Source of the DNA: Candidatus Poseidoniaceae archaeon
GTDB lineage: Archaea; Thermoplasmatota; Poseidoniia; Poseidoniales; Poseidoniaceae
Length of the DNA stretch: 64,000 bases
Direction: 5' to 3'
Assembly: GCA_016777125.1 (NCBI GenBank)
Contig: JADHSC010000002.1
Coordinates: forward strand, 62,001-126,000
Program-made: the position numbers and the translations under genes
Part shown: positions 1-64,000 of the stretch, piece after piece
Numbering within the stretch: position 1 is the stretch's first letter
Layout: the number at the start of each line of letters is the position of its first letter
The notes under the pieces: model-generated
Told to the model about the DNA's origin: nothing
The model's database searches: none
What the model saw: the letters and a program-made list of their open reading frames with translations, nothing else

Positions 1-1060
1 CCTTAGACCCAGCAAGATGCATAATCGATTCCTGCTTCACAGTCCCATCAATATCATCTGCACCAAATTGTAATGCAAGTTCGGCCATAGAATCGCCTAT
101 ATTCATGCGATATGCCTTGATGTGAGGTATACTATCAAGCATAATCCGAGAGACTGCAATTACCCTAAGGATTTCTTGTCCAGTGGATAATTGTGCCATT
201 GGAAGTCGTGTAGAGTCCGGTAAAAATGGATAGGGAACGAAGCATTGGAAACCTTTGGTTTTATGTCCTAAATCTCTTAGTTGAATCATATGTTCTACTC
301 GTTGTTTCGAAGTTTCAATTGTACCAAAAAGCATAGTACAGTTACTTGGCAATCCAATATCGTGGGCTACTTCATGAATATCGAGATATTCTTGGCTTGA
401 TTCCTTGCCGTTACAAATGATTTGACGAACATCATCATCTAAAATTTCTGCACCACCACCTGGCAAGGATGTTAGACCTGCCTCTTGGAGTCGAAGCAAT
501 GTATCTCTTATCGATAGGTTAGAGACTTGAGATAGATGTTTTATCTCGACCGCTGTGAGGGCTTTTATTGATACATGTGGATGCTCTTTCTTAATTCGCT
601 TAAACAATGAACAATAGTGATCTATGTCCCATTCAGGATGGAGTCCTCCTACGGAATGAACCTCGTTCACAAAAGAAGAAAATTTCTCTAATTCTGAGAG
701 GTATTCATCAATAGATAAAGCGTAAGCATCTGAGGCCTTAGGACCTCTCCTAAATGCACAAAATCGACAAGCGAGTACGCAAATATTTGTTTGGTTGATA
801 TGAACATTGGAATTAAAGTACGCATTATTGTCAAACATTGCGATTTTGTGAAGATTAGCTAAATGGCCCAATTCGTTAAGATTTTTACATTCAAATAAAT
901 TACAACCATCTGTGACGTTTAGACGTTCATCACCAAGGATCTTATCCACGATGAGTTGTAGTGATTCCGACCATTTAACGTCACGAATAGAACGTTTTAG
1001 GCGGTCTTTCCAGTCCTTATTTCTATCCGCATCTACAATAGCGGATTTCCACTTGGTCAT
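1..1060 (-). CDS. mqnE: Aminofutalosine synthase MqnE (radical SAM), 3' end outside window
   Basis: Radical-SAM enzyme of the futalosine route to menaquinone, adding a SAM-derived adenosyl group to 3-[(1-carboxyvinyl)oxy]benzoate. The reverse strand is open from ATG at 1060 to the window edge (about 353 codons). The cluster motif CVLACRFCAF (C-x3-C-x2-C) lies near residues 91-98. Further on I read VGGLHPE, IKALTAVEIKHL, LTSLPGGGAEI, CTMLFGTIET and GFQCFVPYPF. The PGGGAEI and TAVEI signatures separate MqnE from the related CofH, which usually has a PGTAAEI-type sequence. The gene lies 48 bp downstream of a cation ATPase on the same strand. The C-terminal end is missing because the window stops. 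The family call is firm; use of menaquinone by this organism is inferred from it. Confidence 0.88.
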   Translation of the reverse strand, partial: MTKWKSAIVDADRNKDWKDRLKRSIRDVKWSESLQLIVDKILGDERLNVTDGCNLFECKNLNELGHLANLHKIAMFDNNAYFNSNVHINQTNICVLACRFCAFRRGPKASDAYALSIDEYLSELEKFSSFVNEVHSVGGLHPEWDIDHYCSLFKRIKKEHPHVSIKALTAVEIKHLSQVSNLSIRDTLLRLQEAGLTSLPGGGAEILDDDVRQIICNGKESSQEYLDIHEVAHDIGLPSNCTMLFGTIETSKQRVEHMIQLRDLGHKTKGFQCFVPYPFLPDSTRLPMAQLSTGQEILRVIAVSRIMLDSIPHIKAYRMNIGDSMAELALQFGADDIDGTVKQESIMHLAGSK

Positions 1061-1108
1061 GTCCGTCCCTCACGCTCATTCTTCATCAAGATGTGGATGA
1101 GACCACAA

Positions 1109-4009
1109 TCAACGACGGACATTGAAAAATCCTACATTAACCATGAATTTCCTAAATTCTTCAATCAAAAATACCGTTGAGGCTACCAGCGTCAATACCA
1201 GCCAGTCGAAGGATTCAAGCGATGTAGTACTCAGCAAATTCCCGAATTCAATATCGATCAAAGGTATCGTACTCGTAGCAAAGTGTACAAAGACAAAGAG
1301 AAGGCTTGCAGAAATCAAAATTGCATAATTGATTGCCTTGTTTGAAAACATACCTAGAGTAAACAAACTTGCCTCTCCAGATCTACAATTGAGAACATTA
1401 AACAATTGATACACAATAAACACAGCAAATGTCATTGTTTGTGCTTGAGCGAACATATCCTCTGCATAATTTTCCCAGCCATCCATTGCCACCTGATCTC
1501 CTGTAAGACAAGCATCTACATCGAAATTGACGTCTGATGCAGTTGTGAACGGAGCGAGAGAACACTTGTCATCAGTGATAACTCCGCCTCCAGAAAGGTA
1601 GAAGATGATGAGGGTTCCAATAACCATTACAGCACCAAGATAAAAGATAAGGCTAATATCTCGAGAATTTGGTAATCCTTCATCCACTGGCCTTGGAGGT
1701 CTTGACATAACATTGCCATGACGTTTTTCAACACCTAAAGCTACTGCAGGAGGACCGTCCATGAGAATATTGATCACGAGGATTTGGGTTGCTGTTAACG
1801 GTAAATTCCAACCAAATATGAACGTAGATATGACGATAAGAGCGACTGCTGCAACATTTGTGGAGACTTGATAGCGGACGAAGTTGCGTATGTTTTGATA
1901 GATCTTTCTTCCTTCTTCAATAGCATGTACAATGTTTGCAAAGTTATCGTCTTGCAGAACCATGTCAGCCGCATCTTTTGCAACGTCCGTTCCAGCAATA
2001 CCCATTGCAATACCGATGTTCGCCCCTGACAATGCGGGAGCATCATTGACACCATCTCCAGTCATTGCAACGATTTCCCCTTTTTCTTGTAAGGAGGCTA
2101 CAATCCTCATTTTTTGATCTGGCGTTACTCTTGAAAAGATTGAACCTTCTACAGAAGAAGAAAGTTCTTCATCAGACATTTGCCTCAGTTCTTCCCCACT
2201 AACTGGAGATTCTGCACCGGTATTGATTGAAAGTTCCTTCCCGATAGCAGCCGCAGTTAGATGATGGTCACCGGTAATCATCTTGACTTTGATTCCAGCA
2301 TCTTGACAAATCTTAATCGCATCACGTACCTCTGGTCTTGGAGGATCCATGATTCCAACAAGACCTAAGAAAATGAGACCACTTTCAACAACTTCAATAT
2401 CCTCCACGTCTTCGTCAGGTTCTAATTTTCGAGCTGCTAAAGCAATAACTCTCATTGATTTTGAACCCATAGAATCGTTTACTTTCTGAGCATTTTCAAA
2501 GTCAGATTTATCAATTGATACGATTTCTCCGTCTTTGAATCGGTGGCTTGTAATTGGAACAAATCCACCTGCAGCCCCTTTTACAAAGACCCATCGATCA
2601 CCCTCATATTCATGAATAACAGACATTCTTTTACGGTCGGTATTGAAGAAGAATTCATGGATTCTTGGGTGGCGTTGTGCAAACTTTCCAATATGTCCGT
2701 TCAACTTCCACCCAAGTACAGCACAAGCTGAATCAGTAGGATCTCCTATTGCCGACCATCGCCCCTCAACATTTGAGATTTGAGAATTATGGCACAGGGA
2801 AAGGCAAGCAGCAAGGAGTCTGAAAGATTGATCGCTTTGTAGTGATGACATTTCAGAATCGGATAATTCGGCTCCATCCCCAATTAACGTACCTTTTGGA
2901 CTGAAACCGTCTCCGCTAACATTATACAAATGATCAACAGTGTGAAGTTGTCGAACTGTCATTTCATTCTTCGTCAAAGTACCCGTCTTATCAGAACATA
3001 TCACTGTGGTTGAACCTAATGTTTCCACAGCCTTCATGCGGCGGATAATGGCTTTGTGGCGAGCCATATTTCGCATACCAAGAGCGAGTGTTATGACAAG
3101 AATAATCGGTAAACCTTCCGGTACAATAGCAACAAAGATGGCGATTGCTACGATAAACTGATCGACTGCAACTTCCCAAAGGCTTCTATCGCCCCCTATT
3201 GCAAGAATCATTTTAATCGATACGAGAAGTACTGCCACAATTAGTGCAATAAACCCGAGAAATCGACCTAATGATTCCAATTTTAATTCGAGCGGGGTCT
3301 TTGGTGTAACAGCATCCGAGATGTCACTCGCAATATGTCCCAGTTGGGTTTGCATGCCTGTTTCAACGACTAAACCAATCGCCCGACCAGTTGATACAGT
3401 TGTGCCCATGTACATCATGTTCCTTCTATCAGCGAGTAATGTGTTTGGATCCAATGGATTAACACGCTTAGTAATCGGTTCAGATTCTCCAGTCAAGGCA
3501 GATTCATCCACTCTGCATTGGTAGACTTCTAACAGACGTATGTCAGCTGGAACATTCAATCCTTCCTCGAGTTTGACAATATCACCCGGGACAAGTGAAT
3601 CAGTGGGTATTTCAGATTCGTAACCATCTCTAATCGTAACACAATTGGAAATACTCATTTGCTTGAGTGCATCCATTGCTTGTTCTGCTTGACCTTCCTG
3701 CCAGAAACCAAAAACTGCATTAGCTGTCAATACTAAGAAGATGAATATTGCATCTCCTGGTTGTTCAGGATGGATTGCTAGTGCAACAAGTGCAGCTCCG
3801 ATTAACAAATAATTTAATGGATCATTATATTGACCCAAAAATCGTAAAATTGCGGATGTCGGCTCAGGCTGTTCTAATTGATTTGGCCCGTACTTATCGA
3901 GACGGTCAATAATTTCAGTTTGCGCCAATCCCTGAGGGTTGGAATCAAGAGTAGCAAGTGCTTCTGCATTGTCCATTGCGTGCCAGTTTTGTTGAACCAA
4001 ATATATCAC
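1109..4009 (-). CDS. P2-type cation-transporting ATPase (Ca2+/PacL-like)
   Basis: Membrane ATPase of 966 aa that exports or exchanges cations using an aspartyl-phosphate intermediate. The N-terminal WHAMDNAEAL segment is the usual start of the cation-ATPase N domain, which supports the annotated start. The TGES actuator motif is near residue 172, VPEGLP in M4 near 297, the phosphorylation motif DKTGTLT at about 340 and the hinge GDGVNDAP near 653. M6 reads NILMDGPP, keeping the Asn and Asp equivalent to the SERCA site. M5 has NVAAVAL where SERCA has an Asn and a Glu, so one of the two calcium sites may be lost, as in single-site pumps. The ion cannot be fixed from sequence; Ca2+, Mn2+ and Na+ are all possible. 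It is divergent from the OPT transporter gene, with about 165 bp between them. Confidence 0.92.
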   Translation of the reverse strand: MIYLVQQNWHAMDNAEALATLDSNPQGLAQTEIIDRLDKYGPNQLEQPEPTSAILRFLGQYNDPLNYLLIGAALVALAIHPEQPGDAIFIFLVLTANAVFGFWQEGQAEQAMDALKQMSISNCVTIRDGYESEIPTDSLVPGDIVKLEEGLNVPADIRLLEVYQCRVDESALTGESEPITKRVNPLDPNTLLADRRNMMYMGTTVSTGRAIGLVVETGMQTQLGHIASDISDAVTPKTPLELKLESLGRFLGFIALIVAVLLVSIKMILAIGGDRSLWEVAVDQFIVAIAIFVAIVPEGLPIILVITLALGMRNMARHKAIIRRMKAVETLGSTTVICSDKTGTLTKNEMTVRQLHTVDHLYNVSGDGFSPKGTLIGDGAELSDSEMSSLQSDQSFRLLAACLSLCHNSQISNVEGRWSAIGDPTDSACAVLGWKLNGHIGKFAQRHPRIHEFFFNTDRKRMSVIHEYEGDRWVFVKGAAGGFVPITSHRFKDGEIVSIDKSDFENAQKVNDSMGSKSMRVIALAARKLEPDEDVEDIEVVESGLIFLGLVGIMDPPRPEVRDAIKICQDAGIKVKMITGDHHLTAAAIGKELSINTGAESPVSGEELRQMSDEELSSSVEGSIFSRVTPDQKMRIVASLQEKGEIVAMTGDGVNDAPALSGANIGIAMGIAGTDVAKDAADMVLQDDNFANIVHAIEEGRKIYQNIRNFVRYQVSTNVAAVALIVISTFIFGWNLPLTATQILVINILMDGPPAVALGVEKRHGNVMSRPPRPVDEGLPNSRDISLIFYLGAVMVIGTLIIFYLSGGGVITDDKCSLAPFTTASDVNFDVDACLTGDQVAMDGWENYAEDMFAQAQTMTFAVFIVYQLFNVLNCRSGEASLFTLGMFSNKAINYAILISASLLFVFVHFATSTIPLIDIEFGNLLSTTSLESFDWLVLTLVASTVFLIEEFRKFMVNVGFFNVRR

Positions 4010-4178
4010 CCAAGGAAATCAAATTGGTCGAAACCACCGATTACCCATTTCTTTCGCAAACATGATGATTTATGATTATAATGGAGGACTTCCCATAAAA
4101 TGGATTAAATGAAATTACTATAGAATATGGATAATACGTATCCGAATCTTTCTCAAACCATCAACGACTCGGGTGTGT

Positions 4179-6263
4179 ATGAGCGAATTGGATGGACCCT
4201 ATATTCCGGCCGATGAGCAACCACTAGAATTGACACTAAGAGCGATCCTTGTTGGAATTGTCTTAGGTGTTCTCATGACTGCCGCTAATGCCTATCTTGG
4301 GCTTTATGCTGGTATGACCGTTTCTGCAAGCATTCCTGCTGCTGTAATGTCAATGCTGATACTTCGTAGTATGTTCAAGGATGTCAGTATTTTAGAAAAC
4401 AATGCAGTACAAACGATGGCAAGTGCTGGTGAATCACTTGCAGCGGGTGTTATTTTCACAGTACCTGCAATGTTGGTCATTGGTATCTGGGTTGAGATAC
4501 AATGGTTCCCTACTCTAGCAATTGCATTACTCGGAGGTTTGTTAGGGACCATGTTTACAATCGCTCTAAGACGTCTCTTTATCGTTGAAGAAGCCCTTCC
4601 TTATCCTGAAGGTGTGGCCTGTAGAGAAGTCCTTGTAGCTGGAGAAGAAGGTGGAAGTGGCGCGTTAGCCATTGTTTACGCACTAGGAATTGGAGCACTC
4701 TATGGACTGATGGTCAAGGGATTCAAGGTCGTACACAGTGAAGCCGAATCAGCATTTGAGGTATTCAAGACACGTATCTATGCAGGAATGGATCTTTCCG
4801 TTGCTTTACTTTCTGTGGGATTCATCGTTGGCATTCGAATCGCTTCATTCATCTTTTTAGGTGGCGTTATTGGTTATGCTATACTCGTGCCATTGGTCGG
4901 TTTTCTTAATGGATGGCCTCAATCAGATACATTAGCAAAAGGATTCTACACGCTCTGGCTTGAACAAGTTCGTTATGTTGGTGTTGGAGCAATGGTCGTC
5001 GGTGGAATCTATACGCTTTGGAGTATGAGAAAAACAATTTTTACAGGACTAAAGAAATCATTTGTCCAAAATGATTCAGACGATGAATATCATTTGAGAA
5101 CAGAAAAAGATCTACCAATGAAATGGGTCGCAATGGTTTGTGGCATACTTGTTGTGCTAACATTCTTCTTTTATTGGTACATAACAGGCTCATTGATTCT
5201 ATCATTAGCAGGAGCATTATTCTTAGCTATCGTTTCCTTCTTTTTCGCTGCAGTTGCTGGATACATCGCAGGAGTGGTGGGTTCAAGCAATTCCCCAGTA
5301 TCTGGAATGACAATTGCAACCCTTCTATTCACAGTAGGACTCGTTTGGATTGTTGGCTCATATTTCCTTGGTCTTGGGCAAGAAGAATTGATGTATGCAA
5401 CTTTGCTCATCGCAGCGATTGTAGCGAGCAGTGCCGCAATTGCTGGAGATGTCATGCAGGATTTGAAGACAGGTCATATGGTTGGCGCAACACCTTGGCG
5501 TCAGCAAATTGCAGAAATTGTTGGTGTCATAACTGGTGCATTCGTGATTGGACCAACGATTGCACTCCTTCACAAGGCATTCCAAATTTCATCGACTGCT
5601 TGTATCGCAACGAATGAAAGAATCGTAGCAGGTGTACAAGAACCAATCGATACACCCGATGGCTTCTACAATTGTAATGATGCACTTTTTGCCCCTCAAG
5701 CAGAACTAATTGGAGCGATTGTAAAAGGAGCATTTGCAGGCGACATAAATCTCCCTATGGTTTTCCTTGGGGCTGCATTAGCCGTTGTATTGATTCGTCT
5801 ATCGATGCCCGTAATGTCCGTAGCAATAGGTATCTATCTACCTCTTAAATTGAGTGTTCCAATTATGCTCGGTGGTATTCTATCATCCTTAGCCATTGGT
5901 TCCGCTTATCTTCGTGTAGACGGGACTCTCGATAGAGAACCATCCAAAGAGGCAAAACAAGCCGCATACGAAGTCGAAAGTCGAGGAGTTTTAATTGGAG
6001 CCGGTTTTATTGCAGGTGAATCTATTTTGGGTGTTTTAATCGCTGTATTGATTGTACTCAATATCAATCTTGATGAGGTGTTCGGAATAAATGAACTCCC
6101 TCAAAGCCTCTCATTACTTTTCTTTGCGTGGTTTGTTGGCGTCTTTTTATGGCTCGCAACGAGAGCCTTGCCAAGTGGAGGGAACTTAGGGAAGGATATA
6201 TTGACCACTGCTAGCCATGCGCTCAAGAAATTCGTTCGTTCGTTCATTCCAAATTCAAAGTAA
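4179..6263 (+). CDS. OPT-family oligopeptide transporter
   Basis: Polytopic inner-membrane transporter of about 694 aa in the OPT superfamily, which takes up oligopeptides or metal chelates with protons. The N-terminal LRAILVGIVLGVLMTAANAY segment, the NAVQTMASAGES stretch and the LPYPEGVACREVL motif are characteristic of prokaryotic OPT proteins. There are well over ten hydrophobic helices and a cytoplasmic loop around residues 285-315. GTG at 4173 precedes ATG 4179 in frame; I prefer the ATG. Peptide uptake fits the protein-degrading heterotrophy generally attributed to marine group II archaea, but substrate is not readable from sequence. It is followed 54 bp later by transketolase on the same strand. 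Confidence 0.88.
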   Translation: MSELDGPYIPADEQPLELTLRAILVGIVLGVLMTAANAYLGLYAGMTVSASIPAAVMSMLILRSMFKDVSILENNAVQTMASAGESLAAGVIFTVPAMLVIGIWVEIQWFPTLAIALLGGLLGTMFTIALRRLFIVEEALPYPEGVACREVLVAGEEGGSGALAIVYALGIGALYGLMVKGFKVVHSEAESAFEVFKTRIYAGMDLSVALLSVGFIVGIRIASFIFLGGVIGYAILVPLVGFLNGWPQSDTLAKGFYTLWLEQVRYVGVGAMVVGGIYTLWSMRKTIFTGLKKSFVQNDSDDEYHLRTEKDLPMKWVAMVCGILVVLTFFFYWYITGSLILSLAGALFLAIVSFFFAAVAGYIAGVVGSSNSPVSGMTIATLLFTVGLVWIVGSYFLGLGQEELMYATLLIAAIVASSAAIAGDVMQDLKTGHMVGATPWRQQIAEIVGVITGAFVIGPTIALLHKAFQISSTACIATNERIVAGVQEPIDTPDGFYNCNDALFAPQAELIGAIVKGAFAGDINLPMVFLGAALAVVLIRLSMPVMSVAIGIYLPLKLSVPIMLGGILSSLAIGSAYLRVDGTLDREPSKEAKQAAYEVESRGVLIGAGFIAGESILGVLIAVLIVLNINLDEVFGINELPQSLSLLFFAWFVGVFLWLATRALPSGGNLGKDILTTASHALKKFVRSFIPNSK

Positions 6264-6317
6264 TACCTATGGTAATTATCAAAGGCCAAAGGCGATGGCA
6301 TAGTATTACTGGTGCCC

Positions 6318-7142
6318 ATGCAACACACTATCGAAGAACTGGAAGAACTAGCACGAAAGTGTCGAATTGAAATTGTCAAGATGGTGTACCGAGCACAAGC
6401 TGGTCATCCAGGTGGATCACTGTCTGAGATCGATTTGTTAGCAGGGCTCTATGGAACGACATTACGTGTTCGTTCTGATGAACCTGATTGGGAAGATCGT
6501 GACAGATTCATCCTGTCAAAAGGACATGCTTCTCCAGGTATGTATGCATTACTCGCAGAAAGAGGATTCATTTCCCATGAGGATTTAACCTCCTATCGAG
6601 TTCTCGGAGGTGTTTGTCAAGGACACGTCGATATGAAATGGTGTCCCGGTGTTGATTTCAGTGCTGGAAGCCTTGGTATGGGGCTCTCATATGGTATGGG
6701 TTGTGCAATTGCAGCCAAACTCGATGGAAGCGAAAGAAGAGCCTTTGTTATGCTTGGAGATGGAGAAATTCAGGAAGGATCAGTCTGGGAAGCAGCTATG
6801 GCTGCTGCACATCATGAACTTGGTAATCTCAAAGTTATTCTCGATCGTAATCGTATACAGAATGATGACTTTTGTGAAACACAAATGAGAATGTTTGATA
6901 TTCCAGCCAAGTGGAGAGCATTTGGATGGAATGTGAAAGAAATTAATGGCCATGATATGAATGAAGTTGTTGAAGGCATGAACTATCTTTCAGAAACAAA
7001 CGATGGGCCATCCATACTTATTGCCCACACTGTAAAGGGCAAGGGCGTTTCGTTTATGGAAGACAATCCCTCGTTCCATGGTGCAGCACCAAACGATGAA
7101 CAGTATGCTCTAGCACTTTCAGAATTGGGGGTGGCAGTTTGA
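6318..7142 (+). CDS. Transketolase, N-terminal (TPP-binding) subunit
   Basis: First half of a split transketolase, about 274 aa, acting in the non-oxidative pentose phosphate pathway with the next gene. It has the AGHPGGSLSEIDLL segment near the N terminus, LSKGHASPGMYALL, and the thiamine diphosphate/Mg motif GDGEIQEGSVWEAA that runs into NRIQND. GTG at 6312 is six bases upstream in frame; ATG 6318 is preferred because neither has a clear Shine-Dalgarno. The stop overlaps the start of the C-terminal subunit gene, so the two are probably translationally coupled. Split transketolases are common in archaea. Confidence 0.93.
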   Translation: MQHTIEELEELARKCRIEIVKMVYRAQAGHPGGSLSEIDLLAGLYGTTLRVRSDEPDWEDRDRFILSKGHASPGMYALLAERGFISHEDLTSYRVLGGVCQGHVDMKWCPGVDFSAGSLGMGLSYGMGCAIAAKLDGSERRAFVMLGDGEIQEGSVWEAAMAAAHHELGNLKVILDRNRIQNDDFCETQMRMFDIPAKWRAFGWNVKEINGHDMNEVVEGMNYLSETNDGPSILIAHTVKGKGVSFMEDNPSFHGAAPNDEQYALALSELGVAV

Positions 7143-8077
7143 CACGCATGGCTGCAACACGAGATGGTTATGGTCAGGCATTGCTTGAACTTGCAGATAA
7201 TGAGAAAGTGGTTGTTCTTGAAGCCGATCTCGGAAAATCCACAAAATCACTCCACTTTAGAAAGGCCTATCCTGAACGTACAATTTCCTGTGGTATTGGT
7301 GAGCAAAACATGCTTCTCGTGGCTGCTGGTATGGCATCGAGTGGATACATCCCTTTTGCATCAACATTTGCCATATTTACAGAACGTGCATTTGAACAAA
7401 TGAGAAACGGTGTTGCACGACCTGGACTTGCTGTTCATCTATGTGGTTCCCACGGTGGAACGCATACTGGAACTGATGGTTCATCTGCACAATCAATAGA
7501 AGATTTAGCAATTTTTAGAACACTTCCAAACGTGACAGTCATGCATCCAAGTGATGAGGTGAGTACACGGATTCTAACCAAGCGACTTGCCACATCCACA
7601 AATGCATCATACATGAGAACTGCACGAAATAAAACACCTGTTCTCTATGATGACACACCAGAAGACTCTATCCAAATAGGAAAGGGGCTTGAACTGAAAA
7701 ATGGTAGCGATGTAGCAATTGTTGCTTGTGGCGTTCTGGTTTCAGAATCCCTAAAGGCAGCTGAAATGCTAGCACAGGAAGGCATACAGGCAACTGTAGT
7801 TGATATGCATACGATTAAACCACTCGATACTGATTTAATCAACAAAGTTGCAGAACGTTGTGGTTGCATTGTTACAGCAGAAGATCATTCCATAATCGGT
7901 GGCCTAGGTGGAGCAGTCGCTGAACATCTCTCATTGACAACAACCACTCCATTGGAACGAGTTGGTGTTAAAGATAGATTTGGTGAATCAGGACAATCCG
8001 ATGAAATGCTCGAATTAATGGAGTTAAGTGCACCTCACATTGCAAAGGCTGCACGTCGAGCAATGCAACGCAAGTAA
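7139..8077 (+). CDS. Transketolase, C-terminal subunit
   Basis: Second half of transketolase (312 aa) carrying the pyrimidine-binding and C-terminal domains. I read EADLGKSTKS, the conserved GIGEQNMLLVAAGMA segment with the catalytic Glu, GSHGGTHTGTDGSSAQSIED and a C-terminal VTAEDHSIIGGLG. The start is a TTG whose bases overlap the stop of the upstream subunit (TTGA). A purine-rich GGGGGTGG lies about five bases upstream, which favours the TTG over ATG at 7148. Together with the upstream subunit and the transaldolase just downstream it forms a pentose phosphate module. Confidence 0.93.
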   Translation: MTRMAATRDGYGQALLELADNEKVVVLEADLGKSTKSLHFRKAYPERTISCGIGEQNMLLVAAGMASSGYIPFASTFAIFTERAFEQMRNGVARPGLAVHLCGSHGGTHTGTDGSSAQSIEDLAIFRTLPNVTVMHPSDEVSTRILTKRLATSTNASYMRTARNKTPVLYDDTPEDSIQIGKGLELKNGSDVAIVACGVLVSESLKAAEMLAQEGIQATVVDMHTIKPLDTDLINKVAERCGCIVTAEDHSIIGGLGGAVAEHLSLTTTTPLERVGVKDRFGESGQSDEMLELMELSAPHIAKAARRAMQRK

Positions 8078-8119
8078 GGCATCCGTCATATTGAAGGAGT
8101 GCCGACTAGAGCGGTCACT

Positions 8120-8779
8120 ATGGAGTTCTTCCTAGATACCGCAGACGTAGATGAAATTCGAGAAATAGCCGCTTGGGGTATTCTCGATGGTGTAACGACA
8201 AATCCCTCTCTTATCAAAAAGAGTGGACGCGATTTCAAAGAAGTTGTTCGTGAAATCGCCAATATTTGCTCTGGGCCGATTTCTGCTGAAGTAACTGCAA
8301 TGGATACTGCTGGTATGCTTCAACAGGCAAGGCAACTCAAAAGTGAGTTGCCTGAAAATGTCATTATCAAAATCCCTTGTACTCCGGAAGGTCTAGCAGC
8401 AACAAAAGTTCTCACCGATGAAGGAATTGATACCAACGTCACCCTGATCTTTTCAACTTCACAAGCACTTATGGCTGCCAAAGCTGGTGCAACATACGTA
8501 TCACCTTTTATTGGTCGAATAGATGATACTGGCCATGATGGAATGAACTTGATTGCTGAAATCATGGAAACCTGGTCAAAGTATGATATTACGACCAAAG
8601 TACTCGCAGCTTCCATTCGACACCCAACCCATATGCTCCAGTGTATGCAACTTGGAGCACACACGGCAACTATGCCAGCGAAGATCTTCAAACAATTAAT
8701 GACTCATCCGTTAACAGACCGCGGCTTAGAAGGATTTATGCGAGACTGGGCCGAAGTTGAAGCCGCTGGAAATGCTTGA
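8120..8779 (+). CDS. Transaldolase-like / fructose-6-phosphate aldolase family
   Basis: Small transaldolase of the TalC/FSA type, about 219 aa, forming a Schiff base with sugar phosphates. It begins [15 protein letters not shown], continues GVTTNPSLI, and has the catalytic lysine in [11 protein letters not shown] at about residue 84. TNVTLIFS and [11 protein letters not shown] follow as in the family. An upstream in-frame GTG at 8099 would add seven residues, but the family normally begins at the MEFFLDTA methionine. The position right after split transketolase supports transaldolase over aldolase activity, although sequence alone does not decide between them. Confidence 0.9.
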
Positions 8780-8809
8780 ATTCAGCATTTCTTCACGAAA
8801 GGAGGCTTC

Positions 8810-8851
8810 ATGAATGATGGGCTTCCAGCACATCACAGCGAGGCCTCATAA
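8810..8851 (+). CDS. Possible 13-codon leader ORF
   Basis: A short reading frame MNDGLPAHHSEAS lies in the 71-bp gap after transaldolase. It has a strong AAAGGAGG Shine-Dalgarno six bases upstream, the best ribosome site in the neighbourhood. Its TAA overlaps the ATG of the next gene by one base (TAATG). It could be a translational-coupling leader for the membrane protein that follows, which otherwise lacks a good ribosome site. No family match can be claimed for a peptide this short. Confidence 0.35.
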   Translation: MNDGLPAHHSEAS

Positions 8852-9426
8852 TGACCAGTATACAGGACCGGTTGCAACAACTTCTCGATGGAGAACTTGA
8901 TGCTGCAGATCTGGCTGAAGATCCAACCCTAGCATCATTAGCAGACCGGCTTTACGGAATAAAAATACAACCCGTGGCTCCAAAGAAATTGAGAGATTTC
9001 GATGAGCCAGCCCTTCCTTCAGCACCACTTCCATCGACGAATATGATGATTGAAGTCATAGGTGATGTTGCGCTCGAGCATCCTCCTGCTCCATCTCCAG
9101 AAATACAACTGAGTGGAGCCCCAATTCCGATGCCTGCAATCGAACGTAAAGGAAAATCCTTTGGAGCAATGAGTTATCTGTCAATAGTTGGACTTTCATT
9201 TGTTGTTGCAAATCTCTTCGGTTTATTTTCAACTCTTGTAGGATCAGCATGTACAAAGGCATGTTCTGATGAAGGCAATACAAAGATAAATTTGATGGAG
9301 TTGTACAATCTCAATTCCATCGATGGATGGAGTCAACCTCTTACTGAAGGAATCATTGGAATTCCAGATATCGTGGCTTGTGTTTCGCTTTTAGCTGCTA
9401 TATTCCTGCTGAGAAAATCATCGTGA
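8851..9426 (+). CDS. Hypothetical two-helix membrane protein
   Basis: Unrecognised protein of 191 aa. Residues 1-45 look helical and acidic (RLQQLLDGELDAADLAEDP), as in small oligomerisation segments. A Pro-rich linker to about residue 100 follows, then two hydrophobic helices near residues 108-132 and 170-187. A loop between them carries CTKAC, which could form a disulfide outside the membrane. The ATG overlaps the stop of a possible leader ORF. The next membrane protein starts four bases after its stop, so the two and proS probably share a transcript. No function is assigned. Confidence 0.65.
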   Translation: MTSIQDRLQQLLDGELDAADLAEDPTLASLADRLYGIKIQPVAPKKLRDFDEPALPSAPLPSTNMMIEVIGDVALEHPPAPSPEIQLSGAPIPMPAIERKGKSFGAMSYLSIVGLSFVVANLFGLFSTLVGSACTKACSDEGNTKINLMELYNLNSIDGWSQPLTEGIIGIPDIVACVSLLAAIFLLRKSS

Positions 9427-9430
9427 TGAT

Positions 9431-9691
9431 ATGACAGATGTTCTTTCTGAAATTCTTGCCTATGTGGGCATGGCGAGTATTCTATTAGCATTTTTACTTG
9501 AAACAAGAGATGCTCTCTCCAGTAAAGGAATCGTCTATTTATTGCTCATGGCCATTGGTTCAGGTCTTCTCGCTATTCGAGCATATTTGATTTCTGAATG
9601 GGCATTTTTTATTCTAGAAATTGTGTGGTGTGGAGCAGCAGTTATTGCTCTTATTTCCTCAAATAATGTTGATAATCAGCCGTCATCTTGA
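9431..9691 (+). CDS. Small membrane protein, CBU_0592-like
   Basis: Protein of 86 aa with three predicted helices around residues 8-24, 31-50 and 56-77. The central pattern with a YLLLMAIGSGLLAIRAYL helix followed by ILEIVWCGAAVIAL resembles the CBU_0592-like membrane domain, a widespread family of unknown function. The resemblance is by pattern and not confirmed. It lies four bases after the preceding membrane protein and its TGA overlaps the ATG of proS by one base, so it sits in a tight operon. Confidence 0.65.
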   Translation: MTDVLSEILAYVGMASILLAFLLETRDALSSKGIVYLLLMAIGSGLLAIRAYLISEWAFFILEIVWCGAAVIALISSNNVDNQPSS

Positions 9692-11244
9692 TGAGCAAGG
9701 TGCTCGACCAATCAATCATGGGCAATCCAGCAAAGGCAAAGCGAGGAATACCTTCGAAAGTCGAAGATTTCAATGCTTGGTATCCATTTATTGTTGAAGC
9801 AGCTGATCTTGTTGACAAGCGCTATCCAATCAAAGGAATGGATGTTTGGCGACCTTATGGCTGGAAAACGATGCGTCAAATCGATTCGTTAACCCATACT
9901 GAAATGGACCGCACAGGTCATGAAGAAGTCAATTTTCCATTGTTAATTCCAGAGGATTTGCTTGAAAAAGAAAATGCTCTTGTTGCTCGTTTGAAAAGAG
10001 CAAGAGAAGAAGGTGTTGATCCAGATGAACTCAGAGACGAAGAGGATGAAGCCGGATTCAAAAAAGAAGTCTACTGGGTCAAACATGCTGGAGAGAATGA
10101 ACTTGATGTTCCTATGTTTTTACGGCCGACGAGTGAAACTGCAATGTATACCATGTTCCCTCTTTGGATTCGTTCGCATAAAGATCTACCATTGAAAGTA
10201 TATCAGATGGTGAATACATTCCGTTATGAGACAAAACAGACTCGTTCATTCATCCGTGTTCGTGAGATTCATTTTTTCGAGGCACATACAGCACATGCAA
10301 CTGAAGAAGATGCGACCCAACAAATCCATGAGGATTTAGACATTGTTGATAAAATCATGAATATACTGTGCCTTCCAATCATCAAAGCTAAGCGGCCAAT
10401 ATGGGATACATTCCCAGGTGCCCATTATACAATTGGAATCGATGCAATTATGCCAAATGGAAGAACATTACAAGTTGCAAGTTGCCACCATTATCAAGAC
10501 CAATGGGCTAAGGCATTCGACATTACCTATGAGAACTTAGATGCTAAGCAACAACACGTTCATCAAACAACCTACGGCATGTCTGAACGTTTACTCGGAG
10601 CTGTTGTCGGTATGCACGGAGATGATTCTGGTTTGATTATGCCACCTGCAATCGCCCCTTGGCAAGTTGTAATCTGTCCAATGATTCGCAAGAACTCAGA
10701 AGTCGATACTGTCGCTATATCTCATGAAGTTGCAGATACATTGCGAAATGCAGGTTTACGAGTCCATGTAGATTCACGTGATTTACATCCAGGTCAGAAA
10801 TACTACGATTGGGAGATCAAAGGCGTTCCATTACGCCTTGACATCGGACCAAGAGATGTTGCACAAGGAAATGCATTTGCAACCAAAAGAACTGGTGGAA
10901 AAGAACCTTTGAGTATTGATTCAATAGTTTCTGAAGCGAAAAGATGCCTTGATGAAGTTGCTGATGTTCTTCGGTCTCGCTCACTTCAACACATGGATAA
11001 TGTCATTCAACCATTACCAGCATTTACCGAATCAGATGGTACGTGGAGTATGGAAGGAGCAATAGAAGATGGCCATATCTACGAGTTTGCATTTGCCGGA
11101 ACAGATGCGCATTCAGAAATTATAGAACGGGCAACTGGTTTAACATTCCTTGGAGATGCGACCGATGAATTCGATGAACCTCAGCCATGTCATATGACTG
11201 GAATAGAAACCACTCGCAGAGTGCTTTTGGCTAAGACGTATTGA
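9691..11244 (+). CDS. proS: Prolyl-tRNA synthetase, archaeal/eukaryotic type
   Basis: Class II aminoacyl-tRNA synthetase of about 517 aa charging tRNA-Pro. It has the ProRS core: DVWRPYGWKTMRQID, motif 2 with FLRPTSETAMYTMF, then VNTFRYETKQTRSFIRVREI and FFEAHTAHAT. An anticodon-binding domain follows (APWQVVICP, VHVDSRDLHPGQKYYDWE) with the extended C-terminal domain of the archaeal type. TTG at 9688 is possible, but ATG 9691, overlapping the upstream stop, is more natural. The stop codon abuts the last base of srp54 on the other strand with no intergenic base. Confidence 0.96.
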   Translation: MSKVLDQSIMGNPAKAKRGIPSKVEDFNAWYPFIVEAADLVDKRYPIKGMDVWRPYGWKTMRQIDSLTHTEMDRTGHEEVNFPLLIPEDLLEKENALVARLKRAREEGVDPDELRDEEDEAGFKKEVYWVKHAGENELDVPMFLRPTSETAMYTMFPLWIRSHKDLPLKVYQMVNTFRYETKQTRSFIRVREIHFFEAHTAHATEEDATQQIHEDLDIVDKIMNILCLPIIKAKRPIWDTFPGAHYTIGIDAIMPNGRTLQVASCHHYQDQWAKAFDITYENLDAKQQHVHQTTYGMSERLLGAVVGMHGDDSGLIMPPAIAPWQVVICPMIRKNSEVDTVAISHEVADTLRNAGLRVHVDSRDLHPGQKYYDWEIKGVPLRLDIGPRDVAQGNAFATKRTGGKEPLSIDSIVSEAKRCLDEVADVLRSRSLQHMDNVIQPLPAFTESDGTWSMEGAIEDGHIYEFAFAGTDAHSEIIERATGLTFLGDATDEFDEPQPCHMTGIETTRRVLLAKTY

Positions 11245-12615
11245 TTACATTCCAAATGAAGATGGATCCATATCCATATCTCCATCTTTCATCATCTGTC
11301 TCATCTGTTTGTTGAGTTTACGATTTCCGCCCATTCCCTTCATCATTTTACGGGAGCGCTTCCATTGAGCGATAAGTTCTCGAACATCCTTTTCTTTTAC
11401 TCCAGAGCCTCGAGCGATACGTTGAATTCGTTCTGCCTTGATTTTAGCAGGTTCGTTTTTCTCCCAACCAGTCATTGAATCCATAATCGTACGATAGCGA
11501 TCTAGGTTTCCTTGCATAGCCTCTTTTTGAGATTTAGACATCCCTGCAAGACCACCAAACATGTTACCCGGTAGGAACGACATTAATTTGTCAATTGTAC
11601 CAACTTTTGCCATCATTTCCATCTGTTTATACATATCATTGAGTGTAAATCGGCCGGACATCATTCGTTGAGTGAGACGCATGGCTTCTTCTTCATCCAT
11701 ATCTTCAGGAGCCAAATCAATGAGTCCACGGATATCACCCATTCCAAGAAGACGTGAAATGAAACGGTCTGCTTCGAATTTTTCGAGATCCGATACTTTC
11801 TCACCCACACCAATGTGTACGAGAGGAGCACCTGTTGCAGCAACTGCTGATAGAGCACCTCCCCCACGTGCAGTACCATCGAGTTTTGTTACAACAATTC
11901 CCGTCACTCCTGCTAATTGATGGAAGGATGCAGCGACAGGACCCGCAGCTTGACCAACTTGTGCATCAATGACAAGCCAGCGCTCAGTAGCACGTGTGAT
12001 TGAAGCAATGTTTTCAAGTTCGACCACAAGTTCCTCATCTAATTGATGACGACCTGCAGTATCGACGATAACTAAATCTGCGGAAGCACATGCTGCTAAT
12101 CCATTACGAACAATCTTAGTGGCGTCTTTTTCATCAGGCTCTCCATAGACAACCACTGAAGAATCTTCGAGTAATTGTGAGAGTTGAGCATACGCTCCAG
12201 GACGATGGACGTCAGCTTCGATTACAGCAACTCTCAATCCATGCTTTTTACGGTACCATTCAGCAAGTTTCGCTGTCGTTGTGGTTTTACCTTGACCGTA
12301 GAGACCGACCAACAGAAGCGTTGCACCACGTGGTTGGAATTCATGATCGGTGCCAAGTAAGCGCACAAGTTCCATGTAGAGAATATTCATTGCATGTGTT
12401 TGCAAATCAACACCAGGTCGAGGTTCTTCTTCCCGCATTCGTTCTTCGAGTCGATCGACAATTTCCTTTGTTTGTCGAACGTTGAAATCTGCTTCTTGTA
12501 AAGCCCTTCTCAGGCTCTTTGTCATCTCTTTGAGTTCATCCTCATCAAGACGTCGTTTACTCTTTAGAAAACCTAGAGAACGGAAAATTCCTCTGGATAA
12601 ACCTTCGAGCGCCAT
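11245..12615 (-). CDS. srp54: Signal recognition particle GTPase SRP54
   Basis: SRP core protein, about 456 aa, which binds signal sequences and 7S RNA and delivers ribosomes to the membrane. Domains run N helical bundle (1-90), G domain with GLYGQGKTTTTAKLA near 103-118, DTAGRH and TKLDGTARGGGALS, then a methionine-rich M domain from about 300. The M domain contains the RNA-binding segment IARGSGVKEKDV and Met-rich helices, ending in MKDGDMDMDP. TTG 12633 and ATG 12630 lie upstream in frame; I prefer ATG 12615 because the protein then starts MALEGLSRGIF, like the family, with GGTGGGG upstream. It is downstream of an ArsA/Get3-like gene. Confidence 0.96.
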   Translation of the reverse strand: MALEGLSRGIFRSLGFLKSKRRLDEDELKEMTKSLRRALQEADFNVRQTKEIVDRLEERMREEEPRPGVDLQTHAMNILYMELVRLLGTDHEFQPRGATLLLVGLYGQGKTTTTAKLAEWYRKKHGLRVAVIEADVHRPGAYAQLSQLLEDSSVVVYGEPDEKDATKIVRNGLAACASADLVIVDTAGRHQLDEELVVELENIASITRATERWLVIDAQVGQAAGPVAASFHQLAGVTGIVVTKLDGTARGGGALSAVAATGAPLVHIGVGEKVSDLEKFEADRFISRLLGMGDIRGLIDLAPEDMDEEEAMRLTQRMMSGRFTLNDMYKQMEMMAKVGTIDKLMSFLPGNMFGGLAGMSKSQKEAMQGNLDRYRTIMDSMTGWEKNEPAKIKAERIQRIARGSGVKEKDVRELIAQWKRSRKMMKGMGGNRKLNKQMRQMMKDGDMDMDPSSFGM

Positions 12616-12655
12616 ACTTACCCCACCCATCAATCTATTTTGAATTCAACGGTGT

Positions 12656-13906
12656 TCATTCTCCGATTGGAACTTCAAGGAGGAGGATATCATTCTCAAG
12701 TTTAGCCTTAACATTGCTTGATTTCACAGGTGATTGTGTTGGAATTTCATGTTCTCGCCCATTTACGCCAACAAAGAGGATTCCTTCTTCACTACGCAGA
12801 GAAAGATCATCTCGGTCAAGCCCTGGGAAGTGCAAGTAAATACGTTCAACATCTTGCTCTGACTCGGCATACATTCCACGATGTACTGTATGATTGAGGC
12901 GGTCTCCAACGTCATATGGGCCCAGATGCACACCTAATTCCGATACATCCCCGTAAAGTAATTCACCATAGGCTCGTAATCGTTCAAGACCTTGAATTTC
13001 TCCATCAAATAAATCCATGGTTGTAACAGGTATCTTCAATTTTTCATTTAATTCTTGAATGTGTCCCTGCTCTTCTTTTCGTCTTTGGATTAAGAAAGGA
13101 TGATCGAGTTCTGGAGTTACACGGTTTACCAAACAACCTGTAACTGGTAATTCGTATTCGTTCAACGATGTGTTTGCCCTCAGAGTTTCATTAACACCCA
13201 TCCGTTCAGGAATTGTAACTAACGTAAAGGAAGTTGTGGATTCATCACTGAGTACTCTTCGAACATGAAGAACTCGACGACGGAATCGTTCGAGTTCGTC
13301 TTTCATGGCTTGACTTTGTTTTCTTCCAAAAAGCATTGAACGAATTCCACCGGAAACCCTCATCATTCGTAATAATCGTCCTGACCATGCCTCAATCAAC
13401 TCTGGAAGGGCCAAGAATCGAAGTGTATGGCCTGTTGGTGCTGTATCGAATACAATAACATCCCAAAGAGGGTTCTCAACGTGTTTGAGAAGTTCATCAA
13501 ATGCAATGGCTTCATCGAGTCCAGGAAGAATAAGTTCACTTGTTTCGACTTCATCTTTAATTGAAGCCATCTCTTCTTTGGCATCAGCGTCAAACATTCC
13601 GCCTAAACCACCCAATGCAGAGAAGGGAGAGGAGGACATACCAGACAAACTCTCACCCAACTTTGGCATAAAACTTGATAATTTTGCTTCTGGATTCAAT
13701 TCAAGACCAAAAAGTCCGGGCACACCATCCACTGGTGTCGGTTCTGATGAGAGATCTACTCCGAGAGAGTCTGATGTCGAATGAGCGGGATCACTTGAAA
13801 CAAGCAAGACCCTGAGTCCTGAATCTGCGAGCCATACCGCAGTTGAAGCAGATGTAGTGGTCTTACCCACGCCGCCCTTTCCACCGAATAAGAGTAATCT
13901 CGCCAT
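12656..13906 (-). CDS. ArsA/Get3-like ATPase with C-terminal HSP20-like domain
   Basis: Deviant Walker A ATPase of about 416 aa. It starts MARLLLFGGKGGVGKTT and has the switch motif VSSDPAHSTSDSLG, VFDTAPTGHTLRFL near residue 150 and CLVNRV. The paired CxxC that binds zinc in eukaryotic and methanogen Get3 is absent; the equivalent region reads HPFLIQRRKEEQGHI. Residues from about 350 form an HSP20-like beta sandwich (IYLHFPGLDRDDLSLR to LLLEVPIGE), a layout known in bacterial ArsA-like proteins. ATG 13921 is possible but ATG 13906 has AGGA upstream and the family start. Only 40 bp separate it from srp54, suggesting a joint role in membrane-protein delivery. No arsenic genes are nearby, so an arsenite pump is unlikely. 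Confidence 0.85.
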   Translation of the reverse strand: MARLLLFGGKGGVGKTTTSASTAVWLADSGLRVLLVSSDPAHSTSDSLGVDLSSEPTPVDGVPGLFGLELNPEAKLSSFMPKLGESLSGMSSSPFSALGGLGGMFDADAKEEMASIKDEVETSELILPGLDEAIAFDELLKHVENPLWDVIVFDTAPTGHTLRFLALPELIEAWSGRLLRMMRVSGGIRSMLFGRKQSQAMKDELERFRRRVLHVRRVLSDESTTSFTLVTIPERMGVNETLRANTSLNEYELPVTGCLVNRVTPELDHPFLIQRRKEEQGHIQELNEKLKIPVTTMDLFDGEIQGLERLRAYGELLYGDVSELGVHLGPYDVGDRLNHTVHRGMYAESEQDVERIYLHFPGLDRDDLSLRSEEGILFVGVNGREHEIPTQSPVKSSNVKAKLENDILLLEVPIGE

Positions 13907-13991
13907 GGTCCTGTCAAACATAGGAGGTGTTTGAACTCATTCCCTTCGATTTTTCCTATGCATTCATGTATGGGAGGCAAGAGGGAAGGTC

Positions 13992-14804
13992 GTGGTCAAT
14001 CAATTCCTCGTTTTTCAAATCGCTGCAGTATGCGGCCTTGTTGGAATGACGTTAGGATGGCGTGGTGTGATGACAAAATACGCCGGATTTTATGATCTAC
14101 CAACGGCTTGGAATCAGGTTTTCTGGGGAATTTTACTAGGAGGCGCATATGCTTCCTATGCTGATAATTCATTATTCATCCCGTATTACAATGCAGCAGT
14201 ATTAGAGTCTGGTAATGGAGAATTAAACATCATTCAGTTCCTCCTTGTACCACTTCTCGGAACCATCGGCATGCACCTTTTACTTCGAAGGCAACGCGTA
14301 AGAAAAGGAGGTTCCCAAGCAACAAGTGGTTGGGCTCTCGGTCTAGCAGTAGGTGGAATGTTAGCAATTGTACTCATTCAAAGGAAACTTGCCACCGATA
14401 TGGATCAAGTTTGGGATTATGTTACAGTTGTATCACTTGCATTCTTTGCCCCACGTGTTGAGGGTCTCATCACAACATTTCACGGAACTCTAATGCTGAA
14501 AGGGAAGCGTTGGGGAGCAATTCTGCGAACCACCTTTTGGAGGACTCTTTCACTGACAATGTTCTACTTTGCATGGTTCAATCCATTAGCTTGGGTGTTC
14601 ATCATTCCACCAGTACTGCTTGTGAAAGATAATGCAGAAAGGTGGGTTTGGGACTCTGTTCCAAAAGAAGGTAAGCGACGTTGGAGAAGAATGCAAGCCG
14701 ATAAAGTTCGAGAAGCGAATGCTGCCAAACAGAATTCGAAAAAATCGGCTCCTCCTAGCACGATTATCTACGTAGATCATGTAGCAGCAGGTGAACAGGA
14801 ATGA
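13992..14804 (+). CDS. Hypothetical polytopic membrane protein
   Basis: Protein of 270 aa without a recognised family. It has about six hydrophobic segments between residues 5 and 215 and a basic, Lys/Arg-rich C-terminal region (KEGKRRWRRMQADKVREANA) that should be cytoplasmic. It begins with GTG at 13992; there is no nearby ATG. It is divergent from the ArsA-like gene and precedes the transglutaminase-like gene by 66 bp on the same strand. Confidence 0.6.
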   Translation: MVNQFLVFQIAAVCGLVGMTLGWRGVMTKYAGFYDLPTAWNQVFWGILLGGAYASYADNSLFIPYYNAAVLESGNGELNIIQFLLVPLLGTIGMHLLLRRQRVRKGGSQATSGWALGLAVGGMLAIVLIQRKLATDMDQVWDYVTVVSLAFFAPRVEGLITTFHGTLMLKGKRWGAILRTTFWRTLSLTMFYFAWFNPLAWVFIIPPVLLVKDNAERWVWDSVPKEGKRRWRRMQADKVREANAAKQNSKKSAPPSTIIYVDHVAAGEQE

Positions 14805-14870
14805 AAATTCCGCTTTGACTTCACCTATCAAAGGATTGGTCGGTCATCTCACACAACCATTAAACGATGA

Positions 14871-16460
14871 ATGGCTAACCAATTCTCTATGGGCTCCTGC
14901 CCTTACTGTGAATCTCCGACAATGGATGGTGATACCATCTGTTACTCTTGTGGTAGAGTGCTTGCTAGCAGTCGCATCATGAACGAACGTATTGGAATGC
15001 AACTTGATCGACATTCTGGGGTTAATACCTACAAGATGACCACAGCGCCAAAACGTCGAGGTTATGTTCAAACCGATCGTGGAAGAAGTAAAAATATCCT
15101 CAAAGGTGGACGAAATAGATTCAGAACATTGGTCATGTTAGGTCTCGTTGCTTTCATTATGTTATCACCTCAGGCGAGAGAACACATTCTTTCTGAAGTC
15201 GGAGACCTCAAAGAATTCCTTGAAAATCCAACATTAGGATATATGGTGTATGATATTGATGCCGACTATACACTCAATCGTATTGTATCTGCGACAAATG
15301 GTGACAATACACCTTCTTCCATGTTGGAGAATTTGCCAATCTCACCAGATATCAAAGCACTAGAGGGCGAAGCCTCAACGTTTGTCTATACAGACGGTAC
15401 CAACCCATCACCAAATCAATTAATTCAAGATGTGACAGAGATCAAGTTGATTATTGATGGACAGACAATCAACATACCACTGGAAGGGATTCCTCCACGC
15501 ATGGTTGCCGATAAAATTACCACTGCTAACGGACATGAAGTGTGGTGGCCTGGGACTTCAGGCACCGGTGAAGACTTCTGCATAGGAGGCCCTTGTGTCA
15601 AAGTTAGAGTCAATTTGGGACCATCTGAATCTACGACATACGAGTACCAAACAACGATCAAAACCAAATCATACACTTGGGATGGAGATTCAGGCAATAT
15701 CCCCCCAACTGTCCCAGGGTTCACTTCAGGTATTACTTCGGAAACCAGTGGCACCTTTGCTGATTTTGAAAATAGGGGAGATGGAGTTCGAGAAGATACC
15801 TTTACAGATGCTAAATGGTACAACAAGAATCGTTTAGATCAATATGATTATGCAATCGATGGTGCAGCTGCTAACGTTATTGCGGCTGTTGCAAGTGTGG
15901 AAAGTAATCTGCCCGAAGGAAATGACAACGTATACGACTTCGTACGTGGAGTATTTGATTACATTCGAGACAATGTCCAGTATGATGATGATGCCCCTAG
16001 TCCATCTCGAAGCGGACCAAGTTGTTTAGGTGCAGGAATCGGAGATTGTGACGAACAAACCAATGCATTCCTAAGCATGCTCAGAGTTCGAGGTGTACCA
16101 GGATGGTACGTATTTGGTGTCTTGTCAAGCCAATCCTTTACACAATGGGAAGCACACGCTTGGGGATACATTCAACTTCCAATGTCTGATGAATGGTGCA
16201 ATCAAATGAACATTGATCTCAACACCTGTTTTGTTGAAGCTTCGGTAGATGTAACCAACAATAAATGGCTTCTTCATACATCTTCTGCACTTATCGATTG
16301 GATCGAGAAACCGGATCCTACCGGCACCTATATCAATGCCTTTTATCGACCAATTTCACATATCCACAATAGCAATGGAGATGGTATTGACCGTGATCGT
16401 ACCTTCGATACTGTTGGTGCAATCAATTATGGCGGTGGGAAATTCCCTGTCTATCAGTGA
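14871..16460 (+). CDS. Membrane-anchored transglutaminase-like protein with N-terminal zinc ribbon
   Basis: Protein of 529 aa. Residues 9-30 hold a zinc ribbon (CPYCESPTMDGDTICYSCG), followed by a basic stretch and one membrane helix near 84-100. The long remainder should face outwards. It ends in a transglutaminase/protease-like core: YDFVRGVFDYIRDNVQYDDD, catalytic Cys in GIGDCDEQTNAFL, His in WEAHAWGYI and Asp in EASVDVTNN, so the Cys-His-Asp triad is intact. Such domains are often proteases or peptide-modifying enzymes. It is followed 12 bp later by trkA, with which it may be co-transcribed. Specific substrate unknown. Confidence 0.8.
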   Translation: MANQFSMGSCPYCESPTMDGDTICYSCGRVLASSRIMNERIGMQLDRHSGVNTYKMTTAPKRRGYVQTDRGRSKNILKGGRNRFRTLVMLGLVAFIMLSPQAREHILSEVGDLKEFLENPTLGYMVYDIDADYTLNRIVSATNGDNTPSSMLENLPISPDIKALEGEASTFVYTDGTNPSPNQLIQDVTEIKLIIDGQTINIPLEGIPPRMVADKITTANGHEVWWPGTSGTGEDFCIGGPCVKVRVNLGPSESTTYEYQTTIKTKSYTWDGDSGNIPPTVPGFTSGITSETSGTFADFENRGDGVREDTFTDAKWYNKNRLDQYDYAIDGAAANVIAAVASVESNLPEGNDNVYDFVRGVFDYIRDNVQYDDDAPSPSRSGPSCLGAGIGDCDEQTNAFLSMLRVRGVPGWYVFGVLSSQSFTQWEAHAWGYIQLPMSDEWCNQMNIDLNTCFVEASVDVTNNKWLLHTSSALIDWIEKPDPTGTYINAFYRPISHIHNSNGDGIDRDRTFDTVGAINYGGGKFPVYQ

Positions 16461-16472
16461 GGTGATGAAGAA

Positions 16473-17894
16473 ATGCGAGTAATTATTGGTGGTGCTGGAA
16501 GAGTAGGGGCTGAATTGGCTCGTGCTATGCGTGCAGAAACAATGGATGTTGTTCTTATCGACAACGATTCCCGAGCAGTCAAAAATGCTCAATCTCTCGA
16601 TGCTTTGGTGATTCATGGAGACATCACTTCCCGTGAGTCCCTCAAGGAAGCGGGTATTGGGGATGCGACAGTGTTTGTTGCAGTTACGGATTCAGATGAC
16701 CGTAACCTCATTGCATGCGCACTTGCTGAAGATGAATATAAACGACAAAACGGTTCTTCAGTTCAAAAGACACTTCTTTCGATAGGTCGATTTCGAAATC
16801 CACATTATGTTGCTGAACATTCAGAAGGTCATCTAAAGCGTTGGGCATCTGTCGATTATGCAATCGATCCAGTTGACGGAGCAATACGACGCTTAGCAAC
16901 TGGACTTCGCTCTTCTGCGATTGAAGAAGTGATACCATTTGGACATGAAGCATACATTATCGAATTGAATGTTACGCAACATGCTTCTAATGTCATCTAT
17001 CAAACCCTGTCAGAAGCAAGTTTGGGAGTGGAGGGTGGATTACCACTCATCGTCGGTGTGAAAAGAGATGGAGAAATAAGTACCGTCCCTACAAAGGATT
17101 TTTCATTAATGCCGAAGGATATTATCGCTGTAGCTACAACAGGTCTTGCATCCTTTAGCCGCATTCTTACATCCTTCGGGCATGAATCGATCGACTTCCC
17201 AACTAAACCGAAGGTTGCAATCATTGGAGCAACTGAAATTGGGAAGCGGATTGCAGAGGATTGGTTGCGAGCTGGAGCGTTTGTTACTGTAATCGAACGT
17301 GATTTAAACATCGCAAATAATCTATCAGGATCAGATATTGGATCTCATGGAAATCTCGAAGTTATACACGGTGATTTCCTTGATCGTAACATCCTTACTG
17401 AAATAGGGATAAACGAGCATCATATTGCAATCGCAGCATTGGATGATGACCACATTTCTATCGCAGCGGCCTTATTGGCGAATGATATGGGCGTAACTCG
17501 AACGGGATTGATTCTCAAAGATTCGGATTTAGTCAAGGTCACTCAGCGGATGGGTATTACCTTCGCTGTTGACATCAAACGTGTAGCTGTGGACAACATA
17601 TTAGCACACATCCATACAAGGGCCTCGGGGGCATATGCAATTCTGTCAAACATTCCGGATATCGTTGGAATTAGTCTTCCAGTATCGAGCGCCACCAAAT
17701 TTGTTGGTAAGCGAGTTGGGGATGCGGGAATACCGGATTGGGCACGTATTGCCTTCATTCAACGTAGAAATACAACAGGAGGATGGGAAACTTTACGCCC
17801 ATCTCGAGACAAATCCATTGTTGAGGGAGACCGACTTATCTTGTTTTGTAGACCGGACAGAGTCGCTGATCTTGAGAAGAAATTTAAGGTGTAA
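16473..17894 (+). CDS. trkA: Trk potassium uptake system, NAD-binding subunit TrkA
   Basis: Cytoplasmic regulatory subunit of the Trk/Ktr potassium transporter, 473 aa. It has two RCK-N Rossmann repeats, the first starting MRVIIGGAGRVGAELAR and continuing to LIDNDS, the second near residue 248 with VAIIGATEIGKRIAE. TrkA-C segments follow each (LPLIVGVKRDG; AGIPDWARIAFIQR). The gene has GAGGTGATG just upstream as ribosome site. TrkH starts two bases after its stop, so the pair is an operon. Confidence 0.94.
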   Translation: MRVIIGGAGRVGAELARAMRAETMDVVLIDNDSRAVKNAQSLDALVIHGDITSRESLKEAGIGDATVFVAVTDSDDRNLIACALAEDEYKRQNGSSVQKTLLSIGRFRNPHYVAEHSEGHLKRWASVDYAIDPVDGAIRRLATGLRSSAIEEVIPFGHEAYIIELNVTQHASNVIYQTLSEASLGVEGGLPLIVGVKRDGEISTVPTKDFSLMPKDIIAVATTGLASFSRILTSFGHESIDFPTKPKVAIIGATEIGKRIAEDWLRAGAFVTVIERDLNIANNLSGSDIGSHGNLEVIHGDFLDRNILTEIGINEHHIAIAALDDDHISIAAALLANDMGVTRTGLILKDSDLVKVTQRMGITFAVDIKRVAVDNILAHIHTRASGAYAILSNIPDIVGISLPVSSATKFVGKRVGDAGIPDWARIAFIQRRNTTGGWETLRPSRDKSIVEGDRLILFCRPDRVADLEKKFKV

Positions 17895-17896
17895 TC

Positions 17897-19522
17897 ATGC
17901 GTTTTGACGTACTTGCCTTGATCCTTGGTTGGACATTGGTTGCCTTGACGATTCCGCTCGTTGTATGTGGAATCCTAACTGGATTCCTGGATGATTGGGA
18001 TTTAGCCATTCTGGCCTTTTCAGCCCCTGCTGCATCATCGTTACTCATTGGATACCTCATGCTACGATTCGGTACTCGAAGAAATACCCACACTCGATTA
18101 CGAGATCGGGAAGCCTTTGCAGCCGTTGCCTTAGTTTGGCCTCTTGCAGTACTTGTTGGAGCACTTCCCTATTGGTTAGGAGGCGTATTTCATGGTCCAT
18201 TTACCGATGGTTCTGACCTTGCCGACATACTTCGAGGTGCAGTAAATTCGTGGTTTGAATCAATGTCTGGATTTACCACGACAGGTGCAACTGTCATTTC
18301 GACATCGATGAGCCCAGGCTGTAATCCAGGTATGGATTGCATCAACTCTCAGCCAAGAGGACTTCTTCTATGGAGGTCCCTTACACAATGGTTTGGTGGA
18401 ATGGGAATTATTATGCTCGGAATGATGATTCTATCTCGCGTTATTGGAGGAGGAATGGCACTTGCAAGAGCAGAATTAACGGGCCCATCACTTTCTCGAT
18501 TGAAGCCTAAATTACAAGAGACTGCACTTGCATTATGGACTCTGTATCTCGTGCTTACAATACTTGAATTCGGGTTATTAATTACAATAGGAGATCTCAA
18601 TTGGTTTGATTCTTTAAATCATGCATTAACCACTATGCCTACGGGTGGGTTCTCGACCTATGACGGCAGCGTAGGACATTTTGATTCATATACTGTTGAA
18701 TTAATCATCATACTCTTCATGTTTATCGGTGGAATTAACTTTACATTGTTATGGTTCATCAGAGAAGGGCAATTCAAAAAAGCATCACAGGATGAGGAAT
18801 TCAAAAACTATCTTGTGTATATTTTTACAACATTTCTCTTCATAACAATCGCTCTTTTACTTACCAGAGATTATACAACGACTGATTCGTTTGTTGATAG
18901 TTTATTCCAAGTGGTTTCCATTGGAACGTCAACAGGATACACATCTACTGATTATATGCAGTGGCCAGTATTCACTCATCTTCTCCTCTTCGTTCTCATG
19001 ATCGTCGGTGCATGTGCAGGCAGTACAAGTGGTGGATTGAAACTCATGCGAATTAATCTTGCTTTCAAGGTGGCGATGAGAGAGCTTATCCGAATCGCTC
19101 AACCGAGAAAAGTACAAACTGTACGCCTAAACAATCAAGTCGTTGGAGACCAGCAACTCGGACTAATTGTAGGGATGTTATTTGTTTGGATTGGTTTATT
19201 TGCAATATCTTCGATCATACTTTCATTGATGATACCTGGGGGAGATTTTGAGTCTATTCTCGCCTTAGTAGCCTCAAGTTTGGGCAACACTGGACCAACT
19301 CTTGGAAACTATGGTCCAACCGAAACCTGGGCAGGATTGAATTCTGGTGCATTGATATGGACTTCTATACTCATGTGGTTTGGTAGGCTGGAATTACTTA
19401 CAGCAGTGATTCTTCTCCACCCACATACGTGGAGATCAGAATCGAAAGACCAAACTAATCGCGGGGCATTATCCCGATTGAAAAGAATGATCTCAAGAGA
19501 TCCTATTGAAGAATCAAAATAG
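17897..19522 (+). CDS. trkH: Trk potassium uptake system, membrane subunit TrkH
   Basis: Potassium channel-like transporter, 541 aa, with four pore repeats. Visible filter loops include WFESMSGFTTTGATV in the first repeat, LTTMPTGGFSTYDGS, SIGTSTGYTSTDY and SLGNTGPTLGNYG. The charged C terminus follows the last helix. It lies two bases downstream of trkA. Its last nine bases overlap the end of the RFC gene on the other strand. Role: K+ uptake, with TrkA binding nucleotides to gate it. Confidence 0.94.
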   Translation: MRFDVLALILGWTLVALTIPLVVCGILTGFLDDWDLAILAFSAPAASSLLIGYLMLRFGTRRNTHTRLRDREAFAAVALVWPLAVLVGALPYWLGGVFHGPFTDGSDLADILRGAVNSWFESMSGFTTTGATVISTSMSPGCNPGMDCINSQPRGLLLWRSLTQWFGGMGIIMLGMMILSRVIGGGMALARAELTGPSLSRLKPKLQETALALWTLYLVLTILEFGLLITIGDLNWFDSLNHALTTMPTGGFSTYDGSVGHFDSYTVELIIILFMFIGGINFTLLWFIREGQFKKASQDEEFKNYLVYIFTTFLFITIALLLTRDYTTTDSFVDSLFQVVSIGTSTGYTSTDYMQWPVFTHLLLFVLMIVGACAGSTSGGLKLMRINLAFKVAMRELIRIAQPRKVQTVRLNNQVVGDQQLGLIVGMLFVWIGLFAISSIILSLMIPGGDFESILALVASSLGNTGPTLGNYGPTETWAGLNSGALIWTSILMWFGRLELLTAVILLHPHTWRSESKDQTNRGALSRLKRMISRDPIEESK

Positions 19523-21040
19523 AGTTCGTTGGGCTGAATCAATTGTAGGTTCTTCAATGGTTTCTTCGACAACTTCCTCGATTGGCTCCTCAGGCGGTAA
19601 TTCCTCGATGATTTGAGCAACAATTGGTTCTTTCCACTTTTGTTCTGCCTCATCATATGCTTTCATCATGTCTTTTGTAGACTTACGACTGACTGGCATA
19701 TTGCACAAGGTAGCATGTTCTTGGGAACTTAATCCTAATGAAAGTGAGATTGCAAAATCGTTAGGATCTCCTACAACAGAATCCTCCCTACTTAACGCAG
19801 ACAACAGGGGTAAGAATTCCCGACGTACAGTCGATTTACTGGTTTTAGACATATCCGATAGGTGTGAAATGATAGCAGGGCGTGTCCATGAACCTGAACG
19901 TCGCAAATAGTGTGGATAACTGGCATAAATGCGTCCTTCGAGAGGTTTTGAATTAGCAACACTAGCCGAGAGAGATGAAAGATGGAGTGTCCAATATGAT
20001 GAGTGATGAGCTAAATCACGATATCGACTTTCTACTGACTTATCTGCTACAATGAGAGCTTTTGAGGCCTTTTGGATTGAATCATTACCGAAGAGTGAAG
20101 AATTATTCCAATGAACCCAGTTCATCAGATCAGAGGGTTGTTTGTCAATGGTCCTGCCAAGTTGAATTGCATCTTCTGCCGTCCGTGAGCGATAGAGATT
20201 TTCCATACCTGGAAAAACTTCTGTCGTGACATCTCGAACACCTGCTTCAAGATGTTCAGCAACTTGATTTTTTGTTAATGAAGAAACTGAACCTGTTGAT
20301 AGAACTTGTAAATCTCTGACCAATGCCCGTAAATCTCCATGATTTCCTTCGATTAAAGATTCAATAGCATCATCTGTAAATTGAATACTTTCCTCCCGTA
20401 ATACTCTGCGAGCAATACGACGTAATGCTTCATTAGAAACACGATCAAACGTAATGGTCTTCAGATGTTTGGAAAATCGATCTTTAGTATTCCTCCAGGT
20501 TGAAGATGAACGGCCCCACAAACCCATGATGTCATTACATGCCAATATGACTGGTTGTTTGGTTGATTCGAGGAGTCGTAATAATTCTGCTTTCCCACCT
20601 GAATCACCCGATAGTGGAGGAGAATCTGATCCATCAATTTCCTTACGAATACGCTCTTCACTGACCGCTCGTAATCCTCCACCAATATGATCGACTTCAT
20701 CGAGGAGGATGAGAGTCTTTTGTTGTGGTTTATTTGGGTCATGGAAAAGTGAGCGGTGAGTAGATCCTTGAGTTGCTGCTTTACGAATAGCAACTGCATT
20801 TCTTGAATCACTAGCATTCAGTTCAATAACCGTCCAACCCATATCATGGGCAATTGCACGAGCTACAGTTGTTTTACCGACACCAGGTGGTCCGACGAGT
20901 AGGATTCCTTTCTTTTTTGGATTACCAGTCACCCATCCATCAAGCCATTCCCTGATATGACGACGCTGAATTTCATTCCCTTCCAATTGATGTTCAGACA
21001 TTGGACGATGGCGCTCTGTCCAGTCTGAAGCACCGCTCAT
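19514..21040 (-). CDS. rfcL: Replication factor C large subunit
   Basis: Clamp-loader large subunit, 508 aa, which loads PCNA on primed DNA. It starts with the family segment WTERHRP, has Walker A GPPGVGKTTVA near 45-55, the segment ELNASDSRN, and Walker B LILLDEVDHI. The C-terminal region becomes acidic (PPEEPIEEVVEET) and ends SAQRTLF, which looks like a shortened PCNA-interacting QxxL(F) box. GlyRS lies upstream on the same strand with a 43-bp gap. The small RFC subunit is not in this window. Confidence 0.94.
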   Translation of the reverse strand: MSGASDWTERHRPMSEHQLEGNEIQRRHIREWLDGWVTGNPKKKGILLVGPPGVGKTTVARAIAHDMGWTVIELNASDSRNAVAIRKAATQGSTHRSLFHDPNKPQQKTLILLDEVDHIGGGLRAVSEERIRKEIDGSDSPPLSGDSGGKAELLRLLESTKQPVILACNDIMGLWGRSSSTWRNTKDRFSKHLKTITFDRVSNEALRRIARRVLREESIQFTDDAIESLIEGNHGDLRALVRDLQVLSTGSVSSLTKNQVAEHLEAGVRDVTTEVFPGMENLYRSRTAEDAIQLGRTIDKQPSDLMNWVHWNNSSLFGNDSIQKASKALIVADKSVESRYRDLAHHSSYWTLHLSSLSASVANSKPLEGRIYASYPHYLRRSGSWTRPAIISHLSDMSKTSKSTVRREFLPLLSALSREDSVVGDPNDFAISLSLGLSSQEHATLCNMPVSRKSTKDMMKAYDEAEQKWKEPIVAQIIEELPPEEPIEEVVEETIEEPTIDSAQRTLF

Positions 21041-21083
21041 ATCCTTTCATTATGTCGGCGGTTCTTGAAGGTGCTTCTTCGAT

Positions 21084-22757
21084 TCAAAGAAACGGTAATT
21101 CATCAATTGAAATTCGTACTTGCGAACCATCATCTCGCTTTCGCATTGTAACAGTGTTGTCTTCGAGCGATTGATGGTCTACTGTAATGCAAAGTGGGAC
21201 GCCAATTTCATCAGCTCGAGCATAGCGCTTTCCAATTGATCCACTCGCATCATACATTGAAACCAGATTCGGAATCATGCAACATCGCTTATGTAATTCA
21301 GATGCAATTTCATCCATTCCATTCTTTTCAAACAGTGGGAGGATAACGACATCGATTGGAGCAACCAATGATGATAATTTGAGCATTCGATACGGTTCTC
21401 CACCTTTTTCTGATTCATCATAAGCATGATCAAGAACATGCCAAAGAATACGATCAATACCGAATGCAGGTTCTACTACATGAGGGATGAACCATTCACC
21501 AGTTTCCTTTACAGTCTTTTGAACACGCTTGACATGCTGAGACTCAACCGTTAATGTTCTTCCATCATTGAGGACAACATCGACAGGAAATTCAGTTTCT
21601 AAATCGAGTGATTCAACGAGTTCTTTCACTTGCCCAGCATCGCCTCTAAAGGCAGGACCTGCGACACCACCATCGATTGTCCAACCATCTATTTCCATAA
21701 TTTTTGGTTCTAAGAATTCTCTGCGAGCACGAAGTGTTCTTCCACTCGCTTTTTCATGTGCTTCTAAATCATAACACCCACGATGTGCTATACCCACACA
21801 TTCAATCCAACCATAGGAACCGTGTAGTTCAACATCCCAACAATCAGATGCATAATGAGCCATTTCGTCAGGAGCATGTTGTCTAAATCGGACTTTTTGT
21901 GAATCGATTCCTAGTTCGAGGAGGAAATCATAGGTCTTCCCCATGAAGAAACCAACGGTTTGATGACGAATCAATCCGCTCGAGATTGCGTGGGTGAGAG
22001 AGAGTGTGTGGACTTCACCTTCTCCATCAAGTAATTCCATTAGCGTCGAGTCCCATTTTGAAAAGTCATGAGATTCCTGAATACTTGGATCAATAAAATA
22101 TTCCATTTCCGCCATGTTAAATTCTCGTAGGCGAATCATACCTTGTCGTGGTGAAATTTCATTGCGATAGCCTTTACCAACTTGAATTGCACCGAATGGT
22201 AATTGTTCTCTGAAATGCCGATACAAAGCAGGAAACATAGTGAACATACCTTGAGCTGTTTCTGGGCGCATGAATCCTGGGCGTCCTGATGATCCTGCTC
22301 CTATGGTCGTTGAAAACATCAAATTTTGCGCTTCAATTGGTGACCATGAAACCACTCCACATGCCGGACATTTTGGGGAAACGTCATCGAGAAGGGCTTG
22401 CAAATCCTCTCCATTTAATGAATCAGGATTTGGATGATGGGGCTCAAGTAATGTATCTGCACGACTTGCTTCATCACATTCACCACATTGAGTCATAAAA
22501 TCAGAGAATTCCCCTACGTGACCACTTGCTTCAAGAACTTCGTAAGGTGTTACTGTTGGAGATGATACCTCTACAACATTACCTAAACTTGTCCAATGAT
22601 TGAGCCATGCTTGGTTAATCTTTGATCGAAGTCTTCCGCCGACTGGACCGAAATCATACAATCCCTTAGCACCACCGTACAGGTCAAAAGCAGGAAGTAA
22701 AACTCCACGTTGCCTCAACATTCCTTGAAGTCGTTCAAGTCTTGCATCATCAGCCAT
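21084..22757 (-). CDS. glyS: Glycyl-tRNA synthetase
   Basis: Class II synthetase, about 557 aa, of the archaeal/eukaryotic alpha2 type. It starts MADDARLERLQGMLRQRG and has FDLYGGAKGLYDFGPVG, MFSTTIGAGSSGRPGFMRPETAQGMF written as two adjoining conserved blocks, then YRNEISPRQGMIRLREF and ECVGIAHRGCYDLEAH. The C-terminal anticodon-binding domain carries APIDVVILPLF and GVPLCITVDHQSL. A TTG at 22790 would extend it by 11 residues, but ATG 22757 matches the family start. The insertion with CGECDEA and CPACGVV could bind zinc. Confidence 0.95.
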   Translation of the reverse strand: MADDARLERLQGMLRQRGVLLPAFDLYGGAKGLYDFGPVGGRLRSKINQAWLNHWTSLGNVVEVSSPTVTPYEVLEASGHVGEFSDFMTQCGECDEASRADTLLEPHHPNPDSLNGEDLQALLDDVSPKCPACGVVSWSPIEAQNLMFSTTIGAGSSGRPGFMRPETAQGMFTMFPALYRHFREQLPFGAIQVGKGYRNEISPRQGMIRLREFNMAEMEYFIDPSIQESHDFSKWDSTLMELLDGEGEVHTLSLTHAISSGLIRHQTVGFFMGKTYDFLLELGIDSQKVRFRQHAPDEMAHYASDCWDVELHGSYGWIECVGIAHRGCYDLEAHEKASGRTLRARREFLEPKIMEIDGWTIDGGVAGPAFRGDAGQVKELVESLDLETEFPVDVVLNDGRTLTVESQHVKRVQKTVKETGEWFIPHVVEPAFGIDRILWHVLDHAYDESEKGGEPYRMLKLSSLVAPIDVVILPLFEKNGMDEIASELHKRCCMIPNLVSMYDASGSIGKRYARADEIGVPLCITVDHQSLEDNTVTMRKRDDGSQVRISIDELPFL

Positions 22758-22914
22758 TGAAGTATCCCCGTAGTCTCTGCTGTTGCACAAGGCATTTCAA
22801 GTTCACCTCAGGGATGAAGGCTTGGATTCATTATGCAGAGTGTTTTTGCCATTTGACAATCAATGGTAGAGTCGTGGAGGACGAATAAACTGCCCGTTTG
22901 AAATCCTATTACAT

Positions 22915-23031
22915 ATGGAAAACTCTTCAAAATACAGGGAACATAAGAAAAGACCAATCATCGTATTAGCAACTCTATGTTTTCTGTGCCTTTATTGTGT
23001 TGTCTCTTGTCCAACAAAAGCGCTCTACTAA
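22915..23031 (+). CDS. Possible small secreted or membrane peptide, 38 aa
   Basis: Reading frame beginning MENSSKYREHKKRPIIV and continuing into a Cys-rich hydrophobic stretch (LATLCFLCLYCVVSC) before ending TKALY. The basic start followed by a hydrophobic core resembles a signal peptide or single-helix protein. No clear ribosome site precedes it and there is no known family. It could equally be chance in a promoter region. Confidence 0.2.
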   Translation: MENSSKYREHKKRPIIVLATLCFLCLYCVVSCPTKALY

Positions 23032-23131
23032 GGAGCATTGCACAAAATATATTGCAATTACATTTCGCAAAATCAAGCGAATATCTACCCACCTAATCCG
23101 TGATAGGAGGGGAAAAGAAAGTTATCGGTTG

Positions 23132-23198
23132 GGCTTAAGCCATATACGAAAGTATCATATGCAGAGCACCAACGCTCTCGCACCACTCAGATTGGTGA
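23132..23198 (+). promoter_or_regulatory. Candidate structured leader with sequestered ribosome site upstream of lhr
   Basis: Three hairpins follow one another: GGC-TTAA-GCC (23132-23141), a GNRA-type ATAC-GAAA-GTAT (23144-23155) and AGAGC/GCTCT with loop ACCAAC (23163-23178). The loop bases ACCAA are complementary to TTGGT at 23192-23196, which overlaps the GGTGA ribosome site (23194-23198) eight bases before the lhr ATG. Pairing would make an H-type pseudoknot that hides the ribosome site. This is seen directly as complementarity; folding and function are inference. Confidence 0.4.
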
Positions 23199-23205
23199 AT
23201 AAAAA

Positions 23206-26200
23206 ATGCCTGAGATAGAGTATCTGGATAAACCCTACGATACTGAGGTTCTTTTGGACAAATTATGTCCACCGGTTCGAAACTGGTTTGTTGAAAAATT
23301 CCCTGATTTTACTCGCCCACAAAAACTCGCAATACCCACCATTATGGACGGCGGCCATTTGCTACTTTGCTCACCTACAGGTTCTGGTAAAACACTTACT
23401 GCATTCCTTACAATTATAGATCAACTCGTAAGAAAAGCTCTTGACGGTAAATTGGAAAAGCGTATTCATTGCGTATATATTTCACCGATTAAGGCCTTAG
23501 CAAACGATATCCAAAAGAATCTCATTGGACCTTTAACCGAAATTTCAGAACGATTTCTTCCAGATCGAGCTCAAGAAATAAAGGTAGGATTGAGAACTGG
23601 TGATACGCCTCAGTCAGAACGCCAAAAGATGCTAAGGAACCCACCACACATCCTTATCACAACTCCTGAAAGTTTGGCAATTGCGATTACATCTCCTCGA
23701 TTCCAACCGATCATTAGTGATGTTGAATACATGATTATTGACGAATTACACTCTCTTGTCCCGACAAAGAGAGGTGTTCATCTGGCTCTTACCCTCGCAT
23801 ACCTTGACACCCTTCTTGACCGCCCAGTGCAACGTATTGGAATTTCTGCTACAATGGAGCCTTTGGAGACTGTTGCCGAATATCTTGTCGCAAGTGATGA
23901 TCGAGAGTCTCGGGGAGAAGGTCAACAAGTATACATCGCTAAAGTATCAGGTTCGAGGGAACTTGACTTGGATATCATCATTCCACATCAGAAATTTAGT
24001 GATATGGCAGTCTTAAAAATATTAGACGCCAATATCGATGTCATTGCAGATTTAATTACTGCTCACACAACAACACTGGTTTTTGCAAACACTAGGAAGA
24101 TGACTGAAACACTCGTACAGCGTCTACGACCTCAACTTGGCGAACTCATAGCAGGACATCACGGCTCAATGGATAAGAAAATCCGCCTTGATGTTGAACA
24201 GAAACTCAAGAAGGGCCACCTTCGTGCCGTTGTTACATCTTCTTCACTCGAGATGGGAATTGATATTGGTACTGTAGACATGGTGATACAACTCGGTTCG
24301 CCTGGAGACATTGCTACAGCATTGCAGCGTATCGGAAGAGCAGGTCACCACGTAGGTGGAATCCCTCGTGCTCGATTCTTACCATCGAGTGTTGATGATC
24401 TTATCGAACTGGCTGCACTTCAAGCAGCGATACAAACTGGAGATATGGACCGTTTAGATTTCCCTGAGAATTGCCTTGACGTCGTTGCTCAATTCCTTAT
24501 CGGCCTTGTCATTATCAATCAAATTGATATTGATGAAGCGTATGAAATTGTTTCAAGTGCTTGGAATTATAGAAATTTTGCTTATGATGATTTCATCGAA
24601 GTTCTTGATATGCTTGAAGAAGAACGTCGTGTATGGATAGACTGGGAAGAAAATACCTATGGCAAGCGTGGCTATGCCAGAATGATCTATTACACCAATA
24701 TTGGAACGATTGCTCCAGATAACTCCTACCTTGTATTCAATGCAGAAGGTTCGATTTTAGGTCAACTCTCCGGTTCTTTCGTCTCAAATCTACGTGGAGG
24801 CGATGTCATTTTACTCGGCGGTTCAACCTACAGAGTAACCAATATTCAAGGTACGAGAGTCAACGTTGCTTCTGTAACAGGATACAGGCCTACTGTACCC
24901 TCATGGTCTGGAGAAGCGCGTTCACGAAGTAGGGAACTTTCAGCCTCGTTACTTTCATTGATTCGCCACTGCATGATATCCCTTCGCAGAGAACAAGATC
25001 CGAGGGTTATGCTTACTGAAGCCTACGGTCTATCAAAACCAGTTTCAAATGCTATTGCACGTCACCTCGAAGAGCATACCATTGATTCGTTCCAGGTCCC
25101 TGAACCCAACAGGATTCTCATTGAACAAATTATTGGAAGTGGACACCCAGCCTACCTCATCACAACCTGTAGGGGTCGTGGATTCAATACAGCGCTTGGA
25201 TACTTCATGGCAGGTATCGCTGAGACCTCAGGTGTAAGTGTAATCGAATTATCTTTCGATGAAAATGGCTTATTGATTCGTACAGCGCAAGAGGTTGATC
25301 CATCCCAACTCTACGAAGCATTCCGTTCAAACAACCATATCGAAGTCATCGAACGATATATCCTCAATACACAGATATTTGCAAAGCGATTTAGAGAAGT
25401 CGCAGGGCGTTCAATGATCATTCCTAAGCGTGTTGGATCCGAAGAAATTAGTCCCCAGCAATTCCAACAAAAGGCTGACGCCCTCTTGAATCGACACCGA
25501 ACCATGGAAAATTCATTGTTGATGAGAGAAGCTAAGAATGAGATTCTGTTTGGAGACATTGACATCATTAGCCTCAATCAATTTTTACAATCATGCATAG
25601 AAGGTGATGCACGAATAGTCCACACAAAGGTAACTGTGCCATCGAGACTCGGAATGAGTCTGTTCATGTCAGCATTTGAGGACTTAATGTCGATGAAGAC
25701 CAGGGCGTTCCTTGTCAAGGACATTGACCCTGAAGTTCTAAGGAGACTCCTAGGTACTCGTTCACTCGCCACTGAATTAACCACTGAACAACTCGACCGT
25801 TACTACAGTGACAAAGCCCCTGTTCCAAGTAATCCTGAAACATTGTATGAGTTAATGCAACATGGTGGTGGACTTGATCGTTCATTCCACAATCCACTCT
25901 ACAAGGAAAAATTAGAAGGTATTGACCTTGAAATGATTCGAAGTTGGGTAGAGGACCTTTGTACCTCTGGTAAAATCACCAAATTGGAAGGAACTGGGAT
26001 GCCAGAACTGGATGGAAAGTGGTTTAGCCCATTCATGGCTGAAATTCACGGAACACTTGGTTGCTTAGCAGCAAATAAATCAGATTCCATTATTGATTTG
26101 CGGGATTACGATACATCGGGTATGTCCTTCAAGGTAGCAACTGCATTCCAAGGTACACAACCCACTGAATGGAAGACAATGACCGTTGGAGACCCACACG

Positions 26201-28488
26201 AAGCAATGCGTGTGAAAGTCCTTGAAATGCTTGGTTCTGAAGGACCTAAAACCGCAGATATCATTCACAATAGGCTACCCTTTTCCGAAAAAGCAGTGGA
26301 CAGAATCTTACATGAACTTGAAACTAGAAACGTTATTTCAGTCGGATTCTTTACGCAAACCGATGAAGCAGAATTTATCCTCAAGGTTGATGAGCACATC
26401 ATCACAGGAGGTGAAGAAGAAGTTGTAGAATATCGATGGATTCAGAACCTTGTCCTTGAAAAATCATTCAAGCAGTATGCAGATGTTTTCGATGCGTTTA
26501 ATGAACACGTTTTCGTACAAAAACAACAAGAGTTATTGTATCGAATCAAAGATTTCCGATTCAAAGATTGGAAAGATTTGCAACTGGATTCTGATGTCAT
26601 CAGTGGACGATTATTACATAATCGAATGGGCTATACAACAAAGAACAACATCCCGATGTTACTTGGTTTGAAACCTGAACCTTGGGTAGGCGCTATGGAA
26701 GATGTCGTGCTCTCAAAACTGACACCACATGAAAATATCACCCGCCAAGAATTGATTCAAGATTTCCCGAAAGGCGAAGAACATCGCCAAATGGAACGTG
26801 ATGTGAAGAATGCGATATCGAATCTAGATCGCCAAATGCTCTTTGTTAAGCAATTTGAAGAAGTCATAGGGAGAAGAAGACGATTGTCCCTATTCCACAA
26901 GGTTCACGGTGTTTATGACCCTATGGAATTCGAAGATGCATTAGCAGAAGTAATCCGTCGGATGGGGCCAGTAAAAGCAAGTACACTTCGCTTTTATGTT
27001 TCCCGCAACTATGAAGATCTACTCGTTGCATTATCAAATCTTGAGAAAGATGGACGGATTGCAAAAGTTACAGCACTCGTACCAGATCCAGAAAATTTCT
27101 ATTGTGCTCCTGGTGAAGTCGAATTGCTTCGAACTCCGCGAAGAGAAGACCGGGAAATGCGGATTTTGACTCAATCCGACCCTTATGTTTCCCGATTCAT
27201 TTGGGAAGTTCGCTCAGCACTTGACCGTGGATGGTATCTCCCTGTATTCAAGGGTGTAGATCCTGTCGGAAAGGTCCTCATGTTCAAGGTAAATGATTAT
27301 CTTGAAATCAAGGACATGCACGTACCAACAGCGTACTTTGAGGAATTCTGTGATGCATTCCACATCTTACTGGATAATCACGCTGACCAACTTGTGGATG
27401 TTGCTGTATTGACCAATGTCAACAGTGAACCCATCTCTGAATTGAGTGCTCCGATGCGTTCTGGATTGGAACGTATAGGTTTCAAACAAGTTGGAGAACG
27501 CATGATACGTGGCGGTGTTGTCGATCCGCAACCTCGAGAAATTGCAGAACGTGCTCTCTTCCACAAACACCACCTTCATCAAGAAACACGTCATGAAAAT
27601 GAAACCTTAGCTCTCAAAACCATCAAAGAAATACGTGATGATTTCGCATTGCGTGGTCGTTGTGAAGTATTCCGTACAAACCTCAAATCCATGGCGAGTG
27701 CGAACAGACTCCACAAAGGTGTCAACATGAGGGGGCACCAAGTATGGGCTCCTTACGAGCATTTCGAAACATTGCTCACAATTCGAGGTATTCCTCCAGA
27801 AGATGATCTGGTTGATATTGTGGATTTCTTTAGCACACAATCCGATCCTAATCTCTTCAAGGAACGCCATGCGTTAACTCAGTCTGAATTCAGGAAGCTC
27901 GTCCAACCACTGATTCGAACGGGGCATATTGTGGAAGATTTCCGAGGTGGATTTAGAGCGGTACATGCTCGAACTGATGTGGATCCTGTAGAATTGCGAA
28001 GAGAATACCTCAGAAGTCTTGTCAGTGATTATCCTGTGATTACCCTCAAACAATTATTACAACTCTCAGGGACACCGTTCAAGCCAGAAGAACTGAAAGC
28101 CATTCTCAATGGGTTTGAAGAGGATGAAACCTTAGTCAAAGGATTCCTTATCGAAAACCTACACGAAGTGTGTTGGGGTCGTAAGGAACTTCTCTCATCG
28201 GCCAAAGAAATTAATCCAATTCGAGACTTTGTCTTACCACCGACTGATCCAATCGCACCATACTTTGGTGATGTTTTGAAAGAGCGATTCGGATTTGGAA
28301 GTGCTTATCTCGTCTTCCGAAATGCTGAACCTGTTGCAGCTTTCAAAGCCAATACACGGAACAAAACGATTGACGTCACCGATTATGAAGGCAGCGAAAA
28401 GGGATGGAGAGTTGTCAAGGAATTCGCATGGGAACATCAAATGCCACTCAAAACAGAGTTGCGTATTGGTGGCAAGAAACTCCAATAA
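23206..28488 (+). CDS. lhr: Large Lhr-family helicase with long C-terminal extension
   Basis: Superfamily 2 ATP-dependent DNA helicase, 1760 aa. Two RecA domains occupy about residues 1-420: SPTGSGKT (Walker A) near 55, TTPESL, the DEAD-box variant DELHSL near 178, ISATMEP, and motif VI QRIGRAGHHVGG. Lhr-core features follow (LRGGDVILLGGSTYRV). Archaeal Lhr proteins are usually 850-950 aa and the E. coli protein is about 1540, so this one has some 900 residues beyond the core. The C-terminal part (RLHKGVNMRGHQVWAPYEHF to the end) resembles tandem winged-helix modules of the AlkZ/Lhr-C type linked to DNA glycosylase activity; that match is by eye. A GGTGA ribosome site precedes ATG. Likely role: DNA repair or replication-coupled unwinding. 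Confidence 0.9.
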   Translation: MPEIEYLDKPYDTEVLLDKLCPPVRNWFVEKFPDFTRPQKLAIPTIMDGGHLLLCSPTGSGKTLTAFLTIIDQLVRKALDGKLEKRIHCVYISPIKALANDIQKNLIGPLTEISERFLPDRAQEIKVGLRTGDTPQSERQKMLRNPPHILITTPESLAIAITSPRFQPIISDVEYMIIDELHSLVPTKRGVHLALTLAYLDTLLDRPVQRIGISATMEPLETVAEYLVASDDRESRGEGQQVYIAKVSGSRELDLDIIIPHQKFSDMAVLKILDANIDVIADLITAHTTTLVFANTRKMTETLVQRLRPQLGELIAGHHGSMDKKIRLDVEQKLKKGHLRAVVTSSSLEMGIDIGTVDMVIQLGSPGDIATALQRIGRAGHHVGGIPRARFLPSSVDDLIELAALQAAIQTGDMDRLDFPENCLDVVAQFLIGLVIINQIDIDEAYEIVSSAWNYRNFAYDDFIEVLDMLEEERRVWIDWEENTYGKRGYARMIYYTNIGTIAPDNSYLVFNAEGSILGQLSGSFVSNLRGGDVILLGGSTYRVTNIQGTRVNVASVTGYRPTVPSWSGEARSRSRELSASLLSLIRHCMISLRREQDPRVMLTEAYGLSKPVSNAIARHLEEHTIDSFQVPEPNRILIEQIIGSGHPAYLITTCRGRGFNTALGYFMAGIAETSGVSVIELSFDENGLLIRTAQEVDPSQLYEAFRSNNHIEVIERYILNTQIFAKRFREVAGRSMIIPKRVGSEEISPQQFQQKADALLNRHRTMENSLLMREAKNEILFGDIDIISLNQFLQSCIEGDARIVHTKVTVPSRLGMSLFMSAFEDLMSMKTRAFLVKDIDPEVLRRLLGTRSLATELTTEQLDRYYSDKAPVPSNPETLYELMQHGGGLDRSFHNPLYKEKLEGIDLEMIRSWVEDLCTSGKITKLEGTGMPELDGKWFSPFMAEIHGTLGCLAANKSDSIIDLRDYDTSGMSFKVATAFQGTQPTEWKTMTVGDPHEAMRVKVLEMLGSEGPKTADIIHNRLPFSEKAVDRILHELETRNVISVGFFTQTDEAEFILKVDEHIITGGEEEVVEYRWIQNLVLEKSFKQYADVFDAFNEHVFVQKQQELLYRIKDFRFKDWKDLQLDSDVISGRLLHNRMGYTTKNNIPMLLGLKPEPWVGAMEDVVLSKLTPHENITRQELIQDFPKGEEHRQMERDVKNAISNLDRQMLFVKQFEEVIGRRRRLSLFHKVHGVYDPMEFEDALAEVIRRMGPVKASTLRFYVSRNYEDLLVALSNLEKDGRIAKVTALVPDPENFYCAPGEVELLRTPRREDREMRILTQSDPYVSRFIWEVRSALDRGWYLPVFKGVDPVGKVLMFKVNDYLEIKDMHVPTAYFEEFCDAFHILLDNHADQLVDVAVLTNVNSEPISELSAPMRSGLERIGFKQVGERMIRGGVVDPQPREIAERALFHKHHLHQETRHENETLALKTIKEIRDDFALRGRCEVFRTNLKSMASANRLHKGVNMRGHQVWAPYEHFETLLTIRGIPPEDDLVDIVDFFSTQSDPNLFKERHALTQSEFRKLVQPLIRTGHIVEDFRGGFRAVHARTDVDPVELRREYLRSLVSDYPVITLKQLLQLSGTPFKPEELKAILNGFEEDETLVKGFLIENLHEVCWGRKELLSSAKEINPIRDFVLPPTDPIAPYFGDVLKERFGFGSAYLVFRNAEPVAAFKANTRNKTIDVTDYEGSEKGWRVVKEFAWEHQMPLKTELRIGGKKLQ

Positions 28489-28517
28489 ATAGTTTGTAAA
28501 ATCTCTTTACCAATCTG

Positions 28518-28525
28518 TTATAATA
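28518..28525 (+). promoter_or_regulatory. TATA-box-like element of the surface protein gene
   Basis: TTATAATA is centred about 26 bp before ATG 28548. Archaeal TATA boxes lie about 26 bp before the transcription start, so this placement predicts an mRNA starting at or near the ATG, that is, a leaderless transcript. No Shine-Dalgarno precedes that ATG, which agrees. The spacing favours 28548 over the internal ATG 28599 as start. Confidence 0.4.
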
Positions 28526-28547
28526 GGACCCATCATTAGAAATTAAC

Positions 28548-31500
28548 ATGAGCCTAGTAGGCAATGGTCTTATCAATCACCAACGAGTGAAAAGAATCAT
28601 GGAGTCTCGTAAGAGAGTTATCGGCCCAAGTCTCGCATTCATGCTATTGGCATCTACATTGCTCGTATTCGCATCACCAACACAAGCGGATATCACCGAT
28701 GAAATTTCGATTTTACATACTGCAGTAAATCCTGAAAATAACAAGACGTATCACCTTCTTTCTGCATCTTCTTGGGAAGATGCAGCATTCCGGGCACGAT
28801 CATTAGATGGCTATCTTACCACCGTGGATTCAGATCTTGAAAACGCCTGGATTTTCGATACATTTGCTGGATTCGATAATCAAAGTCGCCATATCTGGAT
28901 TGGATTGAACGATGTTCAAGATGAAGGGATGTACCGTTGGCATGATGGAACACCATTTTTGTACAGAAGTTGGGGAGAAGCCCAACCAACTGGAAGTGAT
29001 GATGCAGATTACGTACATATCGCCTCAACGAACATGGGCAACATTATGCCTGGTACTTGGAATGATTTAGAAAATAATCCAGAGTACTTCCCAGTCTATG
29101 GTGTCGTAGAAGTGGGCCAAGGTGCAGATTTTTCACTCCGATTTAATGGCATAGAGGATCATATTAAGATTTCAAATGATGATGGTCTTCAACCAAATGC
29201 GTCATTGCTTATTGAAGCCACAATTAAACCATCTGATTTGAGTGGGATACGATTCATTACCATGAAGGGTGATTATGGCTGGGGCATGTACCTCTCAGAG
29301 GGATACATCGGCTATTCTTCAGAATACAGTCTCTCGAAACACCCATTATCGAACATGTCGGTTACTGTCGATAACTGGTCAACCATTGAAGTTGAGATCA
29401 TAGAGGGTGTTGGCGGTGAATTCAGAATTGATGGAATACCTGTTGGGAATATTTCTGCTGAAGATGCAAACATACCTGCAGGTGATTTCGGTTCGAATGA
29501 TTGTTTCACTTCCGGAGCATCATGTGACGAACTGTACATAGCTCGTATGGGCGCAGGATGTGATTGCTACCATTTCGAAGGTATCATTGATGATGTAACC
29601 ATCAAGTCAATGGATGATGTAACCTGGGAAATTATGACTCAATGGACGTTCTGGGAAGGCGAAGGCAATGATGTTGGTGATTCCTTAAACGATGAAATGT
29701 TTGAACGGAATGGAGAAATTCATGGAGCAGATTGGGTTATGCCTGATGGCTCTATTATCGCTCAGGCTATTGAATTGATTAATGAAGATTATATCATTAT
29801 CGAAGATGTCAAAGAAGGAGATACACTTCTTTTCTATGTCGATGTTGAGGATTTGACACGATATCTCGATGTATCCTTTTGGGCTTGGTCAGATTACTAT
29901 TGGGAAGAAGATGTAGAAGAGGATCAATTCAATGTGTATGTCGGATACGATGAAATTCCTGCCCCGTGGGACTATGATATGGAATTGACTGGATGGTATG
30001 GTTCAGTATATGGAAGTTTTACTTGGCCAGAACATGATGTCATGTGGTTTGCTCTTGTAGCAAATCAAGACCTAGAAGAACTCGAAGTCAGCACGTACTG
30101 GGATCTTGCAAAGGCTCCACCAAGTCTTGAAGAGATGACAGAATTGTTCAAGGGTGTTCCAATCACACAGCAATCGAATCAAGCAGAGGATTACGAAGCT
30201 GCAATCAATTACTATTTCGTAAACGTCACCGAACCACTTACTGAACTTAAAGTCGAGACATATGGTGGTAAAGGAAATATTCAGTTAGCCATATCGAAGG
30301 GTGGACCGGTTGATCCTGACTATGGATGGGGCTTCGAGTTTGAAGATATTATACCGGGAGAAGGAAGCACTTCATCCACAATGGAAGATTGGTCTATGGG
30401 CCAAGGGAATAATGAGGAAGTCAATTTGTTTGATGTCGAACCTGGAATCTACTATGTGGTCACTTACACGTACCGAAAAGCCGACGATTATACAATTCTT
30501 GCAGATATGAACTATGCTCCTACAAATGCTGACCCAACAACTGCTGTGGAACTCACACCTGGTATTGCTTATGGTCCTATGAGTGGCTATGATGGACTTG
30601 ATCAATACTTCTTCATTGACGTACCAACAGGTACCGAACGACTTGAAGTGGATCTAGATGGAGGATTTGGTGAAGCAAGTCTCCATATGCGTATCGAGAA
30701 TACTCCTACTGCAAGTGAAGCCGACCATCATTCAGGTTCACCAGGGGCAGGTGATAAAATTGCATTCAATAATCCAACTCCTGGAAAATGGTACATCCTT
30801 CTTGATTCAGAAACAGTATTCAGCGGTGTTGAAATTACAGCATCCTTTGCAGACCTCTACATTTGGGAATATGATGGAACTCCAGTTCAACTGTTTAAGG
30901 ATGAGCAAATCGATGGATTGAGTGCCCCTTCTGGAGAAGACTTATTCTTCTACGTTGAAGTTGGAAGAAATACTCAAACTCTGATCATCAATACATTCGG
31001 AGGCTCTGGAGAATTGCTTATTGAAGGAGATGGTGAGACTGACTTTGGATTTGATGACTTTGATTTCTTTGATGAGGACATGATGGATTCTGGAAGACAA
31101 TTCGGTGAAGAAGAGTGGATTTCGTATGGCGAAGGTACATATCAAGAATTGTACATCTACTTCCCTGCTGAGGGTAGGTTTGACATTACCGTTACTTCGA
31201 TGGACGATTTCTCTGAAGTCTCAATTGTTGCAACATGGGATGGGCGAGATGGTGGCCCTGATGGCCCTGATGAACCAGTTGACCCAGAAGAAATCATGCC
31301 TTGTGACGAAGGTTTGAAAGAAATGATGACTGATAATGACATTAACGGCGATGGACTCATTAGTGCATCAGAATTCAAATATTTTGATGACTTTGACGGA
31401 AGAACAATCGAATTTTCTGAAATCAATCAAAACGATGATTCATACCTTGAATTCAATGAAATTGTAGCCTTTGCTTGTTCCTGTGAAAACGAATTGGCCT

Positions 31501-32216
31501 TACTTGACATGCAAATCGATGGACTTCTATCGCTTTCAGATTTTGATGAGATTGAATTCAAGAACGACTATCAGTCTATCAAATTAGATTTCAACCAAGA
31601 TGAATTCATTGATTCATTTGAATTAAGTGAATTCGCCCTCGTTTGTACAACATCCTACAACCCAATGGATACAGATGGGGATGGTGTTCTTGATCCTGAT
31701 GACAAGTTCCCGAACGATCCTGATGAACAATCCGATGCTGATGGAGATGGGGTTGGAGATAATGCGGACTTTGCCCCAAGCGTATCCAACGACATCGTCT
31801 ACAGCGCTGGTGCAGTAATGTTACTCGTTCTCTTTGGTGTACTTGTTCTGATTGTTCGTGGCAGTTCGAAAAGTCCTGAGGATTTACAACAAGAACAATG
31901 GAACAAAACCGATGCATTTGCAGAACGAATGATGGCTATGGATGGAGGAGAAACTATGCTAGAAGCTCCTAATCTTGGACCTGTAAGCGATACGATCGCT
32001 CCAATAACTGACGAACCAGTTCAAGCCTTTGAAGCTCCTGGGGAATTAGAAGGATATGATTTCGGTAACGAATCCTCCTTTACAACTGAATCACAACCAC
32101 CTGCAAGTTTGATGGGTATGATGGATAGTCAAGGCCGTGAGCATATCGAATATCCTGCACAAAGTGGAAAGTATTGGCACAGAACCTCTCCAGACTCGCC
32201 TTGGATGAAGGATTAA
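28548..32216 (+). CDS. Large multidomain surface protein (C-type lectin, LamG-like, PPC-like, EF-hand, membrane anchor)
   Basis: Secreted, membrane-anchored protein of 1222 aa. An N-terminal signal segment (SLAFMLLASTLLVFASPTQA) ends near residue 47. A C-type lectin-like domain spans about 65-195 (HIWIGLNDVQDEGMYRWHDG, TWNDLENNP). A LamG/concanavalin-like domain follows to about 375 (FSLRFNGIEDHIKIS). Several PPC-like beta repeats occupy 540-905 (LDQYFFIDVPTGTERLEVDL; PGKWYILLDSE). Two EF-hand-like loops (DINGDGLISASEF, FNQDEFIDSFEL) and an acidic DTDGDGVLDPDD repeat of thrombospondin-3 type lie at 925-1080. One helix (about 1082-1105) and a 115-residue tail ending in an aromatic YP-SGKYWHR motif complete it. 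Likely adhesion or glycan/particle binding at the cell surface. An archaeosortase gene converges on it. Confidence 0.85.
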   Translation: MSLVGNGLINHQRVKRIMESRKRVIGPSLAFMLLASTLLVFASPTQADITDEISILHTAVNPENNKTYHLLSASSWEDAAFRARSLDGYLTTVDSDLENAWIFDTFAGFDNQSRHIWIGLNDVQDEGMYRWHDGTPFLYRSWGEAQPTGSDDADYVHIASTNMGNIMPGTWNDLENNPEYFPVYGVVEVGQGADFSLRFNGIEDHIKISNDDGLQPNASLLIEATIKPSDLSGIRFITMKGDYGWGMYLSEGYIGYSSEYSLSKHPLSNMSVTVDNWSTIEVEIIEGVGGEFRIDGIPVGNISAEDANIPAGDFGSNDCFTSGASCDELYIARMGAGCDCYHFEGIIDDVTIKSMDDVTWEIMTQWTFWEGEGNDVGDSLNDEMFERNGEIHGADWVMPDGSIIAQAIELINEDYIIIEDVKEGDTLLFYVDVEDLTRYLDVSFWAWSDYYWEEDVEEDQFNVYVGYDEIPAPWDYDMELTGWYGSVYGSFTWPEHDVMWFALVANQDLEELEVSTYWDLAKAPPSLEEMTELFKGVPITQQSNQAEDYEAAINYYFVNVTEPLTELKVETYGGKGNIQLAISKGGPVDPDYGWGFEFEDIIPGEGSTSSTMEDWSMGQGNNEEVNLFDVEPGIYYVVTYTYRKADDYTILADMNYAPTNADPTTAVELTPGIAYGPMSGYDGLDQYFFIDVPTGTERLEVDLDGGFGEASLHMRIENTPTASEADHHSGSPGAGDKIAFNNPTPGKWYILLDSETVFSGVEITASFADLYIWEYDGTPVQLFKDEQIDGLSAPSGEDLFFYVEVGRNTQTLIINTFGGSGELLIEGDGETDFGFDDFDFFDEDMMDSGRQFGEEEWISYGEGTYQELYIYFPAEGRFDITVTSMDDFSEVSIVATWDGRDGGPDGPDEPVDPEEIMPCDEGLKEMMTDNDINGDGLISASEFKYFDDFDGRTIEFSEINQNDDSYLEFNEIVAFACSCENELALLDMQIDGLLSLSDFDEIEFKNDYQSIKLDFNQDEFIDSFELSEFALVCTTSYNPMDTDGDGVLDPDDKFPNDPDEQSDADGDGVGDNADFAPSVSNDIVYSAGAVMLLVLFGVLVLIVRGSSKSPEDLQQEQWNKTDAFAERMMAMDGGETMLEAPNLGPVSDTIAPITDEPVQAFEAPGELEGYDFGNESSFTTESQPPASLMGMMDSQGREHIEYPAQSGKYWHRTSPDSPWMKD

Positions 32217-33136
32217 CTGGGCTGCTTCTGACGTTTCCGTAAACCGACAGATTCCAGTAAACGTAGTATATGTCTATGTAACTCTGGTAAGAGTTCAAAC
32301 ATTGCAATTGCCATGATGAACATCGCAAAGAGAGATACAACTCGAGAAGCGTAAGAGTGTCCAAACTCAAACATACTCATACCGAGGTATTCCCATCCCT
32401 CATAAGAGAGATGCATCCAAACCAATCCTGCATTTCTGAACAAGTTCAAAATGTGGATGATGGGGACTGTGAAGAGAAGAGCACGTATTCGTCGCTTACG
32501 ATCGATATCAAGAACAGAGATGGCTCCAATGAAGACGATCATCGATTGAAGAGCTGTACAAGCAAGAACGAAATTGATACCGATCATGCCCCCATCAGCC
32601 ATGATCAGCTCTGTCTGATACGGGTGTTCAGCAAAAGAATCTGTCATAAACCACTTATTGCCATCCCACTCAGACCAAAGAAACGTTCCAGAATCTGTGT
32701 TGACATATGTCTCTCCAAGTTGTATGTCTGCAGTTCCAGTAAACGATAGAAAGAGAGCAACTTGAGAGGCTACAAACCAGATTGCTAGCACACTGAACCA
32801 AGGTACAGAAGCAATCAGAAGGTATGGACCCCCTGCATAAGCAATACATCCTCTCGCCCAATTCAGAGCATCACGGTCTCTTTTAGTTAAGGAACGTGCC
32901 TCAGCGATAACCAATCCCACACCAAGTGGAAGAGCTAATGCCGTCATTATTGTTAGAACAAGATCACCGATTTCAAAGTAATAACCGGATTCATTGAAAA
33001 AATATAGAGCAACAAGCATCCAGCCTGTTTGTGCAGGTCTGCTTACTCCGCTCTGGTGACGCTTATGCCATGAAAATCCAAGCAAAATCATACCAAGAGC
33101 ACCACAAATTGTGGCATACTCCTTTGGTATCAGCAT
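32213..33136 (-). CDS. Archaeosortase (ArtA-like exosortase family)
   Basis: Polytopic membrane protein, 307 aa, with about eight helices. The exosortase/archaeosortase catalytic set is visible in order: Cys193 in ACTALQSM, Arg234 in NLFRNAGL, and the His260/Arg265 region in EFGHSYASR. The Cys-to-Arg spacing of 41 agrees with what I recall for haloarchaeal ArtA. Archaeosortases cut PGF-CTERM-like tripartite signals and attach the protein to a membrane lipid. Four bases overlap the end of the convergent surface protein gene. No PGF-CTERM substrate is seen in the window; the neighbouring surface protein has a long cytoplasmic tail instead. Confidence 0.8.
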   Translation of the reverse strand: MLIPKEYATICGALGMILLGFSWHKRHQSGVSRPAQTGWMLVALYFFNESGYYFEIGDLVLTIMTALALPLGVGLVIAEARSLTKRDRDALNWARGCIAYAGGPYLLIASVPWFSVLAIWFVASQVALFLSFTGTADIQLGETYVNTDSGTFLWSEWDGNKWFMTDSFAEHPYQTELIMADGGMIGINFVLACTALQSMIVFIGAISVLDIDRKRRIRALLFTVPIIHILNLFRNAGLVWMHLSYEGWEYLGMSMFEFGHSYASRVVSLFAMFIMAIAMFELLPELHRHILRLLESVGLRKRQKQPS

Positions 33137-33196
33137 AGTAGGTCCTAGAGTATCCTAGATAGAAACATTTGCTCTTAATCCCTCCACTAAATCCAA

Positions 33197-33217
33197 CAAC
33201 CCCCAATCCTTGGGTTG
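33197..33217 (+). promoter_or_regulatory. Hairpin just before a start codon
   Basis: CAACCC and GGGTTG form a six-pair stem with a nine-base loop, ending three bases before ATG 33221 and covering the alternative TTG start at 33215. It could slow initiation of the GmhB-like gene, or it could be chance in a C-rich stretch. No Shine-Dalgarno is seen here. Confidence 0.25.
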
Positions 33218-33220
33218 ACC

Positions 33221-33835
33221 ATGAAGGGACCTGTCATTGACGGAGAAGGGTGGGCAAAGGGCCCCATTGCTTTTCTCGACCGTGATGGTGTACTCAATTA
33301 TGGACGTGAAGGATATGTCAACAATCCTTCACAAATGAATGTTATTCCTGGTGCAGGTCATGCTATTGCTCAATTAAGAGAATCTGGATTCACGATTTGT
33401 GTTGTAACCAATCAATCCCCAATTATGCGTGGTTTATGGGATGTTGAACAATTACATACAATCCATGAAGAGTTGCGTAAACAATTGTTGAATGAGAATA
33501 AAGATGCTGTAATTGATATGATCCTCACATGTCCACATCGAAATCGTGATCGTTGTGGTTGCAGAAAGCCGTGGCCAGGTATGCTTCGAACAGGTCACGA
33601 ACTTTTGAGAAATCAGCGTGTACTTCATTCCAAAATTGATTGGGCGGGAAGTAAACCAAATTCATGGAACCCATTGGACACGATGGTTGGCGATCGTAAA
33701 TCCGATATGGGCGCAGGCTGGGCAGTAGGTGCTCGTACGTTTGAAGTCTCATCACAACAGGGTTTACCCCAAGTGATTAATCGTGTTCTTGATACATTGG
33801 ATTCTGGCGATGACTACGATCCCATGAGGTGGTAA
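33221..33835 (+). CDS. HAD-family phosphatase, GmhB-like (histidinol-phosphate / heptose-bisphosphate type)
   Basis: Phosphatase of about 204 aa. HAD motif I is FLDRDGVLNYG, motif II VVTNQS, motif IV GDRKSDMGAG. The zinc loop of GmhB/HisB-N enzymes is present as CPHRNRDRCGCRKPWPGM (Cys-x-His...Cys-x-Cys). GmhB removes the 7-phosphate of heptose bisphosphates for surface glycans; the HisB-N homologue works in histidine synthesis. Sequence does not decide between them and no heptose or his gene is adjacent. TTG at 33215 is an alternative start. The TiaS gene starts one base after its stop. Confidence 0.82.
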   Translation: MKGPVIDGEGWAKGPIAFLDRDGVLNYGREGYVNNPSQMNVIPGAGHAIAQLRESGFTICVVTNQSPIMRGLWDVEQLHTIHEELRKQLLNENKDAVIDMILTCPHRNRDRCGCRKPWPGMLRTGHELLRNQRVLHSKIDWAGSKPNSWNPLDTMVGDRKSDMGAGWAVGARTFEVSSQQGLPQVINRVLDTLDSGDDYDPMRW

Positions 33836-33836
33836 G

Positions 33837-35018
33837 ATGGGGTGGCTGGGGCTTGATGATACAGATTCACTCAAAGGTGGTTGTACCACTGAAGTACTGT
33901 TCCAATTATTGAACGATTTACCAAATACTGTTTCATTTAGAAGCCCCCGACTTGTCAGGCTATGGCCATTTGCAAAACAGCGAACAAGAGGAAATGCTGC
34001 GGTGGCTGTTGAATTGATTACTGAAAATGAGGCAGAACTTCTGACTCACCTCGACCAGTGGTGGAAGCAACATATTGAATCACTCAAAGGAATTCTTGGA
34101 ACAAGCGACCACAGTGAACGTACACAATATCCAACAGATCCCGGCATGGTATGGACAAGCGAATTAATGACAGATGAAGCGTTTTACAAATCGGCTGTAT
34201 CTTCCGAAATTGAACTGCAAAATGTACCGGAAGTAACACGCTACTGGGGTGGAAATGGAAGAATCGGCGCAACTGCTGCAGTCCTATGGCCGGCGGCTCA
34301 GTGTACATACGAAGCCATTGCTTGGAGAAGCAATGAAGCAGAGGGAAGACGTCAATTGGATGAAGTAGCATTAGCTGAAGTTGAGGACTTAAAGGATACA
34401 TTTCTGTGTAGAAATCCAAAACTGGGCACCAGCCTTCTAGCACCGAGAGGAAATTCTCCAGTTCTTTTTGGAATTCGTTCATGGACAAAGGAAGGGGCGC
34501 AGCATGCACTCGATATTCTTGAACAAGGAGAGGATACCGAGCCAACCAAAGGTTCACTCGTATTCCAAACCAACCAAGCAACAGGTGATCATTTAGAAGA
34601 ACCAATAGAAGCCTTTGTCCGGTCCAAATCTATTTTGAAAAAGGGTCATGTTGTCCTGGAAACAACACAAGGAACATGGATGGCTTTTCGACAAAGTGGA
34701 CATATCGCTTTGCTCTCACAGTGGGTCATAAAAGGAGATTTATTAATCGGAAATGGACTAAGAGATGAAGACAATGTTCTTCATCTTGAATTACTGAAGG
34801 TTAAGAAGTCAATAAGTGAACAGAAAAGACCTCTTTGTGTAAGGTGTAATAAGTCGATGAAATCGATGGGTAAAAACCAGGGTCTTCGTTGCAAAAGATG
34901 CAACTTAACCTCTGATCGAGGTTGGGTTGAAGTTAATCGAATCCCGCCTTTCCAAGATTGGGTCCAACCCCCTCCGTCCTCGAGGAGACATCTCTCAAAA
35001 CCCCTTGAAGATATGTAA
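33837..35018 (+). CDS. tiaS: tRNA(Ile2) 2-agmatinylcytidine synthetase TiaS
   Basis: Archaeal enzyme, 393 aa, which attaches agmatine to C34 of the CAU anticodon so that tRNA-Ile2 reads AUA. It starts MGWLGLDDTDSLKGGCTTEV, the family signature, with the substrate-phosphorylating domain after it (RLVRLWPFAKQRTRGNAAVA). An OB-fold and a zinc ribbon end the protein (CVRCNKSMKS...LRCKRCNL). It is co-directional with the HAD phosphatase, one base apart. The presence of TiaS is a strong archaeal marker. Confidence 0.94.
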   Translation: MGWLGLDDTDSLKGGCTTEVLFQLLNDLPNTVSFRSPRLVRLWPFAKQRTRGNAAVAVELITENEAELLTHLDQWWKQHIESLKGILGTSDHSERTQYPTDPGMVWTSELMTDEAFYKSAVSSEIELQNVPEVTRYWGGNGRIGATAAVLWPAAQCTYEAIAWRSNEAEGRRQLDEVALAEVEDLKDTFLCRNPKLGTSLLAPRGNSPVLFGIRSWTKEGAQHALDILEQGEDTEPTKGSLVFQTNQATGDHLEEPIEAFVRSKSILKKGHVVLETTQGTWMAFRQSGHIALLSQWVIKGDLLIGNGLRDEDNVLHLELLKVKKSISEQKRPLCVRCNKSMKSMGKNQGLRCKRCNLTSDRGWVEVNRIPPFQDWVQPPPSSRRHLSKPLEDM

Positions 35019-35061
35019 TCTCCATCAAAACAATATTTACTGAGAAGACATAAGAAGGCTC

Positions 35062-35313
35062 ATGGCAGACGACCTTACCAAGTACGTAACAACGTTCATT
35101 CTCATTCTGATGTTAATCGGAATGATTGTCTTTGTTGCAATTCGTGCAAAACAAAATCGAGAAAACATGATTGAAAATCATGCTCCTAAGGTGGCAGGAG
35201 AGGACGAATTGGAAGGAGGAGCACGAAACCCTCAACGATTTGATGAACCTGATGAAGAAGCCCTCGAAGAAATGGCAGAACTTCTCGGTGAAGACTCAGA
35301 AGATGAAGCCTGA
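35062..35313 (+). CDS. Small single-helix membrane protein with acidic tail
   Basis: Protein of 83 aa with one helix at residues 10-28 and a soluble tail very rich in Glu and Asp (EEALEEMAELLGEDSEDEA). An AATATTTA element about 26 bp before the ATG could be a TATA box for a leaderless mRNA. Its end overlaps the end of the convergent RecA-like gene by 18 bp. No family is recognised. Confidence 0.55.
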   Translation: MADDLTKYVTTFILILMLIGMIVFVAIRAKQNRENMIENHAPKVAGEDELEGGARNPQRFDEPDEEALEEMAELLGEDSEDEA

Positions 35314-35883
35314 ATCATCTATTTTTCCAACGAGTTTTGTTCCATCACAGATCAGAATTTTAGATGCTTGTTCTGTTTCTTGCAATGTCCATATCTCAAA
35401 TCCACCATCCTTTAGAACCGCTTCACTACGAGGCTTAACCTCTGTATTGTTTCCATTTACTTCAGTCCCTGCTTTTGAGATAAGCAAAAGTGTAGTGGAA
35501 TCATCAATCCGCTTTTTCAGATCGATCACCGCCTTAATGTAACGAGAAGGAATCCGTCCAGTTGATTCACACCAGTCATCAAGAACAATCAAACCGACAC
35601 TCGGTAAATTCTGTTCTGCTTCAACAATTGCATCAACACAACGTTCCATATTACCAATCAAATTCATCGCATGAAACCGGCTGGCTTCCACAATGTTAAG
35701 GGATGAAAAAAGTTGAGAAAAGCGAGTTGCATTTGGCATATGCGGAGATGCCCAGAGAACTCTCCCCCCGCCTTGTATTTCGTCGACAGCACAATGCAAA
35801 CCAAGAGTTGTACCTCCACAGCCTCCGTCCACTGAAAGATGGATTCTTTTTCCTTGCAGATCAAGCACCCAACGTTCGGCCAT
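35296..35883 (-). CDS. RecA/RadB-like P-loop domain protein lacking the Walker lysine
   Basis: Protein of 195 aa with the order of a RecA-fold domain: beta strand then VDGGCGGTTLGLHCAV in the Walker A place, and a hydrophobic strand VGLIVLDDW as Walker B near residue 99. The Walker A would normally end GKT; here it is GGTT, so the lysine that contacts ATP phosphates is missing. Length and layout recall RadB, KaiC-like or other RecA paralogs, but the match is weak and by eye. It may be a non-catalytic partner or have a different nucleotide mode. Convergent with a small membrane protein gene. Confidence 0.55.
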   Translation of the reverse strand: MAERWVLDLQGKRIHLSVDGGCGGTTLGLHCAVDEIQGGGRVLWASPHMPNATRFSQLFSSLNIVEASRFHAMNLIGNMERCVDAIVEAEQNLPSVGLIVLDDWCESTGRIPSRYIKAVIDLKKRIDDSTTLLLISKAGTEVNGNNTEVKPRSEAVLKDGGFEIWTLQETEQASKILICDGTKLVGKIDDSGFIF

Positions 35884-35959
35884 AACAATCCCAACCAGTT
35901 CACAGATTTGACATTAACATCAGCGCAATGCTCATGACCTTCCATACGAACCCACAATC

Positions 35960-36178
35960 ATGAGCGGAGAAGTTCGAGAAGGGGAGCGTATTCCAAGAAG
36001 AGAACCTCCTCCCTATGAAGAAGCAAAGGGATTCGCCTCCGCAGTAGCCCGTGATGGCTTTTTGGCAACAGCAATTAAGGACACAAATCAATATGGCCCA
36101 GTTGGAATGATGATCTTGCTTTTCATCGTTGCCACCATTACTGGATTTGCCATCAAGATGCTCGGTCTTGTCGTGTGA
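35960..36178 (+). CDS. Small single-helix membrane protein, 72 aa
   Basis: The first half is hydrophilic (REGERIPRREPPPYEEAKG) and the second contains one helix (GMMILLFIVATITGFAIKML) at the C terminus, so it looks tail-anchored or Sec61-beta/SecG-like in shape. Archaeal Sec61-beta has this size and C-terminal helix, and the GYDQYGP-like segment NQYGPVG before the helix is consistent, but identity is uncertain. It is divergent from the RecA-like gene. Nothing else fixes its role. Confidence 0.5.
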   Translation: MSGEVREGERIPRREPPPYEEAKGFASAVARDGFLATAIKDTNQYGPVGMMILLFIVATITGFAIKMLGLVV

Positions 36179-36210
36179 ACTGAATATATTTCATTCACTG
36201 CAAAGTCTAC

Positions 36211-36216
36211 TATAAT
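36211..36216 (+). promoter_or_regulatory. TATA-box-like element
   Basis: TATAAT sits in the context ACTATAATCGG, 51 bp before ATG 36267. A start about 26 bp downstream would give a leader of roughly 25 nt. The same TATAAT-x-GG context occurs before the surface protein gene. Modest support only. Confidence 0.25.
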
Positions 36217-36266
36217 CGGTCTGTAGTAGGACAAAATACAAACCCTTTACTGCCTCTGATAAAGAT

Positions 36267-36695
36267 ATGAGTGAACGTTCCGTCAATGTTGAGAGTAGAA
36301 CCTCTTCACAAGATAAGCGCTGGGCAATCATGGCTGCGTTATTAGGAACAAATACAGCAGTAATGCTCTTTCAAGGTATTGAACAGGAAGCAAATCCAAC
36401 TCAAATGAGAGAAGTCGCTTTGGCGATTATTGCAGGTACCCTTCCCTTCCAAGCAATTTATTTTCTAATTTACACGTACCTTCTTGAGAATAAGGGAACG
36501 CTGAGTGAAAAAATGGTTAAAAAACTGGGTTTCGCTTCAGCCATTTGTCAGATCTTTGGATATGCATCCCTTGTCGGTGTAGCTATGATGTGGTACAACC
36601 TTTCTGTCTATGTTGGGCTATCATTTTTGATATCCAGTATATTGGCAATGATTCTGATTAGAACAGCAATGATGCCAGATAAATCTGAACTCTAG
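36267..36695 (+). CDS. Hypothetical four-helix membrane protein
   Basis: Protein of 142 aa with hydrophobic segments near residues 20-37, 48-70, 87-108 and 113-132. An initial hydrophilic Ser/Arg/Glu-rich segment is cytoplasmic or flexible. No family recognised. It precedes purB by 62 bp on the same strand with a TATA-like element of its own upstream. Confidence 0.55.
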   Translation: MSERSVNVESRTSSQDKRWAIMAALLGTNTAVMLFQGIEQEANPTQMREVALAIIAGTLPFQAIYFLIYTYLLENKGTLSEKMVKKLGFASAICQIFGYASLVGVAMMWYNLSVYVGLSFLISSILAMILIRTAMMPDKSEL

Positions 36696-36757
36696 AGGCT
36701 TTATTTCCAAAAATGCTCTCAAGTAAGGTTCATGAAGCCTCTTCTTGAGCGTGTCTT

Positions 36758-38107
36758 ATGGCGTTCTGTCCACTCGATTATCGATACGGCTGTCAAGAGT
36801 TCAAACACATCTGGTCAGAGCTGGGTCGTCATGAGCGCCAGTTAGAAGTTGAACGAGCCCTCATATGGGCTCACATGCAACTCGGAAGAGTCTCTCAAGC
36901 AGATTATGACATTGTAAAGTCAATTGCCAATCCAACATCGGTTACAAAGGAAAGAGTTTCAGAAATTGAAGCGGAAACGCGACATGACATCATGGCCTTA
37001 ACAAAAGCAATGGCTGAAGCGGCTGGTGAAGCAGGGTGGTGCATCCACCTTGGGGCAACCTCAAACGATATTGTCGATACAGCAGTGGCTCTTCAACTTC
37101 GAGACAGTATTGTTATGCTCAGAGAACAATTATGCCTACTCATTGGTGTTTGTGCCGATGTTGCAGAACGAGAACGAGATACTGTTATGCTTGGAAGAAC
37201 TCATGGTCAAGCAGCAGTTCCAATTACCTTTGGTCTCAAAGCAGCAGTTTGGCTGGATGAATTGAGAAGACAACTTGTAAGACTGGATGAATCTACGCCT
37301 CGTATTGCAGTGGGTAAATTCCTGGGTGCTGTAGGAACAGGTGCTGCTCAAGGAGAAAATGCACGTGAATTACAGCGATTGATTCTAACACACTTAGGAC
37401 TTGGTGTTCCTCTAGCAACAACTCAGGTTGTAGGCAGAGACCGTTATGTTGAATATGTGTCGTGGCTTGCCAATGTTGCTACATCTTGTGAGAAGATTCT
37501 CCAAGAGATACGAAACCTACAACGCTCAGAATTGGCAGAAGCAGGAGAAGGATTTGACGTAAAGAAACAAGTCGGATCATCGACAATGGCGCATAAGAAG
37601 AATCCAATCAAGTCTGAAAACGCTTCTGGATTAGCTCGAATCGTTCGTTCATTCATTATTCCAACCTATGAAAATGCGCTACTTTGGCATGAGAGAGATC
37701 TTGCAAATTCAAGCAGTGAACGATTTACTCTATCACATGGTTCTGCTCTTTGCGAAGATGTCATTGCCAAAACACGAGATGTGTTGACCAATATGTGGGT
37801 CGATGCTGAACGTTGTATGGAGAATATCAAATCACAACGTGGATTGGTTATGGCTGAGAAGGTAATGATCGATTTAGTCGACCATGGTATCGCTCGTGAT
37901 GAAGCACATGAGATTCTTCGTGAAGCTTCGTTTACCGCCGTTGCAAATAAAGAGGAACTCATCGATGTTTGCAGTCGAACACCAGCAATTGTTGCTGCAT
38001 TTAGTGCAGAAGAACTCGAAGCAATGTTTGAGCCTGCAAATCATATCGGTGTCTCTGGAGAAATTGTTGATGAAGCAGTTGAACTTGCTCGTAAGGCAAT
38101 TCAGTGA
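36758..38107 (+). CDS. purB: Adenylosuccinate lyase
   Basis: Enzyme of 449 aa in the fumarase/aspartase superfamily acting twice in purine synthesis (SAICAR to AICAR, adenylosuccinate to AMP). It starts FCPLDYRYG, has the substrate segment HLGATSNDIVDTA near 90, GRTHGQAAVPITFG, and the signature loop GSSTMAHKKNPIKSE near residue 275. Length is normal. The last seven bases overlap dph6 on the opposite strand. Confidence 0.96.
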   Translation: MAFCPLDYRYGCQEFKHIWSELGRHERQLEVERALIWAHMQLGRVSQADYDIVKSIANPTSVTKERVSEIEAETRHDIMALTKAMAEAAGEAGWCIHLGATSNDIVDTAVALQLRDSIVMLREQLCLLIGVCADVAERERDTVMLGRTHGQAAVPITFGLKAAVWLDELRRQLVRLDESTPRIAVGKFLGAVGTGAAQGENARELQRLILTHLGLGVPLATTQVVGRDRYVEYVSWLANVATSCEKILQEIRNLQRSELAEAGEGFDVKKQVGSSTMAHKKNPIKSENASGLARIVRSFIIPTYENALLWHERDLANSSSERFTLSHGSALCEDVIAKTRDVLTNMWVDAERCMENIKSQRGLVMAEKVMIDLVDHGIARDEAHEILREASFTAVANKEELIDVCSRTPAIVAAFSAEELEAMFEPANHIGVSGEIVDEAVELARKAIQ

Positions 38108-38757
38108 ACATTTGTTATTGTAAATACGCCGCGTATTGAATCAAACGATGCAGTCCCCTCCACGTGTAAGGTTCGTGGCAAGTGTGGGCCTCCAACTACA
38201 AACGTCTCGTATTCCCCTCCTTCCCCATCGACATTAAACCGATATTTTTCAGAAAGTGATCGAAGTTCTTTGACATTTTCTAAATCCAATATTCTTCCGA
38301 GCCATTGACCATCTAAACCGTCACAAGAAACAGAATTTATCATAATCTTAAATCCATTTTCAATCATCCCATGAAGATGAGAGTAAGGGTCTTGATGCCA
38401 CAGTGGGGAGAACGAATGAATTCCAAGTCGATGAGCCATATTTTCAAGTTTCACCTTTTGGAAATCACTGCGCAAGGCTCCACTGACGATTGCATCAAGG
38501 TTCAATTCCTCCAATACAGTCTCCAAACTTGAAATCTCATTATCAACAGAACCTTCAGCATTGACTGAATACCACTCAACCTGGGCGGCGAGGGCTTGAT
38601 GTTCAACCCATTGCGTGGATGGAACTTGGAACATGTGCGAATCACCGTCTTGGATCTGGACAGTAACTAACGCAACGACATCCCAGCCTCTGCATTGCGC
38701 CCACCACCATGCTGCCGAAGAATCCTTACCACCAGAGGAGAGCACGGCGATGCGCAT
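38101..38757 (-). CDS. dph6: Diphthine-ammonia ligase Dph6 (ATP pyrophosphatase)
   Basis: Enzyme of 218 aa completing diphthamide on elongation factor 2. It starts MRIAVLSSGGKDSSAAWWWA with the PP-loop SGGKDS, then VSGALRSDFQKVKLENM and SPLWHQDP, and ends in the family-specific NVDGEGGEYETFVVGGP. The target, aEF-2 with an intact diphthamide His, is encoded in this window at 49816-52023. It is divergent from the proteasome gene. Confidence 0.92.
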   Translation of the reverse strand: MRIAVLSSGGKDSSAAWWWAQCRGWDVVALVTVQIQDGDSHMFQVPSTQWVEHQALAAQVEWYSVNAEGSVDNEISSLETVLEELNLDAIVSGALRSDFQKVKLENMAHRLGIHSFSPLWHQDPYSHLHGMIENGFKIMINSVSCDGLDGQWLGRILDLENVKELRSLSEKYRFNVDGEGGEYETFVVGGPHLPRTLHVEGTASFDSIRGVFTITNVH

Positions 38758-38889
38758 GGATGAGCGTACAAGTTCAACTTCATGAGATTAAGGGATTCAA
38801 AGCCAAGTGTTCAAATGGGTCCTGTTCTTGGTTTGATTCAAGGGTCGCCTACCCGCACCCTCATAAAGCGTCGACGACGAGAAGGAAAT

Positions 38890-38894
38890 GGTGA
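38890..38894 (+). promoter_or_regulatory. Ribosome binding site fixing the psmA start
   Basis: GGTGA lies four bases before ATG 38899. The open frame extends back to 38782, but that extension is basic and unlike any proteasome subunit. The site supports 38899 as the true start. Confidence 0.7.
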
Positions 38895-38898
38895 GATA

Positions 38899-39621
38899 AT
38901 GCAACCAAGTGGAAGAGGATACGATCACGGAATTACGACATTCAGCCCAGACGGAAGATTATTCCAAGTTGAATACGCACGTGAGTCTGTAAAAAGAGGA
39001 ACAACAACCGCTGGTCTGAAGTTCAAGGAAGGAGTCGTTCTTGTCTGCGACAAGAGAATCTCATCTCGCCTTATCATTCCAGAATCCATCGAAAAGATGT
39101 TTAAAATCGATGAACACATTGGTGTCGCAACATCCGGGCTCGTAGCTGATGCTCGACAACTCGTTGCTCGTGCACGTGTTGAATCTCAAATCAACAGAAT
39201 CACGTACGCAGATACTGTCCCAGTTGACGTATTGGTCAAGAAATTATGTGACTTCAAGCAATCATTCACACAATACGGAGGGTCACGACCTTTCGGAACT
39301 GCCCTACTTCTTGGTGGCGTTGATGATGAAGGAATTCATCTCTACGAAACCGATCCATCTGGTGCTTACCAATCATACCATGCAGGTGCAATTGGTAGCA
39401 ACAGGAACACAGTTATCGAATATTTCGAAAAGAACTGGAAGGCTGGCATGACACTCAATGCTGCTATGAAGATGGGATTAGAAGCACTTCGTTCAGCAAA
39501 CGATACTGAACTCAACCGTGAAGCGGTTGAAGTTGTTGTCATTGATGGAGATGGATACAGAATCCTCGACCGTGGCGAAGTTACAAAGCAACTAGACAGA
39601 CTCAAGCCTCTAGAAGACTGA
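38899..39621 (+). CDS. psmA: Proteasome alpha subunit
   Basis: Outer-ring subunit of the 20S proteasome, 240 aa. It starts MQPSGRGYDHGITTFSPDG, with the gate motif YDxxxTxFSPDGRLFQVEYA typical of archaeal alpha subunits. Further features: GVVLVCDKRI, IGVATSGLVADARQLV and YGGSRPFGTALLLGG. The alpha subunit has no catalytic threonine. It opens the proteasome/exosome super-operon, with SBDS 50 bp downstream, a gene order widely kept in archaea. Confidence 0.96.
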   Translation: MQPSGRGYDHGITTFSPDGRLFQVEYARESVKRGTTTAGLKFKEGVVLVCDKRISSRLIIPESIEKMFKIDEHIGVATSGLVADARQLVARARVESQINRITYADTVPVDVLVKKLCDFKQSFTQYGGSRPFGTALLLGGVDDEGIHLYETDPSGAYQSYHAGAIGSNRNTVIEYFEKNWKAGMTLNAAMKMGLEALRSANDTELNREAVEVVVIDGDGYRILDRGEVTKQLDRLKPLED

Positions 39622-39671
39622 AAACAGGTAGGTTCATTGGGACCTTGCTCCATCGTCCAATTGGTGGAACC

Positions 39672-40358
39672 ATGGTAAGCCTCGATAATTCCGTTCTTGC
39701 TCGCATAGAAAAGGGTGGAAAGCGCTACGAAGCTCTTGTCGATCCAGACCAGATTGAAGAGTGGAAAATAGACCCATCCAAATTCGACCTTGACGATATT
39801 ATGGCTATGGATGAAATATTCCATGATGCTCGAAGTGGTGAAAGGCCAACTGAAGAAATACTCATGAAAACATTCGATACACTCGATGTTGGAAAAATCC
39901 TCATGATTATTCTCAAAAAGGGAAGTATTCAGCTTACAACTTCCCAACGAAAAGCACGTGTTGCAACAATGCGTCAACAGATTATTCATCACATCCAAAC
40001 ACAAGCGATCGACCCGCGTTCAAAATCCCCCCATCCGAGAACTCGCATCGAACTGGCTTTGGAAGAATCAAAATACACTGTTGACCCTTTCAAGCGTTTA
40101 GAAGATCAAGTGAAAGATGCTATTGCTAAACTAAAACCACTGATTCCACTTAGTTTTGAATCCTTACGTTTGGCATTCCGTATCCCAGGCTCCTCTTATG
40201 GAAGCGTGAGTAACCTTTTGAGGTCCTATCAACAAAAAGAAGGATGGCTTGAAAATGGAGATTGGGCATGTGTCGTCGAGATACCTGCTGGAATGAAAGG
40301 AGACCTCATTGGTCAAGTTTTGAAGCGGGCATCAGAAGCAGAAGTCAAAGAATTGTAA
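39672..40358 (+). CDS. sdo1: SBDS family ribosome maturation protein
   Basis: Archaeal orthologue of the Shwachman-Bodian-Diamond protein, 228 aa, which helps release aIF6 from new 50S subunits. It starts MVSLDNSVLARIEKGGKRYE and has VDPDQIEEWK, FDTLDVGKILMIILKKG and LTTSQRKA. An upstream in-frame start at 39645 exists, but ATG 39672 has GGTGG just before it and matches the family start. It sits between psmA and rrp4. Confidence 0.94.
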   Translation: MVSLDNSVLARIEKGGKRYEALVDPDQIEEWKIDPSKFDLDDIMAMDEIFHDARSGERPTEEILMKTFDTLDVGKILMIILKKGSIQLTTSQRKARVATMRQQIIHHIQTQAIDPRSKSPHPRTRIELALEESKYTVDPFKRLEDQVKDAIAKLKPLIPLSFESLRLAFRIPGSSYGSVSNLLRSYQQKEGWLENGDWACVVEIPAGMKGDLIGQVLKRASEAEVKEL

Positions 40359-40419
40359 CACAGGCTCAGGGGTGTCCTTTATCATGGGATGTCCAGTGGC
40401 CGGGACTGGAGAGAAAAGA

Positions 40420-41106
40420 ATGTCCGAAGGTCAAGTTGGCGCCGAGCAGCGCCTAGTGACCCCGGGAATGGTCATCGGACCATCCACCGGGAAGCACGCA
40501 GGTTCTGGTGCAATAGCACAGAACGAAGAATTCATCGCAACCCGTCTTGGGTGGCTTAACGAACAGAACGATGTCGTATCAGTTCGTCCAATTAACAGCG
40601 CATACATGCCACGATCAGGAGACTTGATTGTAGGTGTTGTTGCAGAAGTAAGAAACAACCTTTGGTTCTTCGACGTTAACGGACCGTTTCAGGCACTTCT
40701 GCCTATGTCTCTCGCCCCTTGGAAAGTTGAATTCGGATCAACCCGACAACACCTTGGAATCGGAGACGCAGCACTCGCTCGTGTCCAGGAAGTTGATGAG
40801 GCCCACAACATGGTCCTTACAATGAAGGGCATTGGACTACGCAGACTCAACGAAGGTTGCGTTATTGCTATTCCAGTCAATCTCATCGATACACTTCGAG
40901 GAGAAAACAATTCAATGGTTAGCAGAATCAGAGACTTATCAGATTGCCGAATTATCGTAGCAGATAACGGTAGAGTTTGGGTCGATGGAGATGCTGACAA
41001 CATGTTCACAGTACGTGGACTGATACAAACACTGGTCGATGAAGGCCACATGAACAATTTCGAAGATGCAGTACATGCACTAGAACAACAACGAGGTGAA
41101 AACTAA
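40420..41106 (+). CDS. rrp4: Exosome subunit Rrp4
   Basis: RNA-binding cap subunit of the archaeal exosome, about 228 aa. It has an N-terminal strand domain (RLVTPGMVIG), an S1 domain (PRSGDLIVGVVAEVRNNLWFFDVNGP as two adjoining conserved stretches) and a KH domain (NSMVSRIRDLSDCRIIVADNGRVWVDGD, likewise). GTG 40372 is possible; ATG 40420 gives the normal start. Its TAA overlaps the ATG of rrp41 by one base, so translation is coupled. Confidence 0.95.
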   Translation: MSEGQVGAEQRLVTPGMVIGPSTGKHAGSGAIAQNEEFIATRLGWLNEQNDVVSVRPINSAYMPRSGDLIVGVVAEVRNNLWFFDVNGPFQALLPMSLAPWKVEFGSTRQHLGIGDAALARVQEVDEAHNMVLTMKGIGLRRLNEGCVIAIPVNLIDTLRGENNSMVSRIRDLSDCRIIVADNGRVWVDGDADNMFTVRGLIQTLVDEGHMNNFEDAVHALEQQRGEN

Positions 41107-41834
41107 TGGGAGGATATGGAGACGTCAAGCTATTGCGAGACGATGGAAAAAGACTAGACGGACGCACAGTAGATGAAATGCGTCCAGTATCGATTGAAGC
41201 AGGTGTATTACCTGCGGCTGATGGTTCAGCCATGGTAACCCATGGACTGAATGTTGCAGTCGCTGCAGTATATGGGCCAATGGAAGCACATCCTCGTAAG
41301 ATTCAACGACAAGATCGTGCAGTTATTGACGTACGATACAACATGGCTCCGTTCTCAACTGGAGATCGTATCAGGCCTGGATTCAATCGACGTTCTCGTG
41401 AAATTTCCAAGGTAACAGCAGAAGCGCTTGAATCTGTTGTTCTTGTTGAGCGTTACCCACGTTCAAAGATTCGAGTTGAAATTGAAATTCTTGCTGCTGA
41501 AGCAGGAACTCGATGTGTTGGCATCACCGCAGCAGCAGTTGCATTAGCCGATGCAGGTATTCCAATGCGTGACATGATTGTCGGTGTTGCTTCAGGAAAA
41601 ATCGAAGACACCGTTGTCCTCGATTTGGACAAAGCAGAAGACAACTATGGACAAGCGGATCTACCAGTTGGAATTCTTCCGAACACTGGAGAAATTGCCT
41701 TCTTGCAAATGGATGGAGACCTCTCTATTGAAGAGTTTAATCTTGCAATGGAATACAATTTCAAAGCGGCTTCTGAGATTCATGAACTCATGGTTGATGC
41801 GCTTAAGCGTCGTTATGAACGAGGTGATAACTGA
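41106..41834 (+). CDS. rrp41: Exosome subunit Rrp41 (catalytic RNase PH-like)
   Basis: Phosphorolytic subunit of the exosome ring, 242 aa. It starts GGYGDVKLLRDDGKRLDGRT, has GSAMVTHGLNVAVAAVYGP, the phosphate-binding arginines around RFNRRSRE (here FNRRSREISKVTA) and the Asp-containing GIPMRDMIVGVASG. Rrp41 carries the active site, in contrast to Rrp42. Start and stop overlap with rrp4 and rrp42 by one base each. Confidence 0.96.
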   Translation: MGGYGDVKLLRDDGKRLDGRTVDEMRPVSIEAGVLPAADGSAMVTHGLNVAVAAVYGPMEAHPRKIQRQDRAVIDVRYNMAPFSTGDRIRPGFNRRSREISKVTAEALESVVLVERYPRSKIRVEIEILAAEAGTRCVGITAAAVALADAGIPMRDMIVGVASGKIEDTVVLDLDKAEDNYGQADLPVGILPNTGEIAFLQMDGDLSIEEFNLAMEYNFKAASEIHELMVDALKRRYERGDN

Positions 41835-42619
41835 TGGTTGAACTTGTACCTACACTCTTGCGCCAAGAACTTGAACGACTCGCAGCAGAGAATCAGCGAA
41901 TTGACGGACGTGGACAATGGGATAGCAGAGATGTATCCCTTGAAGTTGACTGCCTCTACAATGCTGAAGGATCCGCAAAGGTTGTTTGGGGAGACACCAT
42001 CATCTATGCTGGTGTAAAATTCGAAATTAGAACCCCTTGGCCAGACCGACCGACACAAGGTTCCTTGATGTGCGGTGCTGAACTCCGACCTGTTGCTCAC
42101 AGAAAGTACGAGCCGGGCCCACCATCTCCTGAATCCATTGAATTGGGTCGAGTTGTTGATAGAGGAATCCGTGAATCGGGTTGTATCGATATGGAGAAAC
42201 TCTGTATCGTTCCTGGAGAGAAAGTATGGGGTGTCATGATCGATATTCACGTACTCTCTGACGGTGGAAATATCTTCGATGCTGCTGGACTTGCTGCGAT
42301 TGCTGCATTGCGAACTGCAGTTGTTCCTGCTGAACGATTTGATGTTGGTGAAGATCATCGACTCTTGGTCAACGGCTCTCCAATTATGGCATCGTTCACT
42401 CGAGCTGGCGGAAGATTCGTTTACGACCCATCTGAAGAAGAAGAATTAGGCGGAGATGAGCGAATCCACATCACTCTCGGTGATGAGGGACACCTCCATT
42501 CTCTACAGAAGGGACTAAGAGGAGTGTTCACTCCGAGCGAATTTGCAGAGATTCTTGCGGTCGCAGAGCAGAAGTGTACTAAACTACGAGAAATGGTTGC
42601 AGAAAAGGAGGGGAACTGA
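41834..42619 (+). CDS. rrp42: Exosome subunit Rrp42 (non-catalytic RNase PH-like)
   Basis: Partner of Rrp41 in the hexameric ring, 261 aa. It starts LVPTLLRQELERLAAENQR, followed by RIDGRGQWDSRDVSLEV, and has GSAKVVWGDTIIYAGVKFEI, SPESIELGRVVDRGIRES and DIHVLSDGGNIFDAAGLAAI. The ATG overlaps the TGA of rrp41 (TGATGG). eL43 follows directly, its TTG beginning one base after the rrp42 stop. Confidence 0.96.
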   Translation: MVELVPTLLRQELERLAAENQRIDGRGQWDSRDVSLEVDCLYNAEGSAKVVWGDTIIYAGVKFEIRTPWPDRPTQGSLMCGAELRPVAHRKYEPGPPSPESIELGRVVDRGIRESGCIDMEKLCIVPGEKVWGVMIDIHVLSDGGNIFDAAGLAAIAALRTAVVPAERFDVGEDHRLLVNGSPIMASFTRAGGRFVYDPSEEEELGGDERIHITLGDEGHLHSLQKGLRGVFTPSEFAEILAVAEQKCTKLREMVAEKEGN

Positions 42620-42967
42620 TTGGCTAAGAGAACCCAGAAAGCAAAGGCTACAGCACGATTTGGAGCACGTTACGGTGTTAGCGTACGACGAAATGCAGGC
42701 AGTGCACTCGCTAAGAAAAATGCAAAATACACATGTCCAGTTTGCCATTACCGCAAGGTTACCCGACAGTCCGTAGGAATTTGGTCCTGTGGAAAGTGCG
42801 GACACACCTTTGCTGGTGGCGCATGGGAACCCTTCACACGTGCTAGCGATGCTAATTCACGTATTCTTCGACGATCTGCCGAAGGAGCAACGACTGCTGA
42901 TATGGCATTCATTGCACAACAAGCCGCACTCGACTTCGAGCGTAAGGCATCTGAAGAAGAGGAGTGA
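42620..42967 (+). CDS. rpl37ae: Large subunit ribosomal protein eL43 (L37Ae)
   Basis: Zinc-ribbon ribosomal protein of 115 aa; the family average is about 90 because this copy has a longer acidic C-terminal tail ending ASEEEE. It starts AKRTQKAKATARFGARYGV after a TTG codon and has CPVC...CGKC and the segment GGAWEP. The TTG start is preceded by AGGAGGGG, a very strong Shine-Dalgarno that decides it. The location after rrp42 is the usual archaeal exosome context. Confidence 0.93.
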   Translation: MAKRTQKAKATARFGARYGVSVRRNAGSALAKKNAKYTCPVCHYRKVTRQSVGIWSCGKCGHTFAGGAWEPFTRASDANSRILRRSAEGATTADMAFIAQQAALDFERKASEEEE

Positions 42968-42973
42968 TAACGA

Positions 42974-43240
42974 ATGGCGGAGACGCCCTTTTCACTCGTT
43001 TGCACAATTCAGCGTTCAAATGTGCGTCAGCGCAAAGCAATGCAAGAATCTATGGCGAGTGAGTCTGAAACAACTTCAATTGACGACACTCAATTCAGTT
43101 TCGATTTACACGAAGCAAATGCAAAAGATCTCAGAGCAATGTGGAACACGCGTATTCGTGGACTCATTGCAGCCGATGAAATTCTCAAGGTAATCGAAAC
43201 CGCAGGTTCATCAACCAATAGCGATTCGAATGAATTATGA
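42974..43240 (+). CDS. pcc1: KEOPS complex subunit Pcc1
   Basis: Small dimerising subunit (88 aa) of the KEOPS complex, which makes t6A in tRNA. Characteristic C-terminal helix: LHEANAKDLRAMWNTRIRGLIAADEIL written across the strand-helix junction, equivalent to the usual DLSALRAxxNSxLR pattern. The N-terminal strand is short. Position between eL43 and prefoldin beta matches the conserved super-operon and raises confidence. Its stop overlaps the start of prefoldin beta (ATGA). Confidence 0.8.
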   Translation: MAETPFSLVCTIQRSNVRQRKAMQESMASESETTSIDDTQFSFDLHEANAKDLRAMWNTRIRGLIAADEILKVIETAGSSTNSDSNEL

Positions 43241-43551
43241 GCACCATGGAACAACTCCAAGTTGTCGTTTCCGAAGTACAAAATGCACGCCATCAAGTGG
43301 CCACAGTTCGTGCCCAATTACAAGAACTGAAGACCACAATTGATGCTGTTGAAAAGCATCCAGAAGGCCTATCACTTCATCGACAACTCGGCGGAGTCTT
43401 GGTCGAAGTTGACAATCGCGACGAACTTGTTGAAGAATTGAAAGCCACTCATTCCACACTTTCAGAACATGCAGAGCGTCTCGCAGAGCATGAAGCAAAA
43501 CTTGTAACAGCATATGAAGAACTCAAGAACTCACTTGAGGGAGAAGCTTGA
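43237..43551 (+). CDS. pfdB: Prefoldin beta subunit
   Basis: Co-chaperone subunit (104 aa) that forms the hexameric jellyfish-like prefoldin with alpha. Two coiled-coil helices (residues 3-40 and 65-100) flank a beta hairpin with HRQLGGVLVEVDNRDEL, similar to the family motif YRxVGxLLVEVDK. It overlaps pcc1 upstream and the DHH gene downstream by four bases, implying coupled translation. Confidence 0.88.
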   Translation: MSTMEQLQVVVSEVQNARHQVATVRAQLQELKTTIDAVEKHPEGLSLHRQLGGVLVEVDNRDELVEELKATHSTLSEHAERLAEHEAKLVTAYEELKNSLEGEA

Positions 43552-44540
43552 CCTCGCATAAAGAACAACTCGAAGCCATGAAAGTATGGCTTGATAATGC
43601 TCTAGCCGCAGGTGCAGTTCCAGTCGTAACTGGACAGAATGGTGACATGGATACCGTGGGATCAGCAGTTGCGCTGTCATCATACCACTCTGGAATGCTA
43701 TCATGTGGATTACATCTTGGTAGAGTAGCGAAAAAGATGGTTTCAAAATACGATGCTCCATTTCGAAAAATAACAGAAAAAGGAACTGCTTGGCCACAAC
43801 ATATGGGCGGTATCGTAATCGTTGATGCAGGTTCTCCTGATCAGGTGGGATTTGACTTACCAGATGTTCCTTTGCTCGTCATTGACCATCATGCTACCAA
43901 TGGATGGGATCTCAAAGAAGAGGATTTGATGCTGCAATGGGATGTGCGAGCAACAACAGAAATAATTACTCAATTCCTATCGAATCATGCTCCTAATTGC
44001 CTCTCAACGAATGTACGTAAAATGTTACTAGCAGGCCTGATTACTGACACTGGTCGATTCAAACATGCTGATCATTCATCGTTCAACACTGCATCTCTTC
44101 TTCTTGAAGATACCAAAATCGACTATGCTGAATTCTCAGAACATCTCGAAAAAGAACAGACAAACCCGAGCGAACGAGGTAGTTTGCTTCGAGGTATGGC
44201 TCGTTCTAAAATTCATGCAGCAGGAGATTGGTCTCTTGTAACAACGTATGCTGGAACTCTCGAAGGAAGACTTGCCTCGATGCTTCTCGGCGTTGGTTCA
44301 GACGTAACACTGGTTTCACGATTTAGAGATGGCTCTACACGATTGACTGCACGAGCAACGCGTAATGCCACTCTACGTGGAGTACATCTTGGTAAAATTA
44401 TGCAAGCGGTTGCTCAACAACATGGTGGTGAAGGAGGCGGCCATGATGGCGCAGCAGGTTGGACTGGTGAAATCGATCGTATTCGAGCAGAATCGTCCTT
44501 TATTGCGCACCTAACATTACAAAAGGAGTTGAACGAATGA
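43548..44540 (+). CDS. DHH-family phosphoesterase (RecJ-like)
   Basis: Protein of 330 aa with the DHH-DHHA1 order. Motifs: HNGDMDTVGSA equivalent (GQNGDMDTVGSA), VIVDAGSPDQ, the DHH signature LLVIDHHATNG near residue 115, LLAGLITDTGRF, and the DHHA1 glycine motif GGEGGGHDGAAG near 300. These enzymes hydrolyse oligonucleotides, cyclic dinucleotides or nanoRNA using Mn2+. The exosome operon context points to RNA turnover. TTG start is supported by GGGAGA upstream and overlaps prefoldin beta. Confidence 0.85.
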   Translation: MTSHKEQLEAMKVWLDNALAAGAVPVVTGQNGDMDTVGSAVALSSYHSGMLSCGLHLGRVAKKMVSKYDAPFRKITEKGTAWPQHMGGIVIVDAGSPDQVGFDLPDVPLLVIDHHATNGWDLKEEDLMLQWDVRATTEIITQFLSNHAPNCLSTNVRKMLLAGLITDTGRFKHADHSSFNTASLLLEDTKIDYAEFSEHLEKEQTNPSERGSLLRGMARSKIHAAGDWSLVTTYAGTLEGRLASMLLGVGSDVTLVSRFRDGSTRLTARATRNATLRGVHLGKIMQAVAQQHGGEGGGHDGAAGWTGEIDRIRAESSFIAHLTLQKELNE

Positions 44541-45586
44541 GACCAAAAGCTCCTGGATTATTTATTTCGAAATGGCGAGAAGAAGGTCCTGTTGGAATTG
44601 AGATTGCTGAACAATGGCGAGAAGATTCAGGTTGGAATGACTGGATGGCAATCATGGAAGCTGCATTGTATCTTGATGCTGCGGAATTAATTGAACTTAT
44701 CTTGCCAGAACTAACGCCTGCACAACGAGCTACATTCGACCTTGTACGCAGAAGAATGCTTGGAGATACTCGCCTTGAAGAAGCGATTGAACACGCCCTT
44801 ACCGTTTGTAGAACTCCAGATACAAGGGACTTAGCACTCGAAGGAAGGCTTCGTATGGAGCGTGGATTGCAACGTTTCGAACGTGGAGACACTGCTGGTG
44901 CAGAAGAGGACCTAACCTGGGCAGAAACTCGATTGAAATCAGTCTCAAAAGCCAGCAGAGATCATGACTTATCCCTTTTGAATAAAGCAGCATATCATAT
45001 GGCTAATGGTGAAGATTTGATGGCTTTGCAAGTCTATGGTGACATATCACGGAAAGAGAATCATGCTCATGAAACAATCGCTATTTCCAGAATAGGAGCA
45101 ACAAGAATTCATGCCAGATATGGCCATATGTTCGATGCAGCAAGAAATGCGTGGAATGGGCACGGTCATGCTATCTTGGCACAACAACCAACGATGGCCA
45201 TCGAGGCAGGTTCTCTCTTCCTCGACTTAACGATCGACCATCAGGATGAGGAAGCAGTTCGTTTCCAAGATCAGGTTGATGAAGCAAAACCGAGAGATGC
45301 GAGTGAAGTTACACCACCTCTATCAGTCCATCCAGATGATATTAATGGCGTCTTTTCATGGTGCATGGAACGTCTCGATAAGATACCAAATGGAGAAGAT
45401 CGTCCAGACTTAAGAGCGATGGTTATGATGGCTAATCGACTTGGACAATTTGAACAAATGGATTGGCTAGTAACGAAACCAGAACTGGTTCAAGATTCTA
45501 TGCTCGTCGCTGTCATTCTTGGTTGCTCACTGGATGAAAACCAGACAAAAGCATGGACAGAACGTCTCCAAGAATTAATGCCCTAA
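44537..45586 (+). CDS. Helical-repeat (TPR-like) protein of unknown role
   Basis: Protein of 349 aa, almost entirely helical, with paired helices of TPR/SEL1-like spacing (e.g. LALEGRLRMERGLQRFERGD, GAEEDLTWAETRLKSV, LLNKAAYHMANGEDLMALQV). It is the last gene of the exosome cluster and its ATG overlaps the DHH gene stop by four bases. It could be a scaffold for RNA-processing or chaperone factors, inferred only from context. No catalytic motif is seen. Confidence 0.6.
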   Translation: MRPKAPGLFISKWREEGPVGIEIAEQWREDSGWNDWMAIMEAALYLDAAELIELILPELTPAQRATFDLVRRRMLGDTRLEEAIEHALTVCRTPDTRDLALEGRLRMERGLQRFERGDTAGAEEDLTWAETRLKSVSKASRDHDLSLLNKAAYHMANGEDLMALQVYGDISRKENHAHETIAISRIGATRIHARYGHMFDAARNAWNGHGHAILAQQPTMAIEAGSLFLDLTIDHQDEEAVRFQDQVDEAKPRDASEVTPPLSVHPDDINGVFSWCMERLDKIPNGEDRPDLRAMVMMANRLGQFEQMDWLVTKPELVQDSMLVAVILGCSLDENQTKAWTERLQELMP

Positions 45587-45988
45587 TTCTATAGAGTCGA
45601 CCCATTGGCTCAAATCAATAACTTCTTGAGCATCCCAATGAGTGAATGGTGGCACATGTTCAAACCATCGTGCTTCACTAACCACTTTGTCTGCAACCGT
45701 CCAAGTATCTCCATTAAATGGTGAATGTTCTGAATCAACAGAAACCAAGCCAACCCATCCATCAGGATAATATTCAGTATTCCATGAAATCAGTGTACCA
45801 TTCCCACCAACTTCTTCCTGAAGTTCTCTCATCAGGGCATCTTCTGGAGTTTCCCCTTCTTCGACGTGTCCACCTGGGAATTCCCAACCTCGATCAGGAT
45901 GACGAACCATCAAAATATTCCCACCATTGATCACAGAGTTAGGATTCTTAGATTGAACAACGTAAGCCAGTACAAAGGTTGGAGGCAT
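45575..45988 (-). CDS. Nudix hydrolase
   Basis: Protein of 137 aa with a full Nudix box: GHVEEGETPEDALMRELQEE followed by VGG, at residues 40-62. It hydrolyses nucleoside diphosphates linked to another group; the substrate cannot be read. The end overlaps the convergent helical-repeat gene by 12 bp. It starts eight bases after the stop of another helical-repeat protein on the same strand. Confidence 0.88.
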   Translation of the reverse strand: MPPTFVLAYVVQSKNPNSVINGGNILMVRHPDRGWEFPGGHVEEGETPEDALMRELQEEVGGNGTLISWNTEYYPDGWVGLVSVDSEHSPFNGDTWTVADKVVSEARWFEHVPPFTHWDAQEVIDLSQWVDSIELGH

Positions 45989-45996
45989 TACAACAC

Positions 45997-47025
45997 CTAC
46001 ATCAGATTACGACATTTCTCAAGGTAAGAATCAGCCCAATTCTCACCTGAGGCAACTAGTCTCCGGGCTAAGAAGAAGGCTTCAGAAATATTATTCGATT
46101 CAATTAAGACATCTAATTTTGACCTATCTGGATGGATAAATTCTTCAGGCATCTCTGGAACTGGTTCATCTGAATCAATGAATTCGACCGTTCTAACACG
46201 ACGTGTTAATGATTCCATCTGTTCCAGGAACGCTGTTCGATGGTTCAGTTCAGGACCACTCCATGGTTGTGACTCGCCACCATCCATTGATGTTGTGAGT
46301 CTTGAGAGGAACTCATCACGTGCAAGAAGATGAGGTCGTAATGTTTGCACATGGTCATAACAAGACCATGCCGAATCAGTTTCCTCTCTTCGTTCGTGCA
46401 ATCTACCAAGTTGCATCCATAGTTCATGGTTTGAAGGACGATGTGCGAGAAGATGCCGACATAATTCGATGAACAAATCTTCGAATCCCTGGAGTCGTAA
46501 TTGTTCAATACGGCGACCATAAATGATGTTTGCACGCTGATCTCTGAAATCTAAATCTCTGCATCGGTCGGCAAAATCTGCAATCTCAAGAAGGACTTCA
46601 TCACTTTGAGAATCACCTCCACCGCGAACAACGAGTGCCTCCCACCAAGCGTCTGCTGTGAGAGGATCCCGGGTAAAGGCAGCTTCAAGCATCTCTACTC
46701 CATACTCAAGATAATTCAGATTCTTCAACTTTTCAAATTGATCAACATCTCTTCCCAGAACTGTGAATATATCTTCAAGAACAATTCCTAAACCATCATT
46801 ATCGCTGAGTAGTACTTTGATATCAGAAAGGCAACGCCAGTTTCTCTCATCGGTAAAATCATGCAAAATGGCCTGTCTTGCATTCTGTTCTGCCCATTGG
46901 AAATTGGAATCTGAGCGCTCCGGATCACTCTTCGCCAAGCGAACGAACTTCTGGGCTTGAGAACGATATCTATTGCCTAAATTCCTTCGTGGATGTTGTA
47001 AGTTATCTCCACTATGCTCTCGCAT
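45997..47025 (-). CDS. Helical-repeat (TPR-like) protein
   Basis: Protein of about 342 aa starting MREHSGDNLQHPRRNLGNRY. It has many short amphipathic helices with TPR-like spacing and a Pro-free centre (RPSNHELWMQLGRLHERREE, SAWSCYDHVQTLRPHLLARD). The open frame runs on to 47247 but that extension overlaps ubiD in another frame; AGGAGGG five bases before ATG 47025 sets the start. No family can be named. It may be related in fold to the helical-repeat protein that ends the exosome cluster. Confidence 0.6.
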   Translation of the reverse strand: MREHSGDNLQHPRRNLGNRYRSQAQKFVRLAKSDPERSDSNFQWAEQNARQAILHDFTDERNWRCLSDIKVLLSDNDGLGIVLEDIFTVLGRDVDQFEKLKNLNYLEYGVEMLEAAFTRDPLTADAWWEALVVRGGGDSQSDEVLLEIADFADRCRDLDFRDQRANIIYGRRIEQLRLQGFEDLFIELCRHLLAHRPSNHELWMQLGRLHERREETDSAWSCYDHVQTLRPHLLARDEFLSRLTTSMDGGESQPWSGPELNHRTAFLEQMESLTRRVRTVEFIDSDEPVPEMPEEFIHPDRSKLDVLIESNNISEAFFLARRLVASGENWADSYLEKCRNLM

Positions 47026-47030
47026 GGCGA

Positions 47031-47037
47031 CCCTCCT
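47031..47037 (-). promoter_or_regulatory. Strong Shine-Dalgarno overlapping the ubiD stop
   Basis: AGGAGGG on the reverse strand lies five bases before ATG 47025 and overlaps the ubiD TAG by two bases. It decides the start of the helical-repeat gene and suggests coupled translation from ubiD. Confidence 0.7.
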
Positions 47038-48307
47038 ATTGGACACTCTGATAGCCTTCTGGGTTATCTCCGTGATGGATAGTTGCATCGAAACCAACCT
47101 TGGACGTTTTACCATCCTCATATCTCGATGGGTCGAGACTCGACCCTTTTTGATCACTGTAAATGTAGGTATCTCGGTCAGGTTGCCAACGAGTAACCAT
47201 AGCCCACTCGACACGAACTGGGTTACCAATATCGATGTCCTCATCAACGATGGTAACCATCTTCATTGAACGATGACCAGCTAATGCTGCTTCAATCGCT
47301 TTCTTTGAATCTCCTTCGTCATGCTTTCGGATCTTTACGACTGCAGCAAGCCATCCACAACCGCCTTCCGACATGTACACATCAATACAATCAACAACTT
47401 CAGAAACTGCATCTTTAATCGTAGGTGCTCGAGGCAATCCCATGAGGGTCTTATGCTCAGCTTCGCCAGGGATAAGAGCATGGAAAATCGGCTCATTCCT
47501 ATGAAGAACGCCATCAACTTCTATGACAGGTTGTTGACGAACATCATCAACTGTTCCAGTGATGTCAACGTATGGCCCTTCATCATCTTCTTCGGTGGTA
47601 ATTCGCCCCCACATTGCATATTCAGCATTTGCAGGAACTTGGATACCGTTTGGCAACTCGACAAGTTCAAGAGAAGAACCGTAAAGTTTCTCATGAAGGG
47701 CTGCTGCGATTGATAATTCATCAATTGGTTCATCGAAAGACATCGCCCCTGCAAGAAGAACGACAGGATCAGGAGCATTGACGATTGCAATATTTACTTC
47801 ATGTCCCTTTGATCTCGCTTCGTCGACCATTGTTCTAAGATGACGTGGTACAAGACGAACAACAAGATGAGATTCATCTCGAAGGAATTGCCGATGAAAA
47901 CTCATGTTTCTTCGACCATCAACTTCTGCAATAATTACGCTAGCAGACATGTATCTACCACGGTCTTGTGGCCAATGGTGTGGAATAGGTAGGACTGTGA
48001 GATCTACTTCGTCTTGCATACAATCATACACGGGTGCATCAGAAGGTGAAACAATGACTGGCTCAGTCGGATTCTTCATAGCCCATGCAAGTGTATCGAT
48101 GTAAACGTCTGGTTCAATTCCTATTGCTTCACAGAGCCGGTCTCTAGTAAGCATATTGACTGCGATTTTGTGACCATTGGCTTCAGTGATATTGTCGAAC
48201 AACAGCATGGGATGATTGTGTTCTCTGCTGTAATTCCATACACCATGAATCAAGCTAACCTCGTCTTGGACAAGACGAGCATTGGTCAAATGGTCGCGGA
48301 AAGCCAT
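47036..48307 (-). CDS. UbiD-family decarboxylase
   Basis: Prenyl-FMN-dependent decarboxylase family protein, 423 aa. Family features: VLPIPHHWPQDRGRYMSA near the N-terminal third, then NMSFHRQFLRDESHLVVRLV and LAGAMSFDEPIDELSIAAAL, and DVYMSEGGCGWLAAVVKI, with VDEDIDIGNPVRVEWAM near the C terminus. In archaea, one UbiD homologue is trans-anhydromevalonate 5-phosphate decarboxylase, which makes isopentenyl phosphate, the substrate of the IPK encoded at 54555. Another archaeal/bacterial use is MqnL in futalosine menaquinone synthesis, and this genome has mqnE. Choice between them is inference. Gene order: small membrane protein, UbiD, helical-repeat protein, Nudix. Confidence 0.85.
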   Translation of the reverse strand: MAFRDHLTNARLVQDEVSLIHGVWNYSREHNHPMLLFDNITEANGHKIAVNMLTRDRLCEAIGIEPDVYIDTLAWAMKNPTEPVIVSPSDAPVYDCMQDEVDLTVLPIPHHWPQDRGRYMSASVIIAEVDGRRNMSFHRQFLRDESHLVVRLVPRHLRTMVDEARSKGHEVNIAIVNAPDPVVLLAGAMSFDEPIDELSIAAALHEKLYGSSLELVELPNGIQVPANAEYAMWGRITTEEDDEGPYVDITGTVDDVRQQPVIEVDGVLHRNEPIFHALIPGEAEHKTLMGLPRAPTIKDAVSEVVDCIDVYMSEGGCGWLAAVVKIRKHDEGDSKKAIEAALAGHRSMKMVTIVDEDIDIGNPVRVEWAMVTRWQPDRDTYIYSDQKGSSLDPSRYEDGKTSKVGFDATIHHGDNPEGYQSVQ

Positions 48308-48317
48308 GATTCACACC

Positions 48318-48548
48318 TCAGAATTTAATCTGAGAATCTTCTTGGTATCGTGCTTGAACTTCTTCATGGTCCTCAGATGGTGCAGAAAGTAAGTTCATTC
48401 CCAAGAGAAGGCATACGAATCCTAGAACGTGACTCGACAATAGGTCGCTGGTTTCAGAGACAAACTCAATCCAGTGATTTACAATGACGAGAAGGCCCAA
48501 AAGAATAGTTATCAGCGCCAATAATGGTCGCATAGACTTTGGAATCAT
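48318..48548 (-). CDS. Small two-helix membrane protein
   Basis: Protein of 76 aa with helices at about residues 7-25 and 36-54 and a hydrophilic C terminus (EDHEEVQARYQEDS). It starts ATG 48548, ten bases upstream of ubiD on the same strand. Unrecognised. Confidence 0.5.
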   Translation of the reverse strand: MIPKSMRPLLALITILLGLLVIVNHWIEFVSETSDLLSSHVLGFVCLLLGMNLLSAPSEDHEEVQARYQEDSQIKF

Positions 48549-48623
48549 ATCTATACCATAGGCATCGTATTTATGATGTTATTCTTTGGTTGGTTTCTGT
48601 AAATATTTCAGGCCTATCAAACG

Positions 48624-48651
48624 GCGACTTGATATATGAAAGCAAAGTCGC
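48624..48651 (+). promoter_or_regulatory. Hairpin in the str-operon leader
   Basis: GCGACTT and AAGTCGC form a perfect seven-pair stem with a 14-base loop, ending 25 bp before the uS12 ATG. Ribosomal protein operons are often autoregulated through leader structures, and this is a candidate site. No direct ligand evidence is available from sequence. Confidence 0.4.
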
Positions 48652-48676
48652 AAAGTTGCTCGAATGAGGGATTATC

Positions 48677-49105
48677 ATGGGTAGAGGACTGTTTGCAGGC
48701 GCCAAGATGGCTAAGGATCGACAAAAATTCCGCTGGTCGGATCGTCGTTACAAAAAGCGTATGCTCAAGTCTCGAGCACGCCATGACCCGCTTGCTGGGT
48801 CCACACAAGCCAAAGGTATCGTTATCGAAAAAGTCGGTATTGAAGCAAAACAACCAAACTCAGGAATTCGAAAAGCCGTCAAGATTTCCCTCACCAAAAA
48901 CGGTAACAAACTCACAGCTTTCGCTCCCGGCGATGGTGCAATCAACTTTATCGATGAACACGATGAAGTCATGGTAGAAGGTATCGGTGGACGTATGGGT
49001 CGTTCATACGGAGATATTCCTGGTGTCCGATACAAGGTCATCCAAGTCAACGGTGTTTCACTCGATGAAATGGTCCGTGGCCGAAAGGAGAAGCCTGTAC
49101 GCTGA
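48677..49105 (+). CDS. rps12: Small subunit ribosomal protein uS12
   Basis: Decoding-centre protein, 142 aa, archaeal/eukaryotic type with the N-terminal extension ([20 protein letters not shown]). Signature [15 protein letters not shown], then [18 protein letters not shown]. It leads the str-type cluster with uS7 10 bp downstream and aEF-2 after that. Confidence 0.97.
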
Positions 49106-49115
49106 GGTGTTGAAG

Positions 49116-49721
49116 ATGACAGAAGAAGTAATCGAAGACGAACGACCAATCGCTGGAATCGGAACTTTAGTTTTCGGAAAGTGGGATGCTGCTGAAGTAA
49201 CCTGCAACGATCCAGGACTTGCCCCCTATGTTAACCTCTCAACTGTCGGAGTACCTCACTCTGGTGGACGACACGCAAACATGTGGTTCGGAAAATCTAA
49301 ACTTAGCGTTGTAGAACGCTACATCAACAAACTCATGCGAACTGGATCTTACACAGGTAAGAAACAAAGTGCAATGAAGGCTTTTGAAACTGCACTCGAC
49401 TCTATTGCAGAGCGCCGTAAGACAAACCCATTGCAGGTTTTCGTCGATGCCATCTGTCATGCAGCCCCAATGGAAGAAATCACTCGAATTAAATTCGGTG
49501 CTGTCTCCCAACCTAAGGCTGTTGACTCTTCACCTTCACGCCGACTCGATGTTGCCCTCAAGAACCTTGCAAAAGGTGCACAACAAGGAACTCACAAATC
49601 CAAGAGAACCTTGAAGCAGTGTATCATCAATGAACTCAACAAAGCTTCAGAAGGAGACTCCACATCATATGCAGTTTCTAAGAGAGAAGAAGTTGAAAGA
49701 ATCGCTGCTTCCGCACGATGA
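49116..49721 (+). CDS. rps7: Small subunit ribosomal protein uS7
   Basis: Protein of 201 aa nucleating the 30S head. It starts TEEVIEDERPIAGIG after ATG 49116, with GAGGTG seven bases before it; the frame runs back into uS12 but the ribosome site and family start place it here. Family motifs: SKLSVVERYINKLMRTG, TGKKQSAMKAFETAL and NPLQVFVDAICHAAPMEE. The length is normal for archaea. Confidence 0.96.
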   Translation: MTEEVIEDERPIAGIGTLVFGKWDAAEVTCNDPGLAPYVNLSTVGVPHSGGRHANMWFGKSKLSVVERYINKLMRTGSYTGKKQSAMKAFETALDSIAERRKTNPLQVFVDAICHAAPMEEITRIKFGAVSQPKAVDSSPSRRLDVALKNLAKGAQQGTHKSKRTLKQCIINELNKASEGDSTSYAVSKREEVERIAASAR

Positions 49722-49733
49722 AGACGACAAGGT

Positions 49734-49750
49734 CACGGAAGAATTCCGTG
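49734..49750 (+). promoter_or_regulatory. Hairpin between uS7 and aEF-2
   Basis: CACGGAA-GAA-TTCCGTG is a perfect seven-pair stem with a three-base loop in the 94-bp spacer. A weaker CCCA/TGGG repeat lies just downstream. It could be a processing, attenuation or stabilising element that allows different levels of ribosomal protein and EF-2. It is not followed by a long T run, so a simple terminator is less likely. Confidence 0.45.
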
Positions 49751-49815
49751 GAACTTTTGCGACTCACTTAAGAACCCCATTCAAGTGGGCGAATTGAACC
49801 AGACAGGTGGACACC

Positions 49816-52023
49816 ATGGGACGAAAAGAAGACAACATCAAAAAGGCTACAGTAGTCATGCACATCCTACCGCAAATTCGCAATCTATGTATTGCTGCGC
49901 ACATTGACCACGGAAAGACAACGCTCTCTGACAACCTCATTGCAGGTGCAGGTATGATGTCAAGCGACCTCGCAGGTGCTGCTCGTGTTCTCGACTTCGA
50001 TGAACAAGAATCTGCACGTGGAATCACCATCAACGCAGCTTCAGCATCTATGGTACACGCTGTTGAAGGAACAGATTATCTCATCAATCTCATTGACACT
50101 CCAGGTCACGTAGACTTTGGTGGAGACGTCACTCGTGCTATGCGTGCTGTTGACGGATGTTTCATCTTGGCTTGTGCTGTTGAAGGCCCAATGCCTCAAA
50201 CCGAAACAGTCGTTCGTCAAGCACTCAAGGAAAAGGTAAAGCCAGTTCTTTTCATTAACAAGGTCGATCGACTCATCAATGAATTGCAAGTAACTCCTGA
50301 AGACATGCTTAAGCGATTTGAAGAGACCATTGCCAAGGTAAACAGACTCATCAAGCAATTCGCTCCTGAAGAATTCAAGAAATCATGGCAAGTCAGTGTC
50401 ATGGACGGAACTGTTGCTTTCGGCAGTGCATACCACAACTGGGGAATTACCATTCCATACATGAAGAAGTCTGGTGTTTCAATGACCCAGATTTTTGAAT
50501 ACTGTAACAATGAAGATCAGAAGACACTTGCTTCAAAGGCTCCTGTTCACGAAGTTCTACTCGATATGGCAGTTACCAAACTTCCAGGTCCAGTTCAAGC
50601 ACAACCATACCGTATTCCAAATATCTGGACAGGAGATTTGGACTCGACTATTGGAAAAGCAATGGTTAGTTGCGACCCTGATGCAGAACTGGCTATGATG
50701 ATTACAAAAATTTGGATGGACCCTCACGCAGGAGAAGTTGCTGTCGGCCGTATTTACTCCGGATCAATTTCACAAGGTGAATCCGTCTACGCAATTGGAG
50801 CATCCAAGCCAGAACGTGTTCAACAAGTCAGCATGATGGTTGGCGGAGACAGAATCACAGTTCCAAAAGTTGTTGCAGGAAACATTGCAGCGCTCACGGG
50901 TATTCGAAGTGCTGCAGCTGGTGTAACACTTTCAAGAGACAAGGATTTCACTCCATTCGAAGCAATCCGTCACTACTCAGACCCTGTTGTCACAGTGGCT
51001 GTTGAACCGAAGAGCATGAAAGATCTACCAAAGTTCATCGATGCTCTACGTTCCCTTGCTAAGTCAGACGCTTCACTAAAGGTTACAACAAACCAAGAAA
51101 CTGGAGAAGCATTGCTGGCAGGAATGGGAGAACTTCACCTTGAGATTACTGTTTACAGAATCGAAGAAGAACAAAATATCAAGGTAAGCGTCAGCCCACC
51201 TATTGTTGTTTACAGAGAAGGTCTGCAAGGAAGCAACCGTGGCCGTGCGTTCGAAGGCAAGTCCCCGAACCGTCACAACCGTTTCTTCTTCGAAGTTGAA
51301 CCGCTAACACCAGAAGTTGTAGAAGCCCTACGCTCTGGAGAATTCAAGGAAGGAACAGTCCGTCCAAATGATGGTAAGGAAGTTGGAAACAAATTCGGTG
51401 CTCTCGGTATGGACAAAGATTTGATGCGTAAGATTTACGCTATCAATGGAACCAATGTTCTGGTTAACGATACCAAGGGTATTCAAGGACTTCACGAAAC
51501 ACGTGAATTGATTATTGAAGCTTTTAATGAAGTCTGTGTTAAGGGACCAATCGCTGATGAACCTGTTCAAGGAATGTTTGTTCGTCTTACTGACGCAAAA
51601 CTTCACGAGGACGCAATTCACAGAGGACCTGCACAAACAATCCCTGCAGTTCGTAATGGACTCAAGGGAGCAATGATGCGAGCTAAGACAATCATCCTCG
51701 AACCTATGCAGAAAGCATTCGTTTCAGTACCAAACGACTGGCTTGGTCAAGTAACTCGTGAAGTTACTAACCGACGTGGAATTATCGAAGACATGCCGAG
51801 TGAAGGCGAAGTTACAACAGTTATCGGTGTACTTCCAATCGCAGAAACATTCGGATTCTCCAACGATATTCGTGCAGCTTCCCAAGGCCGTGCGGTCTGG
51901 AACACAGAGAATCTTGGATTTGAAATGGTCCCACCACAATTATTCGACAAGGTAGTCGCTCAAATTCGAACCCGTAAGGGATTGAAGCCTGAGCCTAACT
52001 CAGAATCTTACTACTCTGATTGA
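49816..52023 (+). CDS. fusA: Translation elongation factor aEF-2
   Basis: GTPase of 735 aa catalysing ribosomal translocation. G domain: CIAAHIDHGKTTLSDNL, LIDTPGHVDFGGDVTRAM and LFINKVDRL. Domain IV has HEDAIHRGPAQ with the diphthamide His at about residue 602. GTG 49807 lies upstream but ATG 49816, with AGGTGG before it, is preferred. The modifying enzyme Dph6 is encoded at 38101-38757. Confidence 0.97.
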   Translation: MGRKEDNIKKATVVMHILPQIRNLCIAAHIDHGKTTLSDNLIAGAGMMSSDLAGAARVLDFDEQESARGITINAASASMVHAVEGTDYLINLIDTPGHVDFGGDVTRAMRAVDGCFILACAVEGPMPQTETVVRQALKEKVKPVLFINKVDRLINELQVTPEDMLKRFEETIAKVNRLIKQFAPEEFKKSWQVSVMDGTVAFGSAYHNWGITIPYMKKSGVSMTQIFEYCNNEDQKTLASKAPVHEVLLDMAVTKLPGPVQAQPYRIPNIWTGDLDSTIGKAMVSCDPDAELAMMITKIWMDPHAGEVAVGRIYSGSISQGESVYAIGASKPERVQQVSMMVGGDRITVPKVVAGNIAALTGIRSAAAGVTLSRDKDFTPFEAIRHYSDPVVTVAVEPKSMKDLPKFIDALRSLAKSDASLKVTTNQETGEALLAGMGELHLEITVYRIEEEQNIKVSVSPPIVVYREGLQGSNRGRAFEGKSPNRHNRFFFEVEPLTPEVVEALRSGEFKEGTVRPNDGKEVGNKFGALGMDKDLMRKIYAINGTNVLVNDTKGIQGLHETRELIIEAFNEVCVKGPIADEPVQGMFVRLTDAKLHEDAIHRGPAQTIPAVRNGLKGAMMRAKTIILEPMQKAFVSVPNDWLGQVTREVTNRRGIIEDMPSEGEVTTVIGVLPIAETFGFSNDIRAASQGRAVWNTENLGFEMVPPQLFDKVVAQIRTRKGLKPEPNSESYYSD

Positions 52024-52025
52024 GC

Positions 52026-52496
52026 ATGTTGACTGGATCCGTCCTCGGCATCTTTGCCACAGAGGAAGGTGGTGTACCAAAACCGTCTGTTGATTCAATA
52101 GACGTACGTCTAAACGGTGTCCATGGAGAACGTATTCGTGATACAAAGCATCACGGAGGTCCTGAACGAGCAGTTTGTATCCTTTCGAATCAAACACTCG
52201 AATTCCTTCAGAAAGATGGTCATCCAATACGTGGCGGTTCAACTGGAGAAAATCTTCTCATCGATGTTGATGAAGACGTATTAGTGACAGGTATTCGATT
52301 GAAGTTTACAGATGTTGAATTAGAGATTACATCTCCTGCTCCTCCATGTAAAACAATTAAAGAATCATTTACAAACGGAGATTTCAAACAATTATCCCAC
52401 AAACTGAATCCTCAAAGGACTCGTTGGTATGCGAAAGTCATCCATGAAGGAATTATACGTGTAGATGAAATTGTTGAAATCAACTCAAACGCTTGA
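52026..52496 (+). CDS. MOSC-domain protein
   Basis: Protein of about 156 aa. MOSC domains of molybdenum cofactor sulfurases bind a metal-sulfur group via a conserved Cys, here in ITSPAPPCKTI. Other family elements: GVHGERIRDTKHHGGPERAVCI, written across the loop, and RGGSTGENLLIDV. It begins at TTG 52020 or ATG 52026 immediately after fusA. Its end overlaps the convergent prenyl gene by 17 bp. Role: metal-cofactor handling or sulfur transfer; substrate unknown. Confidence 0.85.
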   Translation: MLTGSVLGIFATEEGGVPKPSVDSIDVRLNGVHGERIRDTKHHGGPERAVCILSNQTLEFLQKDGHPIRGGSTGENLLIDVDEDVLVTGIRLKFTDVELEITSPAPPCKTIKESFTNGDFKQLSHKLNPQRTRWYAKVIHEGIIRVDEIVEINSNA

Positions 52497-54234
52497 GTTG
52501 AAGATCGGTTAATTCACGAAGAGCGAGCATTGCTGGACCATCTGGCAAACGATCAAGACATGCATGAGCATTCTTGTGATAGTGGTTGGCTTTTTCACGT
52601 GCATATTCAATTGAACCTAATTGATTCAGAGACTCCACACCTTGTTGAATCATTTCAGCAGAGGCTTCTTCACCCATCCCCAATACGTTAAGTAAGTTAT
52701 TTTTCACTTCACTTTCTGGTTGATTTAAAGCATGGATGACCATCAGAGTTTGCTTGCCTTGAGCAACATCAGATCCAGTAGGCTTACCCAATGTTTTGGA
52801 ATCTGAAAGAACATCAATTAAATCATCCATAAGTTGGAAACATAGGCCAACAGAAAGGCCCCACTCAGACATACAATCGATAACATCTTGATCAGATCCA
52901 GCAACTTGTGCTCCCAATTCAGCACAAATTTGGAACATGACTGCTGTTTTACCCTCAATCATCTCCAAGTATTCATCTTCTGTTACTCTTTCACGAGTTT
53001 CAAATTCAATGTCAAGTTGTTGGCCTTCAGAAACACGACGAACCATCCAAGCAATTCGATTTACTAACGATGGTATGTCTTGCAGTTCTATGTTTGCAGA
53101 CATTACAAGACGTTCGAATGCAATGGCTAACATTGCATCTCCTGCATTGATAGCAGTTGGAATATCATATTCAACGTGAACAGCATTCCTGCCTCGTCGA
53201 ATTTCATCATCATCCATAATATCATCATGAACGAGGGTGAAATTATGAATCGTTTCAATTGCAGCACCGATATCGAGCAAACCGGAATGCGTGTCTCCAA
53301 CGGCTCTTCCTACAAGCCATGGAAGTGTTGCACGCATTCTCTTGCCACCACCCTCAATCAGGTGAAGCATGGCTGCAGCAAGACGTGCATGACGTGATGC
53401 TTGCAGACTTTCGACAATACGGCGCTCAATGAATGGTCGTACTTCTTTCAAACTCGTGGACAAATCTGCGCCAATAGCGCCAGGCAACATATGAGTTACA
53501 TCACCCATATCATGAATCAAATCATCACGTAGAGATGCACATGCATCCTCGTCTCCAATAGCTTTCCACCAATCTTCGGTCATAACTCTTGCAGCAATAC
53601 AGCGGAACCATGGTGCGATGATATCATCTGAATCTTCTGTTACAAGCATTTGTTCAAGTTCTTGCTCGTCAACCCAACGAACTTCTGCGACCTCATTTGG
53701 ATTAGGATGCACTTCAACATCGGCTTGAATCATAAGTATGTGATCGATTTCACGCTCAATCCATTCAGCATTCATACGAGCACTATACTTCATTTTGGTT
53801 ATGAAATGGAAGTTTTCTAGAGGAACAGACTTAGGATCAATACCTAATTCTTGCTCGAGTTTACGAACTGCTGCTATTTTCACGCCCATGGCATTCTCTT
53901 CGTTCATCTCTTCTGCACTGGCGAGTGGATGAGAACAACAGGAATTCGCCCATACACTTGGAAATGTGATTTTGTCATGCGCTCGTTGCTGTAAGAGCAG
54001 TCTGTTGTCCTTATCGAACAAAAGAATACTGAAGGCACGATGTAATGAACCCGGTCCGTAGTGACTATCTGCTTTACTTATAGGACCGACGACACTATCA
54101 TTTTCATCAACTTGTAAAACGGCTTCCGCCATCATGGTTGCTTGGGTTTCATCAACAGTGGATGATGCCATTAAACCAGCAGCCTGCTCATCAATAGCAG
54201 CTTCTGGAACATCTCCTGATGCATAGTTCGACAT
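52480..54234 (-). CDS. Fusion of type I IPP isomerase and polyprenyl (GGPP-type) synthase
   Basis: Single open frame of 584 aa. The N-terminal 30-230 region is a type I (Nudix-fold) isopentenyl-diphosphate isomerase: LHRAFSILLFDKDNRLLLQQR across the start, catalytic Cys in ANSCCSHP near 96, and catalytic Glu in EREIDHIL near 163. The C-terminal region from about 255 is an all-helical prenyltransferase: EGGGKRMRATLPWLV, first aspartate-rich motif LVHDDIMDDDEIRRGR near 336 and second LMDDLIDVLSD near 469. Domain fusion would channel IPP/DMAPP directly to chain elongation. Archaea mostly use type II isomerase, so a type I domain is notable. Chain length (GGPP or longer) is inferred. Lies downstream of IPK on the same strand. 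Confidence 0.92.
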   Translation of the reverse strand: MSNYASGDVPEAAIDEQAAGLMASSTVDETQATMMAEAVLQVDENDSVVGPISKADSHYGPGSLHRAFSILLFDKDNRLLLQQRAHDKITFPSVWANSCCSHPLASAEEMNEENAMGVKIAAVRKLEQELGIDPKSVPLENFHFITKMKYSARMNAEWIEREIDHILMIQADVEVHPNPNEVAEVRWVDEQELEQMLVTEDSDDIIAPWFRCIAARVMTEDWWKAIGDEDACASLRDDLIHDMGDVTHMLPGAIGADLSTSLKEVRPFIERRIVESLQASRHARLAAAMLHLIEGGGKRMRATLPWLVGRAVGDTHSGLLDIGAAIETIHNFTLVHDDIMDDDEIRRGRNAVHVEYDIPTAINAGDAMLAIAFERLVMSANIELQDIPSLVNRIAWMVRRVSEGQQLDIEFETRERVTEDEYLEMIEGKTAVMFQICAELGAQVAGSDQDVIDCMSEWGLSVGLCFQLMDDLIDVLSDSKTLGKPTGSDVAQGKQTLMVIHALNQPESEVKNNLLNVLGMGEEASAEMIQQGVESLNQLGSIEYAREKANHYHKNAHACLDRLPDGPAMLALRELTDLQLKRLS

Positions 54235-54302
54235 ATGAGCCCCATCCTGTCTTCCAGCACCCGATACATAGACAGTTCGCCTCTGTTCGGAGAGATGGAT
54301 GA

Positions 54303-54545
54303 CTACTTCCTGCGAATTGACCAGTTCTTACGACCGAGACCTTCCAAGGCCACTCCAGTAAGAATTCCCCATAGAATGGGATACTCAAGTTCAAAATAGA
54401 ACAAAGGGATCATGGCTACAAATGCAATTATCCAATGATGAACCCAGACGAAATTGTTGCGGATGTGGAATTTAATGTTTTCAGTAAGCCAACGAATTAC
54501 CGCAAATCCAAGAATAATTCCAATTGAATAGATTGCAAACTCCAT
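54303..54545 (-). CDS. Small three-helix membrane protein
   Basis: Protein of 80 aa with hydrophobic stretches near 3-18, 35-52 and 57-70 and a basic end (LGRKNWSIRRK). It lies between isopentenyl phosphate kinase (nine bases upstream) and the IDI-prenyl synthase fusion. It may only be an operon passenger. No family recognised. Confidence 0.5.
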   Translation of the reverse strand: MEFAIYSIGIILGFAVIRWLTENIKFHIRNNFVWVHHWIIAFVAMIPLFYFELEYPILWGILTGVALEGLGRKNWSIRRK

Positions 54546-54554
54546 CGTATCACC

Positions 54555-55370
54555 TTATCCTAAAATCGTCGTCCCTTTCCATGGCTGATTACGAACCAAA
54601 TTAAGAATACGCTCAGGATATTCACCATTGATCAAATGAACACTTATTCCGTTTTTGGCAACTAAATGGCCTCGTTGAATTTTCAAACCAATACCACCGG
54701 TAACATCGATATCGGTTTGGTGGAGTCCTTCATAGGACACATCCGGCGACCAGTGTTCAATCAAATCGTCATCCGTAGCGAGGTGTGGAGGGACTTTGAG
54801 CAGACCATCGACTCCGCCCATAGCAAAGACGAGGGATTCTACATCAGGTAATTCCATTGAAAGCCTTGCAACGAGATCATCGCCTGAGAGAATACCGAAT
54901 TTAATTTCACCATCAACATCGACAACGTCTCCAAATGTGACATGGACAGTTCCAACATCATCTGATTTGAAGCGAATAAGATCTCCATCAAATTGGGGCC
55001 CCAAATTCGATGCCCATTGATGGGGTGGATGAGATAAAGCATTGAGATCGACTCGTTGTAATTCTGAAAGAACAATGGCATTAAGCGTTAACATATCTTT
55101 TCGAACATCCTCAACTGCTTCTTGTTGTGATGAGCAAGTGTCATCGACGAGCTCAAAGTCTGGGAGATGACCTTCGTTTAATCTCCAGCGTTTTGCTTTT
55201 AGATGGCCAAACGAACCTGCTCCATGGACAATAATGACCTGAATACCTTCCTCAGTGATTTCTTTAATGGTCGAGCAAAGGTTTCTGATGATCTGTAGAT
55301 GAGCCACGGACTGTTCGTCTTTCTTGGTGATGAGAGCACCACCAAATTTGACCACAATTCGCCTCCCCAT
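54555..55370 (-). CDS. ipk: Isopentenyl phosphate kinase
   Basis: Amino-acid-kinase-fold enzyme of about 271 aa converting isopentenyl phosphate to IPP in the archaeal mevalonate route. It starts MGRRIVVKFGGALIT, has VIIVHGAGSFGHLKAKRW with the family His near 58, and FGILSGDDLVARLS and DVTGGIGLKIQRG. ATG 55394 is possible; ATG 55370 gives the family start. It heads an operon with the small membrane protein and the IDI-prenyl synthase fusion. Confidence 0.92.
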   Translation of the reverse strand: MGRRIVVKFGGALITKKDEQSVAHLQIIRNLCSTIKEITEEGIQVIIVHGAGSFGHLKAKRWRLNEGHLPDFELVDDTCSSQQEAVEDVRKDMLTLNAIVLSELQRVDLNALSHPPHQWASNLGPQFDGDLIRFKSDDVGTVHVTFGDVVDVDGEIKFGILSGDDLVARLSMELPDVESLVFAMGGVDGLLKVPPHLATDDDLIEHWSPDVSYEGLHQTDIDVTGGIGLKIQRGHLVAKNGISVHLINGEYPERILNLVRNQPWKGTTILG

Positions 55371-55449
55371 GAATATTGCAGGCATCAATACCACATGAGG
55401 ATGCCTACAAAAACACAGGATTCAATAGGCTGCTCTCGTTGAGTCGGCC

Positions 55450-55791
55450 ATGAGCGATGATGAGCCTAAACTCGATGCCTTCCTTCGACATCTACAAGCC
55501 GAAGTGGATACTGCATCTGAAATCGCAGACAATAAAGAGCGTGATGAACGTCTTTTCCAACTTGAAGTGGCTATACAAGAAGCGATTATATTCGCCAATA
55601 GGTATAGAGAATTACAAAGTCAAGGTGTTAACCCAATGATGCTTGTTGACCCGAAAATTCAGGCAGACCATCCTGCACCACCTGCAACGAAGAGTCAATC
55701 GATTCTACTTGGAGCACACGTGTGTGAGAGTTGTGGAAAGCTACTCGAAAGTGATCTTGACTTCTGCCCATCTTGTGGTGCAAAGAAGTAA
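55450..55791 (+). CDS. Small protein with C-terminal zinc ribbon
   Basis: Protein of 113 aa with a helical N-terminal half (residues 5-60) and a CESCGKLLESDLDFCPSCG zinc ribbon at the end. Such zinc-ribbon proteins are common in this group and often of unknown role. It abuts, tail to tail, the Tpt1 gene on the other strand. Confidence 0.6.
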   Translation: MSDDEPKLDAFLRHLQAEVDTASEIADNKERDERLFQLEVAIQEAIIFANRYRELQSQGVNPMMLVDPKIQADHPAPPATKSQSILLGAHVCESCGKLLESDLDFCPSCGAKK

Positions 55792-56481
55792 TCACTCTTC
55801 TTCTTCTTGTTCCCAGCGAGAAACTGTTTCAACGATCATTGGATCGTCTTCGCCTACTTTGTACAAGTATTCTGGAGGAACTTCATCAGTCAGATAGACT
55901 GTCGTTCCAGCACGGTAAATGGTGTGGCCATCGGCGACAGCACGAACTGTGTCAACTTCAATGATTGTAGGACGGCTGATTCTAACGTGCCCTGCTTCCA
56001 AAGCATTGACGATTGTTTTTGATAAGTGAATGTGGTTTCGGTTTCCTGATGTGATACCCAATTGTACAATCGCTTCTGCTTCAGTTGGTTCACAAGGCCA
56101 GTAAAGAGCCTCTGGAATATCATCGGTTGGCAGGTCAAGTTCAATTTCAATGGAATGACCATAGGTCGCTCGAATCATTTCACCTTCGACTTGGTAACGT
56201 CCTTTTTCATCAGCATTAGCGATGGCTTCGAAGTGCCATCCACGGAGCCAATGATAATGGCGGCGTTGTCCCGAAATTGAATCTGCTAGTTCACGAGTAC
56301 TTACCCATCCGTTGATGTCCATTTCAACATTGAACTTTTCTGGAGCGTGTCTCAAAACGAGAGCAAGCATACGACCGAGGCTTCCCGATTCTCGATCACT
56401 CATGATGAATTTTCCTTCTTCGTTACAGACAGGGCAGTTTGTACCACTAAAGTGTCCGTGCTTCTTACATTGGCGCAGCAT
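55792..56481 (-). CDS. kptA: RNA 2'-phosphotransferase Tpt1/KptA
   Basis: Enzyme of 229 aa that transfers a 2'-phosphate from spliced tRNA (or similar RNA) to NAD+. Catalytic regions: LGRMLALVLRHAPEKFNVEM near 35, RATYGHSIEIEL around 110, and NHIHLSKTI, with DTVRAVADGHTIYRAGT later. The N terminus carries a small zinc knuckle-like segment (CKKHGHFSGTNCPVC). In archaea without known 2'-phosphate tRNA splicing its substrate is uncertain. Confidence 0.9.
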   Translation of the reverse strand: MLRQCKKHGHFSGTNCPVCNEEGKFIMSDRESGSLGRMLALVLRHAPEKFNVEMDINGWVSTRELADSISGQRRHYHWLRGWHFEAIANADEKGRYQVEGEMIRATYGHSIEIELDLPTDDIPEALYWPCEPTEAEAIVQLGITSGNRNHIHLSKTIVNALEAGHVRISRPTIIEVDTVRAVADGHTIYRAGTTVYLTDEVPPEYLYKVGEDDPMIVETVSRWEQEEEE

Positions 56482-56565
56482 AGTTACAGCCTATCGCCTT
56501 TCATTCATGAACCCTGCGGGTGATTGAACCGACTCAATCAAATGCTAGTTTGAACTCGCAACGTC

Positions 56566-57735
56566 ATGGTCGATGTTGCAATGGTCGGTGCTGGTCAAAC
56601 AAAATTTGGCAACCATCCATTAGGCCTCAAAGGCATGTGGTCAGAGGCTATCGAGAAGGCTTTTTCCAGTGTTGATAACGATTGCTTGCCGAGTATGGTG
56701 GATGAGGCGTTCATCGGTAGTATTGCTTTTGGTGGATCACAATTAGGCAATACAGCAGCTCTCTTAACCGAACATTCTGGCATGGACGGTGTAAGTGTAC
56801 GACGGGTCGAAAATGCATGTGCATCGTCTGGTTTCGCCCTTCGAGATGCATGGATGACAATCAAAAGCGGACAGGCAGATATCGTCGTTGCCGGTGGAAT
56901 TGAAAAAATGAATGATTTATCAGCCGAAAGGAAGCGATACTGGCTTGGAGTTTCTGGCGACACGGAATGGGAACGTTTGGCAGGACTTACATTCCCTGGC
57001 ACTTATGCGTTAACTGCTCGACGTTACTTTCACGAGTTTGAATCAACACATGATGACCTTGTCCATGTATCTGTGAAGAACCACATGCATGGCTTTGACA
57101 ATGAAGTCGCTCATTTACGCAAAGATGTCTCGTTTGAGAAAGCAAGTTCTGGAGCGATGGTTGCCGATCCGCTCACTCTTTACGACTGTTGCCCAACATC
57201 AGACGGTGCTTCCGCAGTTATTCTCGTAGCAGACCATCTCGCTCATCAGTTTACTGATACGCCAATTTGGGTCAAAGGGTCTGGAGCAGGTTCAGATAAA
57301 TTAGCCCTGCATGACAGGCCGAGTTTAACACAACTACGAGCAACTCAATTGGCATCTCAAAAAGCATACTCAATCGCCAATATTCAGCCGAACCAAATCG
57401 ACTTGGCTGAAGTCCATGACTGTTTCACAATTGCAGAAGTTCTCGCCACAGAAGACCTTGGATTTGCAGGACGTGGGGAGGGAGGACGCTTTGCACGTGA
57501 TGGTCAAGGTCGGCGAAATGAAGGTGATGTTACAATTAATGCAAGTGGAGGACTGAAATCAAAAGGCCACCCACTTGGTGCAACAGGAACTGGACAAGCG
57601 GTCGAAGTCTTCAAACAATTACGACATCAAGTAGAATCACCACGACAAGTACGTGATGCTGAAGTTGGCTTGACACATAATGTAGGAGGCTCAGGAGCAA
57701 CCTGTGCCGTTCATATCTTTGGGAGGGAGAGATAA
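56566..57735 (+). CDS. Thiolase (acetoacetyl-CoA thiolase / SCP2-type)
   Basis: Archaeal thiolase-like protein, 389 aa. Catalytic Cys in RVENACASSGFAL, His in EVHDCFTIAE and the GHPLGATGTGQAVE loop. The C-terminal active-site loop reads NVGGSGATCAVHIFGR, as in the archaeal form that lacks the second Cys of biosynthetic thiolases. In archaea this enzyme works with HMG-CoA synthase and a DUF35 protein to begin the mevalonate route. The DUF35-like gene starts on the last base of its stop. Confidence 0.88.
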   Translation: MVDVAMVGAGQTKFGNHPLGLKGMWSEAIEKAFSSVDNDCLPSMVDEAFIGSIAFGGSQLGNTAALLTEHSGMDGVSVRRVENACASSGFALRDAWMTIKSGQADIVVAGGIEKMNDLSAERKRYWLGVSGDTEWERLAGLTFPGTYALTARRYFHEFESTHDDLVHVSVKNHMHGFDNEVAHLRKDVSFEKASSGAMVADPLTLYDCCPTSDGASAVILVADHLAHQFTDTPIWVKGSGAGSDKLALHDRPSLTQLRATQLASQKAYSIANIQPNQIDLAEVHDCFTIAEVLATEDLGFAGRGEGGRFARDGQGRRNEGDVTINASGGLKSKGHPLGATGTGQAVEVFKQLRHQVESPRQVRDAEVGLTHNVGGSGATCAVHIFGRER

Positions 57736-58535
57736 TGCCTATCTCAAAATCTTCTGTTGAGAACGTAATCTTTGCAACCAGTGCCTATGGTGATCGATGG
57801 GCAGGTCCTGATGGAGATCGACTCACAATCGCTTTGCAACTCCTACAGTCAGAGACTGCATCGACGATTCAAATCGATTCCTTTGTAGAATCACTTGAGT
57901 ATACGCCGAGTACTGCGGTCTCTTCAATTATCGAATCGACAACCGATTGGAAAGTAGACTCGGATGGACAATATCATTTGATTGCATCCAATTCATCATT
58001 CATTGTAGCCCTTACAAAAGATGAACATATTTCACAATGGCCAGACTTATCTCTTGGGAAAATGATTGATGAAGATCATAAAAATTCAATCCATGGGGCA
58101 TGGAAAAAAGAAGTCGCTGGCGTAAGTCAAGGTGCCTACGTATCCCAATCCCAGCATAGGCTTGCCATGCCATCACGCCTTGGTTTACATGCTCAAGAAG
58201 ACGCTTCTACCATCGTCTGGCCGCCTCGACAACTCAATGCAGAAGGAGAACGAATCGCTCCAGCATCAAACAAACTGGACAATCGTGCATCCATCCTAAC
58301 TTGGACAAGACTAAGTGCAGCGGGAGCCCCTTCCGAATTCTCATTGAGAGCTCCATTACTCGGTGGAGTATCCACGGTTCTTGTTGAATTTTCATCAGGG
58401 CCAAAAGGAGTATTCATGCTTGCAGATGATGAAGATGGACAGGCATCGATAGGCCAAGAAGTCTCATTTGAGGTACGACGCTTGTATGGTCAAGATGAAC
58501 TGATCCACTACGGACTCAAAGCACTTCTGATTTAA
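57735..58535 (+). CDS. DUF35-like OB-fold protein, partner of thiolase, with extra N-terminal region
   Basis: Protein of 266 aa. The last 120 residues match the DUF35 layout: IVWPPRQLNAEGERI in the place of the zinc ribbon, then ILTWTRLSAAGAPSEFSL and STVLVEFSSGPKGVFML with the ending VRRLYGQDELIHYGLK. The ribbon Cys residues are absent, so the zinc is probably lost. Typical DUF35 is about 130 aa; here some 130 N-terminal residues (FATSAYGDRWAGPDGDRL) are unassigned and may be a worn thiolase-fold remnant, though that is uncertain. It overlaps the thiolase stop by one base, suggesting a complex. HMG-CoA synthase is not next to it. Confidence 0.6.
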   Translation: MPISKSSVENVIFATSAYGDRWAGPDGDRLTIALQLLQSETASTIQIDSFVESLEYTPSTAVSSIIESTTDWKVDSDGQYHLIASNSSFIVALTKDEHISQWPDLSLGKMIDEDHKNSIHGAWKKEVAGVSQGAYVSQSQHRLAMPSRLGLHAQEDASTIVWPPRQLNAEGERIAPASNKLDNRASILTWTRLSAAGAPSEFSLRAPLLGGVSTVLVEFSSGPKGVFMLADDEDGQASIGQEVSFEVRRLYGQDELIHYGLKALLI

Positions 58536-58587
58536 TTTCTAACCTCTCGATAGAAGCCTTCATAGAAAGATTCGCTAGTGGCGATGC

Positions 58588-59604
58588 ATGGCTGGCTTTG
58601 GTGGCATCCGTAAAGGTCGAAATGAAGCGATTGAGAACATCTCTGTACAAGACGAAGGTGATTGTGCACGTTGTGGTGGGGAAAGCCAACCATCTACAAT
58701 GGATGGATACCTCACCTGTAGTCGTTGTTCTTACGAATGGAAAGATCCAAACTATGTTTCTAAAAAGACAAGAGGACCACCACCAAATCATCGTAGAGAT
58801 AACGAATTGATTCAAGAATTCAAGAATGAAATGGAACGAGGAGACCTCAAAGGCATTCTCGGAGTCGATTCCAACCTCTCAGAAGCACAAGAAAAGTCTC
58901 TGCAACGATTGGAAGATAAGTGGATGACTGGAATGCAAGGGCACTACAACGCTGCTTCTGAAGATAGAAAACCACTTATGATCAGTTTTGATGATGATGA
59001 CAACATTGTTTCCACTGAAGTGGCAGCATTAACCATCGTATCAAACGGATTTGATGGCGGTGAAGAAATACGACTCGAATATCCAGGTAGAGGAACTGAA
59101 TTTTATGCATACAACGAGAAAAGTTCTACAGGTTGGAGGCGAGGAGATTCCAGCGAATCGACAGCTCGCTCGATTTGTAACGTTATTAATCGCTCATCTG
59201 AACTTGTTTATGCAAACTTGAATGGAAATCGAATCTCCTTTGAATTACGTGGTGATGACTTGAAACCAGAATCCTTAGTCTTGTTTGTCGATGACCCTGG
59301 TGGCCAAGATATCGTGGCTGAGAAGGGTGGAGTCATCCTCGATTTCAGAGACGTGACTGTATGGGATGATTATCGCAACGTTGTCGCTCTTGTTTTGGAA
59401 GATGGAATCATCTCGCCAAGTGAAGATCAGATGCTTTGGGTTATGCGCCAACAACTTGGAATCGAAGAAGAACAACATGTTGCTCTTGTTTTGGAAATGT
59501 TTGGAGATAACGCATTGAAAGAATGTCCCAATTGCAATAACATGGGACAACTGTACCCTGAGTACTCAGCATGGTACTGCCAGGCTTGCGAAAGTTGGCT
59601 TTGA
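58588..59604 (+). CDS. Protein with zinc ribbons at both ends, unknown function
   Basis: Protein of 338 aa. Residues 26-50 hold CARCGGESQPSTMDGYLTC and SRCSYEW; the last 25 hold CPNCNNMGQLY and WYCQACESWL. Between them is a basic linker (KKTRGPPPNHRRDNE), a helical segment, then a beta-rich region ending in a helical acid-rich part (SPSEDQMLWVMRQQLGIEEE). The latter resembles the tellurite-resistance TerB-like helices by eye, weakly. It precedes the MamK-like actin gene by 108 bp. No function is assigned. Confidence 0.55.
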   Translation: MAGFGGIRKGRNEAIENISVQDEGDCARCGGESQPSTMDGYLTCSRCSYEWKDPNYVSKKTRGPPPNHRRDNELIQEFKNEMERGDLKGILGVDSNLSEAQEKSLQRLEDKWMTGMQGHYNAASEDRKPLMISFDDDDNIVSTEVAALTIVSNGFDGGEEIRLEYPGRGTEFYAYNEKSSTGWRRGDSSESTARSICNVINRSSELVYANLNGNRISFELRGDDLKPESLVLFVDDPGGQDIVAEKGGVILDFRDVTVWDDYRNVVALVLEDGIISPSEDQMLWVMRQQLGIEEEQHVALVLEMFGDNALKECPNCNNMGQLYPEYSAWYCQACESWL

Positions 59605-59616
59605 CCATCATTCTAT

Positions 59617-59640
59617 AGAAAATAGAGTCGACCTATTTCT
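59617..59640 (+). terminator. A/T-rich hairpin, possible terminator
   Basis: AGAAAATAG and CTATTTCT pair with one bulged A around a GTCGAC-containing loop, 12 bp after the stop of the zinc-ribbon gene. The T-rich 3' arm could end transcription before the MamK-like gene. This is structural inference only. Confidence 0.35.
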
Positions 59641-59712
59641 GCTCCATTTTAAGGGAGTTGAGAGAGGGATGCTTCATAAAGTGGGCGGATGTCCGTAAAA
59701 TAGGCGAACGCT

Positions 59713-60738
59713 ATGGCTGAAGACGTATTGTATATTGGAATTGACTTGGGGACTTTCCGCTCCGTAATGGTTTCATCAGGAAATCACGAAGAAGAAGAAC
59801 TCACTGTAATTGGAACACCAAAAGATCCAATTGCTCGAAACTTTTTGAAGAGAGATGTTCTCTTTGGAGAAGAAGCACTCAAGAACAGATTGGCTCTCAA
59901 TCTATTCAGACCTCTTGAACTTGGTGTCATCAAAGATACAAAAGAAGATAGAGAATTCATTGCTCACTTCATTACCCACCTTATTGGGCTATCCGATCCT
60001 GAAGACCACGACCGTGTTGTCGCAGTTATTGGAGCACCAGCTGAAGCAAGCCACGTTGACAAGACCGCAATCTTCGATGCTGCTGCAGGATCAGTTAACG
60101 CTGCTATGATTATTTCAGAGCCGTTCGCTGTTGCATATGCTCTTGACATGATTGAGCACACACTCGTTATCGACATCGGAGCAGGAACAACTGACCTTTG
60201 CCGTGTTTACGGAACTATTCCAGGACCTGGTGACCAAATGCACACTGGATATGCTGGAGACTACGTTGACGCTCAAATCATCAAGGAAGTTCAATCCAAG
60301 TACAATGGGGCTCAAATCACCAAGGATATGGCTCGCCGATGGAAGGAACAATACTCCTTTGTTTCCACATCCACTCCTGATGGCCCGATTATGGTAGATT
60401 TCTCTATTGAAGGAAAGGCAATGAATCTGGACATCACTGATTGCATGCAACGTGCTTGTGAATCAATCGTTGAACCAATCGTTGAGAACGTCAAGAAACT
60501 TATCGCTACCTCCAACCCGGAATACCACAACGAGTTCCGCCGAAATATGGTTCTCGCTGGTGGCGGATCAGGAATTCGTGGACTCGGTGCTCTCATCGAA
60601 CGCCGACTCTCCGACATGGGCGATGTCAACGTACACGTTGTCGATGACCCAGTCAGACTCGGTGCAATGGGTGGCCTCAGACTCGCTATGGAAGTTCCAG
60701 AAGAGATGTGGAAGAACCTCACACTGGCTTCAACATGA
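59713..60738 (+). CDS. Actin-family filament protein, MamK-like
   Basis: Actin/Hsp70-fold ATPase of 341 aa. Phosphate-1 motif YIGIDLGTFRSVMVSS at the N terminus, catalytic Glu in IISEPFAVAYALD near 136, phosphate-2 LVIDIGAGTTDLCRVYG near 150 and adenosine motif VLAGGGSGIRGLGALIE near 280. The string GTIPGPGDQ, the KEQYSFV segment, VIGAPAEAS and the ending GGLRLAMEVPEEMWKN match, in order, the magnetosome filament protein MamK as I recall it, rather than MreB (IDIGGGTT, MGGDKFD) or crenactin. The length is near MamK's 347. Membrane-linked partner gene follows 11 bp downstream. Function likely organises a cellular structure; no other magnetosome gene is here. Confidence 0.85.
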   Translation: MAEDVLYIGIDLGTFRSVMVSSGNHEEEELTVIGTPKDPIARNFLKRDVLFGEEALKNRLALNLFRPLELGVIKDTKEDREFIAHFITHLIGLSDPEDHDRVVAVIGAPAEASHVDKTAIFDAAAGSVNAAMIISEPFAVAYALDMIEHTLVIDIGAGTTDLCRVYGTIPGPGDQMHTGYAGDYVDAQIIKEVQSKYNGAQITKDMARRWKEQYSFVSTSTPDGPIMVDFSIEGKAMNLDITDCMQRACESIVEPIVENVKKLIATSNPEYHNEFRRNMVLAGGGSGIRGLGALIERRLSDMGDVNVHVVDDPVRLGAMGGLRLAMEVPEEMWKNLTLAST

Positions 60739-60749
60739 TTGTGGTCTAG

Positions 60750-61424
60750 ATGAACAAACCTTTGACAATCACTGGACTAAGTATTGCATTGGTTTTTGCG
60801 ATAGTTATGGTTATTGGCTTTGTTGGTGTCATGAGTTATTCTCCTAATTCGGATAACATAATTCACGATACTCGGGAGGATGGAACCACATTTGTTAATG
60901 GTGATTATTCGCTTCCAGATGTTTTCGCAGTTGGCGATGTTGATTGTTCAACATTTGAAATCAAGGTGATCTCTCAAGATGCTGAAGGAGATGTATTTCA
61001 GGAAGATGTGTTTTACAGAGACTGTGATGCTGAATTCGGAGATTCTGATTATACATATTTGGGCGACATCGACACTGATGGAGGCAACTACATTTTGGAA
61101 ATTGAAGGAGATATCGTCATCATTGATTCTGGTGATTTGATCATTCCAGGGTTAGCCATGTCAGGCGGTGCGGGTTGCTGTTGCCTTGGCTCCATCTTGG
61201 GAATTATTGGGTTGATTATTGGAAAACCAAAACCACAAGTTCTGATGGTTCAACCAGATGGATCAGTAGTTGCAGTACAAGGACAAGTTGTCCAACAATC
61301 AATGGATGGTCAGATTATTACTCAACCGCAACAAATTGCAACTCAACCCCAGCAATATATCCCTGAACCGCAAGAGACAGTTGTTGAAGAGTATAGTTTC
61401 GAACAAAAGAACGAGTGGCAGTAG
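60750..61424 (+). CDS. Two-helix membrane protein with Gln-rich tail, possible partner of the actin-like protein
   Basis: Protein of 224 aa. Helix at 7-28, an outer acidic beta-rich domain (SDNIIHDTREDGTTFVNG; FQEDVFYRDCDAEFGD) and a second helix near 130-152 preceded by GCCCLG. The remaining 70 residues are cytoplasmic, rich in Gln, Pro and Val (QPQQIATQPQQYIPEPQE). It begins 11 bp after the MamK-like stop with GTGGT upstream and is probably co-transcribed. Whether it anchors the filament is a guess from position. Confidence 0.6.
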   Translation: MNKPLTITGLSIALVFAIVMVIGFVGVMSYSPNSDNIIHDTREDGTTFVNGDYSLPDVFAVGDVDCSTFEIKVISQDAEGDVFQEDVFYRDCDAEFGDSDYTYLGDIDTDGGNYILEIEGDIVIIDSGDLIIPGLAMSGGAGCCCLGSILGIIGLIIGKPKPQVLMVQPDGSVVAVQGQVVQQSMDGQIITQPQQIATQPQQYIPEPQETVVEEYSFEQKNEWQ

Positions 61425-61430
61425 ATTCCT

Positions 61431-62150
61431 ATGTGGACTAAAGAGACCAAAGTGGTCATATTGACAGGTGCTGGTATCAGTGCAGAATCAGGTATTCGAA
61501 CCTTCAGAGCATCAGATGGATTATGGGAAGACCATAGAATCGAAGATGTAGCTACACCAATGGGTTGGGAAAGAAATCCTCAACTTGTGTGGGATTTTTA
61601 TCAAGCAAGACGGAATCAGTTGTTTGAAGTTGAACCTAATCCGGGTCATCTAGCTCTTACAACACTTGAAGAATATCTCGATGAGATGCTTTTGGTTACT
61701 CAAAATGTAGACAACCTTCATGAACGTGCTGGTTCCAAAAACCTCATTCACATCCATGGTGAACTTGAAAAATTACGCTGTGAAGAATGTGATTATGTTG
61801 GAATCATGATGGATGACCACGACCTCACATCATCATTCGTATCTTGCCCAGAATGCTCGAATGCAGTCATGCGCCCTCATATTGTTTGGTTTCATGAAAT
61901 GCCTATGCGAATGTCAGAAATTGAAAGAGCGTTGAATCAATGTGATGTATTCATCGCCATCGGAACAAGTGGTCACGTGTACCCTGCTTCTGGTTTTCTT
62001 GCATCTGCAAAACAGCAGGGCTCATATTGTATAGGCATCAACCTTGATGCACCATTAAATTACGATCTCTTTGATGAATTCCACCAAGGTAAAGCGGGTG
62101 AAATTCTGCCTGAACTTGTTCATCAATGGATTAATACCGAGCAAGCATAG
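61431..62150 (+). CDS. cobB: NAD-dependent protein deacylase (sirtuin, class III)
   Basis: Sir2 enzyme of 239 aa. NAD site GAGISAESGIRTFRASDG, VTQNVDNLHERAGS and catalytic His in IHGELEKLRC. Zinc site CEEC...CPEC. The substrate loop carries WDFYQARRN, with the Tyr and Arg (Y-x-x-R) found in SIRT5/CobB-like sirtuins that prefer succinyl or malonyl lysine. C-terminal IGTSGHVYPASGF is conserved. It starts six bases after the membrane protein gene, possibly same transcript. Confidence 0.92.
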   Translation: MWTKETKVVILTGAGISAESGIRTFRASDGLWEDHRIEDVATPMGWERNPQLVWDFYQARRNQLFEVEPNPGHLALTTLEEYLDEMLLVTQNVDNLHERAGSKNLIHIHGELEKLRCEECDYVGIMMDDHDLTSSFVSCPECSNAVMRPHIVWFHEMPMRMSEIERALNQCDVFIAIGTSGHVYPASGFLASAKQQGSYCIGINLDAPLNYDLFDEFHQGKAGEILPELVHQWINTEQA

Positions 62151-62152
62151 GG

Positions 62153-62374
62153 ATGAATATTATGTCAGAAACACTAGTTACAGGAGTCATCATATTTTTG
62201 ATAATTGCAGCCCGAGGTTTTCAATTTTGGAAACGATATGGTCATGATATCGATGAATTCAAGAGGTTGTCTCAACGATGGAAGCAAGCCACAAAACCAA
62301 TAAAGAAGTCTTTGGAGGTAAACCTCTTCATGTTCGATCAATTATCAATAGCAAGGAAGAAACCTGGACATTGA
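62153..62374 (+). CDS. Small membrane-anchored protein, possible 5' part of a frameshifted gene
   Basis: Frame of 73 aa beginning MNIMSETLVTGVIIFLIIAA with one helix and then a basic helical region. It overlaps the next frame by 97 bp, and the last 25 residues look unlike the first part. The likely reading is that this helix and linker belong together with the following ORF and a frameshift or sequence error separates them near 62290-62330. Starts two bases after the sirtuin stop. Confidence 0.4.
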   Translation: MNIMSETLVTGVIIFLIIAARGFQFWKRYGHDIDEFKRLSQRWKQATKPIKKSLEVNLFMFDQLSIARKKPGH

Positions 62375-62658
62375 AGTCTTCAAATGATGTTATGAGGATA
62401 TTAGAATCCCAATATCCTTGTAAAGGCATAATTTATTTTGAAGATTCAAATGAGGAAGGGATTCATTTAGTGTACACAACCATTGAAGAAAATAATAATG
62501 CGATTATGAACATCAGTGCAAAGAATGGGACTGCAATAATCGAAGAAGGTGAATTTAACATGGATCATGAATCACCAACTGGTGTGTTTAATATCATAAA
62601 TACGCTCCTTAGAGAAAGGACGAAGAAAGAAGAACTTGATGATTTGTTTAAAAATTGA
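62278..62658 (+). CDS. Small soluble protein, possible 3' part of a frameshifted gene
   Basis: Frame of 126 aa, in a different phase from the preceding ORF. Mixed alpha/beta pattern with LKSSNDVMRILESQYPCKG and GIIYFEDSNEEGIHLVYTT; the C terminus is helical and charged. Its ATG has no ribosome site, which fits a downstream part of one gene. No family recognised. Confidence 0.45.
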   Translation: MEASHKTNKEVFGGKPLHVRSIINSKEETWTLKSSNDVMRILESQYPCKGIIYFEDSNEEGIHLVYTTIEENNNAIMNISAKNGTAIIEEGEFNMDHESPTGVFNIINTLLRERTKKEELDDLFKN

Positions 62659-62659
62659 C

Positions 62660-63355
62660 TTATTCTTCTTCCCAACCATGACGAGAGGCGAGATCTCGAC
62701 TTACAAGCGGGTTCTTACAGTGCGGGCAAGTGTCTGCAGGTGAAAGAAGGTCTGGACGGATAGCGAGAACTGCCATACAGTTTGGACATGCTGCAAGCAT
62801 CTCTCCATCCATTAGATTCGCTTCTGGTGTTGAAACAAATGTATGATAGCCTTGTTTGTATAATGGAGAAAAGTGGTATCGCATTCTGTTGAATGAACTG
62901 TATGATGCGTAACCCATGATCAGAAGGAAGAGAATTGAGCCAACAGAACCTAAGATGACGTAGTAGAGATTGAGAATGAAGAGTAACAAAAACAACAACG
63001 ATGCCAACGTCAGGATAATGGCACCGGGCCAATACGCCCAAGATTTTCTTGAACGATAAGAAAACCATGTCGAAGTTGTCGCAAACAGAGGAATCGCCCA
63101 AATTAAATGGGATAATTGTCCCAAAAAAACCTCTGAAACGAGGGCTAGGTCATATGCAATCAAAACAATAATCAGGCTATCGATTGCTAAAACTAAGGAA
63201 GTGCTGCGATGCGTTTGAGTAAATAGGGTGGAAAGGGTCATTGAAGCCTGTTGACCACCTGAACCTGCAAGAACAATGTCCTCACTTCGGTCCCCTGCCA
63301 TACTGTGGGCTACAAGTCCCCAATCAAGAATGCTTGTATCGAACGAAGAAGTCAT
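62660..63355 (-). CDS. Four-helix membrane protein with C-terminal zinc ribbon
   Basis: Protein of about 231 aa. An N-terminal soluble segment precedes four helices (roughly 54-155), and a zinc ribbon CPNCMAVLAIRPDLL...CPHC follows near 190-215. ATG 63364 lies three codons upstream. Resembles the many small zinc-ribbon membrane proteins in this window. It ends one base after the frameshift candidate on the other strand. Function unknown. Confidence 0.55.
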   Translation of the reverse strand: MTSSFDTSILDWGLVAHSMAGDRSEDIVLAGSGGQQASMTLSTLFTQTHRSTSLVLAIDSLIIVLIAYDLALVSEVFLGQLSHLIWAIPLFATTSTWFSYRSRKSWAYWPGAIILTLASLLFLLLFILNLYYVILGSVGSILFLLIMGYASYSSFNRMRYHFSPLYKQGYHTFVSTPEANLMDGEMLAACPNCMAVLAIRPDLLSPADTCPHCKNPLVSRDLASRHGWEEE

Positions 63356-63406
63356 GATACACAAGCCTCTCGCAGGTACATGACCGTCGGAGATACCGGT
63401 GTTGAA

Positions 63407-64000
63407 ATGAAAGGTTCTAGCCTTTCAGGACATCGAATTATCGTTGGAGTCACAGGAGGGATTGCAGCTGTTGATACTGTTCGTCTACTTCGTGAGTTGC
63501 GAAGGCATGGAGCAGACCTTTTGGTGATCATGACCGAGTCTGCTCAGCGTGTCATCACACCACTCGCTGTTGAATGGGCGAGCCAATGTGAGGTGATTAC
63601 AGATTGGAAAGGGGATATGCAGCAACTCGAAGATGCTGATGCAATACTTGTCGCTCCTGCGACGAGGAATACAATTGCTGCACATCTTCATGGTATGCAA
63701 CAAGGACCGCTTTTAATGGCGCTTAGTGCTGCTCGCTCTCGTAATACTCATGTATTGATGGTACCGAGTATGCATGGTGATTTAGCCTCTGATCCTGTGA
63801 CAGATGACATTGTGGAACGACTTCGTGAAGAAGGAATAGATGTCATGTGGGGAGATTTGGAAGAGGGTAAAAGAAAAACTCCAGACCATCAGCATATCGT
63901 TGCAAGGTTTGCTCACGGTATCAATTCCCAGAAAAAGAATAGAAAAAGCGTCGTAGTTACCTTAGGAGGTACATACTCACCTATTGATGATGTACGTGGC
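63407..64000 (+). CDS. coaBC: Phosphopantothenoylcysteine decarboxylase/synthetase CoaBC, 5' part
   Basis: N-terminal part of the bifunctional coenzyme A enzyme; the gene runs off the window. The frame opens at ATG 63407 (upstream in-frame ATG 63380) with SGHRIIVGVTGGIAAVDTVR, the flavin-binding start of the decarboxylase, then ILVAPATRNTIAA, VLMVPSMHGDL and the archaeal LEEGKRKTPD. The CoaB half begins VVVTLGGTYSPIDDVRG at the edge. The position of the catalytic His (GHIEL in E. coli) reads GDMQQ here. Divergent from the zinc-ribbon membrane protein. Confidence 0.85.
   Translation, partial: MKGSSLSGHRIIVGVTGGIAAVDTVRLLRELRRHGADLLVIMTESAQRVITPLAVEWASQCEVITDWKGDMQQLEDADAILVAPATRNTIAAHLHGMQQGPLLMALSAARSRNTHVLMVPSMHGDLASDPVTDDIVERLREEGIDVMWGDLEEGKRKTPDHQHIVARFAHGINSQKKNRKSVVVTLGGTYSPIDDVRG

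Follow-up and report, generated by a model that had tools for sequence, protein, structure and literature searches.

The window analyzed here, a stretch of 64,000 nucleotides from a member of the Poseidoniales (marine group II; MGII), carries an intact open reading frame that runs from an ATG to a stop codon and encodes an actin-like ATPase, designated K1. Its neighbors, together with a second actin paralogue (K2) from the same genome, are as follows.

49807-52023: aEF-2, about 8 kb upstream of K1
56566-57735 (+): thiolase-family protein (PRK06064-type), context only
57735-58535 (+): possible OB-fold (ChsH2-C-like) thiolase companion, from a weak Pfam match (E 0.077), context only
58588-59604 (+): soluble zinc-ribbon protein, 338 amino acids, candidate partner of K1, with zinc ribbons at its N- and C-termini, the latter preceded by a helical segment (about 260-305)
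59713-60738 (+): K1, MamK-family actin-like ATPase, 341 amino acids, recognized by NCBIfam, PDB match, AlphaFold2 model and catalytic residues
60750-61424 (+): membrane protein, 224 amino acids, without a Pfam family
Elsewhere in the same genome (G000:C9, locus L051:7957-8961): K2, about 45% identical to K1

The actin fold that the initial annotation had read from the letters of K1 is borne out by an AlphaFold2 model (pLDDT 94, pTM 0.90) that drew on K1 and 27 related sequences; its best match among PDB structures is the MamK filament subunit 5ljv (TM 0.91, rmsd 1.6, 38% identity), followed by BeeR 8r2n and then MreB. Sequence matches in the PDB are ranked alike (MamK 5ljw, E 4.7e-75; BeeR, 5.3e-42; MreB, about 2e-14), and eukaryotic actins are far weaker matches by both sequence and structure. 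The motifs singled out at first sight are likewise real: VIGAPAEAS occupies residues 105-113, GTIPGPGDQ 167-175 and KEQYSFV 211-217, the C-terminal ending is GGLRLAMEVPEEMWKN, and in an alignment of 107 relatives the motif columns are common to magnetotactic and non-magnetic MamK-family proteins and absent from 10 of 10 MreBs. Residues E136 and D154, invariant in all K1 and K2 sequences aligned, correspond to E143 and D161 of MamK, mutation of which abolishes ATPase activity and filament dynamics (PMC5059902). Among NCBIfam models, K1 scores highest against MamK (361.6 bits), then BeeR (214), MreB (93.9) and salactin (62.8), falling under the curated cut-off of every model matched; the corresponding Pfam scores are 94 bits for MreB_Mbl and 34.6 bits for PF00022. 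K1 is an actin-fold ATPase of the MamK family in the wide sense, and not an MreB.

The zinc-ribbon gene lies immediately upstream of K1 in every K1 neighborhood read, and its cysteines are invariant in 11 sequences; in a set of 390 genomes from the phylum, every full-length homologue comes from a member of the order that also bears an actin (a single-sequence structure model, at pLDDT 37, is too poor to use). Two genomes with K2 only (G146, G166) are devoid of the zinc-ribbon protein, and one genome (G127) carries it with no K1 found, perhaps owing to a contig edge. In several genera of the window's family, f1, the thiolase lies near the zinc-ribbon protein and K1, with the ChsH2-C-like gene between the thiolase and zinc-ribbon genes; other genera have a different gene (20-23% identical) in place of the thiolase. 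The 224-residue membrane protein downstream, initially proposed as a membrane adaptor, is not conserved, the K1 loci of the other genera read being devoid of any homologue, and was set aside in favor of the conserved upstream partner. In the single-contig genome G074, K1 occupies two adjacent frames (C1:1175438-1176456, as 1175438-1175998 and 1176001-1176456), reflecting either a real frameshift, a pseudogene or an assembly error.

An ancient pair of actins and the K2 locus

The search for orthologues in marine group II genomes that had been suggested for K1 shows that the protein is far from confined to one contig. When a MamK-model match at E <= 1e-20 is taken as positive, the actin is present in 198 of the 319 genomes that represent the order. 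By family, these are 167 of 171 genomes in f1 and, from just four genera (g5, g7, g9 and g20), 31 of 148 in the sister f2. Elsewhere in a 390-genome sample of the phylum only G385 and, weakly, G514 match, which makes the pair all but exclusive to this order at the phylum level; the match in G385 (5 Mb, 7% contamination, over the cut-off) may be a contaminant.

The single-gene view taken at the outset overlooked K2, which scores 333.9 bits against the NCBIfam MamK model (under its cut-off of 400) and is unlinked to K1 in the genome. Two copies are usual in actin-bearing genomes, with a single copy in 2 of the 23 positives that are >=90% complete and <=5% contaminated. The K1 and K2 clades each have a support of 100, and their union 99-100; since each paralogue clade holds members of both families, the duplication predates the separation of f1 and f2.

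The order of genes around K2 is the same in both families: a divergent rpL18A, an S8 subtilase, K2, a predicted coiled coil and a convergent GGGPS. The subtilase, which may be a mere neighbor, has a C-terminal hydrophobic segment and is predicted to be membrane-anchored and extracellular. The coiled-coil protein, of 385-426 amino acids, displays a heptad-like periodicity far above that of shuffled sequences, and its most conserved block spans residues 241-300 (about 90% across 7 long versions). Both this protein in its full-length form and the zinc-ribbon protein are confined within f2 to the four actin genera. In 138 f2 genomes, actins and the zinc-ribbon protein occur together in 28, actin only in 3 and the zinc-ribbon protein only in 1, and the respective counts for the full-length coiled coil are 22, 9 and 1; these counts, drawn from incomplete and mutually related genomes, are descriptive only, and the Fisher values computed on them overstate the association. 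The partners' recovery among f2 actin-positives (28/31 and 22/31) is about as expected of incomplete genomes.

In three genera devoid of the actins (g3, g6 and g21), the same locus reads L18A, a short coiled coil (about 155-175 amino acids) and GGGPS, with neither subtilase nor K2 (the contig of one such locus, L234, stops short of GGGPS). The short protein matches only residues ~20-160 of the long form and is missing the conserved 241-300 block; the simplest reading is a joint loss of the actin and of the coiled-coil portion that worked with it. A gain is also possible, because the EF-2 species tree, in which the g20 row is in the wrong frame, is weakly resolved and does not fix the direction of change. 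Within the actin-bearing genus g5, two genomes (G027 and G269; 91% and 84% complete) have neither actin, nor the coiled coil, nor the full-length zinc-ribbon protein and have kept archaellin, possibly through a recent separate loss.

Position within the MamK family

A scan of approximately 85,000 species genomes recovered MamK-family proteins from magnetotactic bacteria, from many non-magnetic bacteria and from Candidatus Methanoperedens, where magnetotactic and non-magnetic are labels assigned from record titles, tree position and, for three genomes, a magnetochrome control. The existence of MamK-like proteins in non-magnetic bacteria, anticipated by the initial annotation, is upheld, the same motifs being present; with the Methanoperedens protein, the MGII actins are not the only archaeal members. 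Trees of MamK-family proteins and MreB, of the kind proposed as a check, place K1 outside MreB, which is split off from MamK and the MamK-like proteins, K1 and K2 included, with a support of 100 in both a larger quick tree and a careful tree. Magnetotactic MamKs form a clade of their own that holds no MGII protein (support 100 in the larger tree and 93/100 in the careful one). The archaeal members (K1, K2 and Methanoperedens) constitute one branch in the careful tree (97/93), a grouping not recovered as a resolved branch in the larger tree. Given that an AU test does not reject a joint clade of MGII and magnetotactic MamK (p 0.25), the position of MGII outside the magnetotactic clade is supported while its sister group is unsettled.

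Identification of K1 as MamK-like therefore stands by score, structure and tree but does not extend to the magnetosome clade or to the NCBIfam family NF040964, whose 400-bit cut-off is reached by no genome of the order. The mean identity of K1 to non-magnetic MamK-like proteins is 41.7%, versus 37.6% to magnetotactic MamK, and the magnetochrome domain (PF18509), present in three of three magnetotactic controls, turned up in none of the order's genomes that were tested, in keeping with the initial remark that no other mam gene lies in the window. K1 is not a magnetosome MamK. With the latter (NF040964; PDB 5ljv, 5ljw and 5jyg) it shares fold, length, catalytic residues and motifs at 33-40% identity, and its modeled fold matches the subunit of the ATP-dependent double-helical filaments characteristic of MamK; the MGII proteins differ in their separate clade, sub-threshold scores, lack of a detected magnetochrome and archaeal host, as well as in having two ancient unlinked paralogues and other partners. 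Two studies describe magnetotactic MamK as also working with coiled-coil partners and sometimes with a second actin, Mad28 (PMC12748827; PMC12713370).

Closer in sequence are the single-domain actins of non-magnetic Nitrospirota, Desulfobulbaceae, Acidobacteriota, Planctomycetota and giant sulfur bacteria (about 42% identity, same motifs), although many of their genes follow one for a membrane-anchored Amidase_3 protein, and no such gene occurs at the K1 or K2 locus. Likewise, the Methanoperedens protein (L145, L151 and L155) is archaeal and belongs to the sister branch of K1/K2 in the careful tree, but its neighbor is a FlaD/E-like protein, and one copy (L145) passes the MamK cut-off at 403.5 bits. 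BeeR from Verrucomicrobiota (PDB 8r2n; PMC11929497) is a MamK-related actin of non-magnetic cells and the second-closest fold; K1 attains 214 of the 530 bits needed and is without the disordered N-terminal extension of 30-50 residues found in BeeR, the first strand of its model beginning at residue 5. Salactin, a haloarchaeal actin placed nearest MamK by its authors (PMC10746226), is matched at 62.8 of 400 bits, the MGII proteins scoring far higher to MamK, and K1 likewise reaches only 93.9 of the 293 bits needed for MreB.

In 29 non-magnetic bacterial loci, a gene for a membrane-anchored, Amidase_3-type (N-acetylmuramoyl-L-alanine amidase) protein lies immediately upstream of the MamK-like gene (most of L117-L138, L141, L142, L144, L146, L147, L159, L162, L164 and L167); these proteins have a membrane segment and mostly an N-terminal ILRGVY-like motif, the Amidase_3 domain was present in both of the two examined with Pfam, and no paper on the gene pair was found in the open-access literature. 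In Methanoperedens-type archaea, a gene for a FlaD/E (Arch_fla_DE) protein comes immediately after that for the actin (L145:472-2115, L151:7953-9560 and L155:5258-6883), with matches of E 5e-17 in Candidatus Methanoperedens and 1e-16 in archaeon LFW-280. No homologues of the zinc-ribbon or coiled-coil partners were found near bacterial or Methanoperedens MamK-like genes. The amidase and FlaD/E neighbors suggest that MamK-family actins partner with envelope-attached machines of various kinds; this comparison supports an envelope theme for K1 and K2 and is no proof of it.

A putative envelope-positioning scaffold

The reading given slight preference, as being somewhat more probable than its negation, is that K1 and K2 constitute an ATP-driven cytoplasmic scaffold which, with its co-encoded partners and without any magnetosome, holds or positions an envelope-attached complex. 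Under this proposal, the two actins, products of a single duplication before the f1/f2 separation, would represent an archaeal branch of the MamK family, form filaments in an ATP-dependent manner and cooperate in one scaffold. The coiled coil would probably bundle or tether K2 filaments, acting as an adaptor through its C-terminal half, and the soluble zinc-ribbon protein would probably regulate or nucleate K1. The cargo would be an envelope-attached complex, for which the membrane-anchored extracellular subtilase is a candidate, and the positioning role would be akin to that of MamK with magnetosomes. The family, fold, catalytic residues, duplication, conserved gene order and joint inheritance or absence of the parts are observed directly, and polymerization, binding of partners, cooperation of K1 with K2 and the nature of the cargo are inferred from them. 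A more elaborate version, offered tentatively and with its chances put well short of even, envisages a two-actin (hetero- or co-assembled) cytoskeleton of marine group II for MamK-type positioning of organelles or envelope structures, in which a zinc-ribbon regulator serves K1, a coiled-coil adaptor couples K2 filaments to the membrane-anchored extracellular protease, and the filament-binding half of the coiled coil disappeared along with the actins.

The alternative that survives best, although unlikely, is an actin governing cell shape or size in the manner of MreB or haloarchaeal salactin and lost upon genome streamlining, which differs from the scaffold reading mainly in cargo. Genera devoid of the actins do have smaller genomes (about 1.4-1.75 Mb versus 1.7-2.4 Mb, estimated as bases divided by completeness), and the amidase upstream of the 29 bacterial genes points to envelope work; nevertheless, K1 is far from both MreB and salactin by score, and no shape genes are linked to the actins. 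Distinctly less probable is a polar organizer that anchors or places the archaellum or a chemosensory array. This option draws on the FlaD/E protein in Candidatus Methanoperedens and archaeon LFW-280 and on a mild enrichment of archaellin in actin-bearing f2 genomes (18/31 versus 32/107 in those without actins), but it is at odds with 13 actin-bearing f2 genomes that have no archaellin, 32 archaellin-bearing ones that have no actin, the retention of archaellin in G027 and G269 and the absence of archaellum genes beside K1 or K2. Acquisition of a magnetosome MamK by gene transfer, the host being a magnetotactic archaeon, would account for the family resemblance and the quoted motifs and is given next to no credence, as K1 and K2 fall outside the magnetotactic clade, the magnetochrome control separates the two groups and the actin is near-universal across f1. 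Contamination or misassembly, conceivable in draft genomes and perhaps real for G385, is extremely improbable as a general explanation in view of the 198 positive genomes, the conserved archaeal neighbors (aEF-2, rpL18A, FtsY and GGGPS) and the presence of both K1 and K2 loci in single-contig G074.

The pointer to an undescribed filament system made in the initial annotation, with filaments themselves presumed, agrees with the literature covered: no title or abstract in the open-access literature searched reports the MGII actin pair. MamK-family actins also occur in non-magnetic bacteria, and the system is a variant within a known superfamily; new here are the association of K1 with a zinc-ribbon protein, the placement of K2 between a subtilase and a coiled coil, and the stub of that coiled coil in actin-less loci.

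Marine group II is among the most abundant groups of planktonic archaea, and to our knowledge little is known of its cell biology. If the scaffold reading is correct, a conserved MamK-family pair with co-inherited partners would provide a testable internal skeleton for these cells and would suggest that the MamK family is a wider organizer, with magnetosomes, amidase, FlaD/E proteins and subtilase as cargoes, and not an invention of the magnetosome. Genera with and without the actins offer natural presence/absence pairs for a cargo hunt.

Several smaller observations concern the surroundings of the two genes. Both actin loci lie among archaeal lipid-precursor genes, possibly by coincidence: a NUDIX-polyprenyl synthetase fusion, an isopentenyl-phosphate-kinase-like protein and the thiolase near K1 (window 52480-55394 and 56566-57735), and GGGPS beside K2 (L051:10311-11108). 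A sirtuin (Sir2) is encoded downstream of K1 (window 61431-62150), with a homologue near K2 in the f2 genus g9 (L055:4177-4890; L059:12741-13364). Lastly, the window encodes at 28548-32216 a protein of 1222 amino acids with C-type lectin and PPC domains, a possible large surface protein.
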